64,000 nucleotides of DNA from NCBI RefSeq assembly GCF_964204645.1, contig NC_134030.1, forward strand, positions 8,244,278-8,308,277, read 5' to 3'. Shown here one piece after another: positions 1 to 64,000 of this stretch. The DNA is from Tubulanus polymorphus. Lineage: Eukaryota > Nemertea > Palaeonemertea > Tubulaniformes > Tubulanidae. A model generated the notes under the pieces. The model ran no database searches. It was not told the origin of the DNA and was given only the letters and a program-made list of their open reading frames with translations. The number at the start of each line of letters is the position of its first letter. The first letter of the stretch is position 1. A program made the translations under genes and the position numbers.

Positions 1-1309
<1,309 letters not shown>

Positions 1310-1434
1310 CATCTTTGGCGACATCTTTGATGCTGACACCGAGTTCATTAGCCATGAATCCGATGATACCGAATATGACAAATCCGGCGAATATACTCGT
1401 CAAACAGTTGCCGAGCGACACGACCAGTGAATCC
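1310..1434 (-). CDS. SLC6A5-like: SLC6 exon 9 (TM7, start of loop 4)
   Basis: Residues 389-430. [18 protein letters not shown] and [12 protein letters not shown] form TM7; [12 protein letters not shown] begins extracellular loop 4. Donor GATG|GTAAAT, phase 1. The next exon (expected GPGLAF-like) is not found in bases 1-1309 and should lie to the left. Confidence 0.92.
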
Positions 1435-4400
1435 CTAAAAAAGATATATACATATTCTTCGGTCATAAGATTTTCAATTTTACAGAGAAAATGTAGATGC
1501 ACCAAACATTTGATGATATGAATTATTCAGGTGCGCATGCAATCAACCAAGACTTGTTCGCATTAATTGAATTGATATCAAAAGAGCAACAATCAAAAAT
1601 TATTATAACATATGGCGATATTAGCCACGCAGAACAGCAATAATTAATTTCTATTTTACGCCATGGTATGAAAACAGGTGAGTTGTTACTATTGTTATTT
1701 GGAATGGCAAAATAAAAATAGCTTCACATGGAAATATGCAGCTTAAATTTTCCATGTTGGTATAAAGGCATGTGTATCGATATAGGTTGGATCTGGTTAC
1801 ATTTGCGAATTAAAATAGGAATTATTTGAAAATGAACTGATTTTATACTTGAGGAGTTCGTTTTTATTCACAAATGTGGAACTGGGTCCCGATTCATATA
1901 TAAACTTATGTACGATCACGTCGAAATCAACCTTGGATTTAATGATTACAATAAAAAATCTATATACACGAAAATCAAAAGATGATTGAAGATCGCAATT
2001 ACGGAAGGACCTTGGATTGGATTTTTTTTAATTAATAATATAGGCCTGTGCCAACTATAAAACTGTTGCCAGATCGTAGTTGTTATCTGCAGATCAATGT
2101 AGATCTAATCTTGAGAACAGTCAGTTTAGTCCTCTAGAAGAGTGACAGACATTGTTGCAATATCGATTGCCTCGTGAAATTTAAAAATGCCGGTGTGCAA
2201 CATTCGAATCGACCAAATGAAGCTAGAAACCTTTCAGTAATAAAGTCTACTAGCATCAAAATACATCCTCAATAGGCAGGGTTTCAAACACAATGACAAC
2301 ACTTGATTCAGTCTAATCCGCCGAGTGCGAAGATTTGCCGCAATTAAACTTGCGGTGCATATCAGATGTATCATTGTATAATTGTTGAGACAATCTCACG
2401 GATAATCTTTAACTGGAAAATCCCAGGCTAAAAAAGAGCAGAATTTCTGATTGGCTGATAATGGCATCATTTAGGCTGCGTATATACCTGCGCACACGGG
2501 CTAGTGTGGCAGGGATTAGTTCTATTGCAAGTTTTAATGCCATCAGGTTTGAATTCCTGCCAGGGGGAGTATGGTCAAAATAGAGCAAAAAGATAAATAA
2601 ATGTTTTTCTGTTTGTGTCACTTCAATGATCGACTATTAACTCAAAAACCAAAATAGCAGAGTTAAAACGTATCGATGACCATCGACGGTCACATACCTG
2701 AGGCAGTTGTTGTGGAATTTATTGAAGCTGGCCAGAGTGATCAAACCTCCCCAGCACGGGGACAGTGAAAAGAATATTTGTACAGCTGCATCACCCCAAA
2801 CCTGGAAAGTAAAAAATCATATCAATGTCATAAAATCTACAAAATAATCAAGAGGTGGCGGGTTCTAATTCAAGGATGTATTCGTTCTACGACCATCGAT
2901 ATAGGCACTTCTACCTACATGCGGACAGATGTTCATTATACAAATCAATACAAGTCAACTTTGCGTTGTATCAAAAGGCATACATGTATATGAAATAGGT
3001 AAAATATTGACTATATCAAATCAAACGAATAGATATTATAACGATAAAAGAATATTACACTCGTTTTTCGGGATCTCTTTCTCTTTTGAAATTTTTAATG
3101 AACTTTTTTTCAATTTCAATGAGAGTAGGCTGAATGCTGAATACGATAAAAATGCGCATAGATTTTTATGGCGCATAAATCAAATAAATTATACACCAGT
3201 TTTCAGTATCAGATGAGAATAACTGCTCATGAACACAATACAAAAATCATGAAATCTATAAATTCTTATCATGAAACAGGGCTTTGTCATCACTTTCTCC
3301 CGAAAAATATTTTGCGGAAATGAATTCGATTTTTTCCGGTCGACGACAAGGGCGCCACGAACTGTAAAACGCACCTTTGCACTTTTTAATCGGTGCCATT
3401 CCGGAGTGAGGTAGAATAGAATGCCATCGACGCATCCCGGTAATGTTGCGCCTCGTACGAGCAACGCAATCAATACGATATACGGAAAGGTAGCTGTGAA
3501 ATAGACCGCCTGAAAATATAAACAAAACAAAATTTAACAATCGGGTTCGTTCAAGTTTCGTTTTTTGAAAGTTTTCCAAATGGCTTTACGCCATGAATCA
3601 ATTGGAAAATATCCAAATGAGAGCTAGACGACCTTCTGATAACATGACTATCAAATAACGATAGTGTACATAAAACGTAGGTAAAAATAGACACCGATTT
3701 GACCTGTGGTACTCGGAGCAAAAAAGATGTACAAAGGTCAATAAATACGGTGAGAATCCACAAATTCCACATTAATAATAATATTTACTACCTTATCTTG
3801 TTTTGAATTCATCGGTGACAGACTAAAGGTCGTTTGGGCCGTCAACACTTGAGGTTTGAAATAACCCTGGGGTATCGTGCACAAACACTGATAAATCAAC
3901 TAAGGGGATGGTAAGGGCTCGGTTATTATATAAAGATTATTTTATCTGAGCTCAATATTATCAAAACTGTAATATCTTAGAGTTAAGGCACCAGAAAGAA
4001 ACTGAGACTGGCGTTTACGTTCAGAAGTGGATAGAAATGAAAACCTGAATGGGAATGGAAATACCGACCTTGCCAGCTGATTTGATGCCTTTTATCAGAC
4101 AAGCCCCGACGATCATCCACGCCAATAACAAACACAAGACTAGTTCCCATTTAATGCCGCCGAGGTCGTGAATTCCGGGCGTTATATCCAATACATAATT
4201 ACTGAAAAATTCAACAGAAATTTTAGTTAACATCATCATATTAAATATCTCGTGTAAGTTTTGAGACTCGAACTCCTTAGTCCTGATTTCCTTTGATTTA
4301 AACCGCAATCAAATCGTGAGAACAGTAGAATTGGGTGGCCTATATCATTTGACTAGCATTTTCCATGACCATTCCCCGACATGCGTGTTATTTTCCATAA

Positions 4401-7400
4401 TTACCAGTCAAATACGTAAGACATAGACGGAAACTATTTGATTTCTATGCGTGATTTAACTATCTCAATAAGTTTCCCTGATTCTTAGCTTTTTTCTTCT
4501 TTTAAAAAATTCCCCGACTATACCTGACTTTCTTTAAAGAGAAGAAAATTCTCTGACTCTTCCCCATTTTCCATGTACAAAAGTGACCACCCTGAAGAAC
4601 TGAGCACCAAGCATCCCTTAATCTTTCCGATAACTTACTGGAAATACTCATCGGACGGACTCGTCAGTGATTTCTTCTCTTTGCTGGCGACGTCTTCGAT
4701 TTTAGAAAGGTTTTGAACCAGCGTGTAATTGTGTAACCCGTACTCGGCGACCGTGTAACAAGTTCGATTATACCACGTTCCATTGTGAGTGGTACAGTTT
4801 TTCTCGAACGACAGACCCAATAAATTACATTCTGCAATACGAAACATAACATTATTCATGAAGCGGAGAATTCAAATTCATTAAATCTCCATTATCTGAT
4901 GATGACTGAACAGAATTTTTATATATATACATAATAGAAGACATGTTTCAGTTGCTCCGATCACAGGGCATTTTACAAAAATTTGCAATATTGGCATCCA
5001 ACCTGGCTTCTCTACTATACCCTCCCTAGTTGGGTCACACTGGCCAACTAATTGCAGACGCATGCAATGAACTAACTATACATACCTGGAGTGTTCCAGT
5101 GGTTTTCGCACGTACTCCACGGTACGCCCGGCAGGTTAGAGAATGAGGCGAACAAATAAAACAGCGTCCAAGCTATAATCATATTATAATATATTCCTAC
5201 GAAAAACGACACTAAAAACATTCCCCATCCTATACCTGAAACGAGAGAAAAAAATTTTAGATATTTTTTTATGTGTGTCACTAAATTCTTAAGCGGAGGC
5301 TAATTAACATTAGGGCGAATGGGACCATGAGAAAAGATATTCCAATGCAGTCACTAGGTCTCTCTGTATGGTTGTTTTTTCTAGGGTATCTAAATTCATT
5401 ACTGCTTTCTAGGAAATACTTATGCCGTCAGTCAGTCAGACAGACATATAATAGCATCCCATTCACAAATTACTACAGATTTTTTTTTAATGGCATTAGC
5501 TGAATGAAATACATGTATGTTCATAGTAAGAATTGTGCCAAACAGGCTAATGCCGGGTAACCTAATTCAGCTGATAAATAAAAGTATTTTGCTCGACTGT
5601 CTGTACGAGGCTACCCCAAGATTTTCGAATACCTACATTCAAGTCTAACCTGGAGATGGGTATTGGAAGGATATAAGGAGTTTTGAAGGGGCATTAAAAA
5701 CGAAAATTTCAAATTTCAAGGAAGTGTCTGCTTCCCTTACACATCCCAATTACAGTAGACTCCGCTAAATCGGTGCTGTTTATCTCATTAAACCATGAAT
5801 TCAGTGGTTTTATCAACAATTTCTATCCTTTACACCACTAAACTCAGTTTCAAATTAGGTAACCGCCTAATTGGGTTAAAAAAATCCTGGTCCCAAATGT
5901 GCCAATTTAGACATAGTTAACTGTAAAAGTGTGCAAACATTGCTAAGTGCCCATTTCTCAAAATTGAAGGAGTTTTAAAGTAGTTTCAGGGAATGTACTC
6001 AAATTAAAAGAGTTCCAAGCACCTTCCAAAGCATTTTCCATGAAGAAGGGGTTTCAAAGGAATGAGGGAGTCTCAGGGACCCTAGCAAAAGAAATTGAGA
6101 CTGGATAAATGATAGTCATAGGCATACACAACGGGCACAGGCAGCCACTCCAATGTAACCGGCAGCCGCGAATCTTTTAGTAAAAGTGCCTTATAATAGC
6201 GTACTGATAACGTATTTCATTTGCAAGAGGGAAAGAGGATAATGGGCTTTATGCGAAATGACACAAATACGGTACGTTCGATCAGTAAATCAATAAAATC
6301 TATCCGCGTTTAGACAAGAAACATCCTCGATTTAGATTATTAACGGAAAGTTATTACATGGATGAACCGACACATACAGTGGTCGTGTGCCATCTCTCTT
6401 TGTCACAGCTGTTTTCACTAAAACTACGGGACCCATCCACATACCATTTATATATTTCCAGCTGTATGTAAGTGTCATTGATCGAAATATGAAATTCACA
6501 TCAATCGAAAATCGGCCATCGGAAACCCTTCCCACTATTATTAACATCACAACCATCTCAAAATTGCCAATTTTCAAATTTCACTTAAAAACGCAGTCAG
6601 TCCTCCAGTCTGTGTTTTTCGGCTAGTACCTGTGAGAATTTACGGCACTATAGGCCTACTCTAGCAAGTCAAGCAAGGAGCACACTTTTCTAAAATCAGT
6701 CATGCCTGTTCTGGTCGAGATGATAGGAATACAGAGGGGACTAAAATCCACTGGAAATACCATCGATCTAATAATGATGATAATAATATTAATGTAGGCC
6801 TACTTAATATAGCCTTAAAACCAGCAAAGCCACTCAGAGCGCTTTTCATCTATTAATGTCTCTGTCTAAAAAGTGGGCATTTTAGCTGCTTCCTAAAATG
6901 AACGATGAAGTGATGATGCAAAGGCCAACAGGAATGTTGTTCAAAAATTTTTGGGCAATGTCGGAAAACCTGACGTTAGATGCCGGGTAAACGTATACAC
7001 GCATATATTTAAAAAAAATAGCTGTGTTTAAGTGTGAGTCGGACATTAGTAAGGGATTTAACGTTTAATCTGAATCTAATACCGCGTTCGTATTGATCAA
7101 CAACTACGATGCACGTTTTACAGACACTAGGCATGTTCGCTGTCTGTCTCATATGTGTGTGTGTGTGTGTGTGTGCGGAGACAACTGCGCAGTAAACATT
7201 ACACGACATGACGTCAGTACGCCTCATCATCATCATCGTCTTCGTCACCCGTATGACAGAAACAACAACAACAATAATAGACCTTCTCGTCTTCCTCTTC
7301 ACCCATACCGTCGCTGCCACCGGTTAATACGATTACGACTAACGACACGCTGCGCGCGCGCTTTTAAAATCGACAGTAATCATTCATCGATCGACCGGAG

Positions 7401-10400
7401 TCGCGGCGAGCGGATATTGATTGAATCTCGCAGCGTCTTAACTTTCTTCTTCTTCTGCTCGTGGGATTGACGTTGGCACGTCGCCCGCGCTCTCGTCATC
7501 AGTTTACTTATTCCGCCGACGCACGTATATCGTGACGGCCGAATAAAAACACGTCTGGCAGACGTCGGTTATCGATGGAAAATCGATTCGAGCGATCAGG
7601 TTTTAATAAACATAAACAAGAGCCCCACGGGGCACAATGGCCAGCCTGTCAGATTTGCTTTTTATAAATGATGTAATCTGTGGGTTATATCTATCAATAT
7701 ACACTCCCTGCTCAATATCATTTACATAGTAAAATCGTGTGTTAACACAGACAGCAGGAACGAATGTAATATAGAAATACTAAGTTATTGTATTGTGCAA
7801 CGCCCCCTGGTGGCCATAAAAAAAACCAATGAGCTTGAAACTCACCTCGATCATAGAACATGTCATGAGCTACAACTTTCCAATTGATTATAGTAGCAAA
7901 ATATGCTTAAGTATCAATTATGATGTGGAAAAACTTTTTTTCCACCTACGAATGTGTACTGATGACCCCAAGATGGCCGCCAAGTGCGTCATAATTGCCT
8001 GGTCAAAAATACCCTCTCGGATATAAAAGATCCCTTTCCAAAGAATAACCATTACAAATTGCAATGAAACATGGCGCACCATTAGAAAGCTACAGTACTC
8101 AGAATTCAGGCCAAAATTGACATTTTTGGGAACAAAAAAGGTCACAGTACGGCCATCTTGAGTCCGATCGACTCAATTTTTCACATGCCGATGGGCCCTC
8201 GGGGGATACAAATATATACGAATGATCAAGGTTATTGATAAAAGTGTCTTCAAAATTTCCCTCGAAAACTTCAAAAATGTGTAAAAAGTGCTGATTTTGG
8301 CGAACAACAATGGCTGCCAGTCGGCCATCTTGAATCTGACAGGGCCAGTTTTTGGCCTGAAGATGTGTCTAGGGTAGATACACGTATAAAACAAATATCA
8401 AGACATCACCTTGAAGCGTCTTCAAAACTTTGGAACTCTCACGAACTATCTAGATGGTTATCTGTCGACCTCAATAGCTTCAAGACCCATCTCAAAACAA
8501 CTTTGTTCCATGCAGCATACCATTAACTCTTGGAAAGCGAATTGTATTTAACATTTTTTGGCAGAATAAAATTTGATAGAATTTGCAATTCGGGCACATG
8601 GCTAATTAGCATATCAAGATATATACATATCATACACCCGATTTGGTAAAACCTTTTTTTCGCGAACCTTGCGCAATTGTCAAGGATGAATTTTCTGTAG
8701 AGCAAATAAAAATTCCTCCCAAACACCAAATCAACTAAAGATTTCATAGAAATCGATCTTGAAATACAATTTTAAATCTTAAAATAAAACCCGGAAGTAA
8801 AACAGTAGACGATACCGCGGATTCACGTGAACACCTGATTTCTGTAAACGAAATGTTGGTTGTGACAAAATTGTTCAGACGGTTTTAGGTGGTAATAAGT
8901 ACGGAAACGTAACGACCATGGTCGACTTATTCGATGAAATCAGGCCTATGTGATATCCAAATTTTGACTTTTTTATTCTCCAGACCTCCCTGATATAGAA
9001 ATAAAAAATTTTGGTGGTACGAAAGTGCAATCACAGCGCCGACGGGGACAGAGCCGTGTCAGAGATCGGCGGAGTGAAAATTGAGGTGGACGAACACGAA
9101 GAAGTAGGCTATTGCGCTACTTGAATCACGAAAACTCCTGGCGCGGCCCCGACGCTTTTCGTTGATTAAGTAATACAAATATCATGCAATGGGTGTTCAC
9201 AATCTACCGCTGGTATTTACCGGATTTCAATATCACTCCAAAATTCAAAGAAACCTTGAAATATCGAACCGGAACACTTCCGGTACTGTAGATATCCGCG
9301 GCTGCCCAACCGGGAAACTTATTTGTTTCAGTAGATATTGATAGGATCCATCATCTTCACCCGTCAAGGGATTCGAACCCACTAAGCTAAAGCCATGCCA
9401 GAATCGGGTCGGGCCAATCACAGCGCTTGTAACAAACCACATTAGGCTTCTGTGGAATTTCCCAGTAAATGGGCCAATCAGCGAACACGTAGCGAACGCG
9501 GAAGTATTGTCGCGTGTTGATACATGACGTCATGCGCAAAAGCGCCAGTAATGAAATCGCGAGAAATCACGTGAACAGCTGCTGATATTTTCAGATAAAC
9601 CAATCACAGGGAAGACACAACTTCCTGATTGGCTGATAAAAATTGAAATTTTCCCGATTTAACTTTCGTGAAAAATGCAGAAAACATTTTTATGAGACCC
9701 TATTTCAAAATTCTGCTCGCTACGATTCCGAGAATGGATTACGCTTAAATACGTGATTTGTTCGAATATGCCCTCACTTGGCAAGCAAAAGAGCCTTTTG
9801 CGTGGAAACCATGTCATTTAAATTCGCTCCATTTGTATAGTAATAGGCTCAGCCTACGGCTGGCCTAACTAGACAGAGGGTTTCGGGGGAGATTTTCTGA
9901 ACCAATCTAGCCGTAACAAGATTCAAGGCACGATCGCGCGACGGAGATTTGGATCGGGACGAATTGGCAGGGATCAGGCCCGAGTCAAATTTGGTCCGTG
10001 TGCGCGTTAAACATGTTAACCATTCTTAGGATACTTAACAATGCTTAGACAAAGCGAAATGAGTCATTTCTGGAACCCACACGCAATAATCTGACCCGTG
10101 CTAAAATTTGGCTTGGGCCTGGTTGGGTCAAATTTGGCACCCATGTGAACAGTTGTTCCAGGCCTTATTTGGCACTTATGATAGCGGCTTTACATCGCAA
10201 AGAGCTGTCAAATTTGGTGAACTTCTTACTTTAGGAGGGCGGGGATGAATTCTGAGATTTAAACTGTTTTCATCAGACTTATCGGAAATAGAATTAATAG
10301 ATAACATAACATCGAAAATTTGAATACACAGAACTGCATGTCATTTTAGCAACGTGTATCAAATAATCGGAAATGCTTTTGTCCTTCGCTATGGCAATTA

Positions 10401-13400
10401 GTCAAATAGAACTAATTCATGCTGGTCATAATAAATTATCAATTATGTGAACGTGAATGTTTTTCATGCCAGCATCGACGCATTGAAATGCTTTTTTTTG
10501 AAGATGTGAAATTTCGTAGTCATCCTAGCACTTAATGAATAAGAATCAAAAACATGAATTGAGCACCAAGGCCATAGGTTTTTTATCATCACCTCTTTCT
10601 TACTTCATAGCTTGAAAGAAGGAATGCTCGGGTTGGCCAGTTGGAAACAGCTCTATATATAGTTATCTTATCTAGGGAACTATGTTGTTGTGATGTATTA
10701 CCTATATATGTATGACATACATAGCATGTAAACAGTCTGCTGCTGCAGTGCTGTTCACCTCACACGTACATTTATACCTACCGGATCTTGCCAGGTAACG
10801 GAACAAGCTACAAGTTCTAAACTCGCGAAAGAAAAGTACACACACAATTCCCACCATTACAAGTTGTTTGATAGCAGTAAATAGCATATCATAGCTGCAT
10901 TATTATCAAAACCTGTAGTACACCCTGGGTCCTTGGAGAATCATACCTGTAATATGTAAACGTACTTCGAGAAGATTGGGAGCTACTGACCTTGGAAAAG
11001 GGGACTGATTTTCCATATCGTCACGACGCCTAAACTGGCATACTGTCCGAACGCCAACTCCATGAAGAATAAAGGAACTCCTGCTAAGGCCAACATGATT
11101 ACGTACGGAATCAGAAACGCACCTGAAGCATCAAACAAGAAAAGATATGTCAGTCGAAAATCGAGCTGGGGGCCGATTGCTCAAAAGTTGGTTATCATAG
11201 TTAACTGGTGGACAAATTCCATTATAACAATGCAAATTCAATTGCCACTGTGGCATTCATCCACTGGTTAGCTCGGACCAAATTTGAGCAAACCTGCTGC
11301 CCTTACAGATAAAATATCATCCCCCCCTGGATAGAACAGACGCTCTCAATGATTTGATGAGCCGGTTTTGCTCTAAAATCATATATAACGCACCTCCTCC
11401 GTTGCTGTAGCACAGGTACGGAAACCTCCATAGATTCCCGAGTCCGACCGCGTAACTTAGACATGACAGTAAAAAGTCTAGTTTTCCCGACCAGTTTCCG
11501 CGATCCTTGTTTTCGTCCCCGCTGAGATTCGAGCCAGTGTCCGACACGTTGTCGTCGTTTCCAGGCGTTTCAACGTTGTTGATATCATGGTTTGCTTTCG
11601 GGACTGCATCAATTTCACCCTGAAATTATACGAAATCAATATTCACAGTCGAGATACGAGTATACATAGGGTGTGACAAGAGAAGATACGCCAATTGTGA
11701 CTATGGTATACTGTCACTAAGGCGTTGACTATGATTAATATCAGAAATACATATTTTGTTAATATAAATAAGGCATTCTAAAATTCAAGCAGCAGTCATT
11801 TTCTTATCAACTTTGAAATAAAGTTCTCGCATGGCTCAAATACACAACTCAGGGGCCAGTTGCTCAAAAGTTGGTTAAAGATAACCGGATAAATACCTTG
11901 ATAGTAACAATGAACTTTTAATTGTCGCTCTAACCAACTTTTGAGCAACTGGCCCCCTGCTTATGAACATGAAGCGAATGAATGAGTAGATAGTGTATGG
12001 GTTACCAAAAGGGTGTTACATATTCCTGTGGTGAAGAAAAACTATCAGGCCACGTACTAAATTGCAACGGTTTTATGTTCTCCCAGTTTGCAAGAGGTTA
12101 TTCATATTCGCAACTTGTATTTGCCTGTTCACGAATATGAAGTTTATGCATATAGGCCCCTAATAAAAAATACTATGCATATTATCACTATGCAAAATAC
12201 AAACTAACAGACTTAGCAGCTTTTTACAAATACGCCTACGTAATGAACCAAACCATAAGGTGCTCTGCATATCAGTTACTAAATATGTCATATCTTGGGT
12301 TACATAACTAATGAGCAGGCATGTATATTTCAATGCAACAATGAAATGACCTGCAAACAAACGTCTGATCTAGACTGAAGACAAGTTTGCCTGAGTCAAA
12401 GTTGAGACTAATTAATATATGCTAAGCATCATTATCATTCATCTACCCGGAATTAAAAATTCTCTCTGGAAACCATAACAGTTATAAAGGTACACATGGC
12501 TGTAAGCCAGAATAAAAACAATATTTGCCGAGACCTAGACAGACAAAAATGTAATAAATACAATGTAGACAATGACTATATATGCGATTATCGCTGTAAA
12601 CTAGTCAAAAGTTCATTCAATTTTTCTACGGTTTGATACGACCATCCTGAATGATAGAATATCATAGAAAAAACAATATATTTCATAGTTCAGGTTATCA
12701 CAGATACCCGGACCCTGTTACAGAGTTCAAGGTTCCGATTTGGATCGAGATTTCATTCAGCGAAAATGAACGACAACTCCAACCTCAAGAGAATAAAATC
12801 CAACTCACAACTGCGGAACTGGATCAATAACTATACAAGCCTGGTGGAGGTGAGGGGTATACCGCATGAACTGGATCCGGATCAAAAACTAAATACTTAG
12901 CGATCACAAAATCTTGACTATGAAACAGGCCCGTGACCAAGAATTTTTAGAGGGGCAGTTCTATTTCAAGAAAAAAGGGCACTTTTTCACCATAAAAAGG
13001 AGCACATTCCTACTAAAAAAGGACAGATCTTAAAGACGAGTACCTGAGTCAATAATTTGAGAATGGGTTACTCTTTGTTTTCCAAAACCATGAAAATTAT
13101 ATCCAAATTTTTCAAAACATTTTTCGCACCGACTTTTTGGAAGGCACTTCGTAACAAAAAAATATGAGGGGTTTGTTCACTAGCCTGAACCCCCTGTCAG
13201 CTTGGGCCCGAGAAAAAATGTTTTTCATATAGTCGGCAAAGACATATTTCCACCAGTTACTAATAATTGAGATAAGGACATTCGTACACAGCTGACAGTT
13301 ATCCCATACCAAATTTGAGCAAATATCAGGCTAACAGACCGATAACATAGTCGCCCCTATATTATTAGTAGAGAGTTATTTCAGACAGGAATTGGTTAAT

Positions 13401-13710
13401 ATGGCCGCGTTTAATAAATATGATTACTAATTACCAACCACGTATCTATTCTACTGATAATAAATACTGAACTTTTCAATGTTGTCAATCCCGGTTTGTT
13501 TACTGTCACTATATCTCAGTGAAGAAGACTCGTAAACAAAATCAAAAATCTCCACCCAAAAATAACTATGAGAGTAAGGCTAGATAGAAACTACAAATGA
13601 ATTATTCATCAACTCACCGCGTCCGGAACTTTTGAAAACGACACACCCTTACTGATGGTAAGCGATGCCCGGCGCGTGGACGGTATAGCGATACCTATAG
13701 ACTTCGACAT
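1310..13710 (-). CDS. SLC6A5-like: SLC6 neurotransmitter transporter, glycine transporter 2-like (partial, 9 exons)
   Basis: Sodium/chloride-coupled plasma-membrane transporter of the SLC6 family, probably for glycine. Exons in coding order: 13710-13618, 11619-11394, 11122-10991, 5235-5086, 4831-4639, 4201-4069, 3509-3375, 2801-2698, 1434-1310. All introns are GT-AG and all phases agree, giving 430 residues from the start Met. TM1 (about 80-100) has the signature [13 protein letters not shown]2 is 108-132 with [13 protein letters not shown]3 contains GIYYN (164-168). A long extracellular loop 2 has conserved cysteines and several N-glycosylation sequons. TM6 reads [18 protein letters not shown], and TM7 [18 protein letters not shown]. 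By recollection, [10 protein letters not shown]-like TM3, WNTPEC and NKFHNNC are closest to GlyT2, but GlyT1 or an invertebrate-specific paralogue is possible. TM8-12 and the C-terminus lie left of base 1. Confidence 0.93.
2264..2574. repeat. tRNA-like foldback element, degenerate copy
   Basis: Homologous along its length to the element at 18121-18463. Shared blocks are CATTGTATAAT in the middle, GCTAAAA, and a right arm with GCCATCAGGTTTGAAT (B-box-like). The left arm at 2264-2335 is a decayed inverted copy (CATCCTC...GCAGGGTTTCAAAC). It lies in SLC6 intron 8. Confidence 0.6.
2698..2801 (-). CDS. SLC6A5-like: SLC6 exon 8 (TM6)
   Basis: Residues 355-388. [19 protein letters not shown] and [16 protein letters not shown] form the unwound TM6 that lines the substrate site. 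The Ser of SLS aligns with the GlyT2-type residue where GlyT1 has Gly (alignment from memory). The following Pro-Cys is unusual. Confidence 0.93.
3375..3509 (-). CDS. SLC6A5-like: SLC6 exon 7 (TM5)
   Basis: Residues 310-354, exactly 45 codons, phase 0 on both sides. [12 protein letters not shown] and LVRGATLPG are the family TM5 motifs; [12 protein letters not shown] leads to TM6. Confidence 0.93.
4069..4201 (-). CDS. SLC6A5-like: SLC6 exon 6 (TM4)
   Basis: Residues 265-309. [20 protein letters not shown] precedes the hydrophobic TM4 ([17 protein letters not shown]), then KGIKSAGK. The first codon is completed by the two bases of the previous exon. Confidence 0.92.
4639..4831 (-). CDS. SLC6A5-like: SLC6 exon 5 (extracellular loop 2)
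   Basis: Residues 201-264, with the second loop cysteine (ECNLLG) and five N-X-S/T sequons (NCT, NGT, NRT, NYT, NLS). It ends in SPSDEYF, the conserved entry to TM4. Acceptor TTGCAG, donor CA|GTAAGT, phase 2. Confidence 0.9.
5086..5235 (-). CDS. SLC6A5-like: SLC6 exon 4 (TM3, start of loop 2)
   Basis: Residues 151-200. TM3 holds GIYYN, with the Tyr that contacts substrate carboxylate in the family. [12 protein letters not shown] follows and carries the first cysteine of the conserved loop-2 disulfide. Intron 3 upstream is about 5.8 kb, the largest in this gene. Confidence 0.93.
5930..6095. repeat. Dispersed repeat, inverted match to 32885-33025
   Basis: Blocks such as AGGGACCCT, AAGCACCTT and TTTTAAAG/GGAGTTT appear in reverse-complement order at 32885-33025. 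Both copies are diverged. Confidence 0.5.
7155..7176. repeat. (GT)n microsatellite
   Basis: Short uninterrupted GT run in the SLC6 intron; the nearby histidine/asparagine-rich frames are low-complexity artefacts. Confidence 0.9.
7612..8526 (+). mobile_element. Decayed interspersed element with non-LTR-like 3' end
   Basis: Begins near GAGCCCCACGGGGCAC. It carries recurring AGATGGCCGCC / GGCCATCTTG blocks (near 7972, 8150 and 8315) separated by about 170 bp, and ends in a short frame resembling the tail of a reverse transcriptase ORF (8425-8526). The boundaries are estimates. It could be two nested repeats rather than one element. Confidence 0.4.
8425..8526 (+). pseudogene. Non-LTR retrotransposon RT C-terminal fragment
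   Basis: A 33-residue frame reads [12 protein letters not shown] then [13 protein letters not shown] and ends AAYH-stop. CR1/jockey-like ORF2 proteins often end with a WNSLP...SFKxxLKxxLF pattern, so this is probably a relic of such an element. No catalytic domain is present upstream. Confidence 0.5.
10014..10172. repeat. CAAATTTGG-family repeat
   Basis: Shares TTAACAATGCTTAG, CAAAGC, GGTCAAATTTGGCAC and GTGTGAACAGTTGTTCC-type blocks with 38240-38385. Shorter fragments with the same GGCCAAATTTGG core occur at 36846-36975, 53243-53360 and 56282-56345. Confidence 0.55.
10991..11122 (-). CDS. SLC6A5-like: SLC6 exon 3 (TM2)
   Basis: Residues 107-150, starting [15 protein letters not shown] and continuing [16 protein letters not shown], the conserved TM2 and intracellular loop 1 of SLC6. 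Acceptor GCTTCAG, donor CAAG|GTCAGT, phase 1. Confidence 0.93.
11168..11292. repeat. GGCCAGTTGCTCAAAAG palindromic MITE, copy 1
   Basis: Opens GGGGGCCGATTGCTCAAAAG and closes with TTTGAGCAA in inverted orientation. Same family as 11851-11957 and 19967-20026. Confidence 0.55.
11394..11619 (-). CDS. SLC6A5-like: SLC6 exon 2 (N-terminus end, TM1)
   Basis: Residues 32-106. An acidic cytoplasmic stretch leads into NWSGKLDF and TM1 with [18 protein letters not shown], the sodium/chloride and substrate site hallmark of SLC6. Acceptor TTTCAG, donor GAG|GTGCGT, phase 1. Confidence 0.93.
11620..13617. other. SLC6 intron 1
   Basis: About 2 kb between SLC6 exons 1 and 2. It holds MITE copy 2 (11851-11957) and a fragment around 12820-12935 resembling the second palindromic family (ends CTATGAAACAGGCCC). 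Nothing coding. Confidence 0.6.
11851..11957. repeat. GGCCAGTTGCTCAAAAG palindromic MITE, copy 2
   Basis: Best copy. The left arm GGGGCCAGTTGCTCAAAAG and TTGGTTA are matched almost perfectly by the inverted right arm ending CAACTGGCCCC, about 105 bp in all. It lies in SLC6 intron 1. Confidence 0.75.
13618..13710 (-). CDS. SLC6A5-like: SLC6 exon 1 (start codon, cytoplasmic N-terminus)
   Basis: Encodes residues 1-31, beginning [14 protein letters not shown] and ending KVPDA before a perfect GTGAGT donor, phase 0. The next exon opens with GGT in the matching phase, which supports this ATG. The segment is hydrophilic and rich in Ser and basic residues, as expected for the variable cytoplasmic N-terminus. 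An upstream 5' UTR exon cannot be excluded. Confidence 0.8.
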
Positions 13711-15798
13711 CGTCGCTCCGATATTCAATTCATTTTCGGTCAAAGCTAAGCAATTCGTACGAACGAAAACAACGCATTACTTAAAATACGACTCGGTTTT
13801 CTCTAAAAATACACCTATCAGTTCATGTATGTCCGCACTAACAGGTTTGCGAATAACCTTTCACCAAACACTGGCCACTTGATCATAACTACCGGGAGTA
13901 CTTCACGCTGTGGTTACGTCTCTTGAGAAGAGATCTTTTTATTCGCTAATTGAATCAATTCACCCCCCAAAGATGTTCTCGGCGTATTTGTAAACAGACT
14001 CCTCCGCTAATTTCGAGTGAAATCCCAATTACGGATTAAATTGATTTCCCAGTTTGAAGCTAATACGTCTCAGCACCCTTTAAACTCATTCACAAATAAC
14101 TGGCGAGATACCAGTTATCATCAAGTTAGTGACCCTTATAAATATAAGCGCTTAATATAGTAAAAGATTAAAAACTTTGTCACGCCACCAGGTGATAAAG
14201 TTGTGAGTGTAAACAGTTCATTGATCTCATAGTCAGAAATATGACCTATTGAGATAGCTCATTCTTACCCGCCAATCAAAACTGAACTGATAAGCAACGC
14301 ACTTTGGGTACTAAGAGGGAAACACACTTGGCCGTCTAACGGCAAGAAGCAAATAGGAGTGTAGAAGAAATGAATGAAGAACTGCGTAACCTAATCTGTA
14401 ATACGCCATACTGAACCAAAAAACCCATTCACATCTAGATCTAACGCATACTTGAGTTCATTCATGGACTTTTACTTCTTTTTTTTGTAACCGCAACACG
14501 CCCCCTCTAACATTCAACATTGGTAGATGATCTCTTAATGAGAGTGTTGATAAGTCCTTTCAGTTGTTCATTCGCAGGTTCAGTTATATTTATCGCCACA
14601 GGTCTCATTTGACATGTTCAGTTTAACGAGTGGACTGGAAGAAATGGTCCGAATATTGAATAGGCATTGGGGCCAACCTTGTTTTTTAAAATACATTAAA
14701 ATGCATGTGGACGAGTCTGATTTTAAAGAATTCTATGGGTTAGGTAGGGCCACCAGAAGGTGCTTTGTGGAGACCCAACATATACTCTTTTTCCCTGATG
14801 TCTGACCAATAGAAAAATGAAGGATACATCGCTGCAGGTTAACTCCCGATGATAAATCAATTGGAAGAATGGTAATTAAGTGTGGTATAATGGAACAGGG
14901 CTTTGAAACGATGCTGAACCCGCATGGAATCATTTTTTCATATATCCGTAACGTCATTTCAAATGAAAAAAGAACGCAAATCAAAACTTGCGCAAAAATA
15001 GCGGGAATAAAGATTGATGTCACGATGATGAGAAATGACTGCAGTCTGACGCAGTTACAGGTCACCGTGATCGATAATCTGCCGTCGCAATGATTTCTTC
15101 TTATTGGCGCGATGCCAGCCAGCTCTCTAAAATCAATCGATTTCGTACTTGCGCGGCAATATCAATCTTGATGCACCCATCGTTGAATGGCAAGATGGCG
15201 ATGCTGTCACAGAAACAATTATTCTCAATCGGAATAAACTTAGGACCTAATTGTGTCTCAGGTGAACTTTTCTTGGCATACAAGAAGGTATGTCGTCGTC
15301 GCCTTACAATACAGATCACAAGCGTTTTCATTATTGTGGCGAAATATTAATTTCCTTTCAAACGTTTGAAACGATTCCCGCAGACGTGGAATTCCTTAAC
15401 GATACAATAGAAAATTGGCTTCTACCCAAAATACAATAACATTCCTCTAAACCCGAATGTGACCTTATGTATGTATAGCGATATTTGGCCCCCTGTAGTT
15501 TTGAAAATATAGTAAGATTATTATGAAAACTGTTAAAACGCAACCATCAAGCTGAAGAATTTTGACAACTACGATCGAGACAGTGAGACAATAAACCAGG
15601 CAAATTCATGTTGTCAATCAATCGAATGTCAAAAATATTTATATAATGTTTGAATGTCGAAAACTCACTGAAGGAAAAATAGATCACGTTCAATAGATTG
15701 CCAGGCGAAATAGTTTCGCCCGGCAAACTTATTTTATGATTTTCATAATGATTATCGAAAACGAGCAATTCGCGGAGACATCTTCAACAACAACCTAC
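13711..15798. other. Upstream flank of the SLC6 gene, no supportable gene
   Basis: About 2.1 kb expected to contain the SLC6 promoter. Several frames of 60-110 aa overlap on both strands at 14614-15350, but they show no recognisable domain and no coherent splice pattern. I see no tRNA or clear repeat. Confidence 0.4.
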
Positions 15799-16003
15799 CT
15801 CATTAGCTACATCATATACCAGTTTATACTGGGCCATACCACTACAATTATTGAAGCCACACGTTATCCGAGCAATAACAAAAGTTTGAAAAGTTGATGT
15901 GAAGTGGAGACGACGACGACGTATTGAGGTACCATCATTCGAACATATTTTCACAGCGCGCTGCAGGGTTTCCAAGAATTGTCCCTTGCGGTAACAGGTG
16001 TCA
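15799..16003 (-). CDS. Candidate orphan exon, cysteine-containing
   Basis: Open for about 68 codons between a possible acceptor (GTATACAG) and a donor (AATGAG|GTAGGT). The frame includes FLETLQRAVKICSNDG, FQTFVIARITCGFNNCSG and YKLVYDVANE, which looks more protein-like than the surroundings. I cannot link it by phase to another exon and do not recognise it. It may be a repeat relic. Confidence 0.22.
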
Positions 16004-18120
16004 CTGTATACGGGACATTTTTACCATAGATTTATTACATTTATATAGTTAGCACGGCGACAAAACCATATCAGCTGTCTACAGACTACTTCCATACATA
16101 GACACGGGCCGGCGGCTGATGGAAAAACAGGCCACGCTGAAAAACTGATATAACGACTGAACGCAACACTACTGCCAGAAGTTTGCGCAAGACAGTAACA
16201 ATTATGCCGGAAATTTCTGTCTTCGAAAAAACACTGTCACGCTGTATCACTATTTAAATATGGTAAATCATAGCAAATAAAGAATATCGTAATAGAAATC
16301 ATGAATATACGTAAAATGTCAAGTTATCCTAGTTTCCCATTACAGACGCAACATTATCCATTTACCAGAACGAAAATGTCAGACGGGGATAAAAAGTTTC
16401 AAAATGATAATACACGCAGCAGTGAGACCAACTGCTGCTTATTAGTATTCTTCGCACGAGGAGCAGGAAAGAAGAATATCTGTTCACATCTACGAGATGA
16501 GGGATGGGAAGGGAGAGAGTTCGGATGGATGGATGGCGGGCTCGTTTTCTTGCAAACACTGCATTACATCTAGCATAAAATATCAGCGCTCCTCCGCAGG
16601 CAAACATGCAGACATAAATACTTATTCCCCCACAGACATGTTACTTTCTAAGTTCACCTGACAGAGGAAACATACTTTTTTTCGGTTGCGTATGTATGTA
16701 TGTATGTATGTTGGTAGGCAAATTCTGTCAAGTACATAGCAACTGGATTTGTTTTCAAAACCTCTCAGTTCAGTGGGAAAACAACGATCGATCTCACTTC
16801 TTCGCAAAGTTTAGTCGAATTCTCTTCACATTGCACTCAACGCACTAAAGTGGCCTCAAACTTATTCTCGACTACTAACTCAAAAAAGAAAATTCAACAA
16901 AAGAGCTTTAAAAATCAGCGAAGGGATGATAGGACGTTAAATAACTTAGCTTTCAGGACCGTTGGTTCCTGGATAATTCCATGAAATGAGCAGCACCAAA
17001 ACCTTTATATGAATATGAAATTAAGACTGTTTTCAAATCTTTGTAAATGATGTCCTTATATGATCAGTTTAACAAGTGGTATCCATTTTCGTTCAATCAT
17101 TTAGAGAGAGAGTTTCTATGTCACTTTATGTCAAAGAATACATGAAAGATCGAGCATCATGTGTACTTTACACGAAGATGACGCATAAGGTCATTAATAG
17201 GTCACGTCGATAAACAGTAAAATACAGTCGATCCCGCTTGTTTCACAGTATTCTCAAGAAAAAAACAGGTACGGTACAAGTATGGTAGGAAAAAGCATGT
17301 TTTCATCCATGTGGACCAATGAAATGCTATCTAAAATCCTATTTCTTTAGGTAGCAGGTTCAAACTCGACTACATGAACTGCTGAAAGTGCAATGACATG
17401 ATCATTTACAAGAAGAAATTGGTGATAAATCTTGCTCAGACCAGTTCATAAGGTGTTCTGAGCTTATCACTAAGAAAACCACACTAAGGGATTGTCATCT
17501 AAAATGGACAAATAGTAGATATCAGGAATTATCTTTGTTTGGTCAATGACCAATACGACTAGCTCAGACAGGCCTGGTGTTCTTAGCACTATAAACTAGA
17601 CATAGCATTGTTAACGGCACCAATAATATTGAATCAAGAAGAATTAAGTAAAAACGTTCTCCAATCTTCATTTTGAAAAAGAATGACCATCGAATAAAAA
17701 AGAAGGATATTAATTTCAGAAGAAAATCCTCTCTTACCCCTGGCTTTAATACAGCCACAACATAAACCATCTGCAATGATTCAGGCATCTTGTCAACACT
17801 CAGCGATCTGATAACGTTTGAGTTTTCTTTTAGATGAAACTGTTCGATTCAAATTTAATAATAGACGTTACAGTATCCGAGTAGAGTAGCCGACTGTAAG
17901 ATGTCTGCTACGACGACGACGACGACCGCTTGATCCGTTCTGATCCAGACAAGACAAACCGCCGCGTCCTTATTGAGTTCTGAATCCATCAGTCCAGCGT
18001 ACGTGCGCAGCATTTCAATCTGGGATTATTCAGCGCTCTAAGACAGCAGCGCCAAAACACCGGTCCGCTGTCATCAGGATTTTCTTAATTTTCTACTGAT
18101 TGTGTGCGATAAATTCAATA
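16004..18120. other. Spacer, no supportable gene
   Basis: About 2.1 kb. It contains a short (GTAT)n stretch near 16691-16710, a GACGAC trinucleotide stretch near 17912-17928, and the weak exon candidate at 17738-17788. Otherwise I see nothing. Confidence 0.5.
17738..17788 (-). CDS. Candidate short first exon
   Basis: ATG followed by 17 codons (MPESLQMVYVVAVLKPG) to a GGTAAGAG donor, phase 0. No downstream exon could be attached, so this is speculative. Confidence 0.15.
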
Positions 18121-18463
18121 CCTGTGTATCCTCCCTCGACAGGGATTCGAACCTGATGGCATCGCTACACTCAACCACGACACGAACCCCTGCCACAGGA
18201 GACCCCGTGCGCAGCATTGCAGCAAGATAACTTTCGGTGCTAATCAGATTGCTCATTGTATAATCGCCGAGGTAAATTTTACGGAAGAACTATAAATGGG
18301 AAAACCCGGGCTAAAATAAAACAGAATGTCTTATCGGCTAATAATGACATCATCTAAGCTGCGCGTGCAGCTGCGCACGTGGTCTAGTGTGACAGGGTTT
18401 TATACCGTGGCAATCTGTATGTCATCAGGTTCGAATCCTTGCAGGGGAGGATGATACCTGTGG
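18121..18463. repeat. Foldback element with tRNA-like inverted arms
   Basis: The left arm (18121-18216) and right arm (about 18370-18463) are inverted copies. The termini CCTGTGTATCCTCC and GGAGGATGATACCTGTGG mirror each other. Each arm contains GGTTCGAATCC, a perfect tRNA B box, and an A-box-like TGGTCTAGTGTG sits in the right arm. The centre has CATTGTATAATCG. A second, decayed copy is at 2264-2574, so this is a mobile family (SINE-derived foldback or MITE), not a tRNA gene. Confidence 0.7.
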
Positions 18464-18466
18464 GAT

Positions 18467-18610
18467 ATAGCCACTATATAAAACATCATTTGCATGCTAT
18501 TGAAAATCTCAACCACAAGACAATAAATCAGTATCCTGGACTTGGTACAGTCAAACCGTTATCGCCGGTACAGCCAAACCATTATCGCTTGAAAATTGTT
18601 CAGATTTCGT
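18467..18610 (+). repeat. Direct repeat, copy 1 (of 18936-19045)
   Basis: Shares ATAGCCACTATA, AAACATC/TTTGC, ATTGAAAATCTCAACCA, ACAAGACAA and TCGCTTGAAAATTGTTC with 18936-19045 in the same order. It directly abuts the foldback element. Confidence 0.6.
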
Positions 18611-18661
18611 TATATCAGGGTTCGTAGTGTGTACATGACCAATCTCATTTGACGACTTTCT

Positions 18662-18935
18662 TGACTCCAATTCCAGGGCTGGTACATAATGTCACGCTTA
18701 ATGCCAGGAATCCTGACAACTACCAGGCATTCATTATCTAATCAGTGGATTAGTAACAGTGAACTTGTATCTTGTATCTGCAGATGAGAACTAGTGCCTT
18801 ATGCCGTTCAAGGACCAATGACAATGATTTAAGGAGCCTGATTCCATGATGCTCAAGGCCTTGAATTGACCGATTCCCATTTATGGATTCGAAAACTTTT
18901 TTGAGAACCTCGACAACGGCTATGAACCCTAGAGT
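18662..18935. repeat. Dispersed ~270-bp repeat (inverted copy at 36468-36735)
   Basis: Contains CTCAAGGCCTTGAATT, CAATGACAATGATTTA, GTTCAAGGAC and GTCACGCTTAATGCCAG. The same blocks occur in reverse-complement order at 36468-36735 within a DLGAP intron. Confidence 0.65.
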
Positions 18936-19045
18936 ACCATATAGCCACTATAAAACATTGCTTGCACGTAATTGAAAATGTCAACCAGCACAAGACAAAA
19001 AAGCAGTACACATGTACATTCACACTATTGTCGCTTGAAAATTGT
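18936..19045 (+). repeat. Direct repeat, copy 2 (of 18467-18610)
   Basis: Diverged copy of 18467-18610. The pair brackets the dispersed repeat at 18662-18935. Confidence 0.6.
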
Positions 19046-19396
19046 TCTTTTTTTTCTTAACAGGTTTTTTCCTATCCATGTTTATAGTGAACTGAATTTC
19101 ATCGTCCAGGACTATCGTCGCACAGATTCATTTCATGTTTTTAAGATCAAGAAAAGCAGGTTGTTAAAGGCGCCACGTACAAAATTCTATTACTTATTTA
19201 CCGAAACACGCCACGAAACTAATTTTCAACACCATTTTTCTTTCATCTTCTGTTTCTTCCTTTTCAAATCGAGACATTGCCGTTTCCTAATTTCAATTTA
19301 GAATGGATTTCATTTTCGCGAACTGCAAGCTGTTTGTCGAATTGCAAACGACTTTCGAAAATGAATTTGAAATATGAGATATGTAATATGCGCCAC

Positions 19397-19695
19397 CTGT
19401 GTTCAATGGGATGACATTTAGATTTATCTGCGAACATACAGGCCACCACTCCTTTCAACACCCACAGCACGGTATTTAAAAATAGAGCCATTAAGATTCC
19501 TAGATTTAGGGATATTATTTTCTCGCGAGCATCCGGCAAGTTTATCGCAAATCCAACCAATAAATAAATCAATACATCAAACCAGTCACCGCGCACTGTC
19601 AAAGCCCTGCTACTCCGGTTGACCCGAGCACAATCACCAATAGCCAGCGCCAGTCCAATCAAGTCACAGATGGTGACAAGATCAGCCACACGGAG
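19397..19695 (-). CDS. Candidate exon of an unrecognised multi-pass membrane protein
   Basis: Open frame of 99 codons plus 2 bases between an acceptor CTACAG and a donor CACAG|GTGGCG. Three hydrophobic stretches are visible: LVTICDLIGLALAIGD, WFDVLIYLLVGFAI and LNLGILMALFLNTVLWVLKG. No ATG opens the frame, so it would be internal or terminal. No partner exon was found and I do not recognise the family. It could be a relic. Confidence 0.3.
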
Positions 19696-19966
19696 CTGTA
19701 GTCGACTTACGCACTTCTGCTATTCTACGATTGTTTGAAATTACAGGGTTCAAGTCGTGCGCGGGTTGTTTTTCTATGCAGATTTCCTCTCATATCATTG
19801 CGTTCAAATGGGCTTTATTTTTAAAAAATTACATGAAGCTAACAAAACTTGACAATTTTGATCAGTTTCATAGGCTAAATTTCTAGGAAAGAACACCGAT
19901 ATAGTTGCAAAGAGCTGCAGGGTTCTCAATTATTTTTCTATTCATTTATTGAGCTTTTCTGTATCA

Positions 19967-20026
19967 GGGGCCAGTCGCTCAAAAGTTGGTTAAAGATAAC
20001 CAGCGGATGAATACCATAGTATTGTA
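19967..20026. repeat. GGCCAGTTGCTCAAAAG MITE fragment, copy 3
   Basis: GGGGCCAGTCGCTCAAAAG followed by TTGGTTAAAGATAACC and GGATGAATACC, matching the left half of copy 2. Confidence 0.6.
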
Positions 20027-22067
20027 ATCATATATCATAATAAAGTTACCGTACTTGTTTTCCTCTTAAACTTTTTACACTTTGTGTGCTTCAGTCCGCA
20101 AGGAATCTAGATACAGTAAAGAGTCTTTTAAGTGGAATTGAAGCATCGTAGGCCAACCTGAGCCCGGCCTAAGAAAGTAGATTTCCTTAAAATTTTCACT
20201 CTATCTTCAACAAGGTCTATAGTCGACTCAGTGAAAGATTGTTCCTCCAAGAAACCGTAATTGGAAATCAATGCAATCTAGTTTATTAACTACCATATAA
20301 TATTGAGGTCACAGGCTAATCATGAATCGGTATTCATGAATACCTGGCGCGTAGTCGTAGTAATCGTGAGTAATAATTTTTCCAGGAAAAATTCGATCGA
20401 ATACGTAATAACATAGCTAGTCACTGAGCACCACTCAAATCACACTCCGATTCACCTCGTAGAATCAAAGTCTGAGAAACACGTCCTAATAAACATAAAA
20501 CTTCTTTTTTCCTAGATGTCCTAGATTTCGCCGGTAATTTGTTGACAGTCGTTACTGTTGGCTAGCGAGGTTTGTTTATTGAATGATCGCTACCACCTTG
20601 AACAAGAGAGTAGCTAAGGCTAAAATGACTTTTTTAAGGTTCATTAAGTAGTAACATGTAGTAAGGCCGAGACCAAAGGAAGCTCTATATGATAGCCTGG
20701 TAATAGTAAGCACTTTTGAAAGGCAAAAGTGAGAGACAGTGTTCTTTCGTCTTCTTAATTCAATAAATCGTAGATCTTCAAACTTACAATGTTAAACACT
20801 GGACTAGCTAATTTGGGATATCAAAAGTCTTTAAGTAAATACTTTGATGGCACTTTTTTGAAAATTTTGTAAACAGTGAGCACTTTATAAGGGCCCTACT
20901 TTTACTAAAAGCGCTTTGGAAATTCGCTATGAACATGACTCCCGCTCTTAGAAACAACCAACAGCGTTGACAAGAACGTGACATATCAAGTAGGCCCATA
21001 AATAGGATAGGTTACAGTCCCTTTCAGAGTTTGATAAATCAATATATATCAATGATAATAATCTAGTAAAAACGTAAATATTCAGAAATCTGATGACAAT
21101 GATCAGCGGCATAGATCATAATACAGCCTGCTCCACTCGCTCTCATCGACATCAGCGATGACTGGCATTGATGAGAGCCTGGCAATACCCGAGAGGCTGT
21201 GTATATAGAAACATCTAAAGATGATTGTTGTGACCCTGGAGAAGCGTTATGGATGACTTACACGTCCGATATACTATATTTTCTAGTAATGAATAACTTC
21301 CTGCATCCGTATCACCATAATATTACACGTATTTGGCAGTACGCCAATAAAAATCGATTCTCCACCACGCTCAGCAGACTTTGCTCACTCGCTAGAGTAG
21401 CGTGGTCTACATTTCAAACCGATAAACTCAGTTTACTACGAGGAAATACTTACATTAACCATAATGTACGTAATTTCCTTCTTATCGTCCGGCTTATGTG
21501 TCATCGTGAAATTGATAAAACGTCGATTAAACAGTATATTTCACCGAATTTAGTAACGCATTTTTAATAGTCAACACGACTGCAGTGTAACGTAGAACTC
21601 GTATGCTATAGCGCCATCTATCCCCATGTAGTGCTCTGCAATTGAAAGCGTGAACGAATTAATTGTATCTTATCTGTTATTTCAAATCTAACAATTTTCA
21701 ATTTCATAAAGTGCGTTTCCTATGCGTTTTTCAATGTGTGTTATTCCCCTCACTTTGGAATGTCTTGTGCACATTCGTATTGAAACTAACAATACAGTTT
21801 GAATTTATTTGACACATTCCCGCCACGAATTTTTCTTATGAATGGAATCACCGCGTGACGTCATTTACTACTACACGTCGCCCAGTTTTTCACACGGCAC
21901 GAAAATACATATAAGACTAATCATTTTGATAAAATAAATACTAAAATATAAAAGTTAGGCTATATTACACGTAATATACTTATTGATTAATTGGTCGTAC
22001 TTATTTGATGCAAGTAAAAAATATGTATTTATTACTTATACTAATGGCAATGCCATCCTAACATCTA
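20027..22067. other. Spacer upstream of tRNA-Ser
   Basis: About 2 kb of AT-rich DNA. A 122-codon frame near 21199-21567 starts with GTG, not ATG, and shows no domain. I see no supportable gene. Confidence 0.5.
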
Positions 22068-22149
22068 GTTGTCGTGGCCGAGTGGTTAAGGCGATGGACT
22101 AGAAATCCATTGGGATCTTCCCGCGCAGGTTCGAATCCTGCCGACAACG
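22068..22149 (+). tRNA. trnS-AGA: tRNA-Ser(AGA)
   Basis: 82-nt type II tRNA. The acceptor stem GTTGTCG pairs with CGACAAC, with G as discriminator. The D arm is GCCGAGTGGTTAAGGC. The anticodon stem ATGGA/TCCAT encloses CTAGAAA, with anticodon AGA. A variable arm follows, then a T arm with GGTTCGAATCC. A Pol III terminator TTTTT follows at 22153. No intron. Confidence 0.97.
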
Positions 22150-22462
22150 GAAATTTTTCGTATAATAGTCTATTCTTTTAATTTAGTTATGGATTCTCCC
22201 TGCATCATTGGGGGTTGGGCCCTTTTTACAAAGGCTACAGCGTATTAAATCACTCTCAATTTGTGAAACTTCTCTGAACTAGCGGGGGTGACGCATATTT
22301 TGGATTTGGGAAATTTGATAGGTTCCACATAGCTTTTCATAACTCTCACCTAGGCCTGGATACATTGATGAAAATTTAGTTATCACTGACACCAATAGGC
22401 CTAGATAAATTATGTTCATTTTGATAAAATGTAATGTACAAACACTATTATCAGTAGTAATG

Positions 22463-22470
22463 TATAAAAT
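22463..22470 (+). promoter_or_regulatory. TATA box candidate for the secreted-protein gene
   Basis: TATAAAAT lies 44 bp before the first ATG of duplicate copy 1. At the equivalent position of copy 2 the base is changed (CATAAAAT), because the duplication joint falls inside the motif. Only copy 1 keeps the full box. Confidence 0.45.
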
Positions 22471-22506
22471 AATAAATTGCCATAGTACCTTGCGATAATT
22501 GTTACC

Positions 22507-22575
22507 ATGATATTCATCGCGTCGTTGGCTTTCTTTTTTGCTTTCACAGCGGAGGCTTCCAAAATCTCAAAAAAT
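22507..22575 (+). CDS. Secreted-protein exon 1, duplicate a (signal peptide)
   Basis: 23 codons, MIFIASLAFFFAFTAEASK to ISKN, donor AAT|GTGAGT, phase 0. This copy is the one next to the TATA-like box. Confidence 0.7.
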
Positions 22576-23839
22576 GTGAGTAAATAACGCTTAATTAAAC
22601 TTGTATACTTATTTTGTTTTTGACATCTGCGAATTTCACGACGTTGCCACTGGCACAGTTTTCAGATTTGAGTCAAAATTTTGAAGGAACGATAACCATC
22701 GAAGATGTGAGTAGAAATCAATATTTTCACATAAAATAATAAATTGCCATAGTACCTTGCGATAATTGTTACCATGATATTCATCGCGTCGTTGGCTTTC
22801 TTTTTTGCTTTCACAGCGGAGGCTTCCAAAATCTCAAAAAATGTGAGTAAATAACGCTTAATTAAACTTGTATACTTATTTTGTTTTTGACATCTGCGAA
22901 TTTCACGACGTTGCCACTGGCACAGTTTTCAGATTTGAGTCAAAATTTTGAAGGAACGATAACCATCGAAGATGTGAGTAGAAATCAATATTTTCAATTT
23001 TTTTTAAATAGAATAATTCCAAACAAAAACTAATGATGATCATTCCTTGTTCAAGCAATAAACGTTCTTCTTCACTTAACACAAATCTCATTAGCAAGGT
23101 AATTTTATAGACCATTTACTATGGGGGAGCGAACTACGGCAAAGCTAAAATAGAATACGATGGTGCAACAAAACGTTCCAAAATATCCGATATCAATCTT
23201 GAAAATTCGGTAGGCGTTAATTACAGACCAGCGCAAATAAATGATTTTAACGAGGTTAGTAGAGAGTTAAATGTAGAATATAGTAATGAAATCGAGCCAA
23301 CACTCAAATTACTGGAATTCGTTTTTTTAACTATAGGATGTCGCTTATACATTGGGTGACGGTGACGATACTTGTAAAAGGGATACTGATTTATTGCCGT
23401 GGTACAGTGATCTGAATAAACCATCGTCAGCCGGGCCATGTTCAACATCCGTTGATGGTAGCGAATGTTCTTTCGAATGGAAGAACGGAAAATGTAAAGC
23501 TTCGGGGAAACGGCGCTTCGTTTTTTTCCTTCTGATCGGGCAAAGCATATAATAGTTTTAATTTCTTTCCTCATGCAGATGAGTACAGACTGACGATGGA
23601 TACATCTACGGGTCTACCGATCGCTTCCGAAATAACGACGACGCAAGGCCAAGCATTCAATCTCTTCCAAAGAAATATCAGGTTTTGAGCGCTACATATT
23701 TTTCTTATCAAATATATACGCCATGTACTTGAATATACCCAAAACTGGGTGCTCTCTTCTTTCCAGATACCGCGTTGATAAAACTGGTAGCGATAGGATG
23801 TTGCAAATACCGTCTACTTGTGCCACGATCGATAATTAG
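22507..23839 (+). CDS. Novel small secreted protein with four mature cysteines (6 exons)
   Basis: Not recognised with confidence. Coding exons: 22774-22842 (or its twin 22507-22575), 22926-22973 (or 22659-22706), 23111-23254, 23337-23493, 23579-23681, 23767-23839. All introns are GT-AG and phases agree, giving 197 residues and a stop. Residues 1-17 are a classic signal peptide (MIFIASLAFFFAFTAEA), with an N-F-S sequon at 23. The mature part has GGANYGKAKIEYD, then cysteines at 100, 122, 131 and 192, enough for two disulfides. The alternating hydrophobic pattern and YD...KR spacing loosely recall ependymin/LolA-like lipid-binding folds, but this is only a guess. AATAAA follows the stop at 23841. 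None of the exons carries a long frame, so simple ORF calling misses the gene. Confidence 0.82.
22659..22706 (+). CDS. Secreted-protein exon 2, duplicate a
   Basis: 16 codons (FSDLSQNFEGTITIED), phase 0 at both ends. It could therefore be included together with its twin, adding 16 residues without a frameshift. Confidence 0.55.
22774..22842 (+). CDS. Secreted-protein exon 1, duplicate b (signal peptide)
   Basis: Identical to duplicate a. It could start the transcript if a promoter acts within copy 1. It lacks the intact TATAAAAT. Confidence 0.6.
22926..22973 (+). CDS. Secreted-protein exon 2, duplicate b
   Basis: Identical to duplicate a; acceptor TGGCACAG, donor GAT|GTGAGT, phase 0. Splices in frame to 23111. 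Confidence 0.65.
23111..23254 (+). CDS. Secreted-protein exon 3
   Basis: 48 codons beginning TIYYGGANYGKAKIEYDG and ending INDFNE, acceptor TTTTATAG, donor GAG|GTTAGT, phase 0 on both sides. Confidence 0.8.
23337..23493 (+). CDS. Secreted-protein exon 4 (three cysteines)
   Basis: Residues 88-139, with DTCKRDTD, GPCSTS and SECSFEW. The donor AAAT|GTAAAG (phase 1) was chosen because it joins exon 5 as a Tyr codon; reading on would give a long intronic tail. Confidence 0.78.
23579..23681 (+). CDS. Secreted-protein exon 5
   Basis: Residues 141-173 (EYRLTMDTSTGLPIASEI, then FNLFQRNI). Acceptor CATGCAG, donor ATCAG|GTTTTG, phase 2. Confidence 0.78.
23767..23839 (+). CDS. Secreted-protein exon 6 and stop
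   Basis: Residues 175-197, YRVDKTGSDRMLQIPSTC to ATIDN-stop, holding the fourth cysteine. Acceptor CTTTCCAG. AATAAATAAA begins 2 bases after the stop codon. Confidence 0.8.
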
Positions 23840-23840
23840 A

Positions 23841-23846
23841 AATAAA
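23841..23846 (+). terminator. Polyadenylation signal AATAAA
   Basis: Immediately downstream of the secreted-protein stop codon, implying a very short 3' UTR. Confidence 0.5.
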
Positions 23847-26686
23847 TAAATGTCTGAAAAAATCTACTACCGTATAGGTTTTCTTATGATCTTTTCATTT
23901 GGGTCGTGTTATGTTCTACGTCCATTCTCCGTAGTTCTTGGGTCCACATTAGTAAGGCCAAAGCAAAAGTGGGTATAAAAGTGACAATTGCGGCCCTTGC
24001 CAATCATCCAAGTCCCAAATAATAATATTGGCATAACACATAATTGCCCAAAAAACCAATCTGGGATACCAAGTCAAATTTAAGTTTGAACACTTTTTAG
24101 TATTTTCTTGTGAAAAAAGTAGGCAGTTTTTTTAAGGGCCTTCATCATCTTTCTTAAGAAGGAAGCACTTACGAAACTCACCTATGAAGCTAGTTATAAT
24201 TTACCCGATGGTTTGGATTGAATGCGACATCGCTGACGAGACCTCAAATGAAGGAGGGAAGGCACTGGAGCATTCGTAGCAGTTATTTTCTACTTTGAGG
24301 ATATATCACTACTTACAAATACAGTCAAGGAAGTAACACATCATTTGTTTATGATATCATCTATTCATCAATGGATATCTATGGTCACACAAATTTTGAA
24401 TGACGTACAATTATTCACTTCCAACATTTTTTAAGCATTCACTTTTTGACAACAGATTCTCTGTGAGACCTCTTTCCTTTTGCCTAGACACAGTACGCAG
24501 AAAAACATCTGTACGCCTAACACTCACTGTACATGTACTGAGCATGTGACTGGCATCACCCCAGCAATAAATAGCGTAAACAAAATGCAGTCAAGGCTAT
24601 TGCTAAAAAATATACACCAGTGGAAAAACTGATAACTTGACATTTTAGTATTCATTTTGGCACTGAGATTCTACTAAGTCTATTCGAATATAGCCGAAAA
24701 TGATTTACTGTTATGAATTCCGGTCACAGCAAATAAGACATTAGAGAGCGCAGACTAATGGTTCCAACTGTCTTTGCTCCAAAAGTGTCCCAATCAGGCT
24801 TTTTCAACCAGTTTTCAAAATCAATCTAACCCTATTCGCATAATTGCAATTGTACAGCTGTCAAATAAGTCTTAGTACATCACAGGTCTGCCAACCTCTG
24901 AAAATCGCTTTCAGTAACAAAGTGACTTATTTTCAGTAACATTTCATCGAATATGAAAAAGTCTTCAAATTAATCAGTAATTAACAGTAAGACCTTGGGT
25001 AAAATCTTTCATATTTTTGTACACATCAAACAAATCAGTATGAGTATTTCCCGTTATGATATAGTAACAAATACTGAAAGTCAGGAATAGTTGGCAGCTC
25101 TGTCTGGGTTAAAATGAGTAGCTTATTGATGTTATTTGAAAGACCCACTGGCTGCTGGCCTTGTTACATTAAGTGATGGTTTCATCATAGCTGGGTTTGT
25201 GAGAAAGTTGAGACATGACCAGCCTTTATCATGCAACCAGGTCTATATACTCGTATACATGGATACATTCACTCATGAAATAAGCTCCTACTGATTGTTA
25301 CGTTTTTCAGCTATCAACTTGATTTTTTCAACACAAAAAAATTTAAACATATCTTTACTAACATTACAAAATGGTTACATAGAACAATTCCATACTTAAC
25401 ACAGTAGAGAAACTATCTTTTTTTACAAAACAATTACACGGATGGAAGGTAAAACTTATTCTACTTTCATATTACATACCGGTTAATACTTAAAAATGCG
25501 TATACTACGAAGGGGTTAAATATATACATATTCAATGGACGGTCCCCATCACAGCTTCTCAAGTAAATCTAAGAAATGGACTTTAATGTGAACATGTACA
25601 ACAAGATTCTGCTGAAAAGTTGGATCTGAATTCAGCGATATCCAAGTCCAACTTGGATGATATACACAACACATTTCGAATATTCTCATGCCCTTATAAG
25701 TTCTTTCATAAATTTCCTTTTATACCAAGGAGTGTTTCTTTTCTAGAGTATTCACAAATGCAATTGATTTTCAAATGGCTTTCCACGCTACAGCTGAACC
25801 AATGACCCGCTCCGAACCGGTTCTAGTGGTTAAATAGTTGCGTTACATAAACATTTTATATAAATTCTATTACAGGTTTTGGCACAATTTCAAAACATTT
25901 TCGCACGAACATTCCCGATCAATATAGCAGAGGAAAAGCGATATTCTACAACACCAAATTCATTCTACATCCAATCTACATACATTCAAACTGACGTTAC
26001 GAAATCATCCTTCAAGATTAATAAATAACTAACGCTACTTAAAACTAAATAATCAACAGTTCACATGGATCAGTTTTCGAAAACCAGACAACAATAAACC
26101 CAAGGTTATTGAAATGGCCAGACGTGGCTATTTCTATAATTCACTTGTAAAGGTGCAACTGTATGTGTGCCACCTTGCTAAATGAAATTGACCACAGGCC
26201 AAAATCGACAGCACATGTACCGGTGAATTTATCCTGGTTCCATAAATCAGCGCTTAGATCTAAGGCCCTCATTCAGGCCAATTTTACAATTTAACACCAG
26301 TCTAAGAATTTAAGATGATCACAAAGTCCTGACTTTGCAACTGGGCCCAGAAACCCATTCTGCAATTGTGGGTTGTCCAATTTTCTACTAAAAAAATCAT
26401 CAAAAGTGTAAGTAACACTTTAAACCAGATCCTAATTCAATTATTCAGTTCGGTGTTACAAATTTGACTCGTTTACAAATCTTTTTATCCTCAATCATAA
26501 TAACTGTGGAACTAGGAGCTAATCATTATACATGACCACTGGAACAACATTTTAAGTCGAACATTGAAAGTTTTACAGCGGAGACAATTCGAAAACGAAA
26601 CAGCTTCGACTATCATTAGTCAGTTGGACTTGGTGCTGTTCATGTCGCCTTTCACTCTTCCGATCAATCTCCAAATATCAGCGTAT
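23847..26686. other. Spacer and probable 3' UTR of the microprotein gene
   Basis: About 2.8 kb without a supportable coding region. The right part may be 3' UTR of the minus-strand gene ending at 26687. A palindromic-family fragment lies at about 26232-26350. Confidence 0.5.
26232..26350. repeat. TTAAGAC/GGTCTTA palindromic MITE, copy
   Basis: CTGGTTCCATAAATC at the left and GACTTTGCAACTGGGCCC at the right, with ACCAGTCTAAGAATTTAAG between. Same family as 31524, 35674, 42563 and 58480. Confidence 0.5.
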
Positions 26687-26860
26687 TCACGATTTTTTGA
26701 ACGGTAATAATTTATGAGTCCGAGAGATACCCGAGTCTTTCTCGCACAGCTGCCGTGCGCTGAACGTAGATACACCGATCCCGAACGCGGCGGCTAGTAC
26801 GAGAATTTTCGTGCTCAGATCGCCTTTCGCCGAATTCGATGACGGCGACGCTCCTTGTTC
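26687..26860 (-). CDS. Microprotein exon 2 (transmembrane helix and stop)
   Basis: 57 codons and TGA; holds the hydrophobic helix and the single Cys (RQLCEKDSG). Confidence 0.75.
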   Translation of the reverse strand, partial: EQGASPSSNSAKGDLSTKILVLAAAFGIGVSTFSARQLCEKDSGISRTHKLLPFKKS

Positions 26861-27306
26861 CTGAAAAATAAGTCAAATAGTGATACTCGTGAGAAAACAA
26901 CAACTTAAAACTACATACACAACAAAATACTAATGTAGACGAAAAACAGATAAAACATGCAGAGTTCGATCTAAGGAATGAAAGCCACTTGCCCGGGGGC
27001 AAGCATATCTGAAATTTTGCTTGCCCCCTCCAAAAGCTACTTGCCTTACACAGGCAGTCCGATTGGACTGGTGGCACTTAATCATCAGTGTATCGAGTAG
27101 GGAAAAAGCTTTGACATAAAATTGCACTAGGCCGGGGGCAAGTGATAATGATAACCTACTTGCCCTGAATATACTTGTCCTGGGCATTCGGACGAGTGCC
27201 TAGTAGTTAGATCGGACCCTGACATCGCCATCTGGATTTATATACTGACCTGAGCTCGTAGGAATGGCATCCCTTGCCTCGAAAAAAATCGAAATGTTGA
27301 AGACAT
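26687..27306 (-). CDS. Unrecognised 76-aa mitochondrial-like microprotein (2 exons)
   Basis: Exons 27306-27250 and 26860-26687, joined in phase 0 across a GT-AG intron of 389 bp (donor CTCAG|GTCAGT, acceptor TTTTTCAG). The N-terminus MSSTFRFFSRQGMPFLRAQ is Arg- and Phe-rich with no acid, typical of a mitochondrial presequence. A Ser/Asn-rich linker follows, then one hydrophobic helix (KILVLAAAFGIGVSTFSA, about 37-54), then a basic tail ending LLPFKKS. Likely a single-pass inner-membrane or assembly-factor microprotein, but this is inference. I do not recognise the family. Confidence 0.72.
27250..27306 (-). CDS. Microprotein exon 1 (presequence)
   Basis: 19 codons from ATG. Bases upstream (27307-27420) are GC-mixed with no TATA, consistent with a housekeeping promoter. 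Confidence 0.7.
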
Positions 27307-27957
27307 GGTTTTGTTGGCAATTAGTGTCCGTAGTACGTGCACTAATGAAATCCTCTCCGTATAATTAGGTGTGGACCTTCCGTCTTTTCCACAACGACGC
27401 ACTTTATAGTCTATACGCTACTGCTAGCTGAAGAAAATAATGAATCTTTATTAGATTTCCAAAAATCAGACCCTCGGCAAGTTTGAATGGATACAAAGTG
27501 ACCTCTGGCGCGCCGCCAGAGCGTGACATGTGCGTGTCTACGTAACAGCACTGTGTCTGTCTATTAAGTAGTACAGGCAATAAAATGACTTTAATTGAAT
27601 TGGAATAAAAGATTCGACCCGCCGGTACTTTTAATCGGTGTTTTATATCACTTACCTCAAATTTCAACTGATCGTGAGTGCAGCCGCAGCTTACGTGATT
27701 AATTTACACAACACACCAATCAGTCCAAACAAATACAAAGATTTTTCCTTCTTACAACATGTACAATTACTTAACCACGACCCAAGGCCGCCCAAAGTCA
27801 TGTGGAGTCTTGAGTTATAAACGAAATGAAATGACGATATCAATACGAATTTTTTCAACGATGCTGGATATGTAATCATTCCCTTTATAGCTTTCACATA
27901 AAATATCATATCAATAAATTTTGCTAGTAAATTAGGCAAAAGATAACTCATTTTGTG

Positions 27958-28155
27958 ATGAACAAGATATCACGTTTCATTGAAATATTTCGATTTTTAT
28001 TTTCGATCACCTGTATACACGCGGCGCCTGATCATGGTTCGGCCGAAATTCGAGTGGTGCAAACTCGAGAATCAAAGAGGTCAATCCTCGACCGATATTT
28101 ATTGATAAATTCCCCCATAAATTCCTTTACACGACACTCGATTCATACTGATTAA
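27958..28155 (+). CDS. Candidate short secreted peptide ORF
   Basis: 65 codons. The start MNKISRFIEIFRFLFSITC and IHAA looks like a signal peptide, and a KR pair follows mid-chain (RESKRSILDRY), as in peptide precursors. There is no Cys pattern, no repeated peptide and no amidation Gly, so it may be chance. Confidence 0.2.
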   Translation: MNKISRFIEIFRFLFSITCIHAAPDHGSAEIRVVQTRESKRSILDRYLLINSPINSFTRHSIHTD

Positions 28156-28515
28156 TGACGATATCGTTTCAAGGTTGATCGTAAGTTATATTTACTAATT
28201 TAGTGAGCTCATTTTTTAATCTGATTTCACTCTTTTTAAGCTATAGACTGATTAAACTGTTAAAAACTAGTAAACGAACAAGTTAAAAATCTACAAATTC
28301 AATTTTATTTCCAGCTTTTTTGCATCAATCTAAATCTAAGATAAAGAGGCAGGTGATGTTTTTTGCCAAAGTGGCATAATTCCAGTTAATGCTTTGCCGA
28401 CAACTGGTTCTGACGAGCCATTGATACCACGGCCCGCGCACACTGAGACTCAAGAGAGTGAGGTGCGCGACTATGTAGGCCTCTACTAACTTGAGTCTAG
28501 ACTATTCCACAGGCT

Positions 28516-28590
28516 ATGGTATATATAAAATAACTTACGTTGAGTTGTTTGTGAGCGTCGTTAGCCCCCTTGTTATTTTATATATACTAT
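28516..28590. repeat. AT-rich hairpin
   Basis: TATATATAAAATAAC at 28520-28534 pairs with GTTATTTTATATATA at 28572-28586, leaving a 37-base loop. Confidence 0.6.
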
Positions 28591-29421
28591 ACACATTGTA
28601 TTAACAGATTATCGTTTTTACATTACCTACAACTCTGATAGTGATACGAGCCCCTGTGGACTATTCAAAGCCGAAGGTGTGGAGATCAGCGTTAAAGAAA
28701 ATGAGTGGACAACAGTATTTTAACCCAGGCCAGCATATTGCTAGCATCTAACCCTATAACCCTATCACTGGCTGTGGCTCTAAAATCAACCCTCAACCTA
28801 AACGTCTGGACCCGTATCCTATGAAAACCCAAAATAGAATGAAATAATGTCATTATTATCTTATTATATAAAGATATCGGCAAAATGGCTTTAGGCCAAA
28901 TTATTGCAGCATGGGCAAAATATCCACTTTCTAGATAAGATGAAATTAGCACTCTTTTTGTCAGTTTAGTGAATGATTTTCTGAGTAGAGCCGTATAAGC
29001 CTACCACAAGATTGCCGTTCTTATGTCATGATGACCTTTCAATTTCCTGACCGACAAGTTTCAAGTTGCAAAAATTAGAAAATGTTTGAACATATGAATA
29101 TTTTGAGATTGAGATTGAATTTCCTCATAAACAAGAGCTTTAAAAGATTGTAGAGACTGCAGTTTAGGTTTTCTTCATTTTGTATCTAATCATATTTGAA
29201 TACCAGACATTGTTACGGTTCCCTACAACTTGTTTGGGGTTTATGGTTAGTATTTAGCCGGTTAAATTCTAGACTAACCATAACCCTAATCCATAGAAGC
29301 CTTACATGAGCATCACATAGCTGGAAGGTGACCTAAACTGCAATAAGACGGGTGTATTAATGACGCATTTATTTGTCCAATCATTTTCAAATTTTTTGAG
29401 TCGGATCTTTTCTCTTTCCAG

Positions 29422-32400
29422 AGATTCGATATCTCGTCAGGTTTTATGGCTGAACCGAAGACGCAACACAATGTGAGCTTCAGCAGCTCGGTGAATACTG
29501 TCGAATCGGACGGACCGAGCGAAAGAGGAAGATCTTCCAGAAAAAAGGATATTACATTCGTAAGGGTCGCAGAGCGTTCGGCGTCAAACAACCGTAATCA
29601 TGAAATGTTCTTCCCGAAAAGCAGCCACATTCACGTTCCGCACCGGAATACGCGCGAAGGTAATTGCGACAAGATCACTCGATTCGCCAGTCCGACGCGG
29701 CACCAGGTGGAAACCGAGGTGATCACCCGCGTGCCGCAGTCGTATCTGACCAGTCTTTCAGCGGTCGTATCGTCAAAAAAAGTAGTCAAGCGACGCGCGT
29801 CGAACGATACCCAGGATCCCGACGCGAACGATCAGAACGTCAGCTTCGCGTCGAGTAGCAGCAATAAGTCGTGCGAATCGGATCAGACGCCGGCCGTCGA
29901 TTACTGGGACGGACGCCGCGGGCAGAAAAAATACCAGAGCATGCCGCACACGATAATGACCGAGCGATTGCACGCGTTGAACAAGAAAACGCAGGAGATC
30001 GTCAAAGATCGCAAACAGCGACAGAAAGAGTTCCAGAAGGAACTGTACGACATTCGTGTCGGCAAAGCGTACGATCGCGACCGGCAAATATCGCACAGTA
30101 TCAGCACGGAATCGTCGCCGTATCGGACTCCGGTGAGCGGCAGCGCGGCGTGCAGTCGCGAACTGCTCTGCTCCCCGGCGCACGTTTCGAATAAAACGCC
30201 ACCCGACACATCCAATCATCGGCGCGACATTCCGACGCCTCCGCTTAGTTCAACGCCGAATTCGAACGCTTCGTCGAACGCGCGTCGCCAGTTTTTCTCG
30301 TCGACACCGGAGATGGCGGCGTCGAAAATCTACCAGTCGTCATCCGCGGTCGGTCACGCATCGAACAAATCGAGTAGCCTCGACGCGGTGGTCGCGACGC
30401 CGGTCGATAAAACTGCGATCACCGGCAGCGGTAATAGCGTCTCGTCGGTCGGCGCCAAAGATCCGCGTATTAAAGTCGTCGTAACGACCGAGCACTGCGT
30501 CGATAAGAAGACGGATTATTATCGACTACGCGACCGCTACGATCCGGCGGAGGTCGAATCGGACGCGACGACGCGAGCGATGAACGATATGAGACTGACA
30601 AGCGACGATCGTCTGAAAACGCCGACGACGAATAACGTCGCGAATAATCATTCAACGGATTCCGACCATCCTCCGCACCAGCAGCAGCAGCAACGCGCTC
30701 AATCTCCTAACAGCAATAATAAAAAATCGCTAAGCGCCACGATTAGTAACTTCATACGTAAAATGTCGCCACATTTGCGACGCAAAGGCGGCAAAAACGC
30801 GGCGTCCGAAACAAGTGATAGCAAGAAAGACGACGTAGTTTCGGCGAAGGCGACGGAAAGCGATTGTTCATCATCGGTCAGTATCGGCTCGAGTCAGTCG
30901 GGTAGCCCGGCCCGTAGTAATAGCAGTAGTAGTAATAAGCCTAGTCGCGGCAAGAAAAGTCCGCTGTCGTCTCCGATCCGTAAACTGATACCGACCGGTA
31001 AACGTTCGACGGCCAGTAGCGATTCGGCGACGGTTATAACGACGGCGTCGGACAAGAAACCGGCAACGTCAACGGATTCGTCGTCGTCTTCCGAGAAGTT
31101 GAACACTTCGGCGGACAGCGCGACGAAATTGATGCTGAAAAGCATCGGCGACAACGCGGCCGCCGATAAAAACGTTTACTCGCATTTCAAAGAGAAGCAC
31201 CGCTCGTCGCCGACCGAAATGAAACAGCAGCAGCAGTCGCAGCAGCTGAGCTCGCCGTTACGCGCGACTGATCAGTCAACATCCCATCAACAAACTGGCG
31301 CGGCGATGACTGCTGCTGTGAACTGTGGCGCGGCGACCGGTAAACCACCTCCTCACAGTTTGAACGTCCGTAATGTGTCTGTGATGACGAAAAAATTGGT
31401 GCATAGTAATATATCGACTGAGTCTATTGGTGATTGTTCACTCGACATAAACATGATGGGTAAGTATCTGATCTGTTTAGATAGCTTGATTGTTTAGCTC
31501 AACTTTTCTGTATTAGACTCCAAGGGCCAGTTGCATAGCCACGGCTTAGACTTAAGACTAGTGACCAACTTTATACTTCTATAGCCAGTCTAACAACTTA
31601 AGATCAGTCTTAACATTTGAGACAACTTTTGCATTTAAATCACGACTGTGCAACCAACCTCAGGAGCCAGGACCCATATTTGAGTTAGCTCTGATCATGG
31701 ACTCTAAAAGAGTCCATGCCCTGTCCTAAAAATTCTTTTTTGATGAGTTAACTCGATCTCAACTGCAGACTCGAACTTATAACTATAGAACTGAACTGGA
31801 TCCAGCAGCACAGATAAAGCTTAGACTTAAGCCCTTCAACAAGACTCAATCTAACCTTTTATTTATTTATTGATTTATGAACTTAAAAATCTTGACTGTG
31901 CGAACATGTCTGGATATCTGATTTGAATGTTAGTAGCGGTAGTTAAGTTCCTTTTATGTGGATTGTATGAGAACAATAATGAAATCGGCTTTATGGGAAA
32001 TCTGACATGCTCGTGCGCATTAAGATAAAAATCTGGATCGAATGGAAGATTTAAAAAATTGACAAGATTTTATCATGCCGGCGTATGTGTCATCGGAGAT
32101 ATTTGATGTTGGATCAGTCGAGGCAACATGATTGATGTCGACTCGACAGGATTTGATACGAGATTATTGACGAAAGATATGAAATTATTCTCGTCTATGT
32201 AGAAACGACCAAAATAAGAATATATCAATTTAGTTTCGTGTTCGTTAATGACAGGCGCATATGGTATATATGTTAAATGGTACTTCACACAAGAGATGCT
32301 ACGATCGTTTTCGAACGTTTGTAGTCGTTTTCATTTTCCCATCTCCCGTCGTAAAATGTCAATTACGTCTAGATTTTCGTATCGCGCGACGTTTCGTAAA

Positions 32401-35400
32401 TCGTCGTCCTACGCGAGACGCTAATTCGATTAACCCTCGTTCATAGTTTACATTCTTTCATCTCCAGTCGTATAATGCGTAACATGTCCTATAAAATGTC
32501 TCGTGACAGCTGCTAGTTGACCATCGGACAATTAACTGTGTGTGTGTTGTGGCCGATTTGTGTATTATCGGGGATCGACCGATGATTCAGTGGTCCCTAT
32601 GAGATTCATCGGGCCCATCTGTCGCATCGGCGTTATTATTGCGTAAGCCCTCCCGGGTTCGTGGAAGATCAGTTAAGGCAGTGTTTTACATTTCCGATTT
32701 GTTATTACGTTGTATGAATCACTGGCGGCAGTAGTTCGTGTACGGCATCTCGTGCTATTTTGTTAATAATACGACTTGTAGATATTTAAAAAAGATTTTC
32801 AAGAAGTGAATCATGACTTTATAAAAACTTGTGCCTTGTTTTCGACAAATGGATTTGAAAATTACCTAGTAGCCCGTGTATGCAATTTTCTAACAGGGTC
32901 CCTTCAACTCCCTGATTCCTTAATAAGTCCTTCTAAACAGAAAATGCTGTTAAAGGTGCTTGAAACTCCTTTAATTTGAGGAAAATACCCAAAACTCCAT
33001 CAATTCTGGAAAATAGGCAATTAGAAATTTTTGTCTAGTTTACAACTGTACAGTAAACTTAGATCGATGCAGTCGGGACCCGGATTTGTCTTTACCCAAT
33101 TATGCATGTAACAACTCGATCGCAGCTTTTATCATTTAGAAGGGCAAGATTTTAAGTAGAATTTTTTTGAAAGTTTTTGGAGGTGAAATCAGCATTTATT
33201 GAAAATTTTGAAAAAATTTGCCAGTATTCAAAGCCGCGAAAACTCGGACTCACAAGTGACGCCGCTTATTTCCACAATACTAATCGCAGTGACGCGAGTC
33301 CACGATGAAAAATACCGAGAAAATCCTTCTCCGAAAACTGATTAATCATTACGCAATGAGATTATTCATGCTTGAATTGTGGCGTTTTTAATCCGCGATG
33401 ATTTTATTATTGCGAATCATGAATCGCTCTCGGGAGTGCAGTTTTGTAAGTTACCCCAGTGTGGCTGATGCACACACGCAGCTGTCAGCAATGAATATAT
33501 ATCAACATGACTCATGCTGAGATGAGAATCTATCGATTTTCCGAGGCTCGCGCTCGCTCGCGTGTTGGTTTCGTAAATATCGATCGTAGCCGCAGACATC
33601 AACCTCGCGTCCAACCTGTGGAGTTTGATTCTCTCCATGATCACCGCTAGATGGCAGCACTTAATACGCTAGCAGAATCTCGGTATGGTTTCAGAATCAG
33701 ACGCGGATGTAGTAGGGGTGTTGAACGTACGTACGTACGCACGTGTGTTAGTATCAGATCGGTATCTATGACTCAGTCGACATGCCGGTGTACACTGGAT
33801 TATAATATTGTTGAAATAAAAAATAGAAGAAGAGTTCTTTATTATTATGAATCGGACTGACGAACGGAAAACGTATTTCTCATCGACTCATTCGTAAGGA
33901 CTGAAATCCGGCGCCGTACGCTACAGCTGTTCTTTCGTTCAGATACAAAGCCAAGGATTTTACTTACATAGATATTTACGGAAAAAGTTGTTCACGTTTT
34001 TGAAGGAAAAAACGACATCGATGTCGTCGATAAAGTGTTACATGCAAGGCTGTCTTCAGAGGACGTGGAGATGGACCTGTTGTGGTTCGCAGCGATATTG
34101 CTGCCTGTCCTCGTCCGCCTACGCCATGAAAGGTATGGTAATTTTTTTCATAAGCTATATCTGATGTTTTTCATTCTTGCCTCTACTCGATTCCGATTAT
34201 AGGTATTTGGATTTGTATGTATTCCTTTTGTCGTATTTCCCGATGAAAAATGATGACTTTTTTTCGCCCGGATATTCTTTTGTTGTCTGATGGCTCGGGA
34301 GGTTTGTCTCGCGCACACACTCTCGAGGGAATCGATATTCAGGTAACAGCGATGCGTCATTGGTTTATGTCTTTCTCTCGCACTGACGCTTAATTCTCCC
34401 ATAATGCAGTAATACTATGTCCAAGGACGACTTGACCTGAAGACGACCACGCATTCTGTGTAGTAGATGCTGCAGTGTAATACATTTGATTAATTCGATG
34501 TTTCTTTCGACCTGAAGATTCCGTGTGCTATGTGTCATTGGTTTATGTCTGTCTCGTACTGACGCTTAATTAATGCTCCCGTAATGTTGTATAATTACTA
34601 TGTCCAACGACAACCGTTCTTGACCTGAAGACGACGCTACTATTCCGTGTAGTGAATGACGCTGCTGCTGCAGTGTGACACATTTGATCTATTCAATGTT
34701 TCGACCTGACGATTCCGTGCGGTGAATACTGAAGAGCAAGAGATTTGATCTCGTATTCACAGTTCCTGATCTGAAGATGAATGGTTCTTCGTAGTGAATA
34801 ATGCTGAAGAACAACTAATCTGATCTTAAAATATGAGTCCCACAATCACAAGTTCGAAAGAGATTTTAAAACATCAAAACTATAAAGAATTTATTAAAAC
34901 CTCGAATTTTCGGTTTTATCCTAAAAAACCATTCTCAAGAGAATGAATGAATTCACTCTTGAGAAAGGTTTTTAGGATTCGAGGTTTTAATGAATTCTTT
35001 ATAGTTTTGATGTTTTAGAATCTCTTTCGAACTTGTGATTGTGGGACTCCTATTTCATTTGTCTCTCGCGATTTATTGCGTAGTTTTATCACGTAATCTG
35101 ATCTTCGTGTGTTCCTGTATTAACAGCAATCAGCAGCTCCAACTGACTGTCTCGTCACAGAATGTACATTCATATTTGGATATATGATCGATATGAAGTA
35201 ATTTTTATGCTACAATATAAGTTACATGTCAACAATACATGTGCAGAGCGCTTAGCCTACCTGGAGATCAGGGGATAAGTCTGAGAATTTTGTTTAAAAA
35301 AAGAGCTAAAAATCAGGGAAAAGTTGGAAATTCTGTGAGATTGCTTTATCACAAGTATAATCAAATTTCTATCTATGTCTTACATATTTGGTTGCGTTGA

Positions 35401-38400
35401 TCGATTGGATTCATAGCAGATCAAGTCAGAGAAAAGAATGTGCATGTCAGGCAATTGTCAGGGTTAAAGCAAGTCAAATAAAAGTAGCCAACCTGATGTG
35501 TTTTTTGGTTTTATGTGGTTAACTGTTAGCCAAGTGGCTAAAAAGCTTTCGGCCCTTCACAGGTCTTGTCATCAAGGATTGATGGATTCAAATCCGTGTG
35601 GTGGCTGAGTGGCTGAGTTCTTACACAGTCTCTGCATGGCACTGCAGAAAAAAAATCCTGAAATAGTAGAGCAGAGCCCAGTTCCATAACGACTTTAATA
35701 AAAAAGCAGTCTTAAATCTTTGAGATTGGTCTTAAGTTGTTAGCCATAGAGGACAAAGATGGCGTCAGACTGGTCTTAGGTCTAAGCCATGATGTACAAG
35801 ATCTCGGGCTGGACGAACAGTCGTAACTCCAAAAGTAGCCTCAAACCTTAAGACTTAGAATGGCTAAAACTAAATTGTCATACTCTTGTCTAAGCCATGC
35901 ATAGTCTTGTCAAAGCCATGAATATGCGACTGTCCCAAGCAGTACCTCCCTGGGTAGAGGGGTACTTTTTATACAATAAACAGAAATATCCATCAGATTT
36001 GTATGATAGATTTGTACATTGTTCTCTGTGGCTGTTGTTGTATAATGATATAAGCCGCTGTTACTGTGAGTATTATCATCGGTTGATTGCGCACCGTGTA
36101 TCGTTCATTCATCAGGATAGGTCAGTTGTCATAATCTTCTGTTCAATTAAGCATTTATTGCTAGCCGATTGAACTAGTCATAACCTCTGAACTTGATGCT
36201 TGAGGTTGGCAAAATTCAGATTAATCCATATCCACCGATCGATGATTAGTTTAGCCAAGTTTTTGCTCTGATGTCGTCGCTGTTCTTGCGTTGGTAGAAT
36301 CAGTTGAAAATTGGATGAGAAAGATTCGGTATCGCAGGATTTGATTGCATTCATAGTGATAGCTTTAAGTAGTTTTGGTTTTGTCGCACATATCCAGTAG
36401 AGGGCCACTCTGAGAATAACTAAATCGGCACATCCAAACAAAGCATTCGGGGCCAGTCGTGGCTCATAATGGTTGCAGGGTTCATAGCAGTCCTTGTAAG
36501 TCCTTAAAAGTTTTGAAATGGGAATTGGGAATTCAAGGCCTTGAGCAACGTGGAATGGGCTCTAAAATTCCTAAATCATTGTCATTGTCCTTGAATGGCA
36601 TCAGTCATTAGTTATCATGTGCAGATCCAAGATTCAAGTTCACTAGTACAGCTCTTAAAATCTATTGATTTAATATAGGAATGCCTGGAAAATGTAGATG
36701 TCAGGATTTCTGGCGTTAAGCATGACGGTTAGATATAAGTTTCGGAATCTGAGTAAAAAAAAAACCTAGAAAGTCATTAAATGAGATCGGACATGGACAC
36801 CATGAACCCTGTGGTTGTCCATCGTGGTAAAGCCGAGGACACACTGGGCGATTTCGTTGGTTTAGACCGGTCTAATTTGGCACGGGCTAAAAGAGCGAAC
36901 CAGGTCCGGACCAAATTTTGGACAGGTCTTAATATGTGTGTGGACAGTAACTGGTACCAGGTCCTGTCTGACGAAATCGCCCACAACCCAGTGCGTCTGA
37001 TGCTTAACTTCATTTCTGGTGAACGGGAAATGATTTGCACGGCGAAGTCCGATCAGAATTTCATGCTTGCAGTTCGCCTATGTCGCTGAACGTATTTCAA
37101 ACGCACAATGGTAAAAAGGATCTAGTTGAAACGCTTCAGACGAGGATAGAACAGGTAATAAATAGTTTTTAATAGCAGGTGTATACGAAACGATCATTCA
37201 TATACACGGCCCACGGTTGCTGTTGCTGCCACGCACATTTTGCTTACACTTTATGCTCAACGTTCCCCGCATACCTTCAAAGTAAAAAACGAACCGAAGC
37301 AAAAATGACGAAGCAAGATTTTATTTTCAGACTATTCTCTGATGATGAGTGATGAAATGTGTATCTGAATTAAGCGCTAGTCTGTGTATATCGTGTATGA
37401 TATAGCTGAAGGAATCGGCGTTTTTGAAAACCGAGAAAATGCGGTGAAAGAAGTGATTATTGCCCCACACTCCTTGTGACTAATGTGTACAGGGGTGGGA
37501 GCACAAAGAACACATTTTCCCACGCCCTTTTGAAAATATGATGGCAATTTTTTCGGGGCACTTTTTCCAGTGGGATCCTAATAAGACCTTGGGGATGCCC
37601 TTTTGGTTTCTATATGGTCCCATCAAAGTTAGCCCCTGGATCCGCCTTTTGGAGTATGTGGTTAAAGGTAGCAGTCAAATGCCCGGGTCTACGGTTTCTG
37701 GGTTTGATACAAGGGGAGAGAGTTTGATAATTCAGGGATGAAAATCTTCCGACCATAGACGGATTTCCGACCTTTTCTAACATTTTATTTATTCCTGAGA
37801 AAAGTGTAAATCACCTCTATCGCGGGCGTCACATCGGAGCGCTCCGTAGTTAGGAGTGCTCCTTAAGACGGTTTTTGGCAGTTGTTAGCACAACTGTAGA
37901 GTCGGAGAAACCAATATGGCGTCTCATTCAAAAAGCGGCTCTAATTCAGGCCCAAAGTATTAACATTTTGACCAAAAGGAAGTAAGTTTTTTGGCTAAAA
38001 GTTACTGATTTTTGTTCCCCAAAAAAATTCTTTTTTTTTGAAAATATTTTCCGACTTTTTCAATATAGGCCGTTTTCATCCCTGATAATTGATGAAGAAC
38101 TAATTTTGATTCACAGTGGGTCGTCGAATTCAATTAAAATGACGGTGATGAATTCTTTAAAATGTGCATTATTTTTCTTTCCGGGGGAGGGTGTTGCTTT
38201 TCTGTCTTAGATAGTATAAACCACTTTATATAACAAATTGCTTAGATTAAATTAGTATTTACTTGATACTAAACAATGCTTAATCAAAGCAAAGTGGGTC
38301 GTTTCCGGTACGAGTGGCGATTCAAATGCCGGCTCGTGCCCATTTGGTACACGTGTGAACAGTTGTTCCGGGCCAAAAACGCTCTCGTGATAGTGATCGA

Positions 38401-41400
38401 TATTTTTGACTCGATATCATCGTACTCGCTAACTATGCCACTTATGATGAAAAAACATCTGAATATCAAATATGTTTTAATCTCCCAGGCATGTAGTTAT
38501 CAAATATCAGATCGATGTTTGGATGTTTGTTCGATTACATTCAGCAGTAAAGTACGTACGTGCGTTGTTCGGATATGATGATTATAAACTGTGCACCTGT
38601 TACACAATCATTCCACAATAAACCCAGCCTCTAGAAATCGTTACAAACAGCAGAACTAAACTGTACACTGTGTCCAACTCATTTATGAATTTCCAGCATT
38701 TTCATCATGATTAAGTTCTATTTCTAATCATGAGTGAATGGACACGGCGGCGGCGTGTGAATTAATGAAAAATATTTTGATTGATTACATGATTACAAAA
38801 TTCCTGTTGTGAATCAACAGAAAAAAATCTGTTACCCCGTTTTTCACTTGATTTTTCAGTATTTCCTCATGATTAAGTACCTTTTCTAACTACGGGCGAA
38901 TGAATTTAGAAAAAATTATCTTTTGATCGATTAACCCTTTCAGTGTTGGCTAATTAATACCCTATAGTGCTGAAGATAATTTGAAAATTCTGAAAAATTC
39001 CACCCTAGTGTGTTGAATAACGGGAATAGCACTATAGTGCGTCTACACCCTGGCGCGGTATATCGTTAGTTACTAATATTTCGCTATGTTTGATAGGTGC
39101 TGCCATCTTTCAAGAGAGATAATTAGTAATTACTAATTAAATCAATACACCGCAGTGCGGTGTACTAGCAAAATCCATCACTGATTCGTACGCCGCACTG
39201 AAAGGGTTAAACAAGCATTTTCTTCGTGCAAATTTTCCTCTTATGAATCGGAAGAAAAACTTCTTTCCCCGTACAATAATAATGAGGCTTGTATAAAAAA
39301 GCAATGAAGGGCTCTTCATTGGTATATTACTTTACTCTCTAGGGCGTTCAATACGACATAATTAAAAACCTGTTGAATGAATCTAAGTTGAATATTTCGA
39401 CATGTTTCCATTAGCTATTAAAGATTTCACCTCACGCTGACGTTGAGCTCCGATTTAGAGTCTTTATATTCATTCTTTCTCACATTAATGAACCCTGCTG
39501 ATATCTGATATACTGATATAGGGTTAAGTCGAGCGAAATATGTCTCATGATTACAAGTTTTGCCACAGATAGATGTATATCACGAAAAATGTCGGATTAT
39601 TAGGACTACGGACTCAAATTTAGATGATTTCATTTCATAGATCAAATGAAAGTAGTCGATTCCGATTGTTCAGCGCTCCGTGAATCTGTGTATGAGTTTT
39701 ACCTATTAGCACTCAAGCCGCCCGCATCCCCCTCCGGCCTATGAGCACGCCCAAATCCACCCTAAACTTGACACCCAAGAAGTCAGAATTCTGTACAGAA
39801 ATCAACATCTTCCTATTTGAAATGCTCTAGTATTTGGAGTATGCACGTGACAGATCCGAGCGCTCAATTATATCCAAGTAAGTCTGCATAAATATCAGGG
39901 GTAGAACTAAAGGTCATGATTTTGGTGGCCCACCTCATCGAATCTTATGATATCATATGAAAGCCTTGACTATTTACTACAAAATAACATGAATTTGTAA
40001 AACATGAAAATCAACTAGAAATGAGCTATTCTGTATCATGATAAATGTGGATTTTCCTATGAATTTTCTGAGGTGTAATAGACACTAGATTGTGAAATTC
40101 CTGAGTGCTAATTGGTTAACAGTTGTGTTGTCAGTAGCGCATTCACAGCACAGGTAAATTTGTTAATGACGTTATATTATCAGATGGGTATATTGCCATG
40201 GTGTTTGTATTGATCGCGTTACCAACCAGGACGGACGGTACTGTATACACTGATGGTGTGTGGTGTCCGATGTAGAAACGGGGACTAACGTTTCTCTCAA
40301 TCTCTCTCTCTCTGTTGGAATTCAGCGCGAGGCTGATTGACGTCAATCGCGTCGGCGTAATGAATATTCCCCGAACGTACGTACGTATCGGTCGACCAGT
40401 TCGGGGGCGTGAATACAGACTAGCAGACCTGCTGGATTAACATCTCGTTCGAGGCATCTCTTCTTGGAATCGGGTTCTTTTTTCATCGAAGTGTGACGCG
40501 AAGATGAAACAATGTTTATCGCACGATGTGAATGGGTAATTGTGATTGCTTAACCGGTTAGAATTAATCGCGCTCGTGGACTTACGCAACAAGTTCTGAT
40601 CCAGTAACTTAAAAGAACTGAACTTAAGACTTGTGCCTGACAAAGTTGCTTTATTGTTATAAGTAAAGTCGCGTTGTTGTCTTGAGTAGTAGCAGCAACC
40701 CTCCCAAATTTAGTTTCATCGTAAGAATTTTCTAAAAAATCGATAAGCGCCAACGACCGCGCGGTATTGTAACGTTTTTCACATAAGTTGCTATGAAGTT
40801 TATAGACGTCGTTCGTGGATTGTTGATCGGTTGACACTGGTTTTGTCCGGGTTGTCAGGTTCGCTCGCGCGGCGATAGTTTCTGCGAAATACGCGATCGA
40901 ATCAATCGATCAAAATGTGAATATAATTCATTTATGAATCGAAACGTTTTTATTTATCCGAAGTTGTTTTTTGTCCGTAGTTGCGCGCGATTAAAAACGA
41001 ACCGCGACAGGCTGAATTGCGCGAGTGATAGGCCTATTATAAAACATGTTTGAATAAACGTAACTCTCTATTGATAATGGCGTTGTCATTTATTCGTCTA
41101 TAAACGTAACGTAATAAGCTTTCTCTTTGCGGATCGCGCTTAAAGGTTGTCGACGTTTAATGATCCTGTGAACATCACTTCCGACTGGTGGCGTAATAGC
41201 GGGCGCGAGTGTCATCGAGGAAAATTGATATTAGTAATTAGCGTGAACAACAGCGCCAGACACTTAGAACATACATTCCGATATAGACCGTCTACTGAGA
41301 TATCATCGTGAAGTCTTAGGTGATGGTAACTCTGAACTTTGTTGGATTTTTATTTCTGAAACAGAGAGAAAGTAAAAATTGATAGGAATACGAATCGCTA

Positions 41401-44400
41401 GCCTTTTCCAGGACAGACCATGCAATTTCTTCGTTTTTTTTTTTTTAAAAACAGTTGAACAGGACAGAAAGTAAAAGTTGAAACGAATATACGTATTTTC
41501 CAGCTGAGCGGACTGTGACATTTCTTTGTTTTTGGAGAGAAAAAAATCATTGTTTTTCTTTAAGAAGTATCAGCAGATATGTCTCGGACCTTGGTCCCGT
41601 TCTGAATACCTGCTGAATGATTTATTTAGACTAAACGCGATAAAAAAAAGATAACGAGACGACAATGTTCCATACGTCGGGCAAATTCAGTCCTTTGAAT
41701 CCGCGCAATTACTGGACGTCGGGCAGCGGAGTGAGAGAGCGCGCGAAAACTGCTCATCCCGGACGGACTACTAGGATGATTAAGAGCGCCCCGGTTCGAG
41801 GGGCCGGCGCTGCCACCGGTTTGGAGATATTGGGTAAATCGTGTTTTCCGCGAGATATAAAGACAGCGAATTACAAATATAGAGGTGAAGTTTACTTGTT
41901 ATTATTCATTGCGGATTCTCGTTGGGTTATTTATTTAGTCCATTATGATCAAGAATGGACCAAACGGTCACACTAAGTCTGTTTTAAGTTGGTCCATTCG
42001 ATTTTAGAATGGACCGAAAGGGTTTGATCTCAGTCCAGGACTGACCATTTCTCTTGTTAGTTAATAGAAACTTAGCTCTAGTCGACTGTCAATCAGCGAG
42101 TTGTCTCAAGCTGGACCAGCGGTTATAGCAAATTTCAAAATGCATATGGATGTACAGCAATGTTTTGGTCCACTCTAACTAGGTCTGTCCTCGAAATTGA
42201 TCAAATTAAATTGCACTAGCGTTAATAGTGTGAAAGTGGCTTCCAGTACAGAATCAGTGTACTTGACAAATTTTGAAAGTACTGCAGAACTTTTCACACT
42301 TGCACATTATAATAGACTAGGTCCTATAGCTTATTTTAGATATGCAAGACGGATATTGTGAGAAGTCGAAGTTAGAATTGTTGAATACGTAACTGTAGAG
42401 ATTGTTTAAATATCCATAAAAGCGTGTGCATCTCTCATCCTCCCCGATAGCTGGGATTTCTAACCTGATGGAATCGAGACTGCCTGGTCCATATGGAGGA
42501 TGACAACTCTTTGCCGCCGAAAGTGTAGAACTTTGTCAAGGCGAACTAGCATATTAACTAGGGACTGGGCCACATTTAAAACCAGTCAGCAGTTCCAATC
42601 TAACAATCTAAGACCAGTCTTAAGATTTAAGCCCACTTTTAGGTCATATGTCGACTATGAAACCAGCCCGATCATCATCATCATCATCATCATGATCGAG
42701 GAAAATTTGTCTTGAATTAGTTTCTCATCTTTTATCTACATTCGTATATTTGTCTAGTAAACTATATTCAAACAATGTTTCATTTTATATTCTCAAACAA
42801 CTAGTACAACACTGAATGTTTGAAAATCATGCAGGTGTTTTTCGTTCTCTGCCGGTATAGAGTTCACCTGGTACCCCAGACTAACAGGAAAAATTCTAAA
42901 CATTTGTGTTTGCGGTTTCAGACGTAAGAGTCTACGGGGAAATTGTTTGTTGATTGCGGTTTATTCGGATTGATGAACTCTCTTGTAACAGATAGAATTG
43001 CACGCTTCGACTGTTTCATCTCCGTCTATGTTTGGTTTGTTACCCATCGTTTTACTTCCAGTTGCCTTTTAGTCAAGTATGTCCGGAATCAAAATTGATT
43101 TTTTCGGTTGGACCATTGCATAGATTTGGGACATTATGGTAGGAATATTGTCAACCCAGACCCGTCGACGAATGAAAGTCCTGGTATCATTTTATGAAGA
43201 AATTCTTGAAATTTTCCAGGCATGGGTAGATTTTGGTTCTCGGGCTTCCGCGAGACCCTTATCCTCGTACTATCTGTGTGTGTCTGTCTTTCAGCATTCA
43301 GCTTCATTGATAATGGGTCTTGATAAACTTGAGAACACAATCTTAGCAATGGGAGTCTAGTTGTGCAGAATGGACCCAGTGACCCACCTAGTGGCAGAAC
43401 TGGGCACTAAAAACTGACCTTAAAGAGGAACCGGATCGTAATTTAAAAAGTTGTCGACAAAATTTAGTTAGTGGACCTAGATACAACATATCCTAAATGC
43501 GATGGGAACAAATGCATGGTAATTTCGGAGTTCACGCCTGAGCCCGAGAACCATTGTTGCCTATGGTTTGTTTTTTCAAAAAGGAAAAAACCGTTTATGT
43601 GTGAAACTTAATACCTGCTACAGCAATTATCCTAGAAGCACTTGTCAAATGTGAGAAGAAAGTCTTTAGAACTACGTCGATCTTAATGGAAACATAGCAA
43701 TTTACGTGTCAAACTGTGCAAGGAATAATTGATGAGAAAGTCAGTCCGGGATAAACAGTGAATTATTCACTGGTGAATTCTTCTTTTAGTGCATTCCACG
43801 TTCTTACGTCATCTGCCTGGCGGGGATGTTGAATTAATAAATAACCCGGCGGCCAGTTTCACACCGTTCACATTTCGGTCGGCTTCGTATCGATGTTTGA
43901 CATTTGTCTGTGTTCGATGAAGATCTAGACTAAGTTACAATTCAATTCAATCTTTATTGAGCGTAAACGTAAAATATAACATGCTCGGGCCTTGATATGA
44001 AATTTACGCAAATGGTACCGGTAATAGGAAAAAAAGCAAGGAATTTTTCAGAATGCAAATTTATGTTCACAGTTACGTTGAAAGAAACAGCAGTTTTCAA
44101 AATTAATTGACGAGAATATTTCTTGGGATGGGCATTCGTATGTATATTTCAGCGGATATTTAAAATAGCAAAAATATTAGAATTAAAGATATTTTAGAGA
44201 AATGATGAATGTCTTATCTATGGATTCAGTATTGGTATTTTTGTAGTGTGAATTTTTCGAAAAATTGTTTTCTAAGAACGGAATTTCCAAAATTAAGGAA
44301 ATTGAGAATTTTTAACTCTTCCATTAGGCACAACTCGAAGCCTCAAAACTGTGACACTGAGTTCCCCAGAAAATTGCAGGTAAAAATTCCAAGTAATAAT

Positions 44401-47400
44401 CGGAGATAATGCGAACGGCTATAGTAAGGCATTTAATCATGTATTATTGCCATTATTAAAATGGGTCAAAATCAACATCCTGTTTGATATATGCATGAAA
44501 AATACGGAAGGTTATGTTTGTATTGTGTATATGTGATGATATTAGTTAGTCACGATCGCTGAACTAAAACCACCACATCCGAAAAATAATCACGAGGATA
44601 GGCCGCATGAGGATAGGCCGCTGTAATGATCCTTCGATGGTTTTACGAAGCCTTTTTCGGCAGTAAGTAGTGGGTATTCATCTTATGAGCATGCATTTAT
44701 GAAAGGTAGGCACGATTGAAGCTAGGCTTATGGGGACTTTATGTAATTTTGGGAATACCCAGGATTTTTCTTATCTTTATTGTTTATTTCAAAGACTTTT
44801 TTGAAGCTATTTTACGATAATGTTTATATACATTGATTACATTGATACGTCATCAATACTGGCGTTCCAAATAACAATTAAAACTGTAAATTTTGGCGAT
44901 AATTTCGTAATTTTTTAACTCTTATTCTATTTTTGATAAATCTTAATAATCATTTTTTGAGAGGATGTGCCCTACGTCATCAATATATCATGGCTAGACT
45001 AGTTGCTTGTCAATTCAATTCAATTATCGAAATATTCAATCCAAATAACTTAACTGATCCTTAATGATTAATAGTATAATTATCCTAACAATATGATTTA
45101 TATTATTGTATTAAGCCATATATGTGTTATTTTTCCAGGCGTCAATAAACTTTCAAGTTAGTTTTCTTGTTCCTTAATGTAACTATGACATAACCACTGA
45201 AACAATAAGTCTGTGTTATGACAATATATAGAGAATGCCACGCTGATATTATATAAGATGAAGGTTTCCTTTAAGCTTAAATAATTAATTCATTCGATGT
45301 TTCGACTGTAACCTAATCGGGAATCTTCAGGAATGAGATATGAAACCGTGAGACTTACTTACATTTTTACTATGATATTTTATTCATCATTTGATCAATA
45401 AAGTGTTTTTTCTAATTCTCAGAAGAAATAAGATCCCTATTTATTGACGGTGTAGCGTAATTCGGAACGATTTTATATTTGCGATGTCCTCTCACTGTTT
45501 CCCCGCGACGACGCGACCGGGTTCGAATACCGCTCCCGCGGAAATATGATTCACGTTTCGTGGCAATTAATTGCAGGGGTGGCCTATAGGTCCGATTTCG
45601 CGGTATAGTGGGTCTTTTGTGATCGTTTTGAACGCCTTGAGTCACACGCGAGCAATATTACCCTGTATATGTAGTCATATTTTCTCTATTATGTACCCGT
45701 GTTTTGTTGTCTACATACCTCCACCAGCGCTGTACACAGAACCCGGCTTTTGCAGTTTGAGAGTTTTTAATCGAAATCTCAGCAGACGACTGGCTTGTGT
45801 TACGTCTCCATTTCTGATTTCTGATTTGAGGTGTTTCCATAGCAGAAAACGTCGGCCTGCCATCTTTCGGATTAGCGGCGGCTTATGGATTATGGATTAT
45901 TTATAAGGACTTAAGTGGATTATCTATCGTTGATAAACAGTCAAATTTGGATTAGTTTATCGGTCCGATATTGTTTTGTTGGTCATTCAATAGCGTATGT
46001 GCCAAAACACGAGTTGTATAAAATAGCGCACTCTCTATCTATCTGTTGGATATTTGGTGCGTGGTAATTTTTCGAGAGGAAAAATGAACGACGATAAAGG
46101 CTGTTGGGAATTCATCTGGGGCAAATTCTTTAAGAAAAATAATGGCCATCGCCAATCGAAAACAAAATCGTCGAGACAACGACGAAAGAGTAAGCAAGGA
46201 AAGGAGAGTAAGTGTCAATTCTGATAACGTATTGTTTTTTCCAATCTGAAAAGCATTGTTAGATTTCTTAATGGTAGTTACGGTAGTTCAGGTTTCTTTG
46301 CTCACGGGTGATGGAGGACTTATAGTAGTGGTAGTAGTTGTAGTTGTAGTGTAGTTGTAGGTTGTAGTAGTTGTAGGTAATTGTTGTAGTAGTTAGTGGT
46401 TGTAGTAGGCAACATCGTTATAGGCCTAGCCTTTTTTAGACTCATCGCTGATGGAGAGCTCCACTTGAGATTAATCTGTTAATTGTGTTTAATTAGTTGC
46501 ATTTGTGAAAATCGTCTGTTTTCGTCATAAAACGTCAATTAAGTCTCCTCTATAGTTGATCTGATATGCTCGATTATTTTAGTTCCTTTTCGTGTGATTT
46601 CTTGCCTTGCGAAATTCCATGTAAGAGTTTTCAATATTTATTGGGCTATAGGCCTATTCATGGCTGTACCTAGCAGAGGCAGTTACCCCAGCCCCTGAAA
46701 CTGGAAAGGTGCCCTTTGGAAACTGGAAAGGTGCAAGTATTATTGTTATATCCAATAGAACTGCCCTTTTCGGGATTCTCTGCCCCCCAAATTCAAGTGG
46801 CCTTGCTATTCCACGACTGTTCTTCTAATTGAGTCTCGTATGGAGTAAAACCCTTCCACAACTGATGAAATGATCAATGCAGTCTTTGAGAAATCTTGTG
46901 ATTAAGTCCGAATTAGATGAAAATAAGGATATAAGTGATCGGGATTAAGTGGATTTTACGACAGGCTCGGCATTTTACTGCTCCGCTGTGTGGTACTAGG
47001 GTAACGAAGGACTAGGGTTTGGTTATGAGGGAACCGTACAATTACGGACAACTAAAGGGCAATGATTCCGTTTCAGTGGTCTTCACTTATTCGGCGTAGA
47101 CATCGTTGATGTAGGAGTAAGTTTATAGGTAAGCGTTATCTAGAACTGTCAGGCGACGTTGACATTTCCATCGGTCTACTCTCGTGACATTTCCATCGGT
47201 CTACTCTCGTGTAAACACGAAATACGAGATTTATCAACGTAAAATATTCATGTTGAACTCGACATGAACTTAAGGAAATTTTTCTCGTTGACGCGAAGCC
47301 GAACGAGTTCGAATAACGAAGCGTAGCTGAACATATTCGTTTATGTCGTACAGAATGAAATAACCCACAGTGTAACGTATTTAACACTGGGCAAGTGCCC

Positions 47401-50400
47401 GTGAAATGTAATAACACATTCATACATATAGTTGTTATGCCTCGGACGATAAACAGTTCAAAAACTCACTGCAAATGAAATAGATTATAATTCATGTATA
47501 TATGTATATATATATATAAGAAAAATTATACCTTGTTTTTGTTTTTCCTAATCGGCCGGCCGGGTCATCTTGTAAACTGGAATAAAATTTATAATCAGTT
47601 CATTGCTGGGTCTGTTGTGTTTAGCTTGATCATGATTTAGAAAAAAAAAGTTATGTACAGGGTAGATAGGCGCTGGCTGGGAGAAACAAGGTAATAATTC
47701 GTTTAGCCCTTATTATCCTTTTCCGCGTAATAAGTTTATAATTTGAAATGCCTGATGTGTTAATTCTGATAGGATGTATCTTGTTTTTTGAGAAAGTTTT
47801 CGCAGTTTAGAATAAAGAAATATTTGCTTCATAGTTTTGAAGATTATGTAATCGTGACCGACTTCTATTCAAGGCATTTGGCAAACAAGAAATGAGCAAT
47901 TTCGTGCAAGTCCAAACACAATGCAGTTCAGATATATAAACGTCTGGACAATTTATTGGCAATTCTCAAGGATTCTTTGAAATATGAATCCTAGCTGACT
48001 AATATGTTTACTACAATCACACGAAGCAATGCGTTCTGGTTCCCCCTTGACCCCGGTACTCAAATCTTTTGTTCGTTGGAACAAAAATACGAAATACTGG
48101 TTTTATCAGGTATCGTGTAACAGTACGAAAAACATTACTCATCGCAAAAACTGGTTAAAAACGTTCTGCTCAAGTTAGACTAGGTTTACCGTTTTATTAT
48201 CTTTGTACAGTTGACCTTGCTTGATATAGGCCTATCTCAATTGGGATATCATTATGTCGATGACTTATGTAAACGATGACTTATCCAAATCACGAGTGCT
48301 GATTTGAAAATGTAATTGGGAATTCACAGAAACGACTTATGCAAGTTTGACTGTAATCTAGTACGAATGCATGGAGAATGTTACCAGGGGCGTTTCCAGG
48401 GGGATTCCAGGGTGTCCAAGTTTTCTTTTGCTTCTAACACTGTTATTCCAAAGCATTGTGAAGAAAATTAGTAGTAGTAACTTGTGTGTCACATAATCTT
48501 AAATTTCAAACACCTACGTCACTAAATGCATCTCGAGGCTTCTATTTTCCAGACACCAAACGCCACCCCCCCCCCAAAAAAAAAAATCAGTTGTTACACA
48601 GTTGATTAACATTTACTTTGGAATCCCTCCATGTCTAATCCTGGATCTGCCCCCTGCCACAGTTGTTTCCACAGGTGATAATTTCATGTTTCACCAGACT
48701 TGAAAAAATCAGTTATGAAATATGTACATTCAGTACTGTTATACACAGCGTGTACTGTCGAATAATTGCGAATTGTTACAATGGATTCTACATTTCTCGT
48801 GAAACAATATACATTAAGTCTCTCCGGGGTTCTAGAACACGAACTAACGCTGCAGCAGCGGTTCTCATTACCATATATTTATCATGCAGCCGATATGGCC
48901 TTGAATCTGTCAGGGACGTTGCCGCTGACGATGATGAGTACTGCCGTTACACTGCCTTACAGCCCTGTATTTCGTACGACGGCAGTTCGCCTCGTAAACC
49001 GGCATTGATAGACGATGACTATTTCACCCGGAACTGCTCGTTTTACCTGGCTCTCTGATAACACGAGAGAACGATGATGAATAGCTCTGTAAATCAACTG
49101 TTTGTATACGTGGGGAAACTAATTCAATACGATTATTCCCATCATGTATTTTGAGCTGTATTGATTGAGTGTCGTTGATGGGTGTCATATTTTTTCCCGA
49201 TGTATGAATGTTTGCTTGGTAGCCATTTTGAAACTATCAGTTTTTCGGAGCATTCTCATCAATTTCTTCGACATTTACTATATAACGTGACACGTATTTT
49301 CGCTTGGTAGCCATTTTGAAATCATCAGTTTTTTTCGAGCGTTCTCGTCAATTTCTTCGACATTTTCTTCATGATGTGACAAGTTTTTATCAGCCATTTT
49401 GTAGAGATGGCGATAGTACACGGCCTTCGCTGTTTTTATTCGTCTTGTGCCGAGGAGTAACTAGTGCTCATGAATATCTCTCGCTCAACAGCAGATTCAG
49501 CAGATTTATCCGATTACCTAGAGTATTATAACGAGAGACTGAACTGAAGTTGAACTGGTTGCAAATCAGTCATCGGGAGAAGAATGGCAAATCATTTAGT
49601 CTCGACCCTGGTCTAGACCGATTTATAACTTCTAATGCATTCATGTGAACTGATGAATGATTTGTATAAGTAGTAATTAGTTCAGATAGTGGAATACTTG
49701 TTTCTGAGTAGTGTTAGCTTATCTAAAAATGAGCGGTCCACACTCTTTCAGCTGAGATCTGACCACTAGTATACCCATGGCTGTGCAGCTGGCCTGTACT
49801 AGGGCAGTGGTCATACTGTAGCAGTAAGCCAATACCTGTACAGGGATGAATTGAAAATAGCCAGTTCTGCATCTGTAGAGTTGCTCATGGAAATCTGTCG
49901 GTGTCATTTTAAACTCACAAGGTCCTAGTTTGCTAACTTTTTCCTTCAACAGGTCTAGCTTTTGGGAAAAGGGGGATGGAATATTGGGTCACTACTCAAA
50001 CGAATTTGTGGCCCGCATAAATGGCACAGACATCATCAGGGCTAATCTGTTGTCTAATGTTTGAAAGAATTAGATCCATTCTGAGCATTTTCCTGGTTTG
50101 AATTGAGAACAGTATATATGTATGCTCACAATTTTACCATTTTCTGATCTAAAGTCTTCAAGAGAAAATTCTAAGGTCACTCATCCGTAAAAAGAGGGCG
50201 CACTTACCCCACGTGCACCCCCCCTGGATGCTCCCCTGCAACTACTGCCTATATTTTCAAATGTTTCATGTCCATACATTTTATATTTTGTAGGTAGCGA
50301 ACCGTCAATCGGCAGCGGACAGAGCGGACAGAGCGGACATCATTCATCGTCGATATCGAAGCGTTCGTTGCTCAGTCAAGACAACCTGACGTACGGCAGC

Positions 50401-53400
50401 ACGACGAAGCCGTCGAACGGCACGGCTGCGAATGCCGAACGCAAGAGCACGTCGGAATCGGAAATCAGCTCGATGACCGCGCCGAAACCGATACAAAAAC
50501 AACCCGTATCGAACAAATCTTCCAACTCGAATACCGATATAGATGGCGCCGCCGACGACGATAATAGTAAATATGCGGATAATAACAATAAGTTCGTTAA
50601 CTCGAAAAAAGGTGGCGCCGACGATGTCGTCGACAATTGTACACCGAACGATATTCAAATCGAATCGATTCTAAATTGCGCGGATATCGTTAAGAAACAA
50701 ACGACTGTTTACTCGAACGGTGCCGTTACGCGGACAATAGTCGGCGCGACGACCGACGAGGACGATGTGTTCCCGTCCGTTCATCGGCGCCTCGGCTCCT
50801 CCTGCGGCGCCAAGCAGAACGTCGTCAACGCCGTCGATAACGAATCGACCGATATATTCCCAGACAATAGAGATGCGGTGATCGCTACGAGCGCGAGGAA
50901 AGCGGCGATCGTCGTTCCGCTCGCTAAACGCAAGGATAGCATGGTCGGCAAGGTATGTATAGGCCTATGAACGCTAGAGGTCTAATGTCTGGTTTTGAAG
51001 TGCGCGTTTCAGGTGAAGCAGGGGCGGATCTTGGAGAATTGGAAGGCCAGGTCCAGAAGAAAAGAAAAGGCACTTTTCGAATAATGCAGCTAAATCAGAG
51101 GCCTCAATTGGGGTTCCACATGGTTTCGCCCTTGGTTTTAGATATTTTTGAAGAAATACATGTGTACATCCAAAAAGTTGTCATTTCGGAGGGGATGAGT
51201 ACAAAATTAGCCCATTTTAGAAATCTCTGTCACGACGAAAAGGGCCACCTCACTGGGAAGGCAGGCGTCTGGACAGCTGAGACTACCCCACCCCCTAAAT
51301 CTGCCATGTGACGTCATGACATAGGAAGTCTGGATAGATAAACATTGGTACAATGGTGGTAAGTTTGTCCCTTGAAAACGTTATCGGTGCGGCTTGTACT
51401 ATAAAACTATCATTTCAATTTATAGAGGGTAGTTCAAAGTATGTGCGAGCAAGACAAGCTCATTTTGTTCCTCTAACCTAGGACCAGTCTTGATTTTCTG
51501 ATATATTAAGCGAAGCTTAATCTGTTCCATAAGTTTAAACAGGGATTTTCGATGATGATTTGATCAGTGTAACGTGTAGCTGGCATGATGTCAAATATTT
51601 ATGTAGAATTCAAAGAAAAAGATTGACGAATCTCATTTCCTGCGTAATGAGCCAATGAACAGTTTTTTCCCTATTCAGCGGGGTTTTTTTTTTTTTGTTC
51701 TTTAATCGAGATCGTCAATCTTTCTTCGAAAACTAACACTGCTTTACAAGCGTACCGACGAACGAGAAACCGATGAAGCGTGCCACTTAACATTCTTGAC
51801 GCGATTACGTTCGTTGCGAAAATAATTTCGTATTTTTGTCCCTTTTCAAATCGAGCTCCTATTGCGGGGTTGACACATCTCATCGGAATCTTTGCCTATC
51901 GCTTTAGATATTGGCTAAATTCACCCGGAAATAGTTATATCTTACTAAAATAGAATAGATTTTTTTCTAGATAGCACGGCCTTATATATAATTTGCTCGA
52001 GTTTATTCTTGGGAAGACGCAATTACGTCGTAAAAATTTGTTGAAATGAAAGAAACGTCTGTGAAATAATGACTTAGTGTATGGACTCTCCGTGCTTAGT
52101 GCAACAGCTTTTTCATGACATTTTACGGAACCTTTGAAGCTAGCTTTGATAAGCCTATTTGGTATACTACCACCACACCGGAAAACTTGTACGTCCTAAA
52201 TGTTGCGAAATGACCTCATACTACTGGACATTCATCGTTTCTTTTCTGTTTTTAGACTGATAGTAGTCCGGCAGTACATGTATGTATATATGTCTGTGAT
52301 CGGGGTTTAATCATTGTTGCGTTGTTTTGTTGATCGCGTATCTTTCTAATCGTTCATGAAATTACTATTTTGCCGCTTGAAATCAATGTCGAAAAAATGC
52401 TAATTGATTGTGCTTGTGTTATCGATTTGAACTATTCAATGATTATGATTTTGAGTTATATTATGATTATTGTAAATTATAAGCCAGTATACCCCTCGTA
52501 TATCCGATCAAGCATCATGATTTTTTGGTTTGGATTAATTGGGGTTTTATGTTGAAAAGCCCTACCTGCTGCGTCACCCCAGATGTAATGTAGATTTTCG
52601 ATCCATTTTTTTTTCTTATCCATTCATTCGAATCAACGTCAAATTTGAACGGATTGCGTTATTTTGTCGTCGTGATGTAATGAGGCTCGTATCTCGGTCT
52701 ATTAACGTCGTCTCGTGGGCGAGTGATTTATATTCTATCGGGAGCTATAATGATGGTGCAATGGTCTCACGCGCAATACGTTATTCAACACACGTTCGCC
52801 AGTAACCTGTCGTCTTATCTATCCTAAAATTCATCTCACCTTTCCAAAACAAATATCCAAGGGCGGATCTACGATTCTTTGATGGCATGGGCCTAAAAAT
52901 TGGATCGTTCGCTTAATTTGAAAAGGGTAGATTTGGCTGTTTGAGGGTTGCAAGTTCGAAAATTGGAATGGGCTTTGGTGGCAGCAGAATTTAGCACAAA
53001 AAGGGGCTTTTCTGGCCTTCACCACGACCCATATGGAATCATTTTTGTCCTTTGAAGAATTTCTTTGCAAATACAGTTTCCAGACTTTTTAGAGGGGACA
53101 TTCAAGGTTTGACTATTTCTGTTGTAGGGGTGAATGTAACCATGATCAAACTGGCCATGACCTGTGTGAATCACTCACTTTTACTAAAATCCTTTCAAAA
53201 TGATACTGTCGCAAGTGAGGTGAATCGCAACCAGAACCATTAGCATTCACGCACAATAATTTGAGCCATGCTAGAATTTTGCATGGGTGTGTGTGGTGTG
53301 TGGCTAAATAGACCGACTTTGCACCAGTGTGAATGGTTTGGCCCAAAATTTGGTCTGTGTCAAAGTCGCTTATGCGATCGCGTTTATTGATTTAGGCGAA

Positions 53401-56400
53401 GGTTATGTCATAGAAGTCGTAGACAGAAAGAACTCTGAATTCTGAATCAATTTTTCAAGCGCAAACAGATACAGGGTCTGGCTCCCTCTTCAGAAACATT
53501 TTCAAGGACACTTCATTCCTAGTAGGTCTCATGAACAACCCCCTGGATACAGAAATATGAGAATCCGTCAGTCCGCCCATATCTAAATGCACGAACCTCT
53601 GTTTAATGGACATTCGAGTTTGTGTCGCCTGTGCATGAGTGTTAATCATATCGCACTCATCACACATGAGAGTGAATTCTCATCATCAGCGGACACAGAA
53701 CGGCATCGTAAAAACCGAATGATTGTAGATTGTACTATCAAATTATCGATGCTAGTTTTATGTAGCTAATAGTAATGTCTATGTGGACAAAAATGTGCAA
53801 TTCATTCAATGGTCTTCAGAATAAGCTAATACATCTATTCATTAACTTGAAATTGAAATTCGCCCTATTCAATAGCGCAAAGTAAAAACATCAGCCCCTC
53901 CTTTTGGACTTCAGTGATGATGTTGACCTTCTATTCTATTAATGGCCTTGACATTTAGTTACAGACGAGGCTGAAAAGATGTAACGCGGCGAGTACCGTA
54001 GCGGTACTGTAATGAATAATATTGAAATGAAAGTTGTTTGAAAAAGTTCCTTTTGAAGTGATATCTCAAATCTGTATCGATGTTCATGGACCTAATAGCG
54101 ATGTCGTGTTTCCGATGAATGTCGGCAAATTTCTACACGAATTACCACTTCCCGTCGAAATCCTTCAGATCTCTTGGGCGGTATCAAAAGCAATTGTCTG
54201 CGCGAAATAATCTCTAACAGTCGGGTGGGTGTGTCGCGAGCGAGATCTCATTCCTGGGCTGGGTTTCATATATGTGGACGCAAAATAATCCCTGGGAACA
54301 TTTTGAAATTCGTCAGTTATAACCATGGTTTCTCATTGTTACTATGGTGGTTGTCACCCAGATTGAGGTTTTACCCCTAGGAATAATTTTGATACTCAGT
54401 CTATGAATGTATAAGATACCCGGGCTATTTATGCCACAATCAATTACCACTGGTAGTTGTTTTGCATTACTATTTCGACAACCATAACATCAACCATACT
54501 ATCGTGATATGATTTTCCAATTGATATCCCTCATGCGTCCAGATGCTGCAATATTTGATACAAAGCCCCATCGATTGCCTTCATGTTTATTGTGCAAATT
54601 CTGTTAACAAATCACCGAAGTAATTGATATCTTGTCTATTGATTGGTGTTGATATGTCATAGATGTCCTGTACGTATGTGTGTTGTTTTACACCAGGTTG
54701 ATTTTCCAAGTAGTCCGATGCTTGATTCTGATATTCAATTGGTATTTATCGTTTCCCGTATCTAACCATTTGAAAGCAGTTATTTTGACAGGGTGGCCAC
54801 TGACCTGGAAAACCTGGAGAACTCGGGGAATCGGAAAAATCTAGAAACAAATCCAGGAATTGGCAAATTTTAACCAAAAAATTGGAAATTTGGATAATAA
54901 TATTGACCACAACTGTCTTTCTTTATCAGTACCTGGTTCAATAAAAAGATTAGTGTATTGTAGCATTTTAAACCTAGAAATTTCTCTGATGCACTCAGGG
55001 AATTTTGTATAAAACACATGGGAAAATCAGGGAAAACTCCGGGGATGTGTAAATGTGCAGAAAGTGGCCACCCTGTTTGATTTATTCATATCCAAATAAG
55101 GCCTATTTGCTGTCTACTTCAAGACTGGTTATTTCCCCCCTGGGGTAAAAGCCATTCATGGCTGAAGTCATATGGGCTAAAAGATTCCTTCTCATTTTGC
55201 TATGTGCCTGAGCGAGGGAGGGAAGAGGGAGGGATGAGGGCGAATGTTTTTGTCAGCTGTTGTAGTGAAATAATACAATACAATCGTATGTATATATGTG
55301 CGTCTGTTGATCTGTATATAATGTTAATATGTCTGGAAAATGAAATCAATGTCTGTCAAGTATCAGCTGCATCCGTCTGATATGTGCTACTAGTGCGCAC
55401 TATCACTGACAGATGGCAGCAGCTTCCATTAATCGAGTGTACTCTCGAGTTTGAATATCTCGATATTCTGTTTTTTGTAGGATGGCCATTATTTCATCGC
55501 GTTAACGAATAAACAAAGAGAGTTAATTACTGCCAGGTCTGACAAGGTCGAAGCATATTTACAATCGGACAATATCAATGAAGAAGGTAAGTTTCGTTAG
55601 GCTTATATCCAATGTAGAGAAATTCCCACTTCCAAATTTGGCATTGATGAAATTTATGATGTTTAAGAAAACATATTCGTTATATACCGGGGTCCAGTTC
55701 CACAGTTCTGAGTTCAGATTTGACAACCTGGAAAACTGTAAAGGGAATTCGTATGATGTTATCGACAGTGTGTTTCAACTAGTTCTTGCCGTTTTTTGTA
55801 GCATCTGGTAAAATCCGGGCAGCCATCGGTAAAGCGCATTTGCTCATGTCGCAGAAGTTCAAACAATTCCTCGGTTTATGCGACGACAATCTAGTAAGTG
55901 TTTCGAAATGTGATCGATATACGCAAGTTTTACCCGAAATTTCCGCTGATAGAAATTTTGTATTTGAGCTAATTTCTGGTTTCCTGCTAACAGGAACCTT
56001 AGTGATTTGTATATGTACATCTTCTTGAGAAATTTGCATCAATTGCTCCATTACTTAATTAGTCATTACTCTCTTGTGGTATCAGGCCTCAAAATAACTA
56101 CACTGTTTCTTTTTTAGCATCCGAAAGAAGATGGACCGACGACTACAATCCAGGATTTGGCCGGATTTTGGGACTTGGTTTTGATTCAAATCGACGACGT
56201 TGAGAGCAATTTCGACGAAATTGAAGAAATGAAAAAAGTCGGATGGAATGAAGTCGACGAAACGCAGGTTAGTTAAAGATGCAGGCCTAATTTGGCTCGG
56301 GCCCGATCTGTGCTAATTTGGCCAAAGCCAAATCTCAGTGTAAGGGCAACTGGTTTGATCTCATGCTGGTGAATCTTTGAATCTTTTTCACCTTCGATAC

Positions 56401-57359
56401 ATGACCTCCTCAGGGCCAAAACGTTTTTTTTCTCAAGTTGTCGAGATTCAGGTAGAAAAACTAAAATAATCTCTGACCGTTTTTTTAGTTCAAGAAACGA
56501 ACGTCCAGTTGTTCGAGTCAGAAGTCAGTTAATGGCACCGAAACACCTGAACCAAAAAGTAAGTACCGGGTATTCATCTATTGCGTCATGACTAGTTGCT
56601 TGAGAGGACATCAGGTGGCTTAGCTCAATCAGTTTTGTTATTGCATACCTGATTTATGTCTTAATAGGACCAGCATATATGGACAGTTGAACTAAAACAT
56701 TGATATTTAATCCATTTTACACTGCATGGAAGGATTACCAATTTTCCTTTAAGTGGAGTTGTCTCAAAGAATAGAGGCACCATTTTCACGAGTAAATCAA
56801 TTTTAACAATGCCTACAAACTGAAGTGTTTTTCAAATCATCTAAATTATGATATGTAGGCAAGGAAACATAGAAAACATATTGCTACATATTTAGATTAT
56901 AAAGTCACTTTTCTCTATTCTACCCCATTCAAAGAGACTTTGGTGACCCTTTAATGCAGTGTAAAATGGATTAAAAATCAATGTTTTTGATCAACTGCCC
57001 ATCTATGCTGGTCCTATCAAGACCTATATCGGCTATGAACTACACAGACTGACTGGGCTCGGACACCTGATGTCCTCTCAAGCCAAGTTGATATAGACAG
57101 TAGTAACGAAATGAATAAAGCAGCCACTGAATATGAAATTGAATTATTTGTTGCAGCGCCGACGCGAACGCGAATGCCAAAACGACAAATGAAGCCGAAA
57201 ACGCCGGCGGAGAAAGCGCGAGAAGAGACGGCTCGTAAGACACGCGAGGAGGCGCGGCGTCGATTGATGCAGGCGAAACGAGAAGCGCGTAAACGTCTGC
57301 TCAGCGGCGAACACGGCGATAAAGAAGTCGAAATATTTGTCCCCGAGACGACGTCTTAA
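29422..57359 (+). CDS. DLGAP: DLGAP (SAPAP/GKAP) postsynaptic scaffold protein
   Basis: Disks-large-associated protein, the adaptor linking PSD-95-type MAGUKs to Shank at synapses. Long form exons: 29446-31459, 50294-50952, 55481-55586, 55802-55893, 56118-56267, 56489-56558, 57157-57359. Phases agree, giving 1097 aa. The C-terminal GKAP domain (892-1007 and on) is diagnostic: DGHYFIALTNKQRE, GKIRAAIGKAHLLMSQKF, QFLGLCDDN, QDLAGFWDLVLIQIDDVES, then EEARRRLMQAKREARKRLL and EVEIFVPE. The N-terminal two thirds are Ser/Asn-rich and disordered, with a short coiled coil at about 173-200. Three further candidate first exons (34021, 41665, 46084) all end in phase 1 and could replace the long exon. The usual C-terminal QTRL PDZ ligand is absent. 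Exon 1 may have an upstream coding exon, as the frame is open back to the acceptor at 29421. Confidence 0.93.
29446..31459 (+). CDS. DLGAP: DLGAP long first coding exon
   Basis: 671 codons, donor ATGATGG|GTAAGT, phase 1. Disordered, with runs of Ser and Asn. Notable parts are a helix-forming segment (MTERLHALNKKTQEIVKDRK), a basic patch SNFIRKMSPHLRRKGGK (about 440-456), and a Gln run. The GC-rich, arginine-codon CGN bias differs sharply from the AT-rich introns. It starts after acceptor CTTTCCAG at 29420-29421. ATG is the first Met, but eight upstream codons are also open. Confidence 0.9.
31524..31660. repeat. TTAAGAC/GGTCTTA palindromic MITE
   Basis: GGGCCAGTTGCATAGCC at the left and a GACTGTGCAACCAACCTC-like inverted end. 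The middle has CTTAGACTTAAGACTAG and AGATCAGTCTTAA. Confidence 0.6.
32885..33025. repeat. Dispersed repeat, inverted match to 5930-6095
   Basis: AGGGTCCCTTCAACTCCC, AAAGGTGCTTGAAACTCC and CTCAAATT-like blocks in reverse order to those in the SLC6 intron. Confidence 0.5.
34021..34132 (+). CDS. DLGAP: DLGAP candidate alternative first exon (Cys-rich)
   Basis: 37 codons plus one base from MSSIKCYMQGC to a donor AAAG|GTATGG, phase 1, so it can splice to 50294 and yield a 463-aa short form. Seven cysteines in 37 residues (CYMQGC, TCC, RYCC) suggest a palmitoylated membrane anchor, but this is inference. The frame stays open for about 40 codons upstream without a Met, so it could also be an internal exon. 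Confidence 0.4.
34354..34810 (+). repeat. ~178-bp tandem repeat, 2.5 copies
   Basis: Copy 1 starts at 34354 (GCGTCATTGGTTTATGTCT), copy 2 at 34532 (GTGTCATTGGTTTATGTCT), and a partial third at about 34727. Shared blocks are ACTGACGCTTAATT, ACTATGTCCAA, TTGACCTGAAGACGAC, CATTTGAT and TTTCGACCTGA. It lies just after the Cys-rich candidate exon. Confidence 0.75.
34835..35049. repeat. 215-bp near-perfect foldback
   Basis: The arm GAGTCCCACAATCACAAG at 34835 is matched by CTTGTGATTGTGGGACTC ending at 35049. About 85 bp per arm pair with a few mismatches around a short AGAGAATGAATG loop. Could be a MITE or a source of long hairpin RNA. No open frame. Confidence 0.9.
35674..35800. repeat. TTAAGAC/GGTCTTA palindromic MITE
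   Basis: GAGCCCAGTTCCATAACGAC at the left; GGTCTTAAGTTGTTAGCC and TCAGACTGGTCTTAGG follow. A second partial copy may run to 35860. Confidence 0.5.
36468..36735. repeat. Dispersed ~270-bp repeat (inverted copy of 18662-18935)
   Basis: CAAGGCCTTGAGCAACG, AAATCATTGTCATTG, CTTGAATGGCATCAG and GCGTTAAGCATGAC are reverse complements of blocks at 18662-18935. Confidence 0.65.
38240..38385. repeat. CAAATTTGG-family repeat
   Basis: Aligned with 10014-10172: ACTAAACAATGCTTAATCAA, AAGTGGGTCGTTTCCGG and GTGTGAACAGTTGTTCCGGG. Confidence 0.55.
38931..39210. mobile_element. piggyBac-like MITE, 280 bp with TTAA target site
   Basis: TTAACCCTTTCAGTG at 38931-38945 and its exact inverse CACTGAAAGGGTTAA at 39196-39210. 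TTAA at each edge with CCC..GGG termini is the hallmark of piggyBac insertions. The interior has no transposase frame, so it is non-autonomous. Internal CACTATAGTGC and GCGGTGTAC motifs form subterminal repeats. Confidence 0.8.
41665..41884 (+). CDS. DLGAP: DLGAP candidate alternative first exon (MFHTSGKF)
   Basis: 73 codons plus one base, A at -3 of the ATG, donor AGAG|GTGAAG, phase 1. The sequence MFHTSGKFSPLNPRNYW is followed by an Arg-rich stretch. GC content and CGN use rise to the level of the long DLGAP exon. Joined to 50294 it gives 499 aa. Confidence 0.5.
42563..42670. repeat. TTAAGAC/GGTCTTA palindromic MITE
   Basis: ACTGGGCCACATTTAAAACC at the left, CTAAGACCAGTCTTAAGATT in the middle, GACTATGAAACCAGCCCG at the right. 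Confidence 0.6.
42672..42692. repeat. (ATC)n microsatellite
   Basis: Short run of ATC/TCA triplets adjoining the MITE end. Confidence 0.85.
46084..46207 (+). CDS. DLGAP: DLGAP candidate alternative first exon (MNDDKGCWEF)
   Basis: 41 codons plus one base, A at -3, strong donor GAGA|GTAAGT, phase 1. MNDDKGCWEFIWGKFFKKN is followed by a strongly basic tail (SKTKSSRQRRKSKQ), an amphipathic aromatic/basic N-terminus. Joined to 50294 it gives 467 aa. Confidence 0.5.
47161..47210. repeat. 25-bp perfect tandem duplication
   Basis: The unit beginning GACATTTCCATCGGTC occurs twice head to tail (47161-47185 and 47186-47210). Confidence 0.95.
49215..49390. repeat. 88-bp tandem duplication, two diverged copies
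   Basis: Both copies start CTTGGTAGCCATTTTGAAA and contain TCAATTTCTTCGACATTT. Period 88 bp. Confidence 0.85.
50294..50952 (+). CDS. DLGAP: DLGAP common exon 2
   Basis: 219 codons plus two bases (GT) that complete a Gly or Ser codon from any phase-1 first exon. Disordered, Ser/Asn/Asp-rich; contains SISKRSLLSQDNLTYGS and IVKKQTTVYSNGAVTR. Acceptor TTTTGTAG, donor AAG|GTATGT, phase 0. Confidence 0.9.
50953..55480. other. DLGAP: DLGAP intron between common exon 2 and the GKAP exons
   Basis: 4.5 kb. A 118-codon frame at 50955-51311 overlaps the donor and looks intronic. A CAAATTTGG-family fragment is at 53243-53360. I see no exon. Confidence 0.6.
55481..55586 (+). CDS. DLGAP: DLGAP exon 3, start of the GKAP domain
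   Basis: Residues 892-926: DGHYFIALTNKQRELITARS then KVEAYLQSDNINEE, matching DGHWFLKLLQAERDRM-type starts in vertebrate DLGAPs. Phase 0 in, phase 1 out. Confidence 0.93.
55802..55893 (+). CDS. DLGAP: DLGAP exon 4, GKAP domain
   Basis: Residues 927-957, ASGKIRAAIGKAHLLMSQKF and KQFLGLCDDNL, the most conserved GKAP helix. Acceptor TTTTGTAG, donor CTA|GTAAGT. Confidence 0.93.
56118..56267 (+). CDS. DLGAP: DLGAP exon 5, GKAP domain
   Basis: Residues 958-1007, exactly 50 codons, with TTTIQDLAGFWDLVLIQI and FDEIEEMKKVGWNEVDETQ, matching vertebrate QDLAGFWDMLQLSIE. Confidence 0.93.
56489..56558 (+). CDS. DLGAP: DLGAP exon 6, linker
   Basis: Residues 1008-1030, FKKRTSSCSSQKSVNGTETP; replaces the proline-rich PPPVPKKP linker of vertebrate forms. 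Phase 0 in, phase 1 out (AAAA|GTAAGT). Confidence 0.85.
56598..57083. repeat. 486-bp foldback element in DLGAP intron 6
   Basis: GCTTGAGAGGACATCAGGTG at 56598 is mirrored by CACCTGATGTCCTCTCAAGC ending at 57083. Inner blocks TAGGACCAGCATA, AACATTGATATTTAATCC and TTTTACACTGCAT also match in inverse. Arms are about 165 bp. It lies about 40 bp downstream of exon 6 and 70 bp upstream of the last exon. Confidence 0.9.
57157..57359 (+). CDS. DLGAP: DLGAP last coding exon
   Basis: Residues 1031-1097 and TAA. Basic helix AREETARKTREEARRRLMQA then KREARKRLLSGEHGDKEVEI and FVPETTS-stop. The EARRRLMxAKR and EIxxPE blocks are family hallmarks; the class I PDZ ligand expected after PE is missing. Confidence 0.93.
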
Positions 57360-60300
57360 ACGATCCGTGCGATCGATCGAACGAACGGTTTCTAGAAAAT
57401 GATCGGTTTTTCAGGCGAAGAAATGACGTATGATCGTATATTGGAACCGATCAGCGCATCGGGCAAAGAGTTCTACTTAATGGAGAATTATTTTGTAGGG
57501 ATTTTTTAAGACGATTGAGTCTGTCCTCGTCGCGGACTGGAGACGCGTAAGAATTGAAAACACGCGGGTGCCCCGGTTTGTTTAGACTGCGAGTGCAAAG
57601 AATTATTTTCTCATGATCTTAATCGATGGATGCTATTGAAGTATTATATGAAAAAATAACTTTGTTTTTATTTATTGAGATCGGACGCGATTGGTCGAAG
57701 ATATTTTCTATCATCGTTCATTTTATCATCATCGGTATCATCTTCATCATCAGTAACTGATTGTACAGACGTATAAAATGCTGTTGTCAGGAATTTGTGC
57801 AATTGGTCAATTCATCCGCGTATTGTATCGTGAAATTATTTGGCGAGTCTAAACGGGCGCATGAACGCGTTACCCTGACCTTACCTGTGATTGAATTGTG
57901 GAATATTTACTTATACTTTCGCTTAAAGTGAAACTAGGCATCTGAGAGAAATTGGCGATTAACGTCAATAGGTCGAACCCTGAACGCTGGTAATTAGCAA
58001 TCTAGAGAGTTCGTGATCATTGGAGTTGAGGATAAGTTTTAAAAGCGTCGTTGACTCGACGTGTGATGGTTTGTCGTCGGTCTCGTTGTTTGTAGAAATG
58101 TAAAAGCTAAATGAAATGTAATTGATTATTACTGATTATATTATTACGAAATACTACGTGTATAAAGTATTTATGAATAGTGTTTATATAGAAATGTTCA
58201 TCGTAGAATGAATGAATGTATCGATTGATTGTTTTGTGTTGTTTGAAGATGATAAGCGATTTTACTGTAGGGGCTCCGCGTTCAAGTCAGGATTTAATCA
58301 ACTAGGATAACTGGTGTTTACGGAAATGTTTTTCTGACCCCATGCGGTGTTATATGTTGAATTAAATTGGATATACCATTCGATGCAGATGTTATTCGAG
58401 TCCGACAAATTTCCACTTTCCCACTTTGCAACCAGAATGGAGGGAGTACCTTACTGTATTTAGCTAACTTAAGAAAATGGTGTAAGACCAACTTAGTTCT
58501 GTAGTCGATCTAACAATTTAAGACCATTCCTTAAATTTAAGACCACTTTGGGACTTAAGTCTTGACTATGGAACTGGTCCCCTGTTCATTATCATTTGTG
58601 AAACTGATCTATTAAGAATTCAGTTCTCATTCGTCAACTATGAATTCACAGTTACTTTCCGTGAAATTTTCGTTATTCTTGATTTAAACTTTAACGACGT
58701 CATCAGGGTTTGGATGCCCGATCGATCGAAGCTTTAGTGTAGACACTGCTTTAGGTTGCGGCGGAAATTCATTAATTTTGGTTGCAGTTATTCATCGATG
58801 ATAGTTGCTCGGGATGTTCAGTCGCGTCGGGTCAACCACTCGAATCGTCCTCGATCAAATCGCATTGGATGTGGTGCTGTGATGAAAGCGATAATCTCGA
58901 TATAGAGAGCGGCTTATATGCAACTGTCGCTTCAAACCGCCAATTCTGAATTATTTTATATATGGCAAATGCATTTCTTATTTCTGATTGTATAAATTTT
59001 TTATGTATATATTTGCAAGTTATGGTTATAAACAGTCCACACGTAGAAATTGGACGCGAATTTGAGTACATGTATTGAATTTGGAGATTCTTGTCGCGCA
59101 AATCAGATCTGTAGCCTTGAAAGACCCCTCAAATATTCACCGTTAACCTGTCTGGTTTAGTTTCGCGATCTCATCGGTATCTTAAGCCTATTCGATTATA
59201 AAAAGGCAATGATTAGGTCCCTAAATAAGTTTTTGCGTGATTTCTGATTACTTGTGATGTCTGGCATTTGTTGTCCATTTTCAATTGCTGAAAATTCCTG
59301 TCTAGAGGTTCTGAACGCGGGTGATATATGGACAATCAAATCATGGACTCTAAAACTATTGGAGTCCTTGGTAAAATTGATTGTCCGAAGGCGTAGTTCC
59401 TGACTGCAAAATGGTAGAAGTACAAATATAAAGGAATCAGTTCTAAGCATCATTCCTGGTATTGATAGCGTTTCGAATTGCAATTTGTAATGGTTTTTTG
59501 GTATGGACCAACAGGATTTTTAACCGCAGTTTTTACGGTGGCCATGTCTGGTATTTCTACTCGATGAAATAAATATGTATATCGATTAATATATTTGTAT
59601 ACTGTACTGATTGTAAATAGATAATATGTACACGTGTAGTTTGTAAGTATAGTTACTACCGTACGAAAAAATGATTAAATTATGTATTAAGGATAGTTCA
59701 TAACATTTTATGAAAGGGGAAAAAATCAACTCGTACGAGGAGTGAGATTTGAATTTTTTCGAATGGTCATCGGATTTGATGTGACAACCTCGTGTTTTGT
59801 AATTCTGCCAGTTCGAACAGAAAAATGCGGGAAGACCGTGCATTTTCTGCTATATCGGAGTAGTGTCTGTACTAGTGTCGTTTCTATACGGTAAAGAATT
59901 GTACATATATAGACAATTCGTGTGTATTTTTCCTCACTTCCCAGGGTGTGCTTTCTACACGCATTGAATTTATACTTCACCTCGCGTTCTGCCACTACTG
60001 GACCATGGGTGTCACACAAGGGTGTCCGATGTCCCCCCATTTTAAATCCAAGTTCTACTTTTTTTTTGTTTAAGTTCCAAATTTTATTTCATCACATTCC
60101 GGATATTTCATGAATGTTTTGCCTTTTATGGTTCCAGTAAATGCCCCTCTCAAGGTTCGAAATTCGAAAATTAAGACTATTTTAGGACATAAAAACAATT
60201 TCAAGGATTCAGAAACGCTTGTTTGCCTTCGGCGTTCGGCGAATAGCTCCGCTCGTGTTCTGAGCCTCCTTAAGAAAATCTTAGCGACACTCCTGCGGAA

Positions 60301-61705
60301 TCAAACGATATTCACCGAATTGTGAAGCGTTCAACTATGTGGATAGCAGCACCCCTGGCATGCTAGGATGCGGTGTATATCATAATCATCTTTTTTGCCT
60401 CCGTCCTTCTGTTTTTTAAAATGATGAGAGTTTTCAAGGTATTTTGATCGAGACGCTATCGCCGTATATCGCGCCGTTACCGTATTATTGCTTTTTAGTT
60501 AACGGTTGGTATAATAGATTATTTTAGTAATTATTGTCATTAGTTATTCGTTTCATGCAGCCTGTCTCTCGCGGTGTGCTCGGTACATTGTAAAATGTGG
60601 TAGTTATCTTTCAAAGTTTACTCGCAGTGATTCCGCTGGATTGGGTACGGATCTGGCGTGAGTTTTGGGGTCGTTAGCCGCTCTGATCACGAACGTTTGT
60701 TTGTTTTTGTCCTCGAACAACGGTGAAAAACTATTGTTTATCAACAGGGAGTTGCGAGGAAGTCGCATCTACAGACTTCTAGATGTAATGAAATCGCCGG
60801 ATCCCTTTCCCGATCCAAGCTTGATCGTTTGGCAAATATTCCAATTGAGTTTCGTCTCCTATCTGCGTTAACGTCGGTAGGAATTTTAAAACAGAGTCTT
60901 GGTTTCTTCTTGTTTTTCCAAGAAATCTAGTAGTTTTTTTATAAATTCTAGTGTTTGGGGACTAGTTTACTGACTAAAAACTCCGAAAAATTATGCAAAA
61001 CAGTTTTCGATGCCTTGCTTCTTTTATGATATCTTTATAGCTGTTTCATTCAGGTCCGAGTTTGTGCCTATGTTCTGATTATCTGTCCAATATTTTATCG
61101 AGACTGACTTGCAATTTGCCAAATTACTTACTTCTACTTATAGGTTTAGTCTGGTTTATGATACATGTATGTTGTGTATATGGAAACTGCTGAAACGTCG
61201 CGGTGGGTGTTTTTTTTTTCATTTTCATGTAATATTACCAAGCACCAATCATGCACTTCATCTTTTAAGTGAAGTCCTGTTTAATTTTCTTTTCCTTGGA
61301 AGAGAAGTTCAGCTTGAATCTTAGATGGAAAAATATACTGCCACTTTGGAAATTAATGTCAGAGCTTCTTGCTTTCTTTGGTGGTAAAATTCTTCAATTA
61401 TATTGGTTGTCTATGATTTTTCGCATATTTATTCCCCTGATTAGTCACTCATATTTTCTTTGGTGATTTGAGTTTAAGAAGTATGTACTATTCAGCAGCT
61501 GAATGTGCCCACCAACTTAGTTTGCTAATTCTCTTGATAAGGTTCCCATACGACATCATGAAAAGGGTCCAATTGCTAGAATTTCTACATTTTGGTACGT
61601 GGAAAGGGGCTCTGTATTTGTATCTATTTGTACTGACGCTGTAAAAGATAAGGTTTCTGTACGTTCTTCAAGTGTAACGATATTAAACTATTTTGCCTGA
61701 ATAAA
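57360..61705 (+). other. DLGAP: DLGAP 3' UTR (probable) and downstream
   Basis: About 4.3 kb of AT-rich, stop-filled DNA after the DLGAP stop. AATAAA signals are at 59568 and 61700. A TGTAAATA Pumilio-type motif is near 59612, and a palindromic MITE lies at 58480-58583. The true 3' end cannot be fixed by eye. Confidence 0.4.
58480..58583. repeat. TTAAGAC/GGTCTTA palindromic MITE
   Basis: GTGTAAGACCAACTTAGTTC, ATCTAACAATTTAAGACC and CTTGACTATGGAACTGGTCC; closest to the copy at 42563. Confidence 0.6.
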
Positions 61706-63190
61706 AACGAAAAATTTGTTATCATGAAAAAATAATTGTCTTCATGTTGAGCCTTGGATATTTTGAATTGGTTATCGGGCAGTCCATCAGTCATACAGCA
61801 GGGATGAATTCATAAAAATGTACCTGTAAAACCGATCGCGCCAAACCGTAGCTGAGATGGCCAAAATTACAAATCAGTCAAACTTATATTAGTCCAAATA
61901 TATAGTTGAACCATTGAACTTATTCTCACTGAATAATGTAGCTTGACTTACTGAAGCTTTCATCTAGTTCTCGAGACTTGTTAGGGTAAGTCGAGCTATA
62001 TTATCCAGTGAAAATAAGTCAAAATGGTTCAACTATATGAAGGAACCTGTATAGATGAATCTACATAATTCTTTCCAAATATATCTTTAATTATGTACTC
62101 CTTAATGTCTCTAAATTCATTAAAAAACGAATGGAAGGAACATTCTAACAGTCTTCAATAGAAATTATCCTCTTTAAAACTAACATTTGACTTTGTCTCG
62201 AACTGAAAAGTGGGACGATCTTACAGGACATAACAACAGAAATACAGAAACCTAGAAATTACATTGCTACGTACATGTACACACAAATTATTAGTAATAG
62301 TTTGAGTAGTAGACGGTAGTATGTCTATGTCCTATAGTTTTCAATGGAACCACGAAAATCGACGGTTTAGCGAAAAGAAAAAATTTATATTGAAGCACGG
62401 ATTCGCTTTCGATTGCATTACTCGAGCCCGTAAGGTAACTATTCAAAAGGGCAGTTCTATCATCGTCAAAAAGGGCACACTGGTAGCAAAAAATGATGAC
62501 ATCTTAAAAATCAATGTGAAACAACAAACTAATCATTAATCTATCAAAATCATCAAACTGATCAACAAACTATCGGCCATTGGCCCTTGTATACGGCCTA
62601 TACAATATATACATACATGGTAGTTACACATGTACGTATATCAAGTAGGTGCGGTCAAACGTTTTAGCGTAAAAACCATTGCGGCTTGTAGAAAAAATAT
62701 TACAGAATCAAAGATAGTGCACTAACATCGAACCATCTGAGGGTCAGGCCTCAAAATAAGCGTATTTGAGAAATAATATGATTTTCAAAAGTGCGCTTTG
62801 CTCAAAAAGTCCGTTCACTCGAACGGGCAAATGGGCCTACTGGCTCGAATACGACCGGGTACGTTAGTTTGTCTACCAGTGCTGGAGATAGCCACACGTA
62901 ACAACAAAAGAAATCGGCGGATTTACAAACTTCGAAGGTCTGTCATGCTTAATGTGTTCGACCATGGACTCTTTAAACAATCCAATATCAAAATCTATCA
63001 AAAATATATTGCAAGTTTTTGATACTGCAACCAAATGCAATGACTAAGACAGACCTTGGTTCTGTGGCAAATGAAACAAATGACGGACGAACTTTTTACG
63101 GACGTTCACAATAATGTGTAAAAAGTGCAATCCGATTTCAAGAAAGCCGGGGTCGTGTGTTTGATTTCAACTTCGGGTCTGACGACGAGT
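61706..63190. other. Spacer between convergent DLGAP and annexin
   Basis: 1.5 kb. Contains an inverted pair near 61885-62060 (TCACTGAATAATGTAGC and its diverged inverse) and a 72-codon plus-strand frame at 62321-62539 that is Lys-rich without a domain. The right part is probably annexin 3' UTR. Confidence 0.4.
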
Positions 63191-63319
63191 TCAGCACTTC
63201 GCCAGGTGTTTGACGAGTATCAAACGTGTAGCTTGATCACTGATAGCGTGTTCGATGTCAGTCGTTAAGTTTTCCAGACAAGTCTTTTTATAACAGTTTT
63301 TCACATCGCGTAAAACATG
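63191..63319 (-). CDS. ANXA: Annexin last exon
   Basis: 42 codons and TGA, HVLRDVKNCYKKTCLENLTT to LVKHLAKC. The length matches the usual C-terminal end of annexins within a few residues. Two extra cysteines (NCYKKTC) are unusual. Confidence 0.75.
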   Translation of the reverse strand, partial: HVLRDVKNCYKKTCLENLTTDIEHAISDQATRLILVKHLAKC

Positions 63320-63929
63320 CTGAAAAAAACAAGATAATTCGTACGTGTAGGCGGTTAGCGGTAAAAATCCCTTTTCTTCAAAGCAGGTAAAAATCCTCCG
63401 CCTTTTAAATGGAGTGCAAGTAGGTAAGTAGATACAATCTTGAAGTCAATTTACCGATCAAAAATATTCCAGGTCGAATTCGGAAATATTACAAATAAAA
63501 AATTCACTAATTCTAAGAATTCATTTACGAATTTATCGCAAAGAGTTCCTTGCACGGTTCAAATATTGCAGTTTTATTGCAAATAGAGATTTACCCAGTG
63601 GAATTTTACCGACTTTGAAGATTTGGGGATTCTTGCGTTATTGTGAATGCAGCGTCCGGCGATAAATGCATTCAAAACACCCTCAGAAATTCAAAACATA
63701 TGGTTTGGTTATCAAAACAAGCATTAACGGGTAACTTTCAGTTAACAGGTATACATAATTTTACTTTCTTGAACACATCGTTTGGAATGTGCGTGCACCG
63801 ATGACGAACGAACCTCGGGTCTGGATAAAATCGTAAATATCAGTTGCTGTCGGGATTCCGAATGATCTTTCGCCAACAACGCCTTTATCTTGTCAGCGAA
63901 GTAGTATTCCTTTTTGCGCAAAGCGTCAA
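63191..63929 (-). CDS. ANXA: Annexin, last two exons (partial)
   Basis: Membrane-associated annexin, final (fourth-type) repeat. Exons 63929-63814 and 63319-63191 join in phase 0 (donor CCCGAG|GTTCGT, acceptor TTTTTTTCAG). The join gives ALRKKEYYFADKIKALLAK, LIFTILSRPE|HVLRDVKNCY and LTTDIEHAISDQATRLILV, ending KHLAKC-stop. This follows the annexin pattern YFA...L...VSRSE|xDxxDIxxxY...SL...I...S..Y..LLL.L, with the exon break at the usual SR.E position. The repeat lacks the calcium-binding GxGTD loop (KDHSES instead). Upstream exons lie right of the window. Confidence 0.75.
63814..63929 (-). CDS. ANXA: Annexin penultimate exon
   Basis: Two bases plus 38 codons, DALRKKEYYFADKIKALLAK to TILSRPE. 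Acceptor TTTTGCAG. Confidence 0.72.
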
Positions 63930-64000
63930 CTGCAAAACAAATATTTACAAATGCTTCAAATTGAACGATTAAAACCGCGTTTTTCTTTGGATTGAAATGT

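Follow-up and report, generated by a model that had tools for sequence, protein, structure and literature searches.

A six-exon lophotrochozoan gene most likely encodes a divergent ependymin-related protein

Ependymin-related proteins (EPDRs; Pfam Ependymin, PF00811, including MERP/EPDR1) have a median length near 213 aa (PMC6280359) and, in the case of EPDR1 (PDB 6E7O, 6JLD), a structure with a deep hydrophobic groove (PMC6363788). Their most conserved disulfide, C113/C210 in human EPDR1, is 'seen in nearly all members', and the residues D70, R77, W151, P174, F191, and F204 are also described as conserved (PMC6363788); another frequent bond, which in human EPDR1 joins C42 and C172, corresponds to positions 23 and 148 of the published profile 1 (PMC6280359). 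A sponge EPDR carries carotenoids (PMC10470211), some EPDRs of the annelid Platynereis are under circalunar-clock regulation (PMC6377233), and EPDRs are known and often expanded in lophotrochozoans (PMC6280359). For ecdysozoans, PMC6280359 states that none were found; PMC6363788, on the other hand, lists arthropods among the carriers of some EPDR subgroups.

We have analysed a gene located in the window, the whole stretch of 64,000 nucleotides under study, and consider it very probable that it is a divergent, fast-changed EPDR gene of a lophotrochozoan animal. This affiliation is supported by the intact six-exon frame, by an exon/intron layout that other EPDR genes in this genome share, and by aligned residues that include the C113/C210-equivalent cysteines. 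An earlier note, made from the sequence alone, had presented the protein as undescribed and of no obvious family, a claim that finds no support: in all likelihood the protein belongs, as a divergent member, to a family already described. The faint ependymin/LolA resemblance that the note had also perceived was a good lead, borne out by exon layout and key residues. The elements of the locus are the following:

22463..22469, plus strand: TATAAAA, putative box-like element preceding the first start codon
22464..22729, plus strand: first copy of an exact tandem duplication, with exons 1 and 2 (266/266 bases identical)
22507..22575, plus strand: exon 1, with the signal-like N-terminus (model of the earlier note; alternative end 22579)
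22659..22706, plus strand: exon 2 (same model; alternative start 22666, giving intron phase 1, as in both EPDR paralogues)
22731..22996, plus strand: second copy of the duplication, with an extra base C at the junction, 22730
22774..22842, plus strand: exon 1, second copy
22926..22973, plus strand: exon 2, second copy
23111..23254, plus strand: exon 3, with the YDGATKR motif (splicing and MAFFT alignment)
23337..23493, plus strand: exon 4, with the C-x7-P-W lid and three of the four Cys (splicing and alignment)
23579..23681, plus strand: exon 5, with the conserved Pro, LPI (splicing and alignment)
23767..23839, plus strand: exon 6, with QIPSTC near the end and the stop TAG at 23837-23839 (splicing and alignment)
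23841..23850, plus strand: two overlapping AATAAA hexamers, starting at 23841 and 23845

Translation of the six exons joined at GT/AG borders, a check proposed in the earlier note, reproduces its 197-aa protein exactly, with a frame open up to the TAG, and confirms the six-exon gene as described. The four Cys announced for the mature part are all there in the spliced protein, and the first AATAAA does come right after the stop, one base past it. What had been called a textbook signal peptide can be retained as a signal-like N-terminus, MIFIASLAFFFAFTAEA-SKIS, whose first 17 residues look signal-peptide-like by eye. Intron phases in this 197-aa model are 0-0-0-1-2. Alternatively, a first intron with its donor after 22579 and its acceptor before 22666 leads to a protein of 196 aa and phases 1-0-0-1-2; by eye, the donor is weaker and the acceptor has a better T-rich tract. 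The surroundings of the gene comprise a tRNA-Ser(AGA) (22068-22149, plus strand) about 360 bases upstream, tRNA being all that Rfam matched in the window, an exon of an SLC6 sodium:neurotransmitter symporter in an open frame (11320-11625, minus strand; PF00209, E 2.4e-17), and a serine- and charge-rich open frame of 716 aa (29347-31497, plus strand) with no Pfam match up to E 0.1, which by eye appears to be a genuine long exon belonging to a larger gene.

An addition to the earlier note, which had missed it, is that exons 1 and 2 are doubled: the segment 22464-22729 is repeated at 22731-22996, with 266 of 266 bases identical and starts 267 bases apart. Each copy carries the first two exons with their start codon, together with the leader beside the TATA-like element, and the gene start can thus also be read at 22774. 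Because TATAAAA precedes copy 1 and CATAAAA (22730-22736) precedes copy 2, copy 1 is the likeliest place for transcription to start. The mRNA probably uses one copy of each exon. The perfect identity points either to a duplication that happened very recently or to an error of assembly, and the extra base at the junction favours a real event. Even with the EPDR assignment right, the locus might be a decaying pseudogene or the doubled exons an assembly artefact, a question on the state of the gene that we judged apart from its family. We hold this to be unlikely: two identical tandem copies are a pattern that assembly errors can produce, but the junction base, unexplained by either flank, is as in the end-joining of a real duplication, and exons 3-6 are intact and open, which speaks against a pseudogene. 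The doubled exons are probably a recent tandem duplication.

The genome itself indicates what kind of animal carries this gene. A homeobox search with an E limit of 1e-8 gives 26 matches, ten of them (L036, L027, L026, L028, L029, L030, L031, L034, L032, and L033) Hox-like and aligned on one strand of the contig that also holds the window (G000:C6:5318228-5634756). The frames of all ten were read; L034 and L032 show no visible homeodomain in their printed part, and among the other eight we found the post-homeodomain tails KELNKQ and IKELND, one KLNGP, and one Post2-like sequence. We take the UbdA peptide, the Lox5 parapeptide, and Post2 to be lophotrochozoan markers, and the animal is on these grounds a lophotrochozoan. 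A search of the assembly for the COX1 family gave no match, which is why the Hox genes, and not mitochondrial gene order, served to place the animal. As EPDRs are known in lophotrochozoans, their presence here is expected; it would be more surprising in an ecdysozoan, given the absence stated in PMC6280359.

Searched alone, the window protein is elusive. The profile-HMM check that had been proposed yielded no significant match, no Pfam family passing its cut-off with either the 197- or the 196-aa model, and PF00811 itself gave no row up to E 10 for either, in a search where HMMER filters may drop weak matches. No PDB chain matched up to E 10 and no relative appeared in viral contigs, these two sets making up the searches outside its own genome. 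Within its own 267.8-Mb genome, all eight matches up to E 10 fall inside its own locus, revealing no second similar copy; the qualification as a candidate lineage-specific factor may thus apply to this copy, the family itself being known. Below its cut-off, Pfam gave a weak hint to MucB_RseB, a LolA-fold family (E about 0.1). OMP_b-brl (E 0.066 with the 197-aa model) was rejected, being below its cut-off and unlisted for the 196-aa model, and a bacterial promoter scan was set aside because the gene is animal. A PDB profile search with three EPDR1s recovered those chains and one Kelch-like chain (E 1.4).

A PF00811 search of the same genome, by contrast with this Pfam-missed protein, recognised two genes; once spliced, their products reach 115.8 and 108.1 bits, the cut-off being 32.3:

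G000:C1:7384306-7385600, plus strand: paralogue A, PF00811 match, six exons, phases 1-0-0-1-2
G000:C4, 8507734 down to about 8505430, minus strand: paralogue B, PF00811 match, phases 1-0-0-1-2 (five exons computed, the sixth read from the DNA by eye)

Paralogue A possesses four Cys (22, 92, 151, and 189), fitting the published profile 1. The same search in 14 control genomes found none, a control that informs little since the eight named ones are prokaryotes. Both paralogues can be aligned with the window protein over its whole length and resemble its gene in the order and phases of their introns. In an intron-blind MAFFT alignment, the introns of the 196-aa form and of paralogue A occupy columns 25/25, 39/40, 88/88, 151/149, and 186/181. 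As the first intron of the 196-aa form was picked with the paralogue phases already known, the 197-aa model is the fairer test, and four of its five introns have the same phase as, and lie within five alignment columns of, those of the EPDR paralogue. When five introns were placed at random on the same alignment 400,000 times, four of them matched in 12 trials and all five in none, a rough probability because the null is simple, with uniform placement and assumed phase frequencies of 45, 30, and 25%. Such a match with a bona fide EPDR gene of this animal goes beyond chance, and a gene structure in common with same-genome EPDRs, our own standard for membership, was what we found.

Sequence comparison agrees with EPDR kinship, weakly and without by itself proving homology. 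The motif GGANYGKAKIEYD singled out in the earlier note contains the beginning of the EPDR stretch YD-x4-R (KIEYDGATKR). MAFFT, run on five proteins (the window protein, its two paralogues, and the human and frog EPDR1 parts), lines up YD-x4-R, C-x7-P-W, and P-x2-C near the C-terminus and gives 12 columns identical in all five (Y54, D55, R60, C99, W108, P115, G119, Y139, T147, P152, P188, and C191), with an overall identity of 19-22% between the window protein and the four EPDRs. The window protein has the C-x7-P-W spacing in common with human, frog, and paralogue A, whereas SW stands in place of PW in mouse and AW in paralogue B. Read by eye, the alignment keeps the equivalents of D70 and P174, has K at the R77 position with the neighbouring R75 kept, and L at the F204 position; W151 and F191 have no certain placement. 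With hhalign, the comparison to five EPDRs (A, B, and the human, mouse, and frog EPDR1 parts) gave P 0.0071 across the N-terminal half, a result equalled by 2 of 300 shuffles, with YD-x4-R and C-x7-P-W in the same register as in MAFFT. Against the three vertebrate EPDR1s alone it was not significant (P 0.15), with the C-x7-P-W stretch again in that register. Pairwise alignments to the human, mouse, and frog parts were equalled by 404, 261, and 413 of 2000 shuffles when local and by 76, 120, and 50 of 2000 with free end gaps, the frog one, the sole printed, being out of register; a plain HMM of the five EPDRs was equalled by 141 of the 4380 shuffles scored (5000 made). In sum of likenesses, the protein has about the family length (196-197 aa), the signal-like N-terminus, both central motifs, the Pro of the LPI stretch, and P-x2-C near the end, together with the exon layout; it differs in being missed by the Pfam model, in lacking the C42/C172 pair, and in having two new Cys.

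The protein could also belong to another LolA-fold group, for instance as a stand-alone protein related to the N-terminal domain of EPDR+cathepsin proteins instead of a single-domain EPDR, which we regard as quite improbable. The weak MucB_RseB match is in its favour, as is a Cys shortly before a Trp (SECSFEW), presumably reminiscent of the EPDR+cathepsin clade; however, exon layout and phases fit the single-domain EPDRs of this genome, in a comparison of the window gene with paralogues A and B. The LolA/VioE/RseB bacterial superfamily has the fold to be expected if the EPDR assignment is right (PMC6363788), and the match of the window protein to it is the sub-threshold RseB one. That this is an unrelated lineage-specific secreted protein, EPDR-like in its exon layout by chance, fits the lack of family and PDB matches and the weak sequence statistics but is highly improbable, as the intron match would occur about 3 times in 100,000 under the simple null and the motifs are in register by both hhalign and MAFFT.

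As a divergent EPDR, the window protein stands out by its cysteines. C99 and C191 align with C113/C210 of human EPDR1, being identical in the five proteins of the MAFFT alignment, and would form a disulfide. Neither Cys of the C42/C172-equivalent pair is present, and two new ones, nine residues apart at 121 and 130 of the 196-aa form, follow the lid. This pattern departs from the three EPDR profiles published in PMC6280359, where two Capitella EPDRs are also without two Cys, a precedent for such a loss. What is known of the EPDR family leads us to propose that the protein would enter the secretory pathway with cleavage after AEA, that its mature part of 179 aa would fold as an 11-strand LolA/EPDR half-barrel pinned by the C99-C191 disulfide, and that a lipid or other hydrophobic ligand would bind in the groove beneath the C-x7-P-W lid. 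The extra Cys 121 and 130 may clamp the stretch that follows the lid, replacing the lost C42-C172 bond. More speculatively, and as a rather doubtful proposal, the gene might represent a lineage-specific EPDR subfamily that traded the N-terminal anchor disulfide for a short disulfide loop behind the lid, so as to bind a different hydrophobic ligand, be it a pigment, a pheromone, or a lipid; its freshly duplicated exon pair near the promoter may give alternative N-termini.

Apart from two points, this is an ordinary gene. One is that fast-evolving EPDRs seem to escape profile searches while remaining recognisable by their gene structure, and the EPDR counts of lophotrochozoans may consequently be too low. 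The other is that, if the altered Cys pattern is real in relatives, it would serve as a natural experiment on how the lipid pocket keeps its lid in place.
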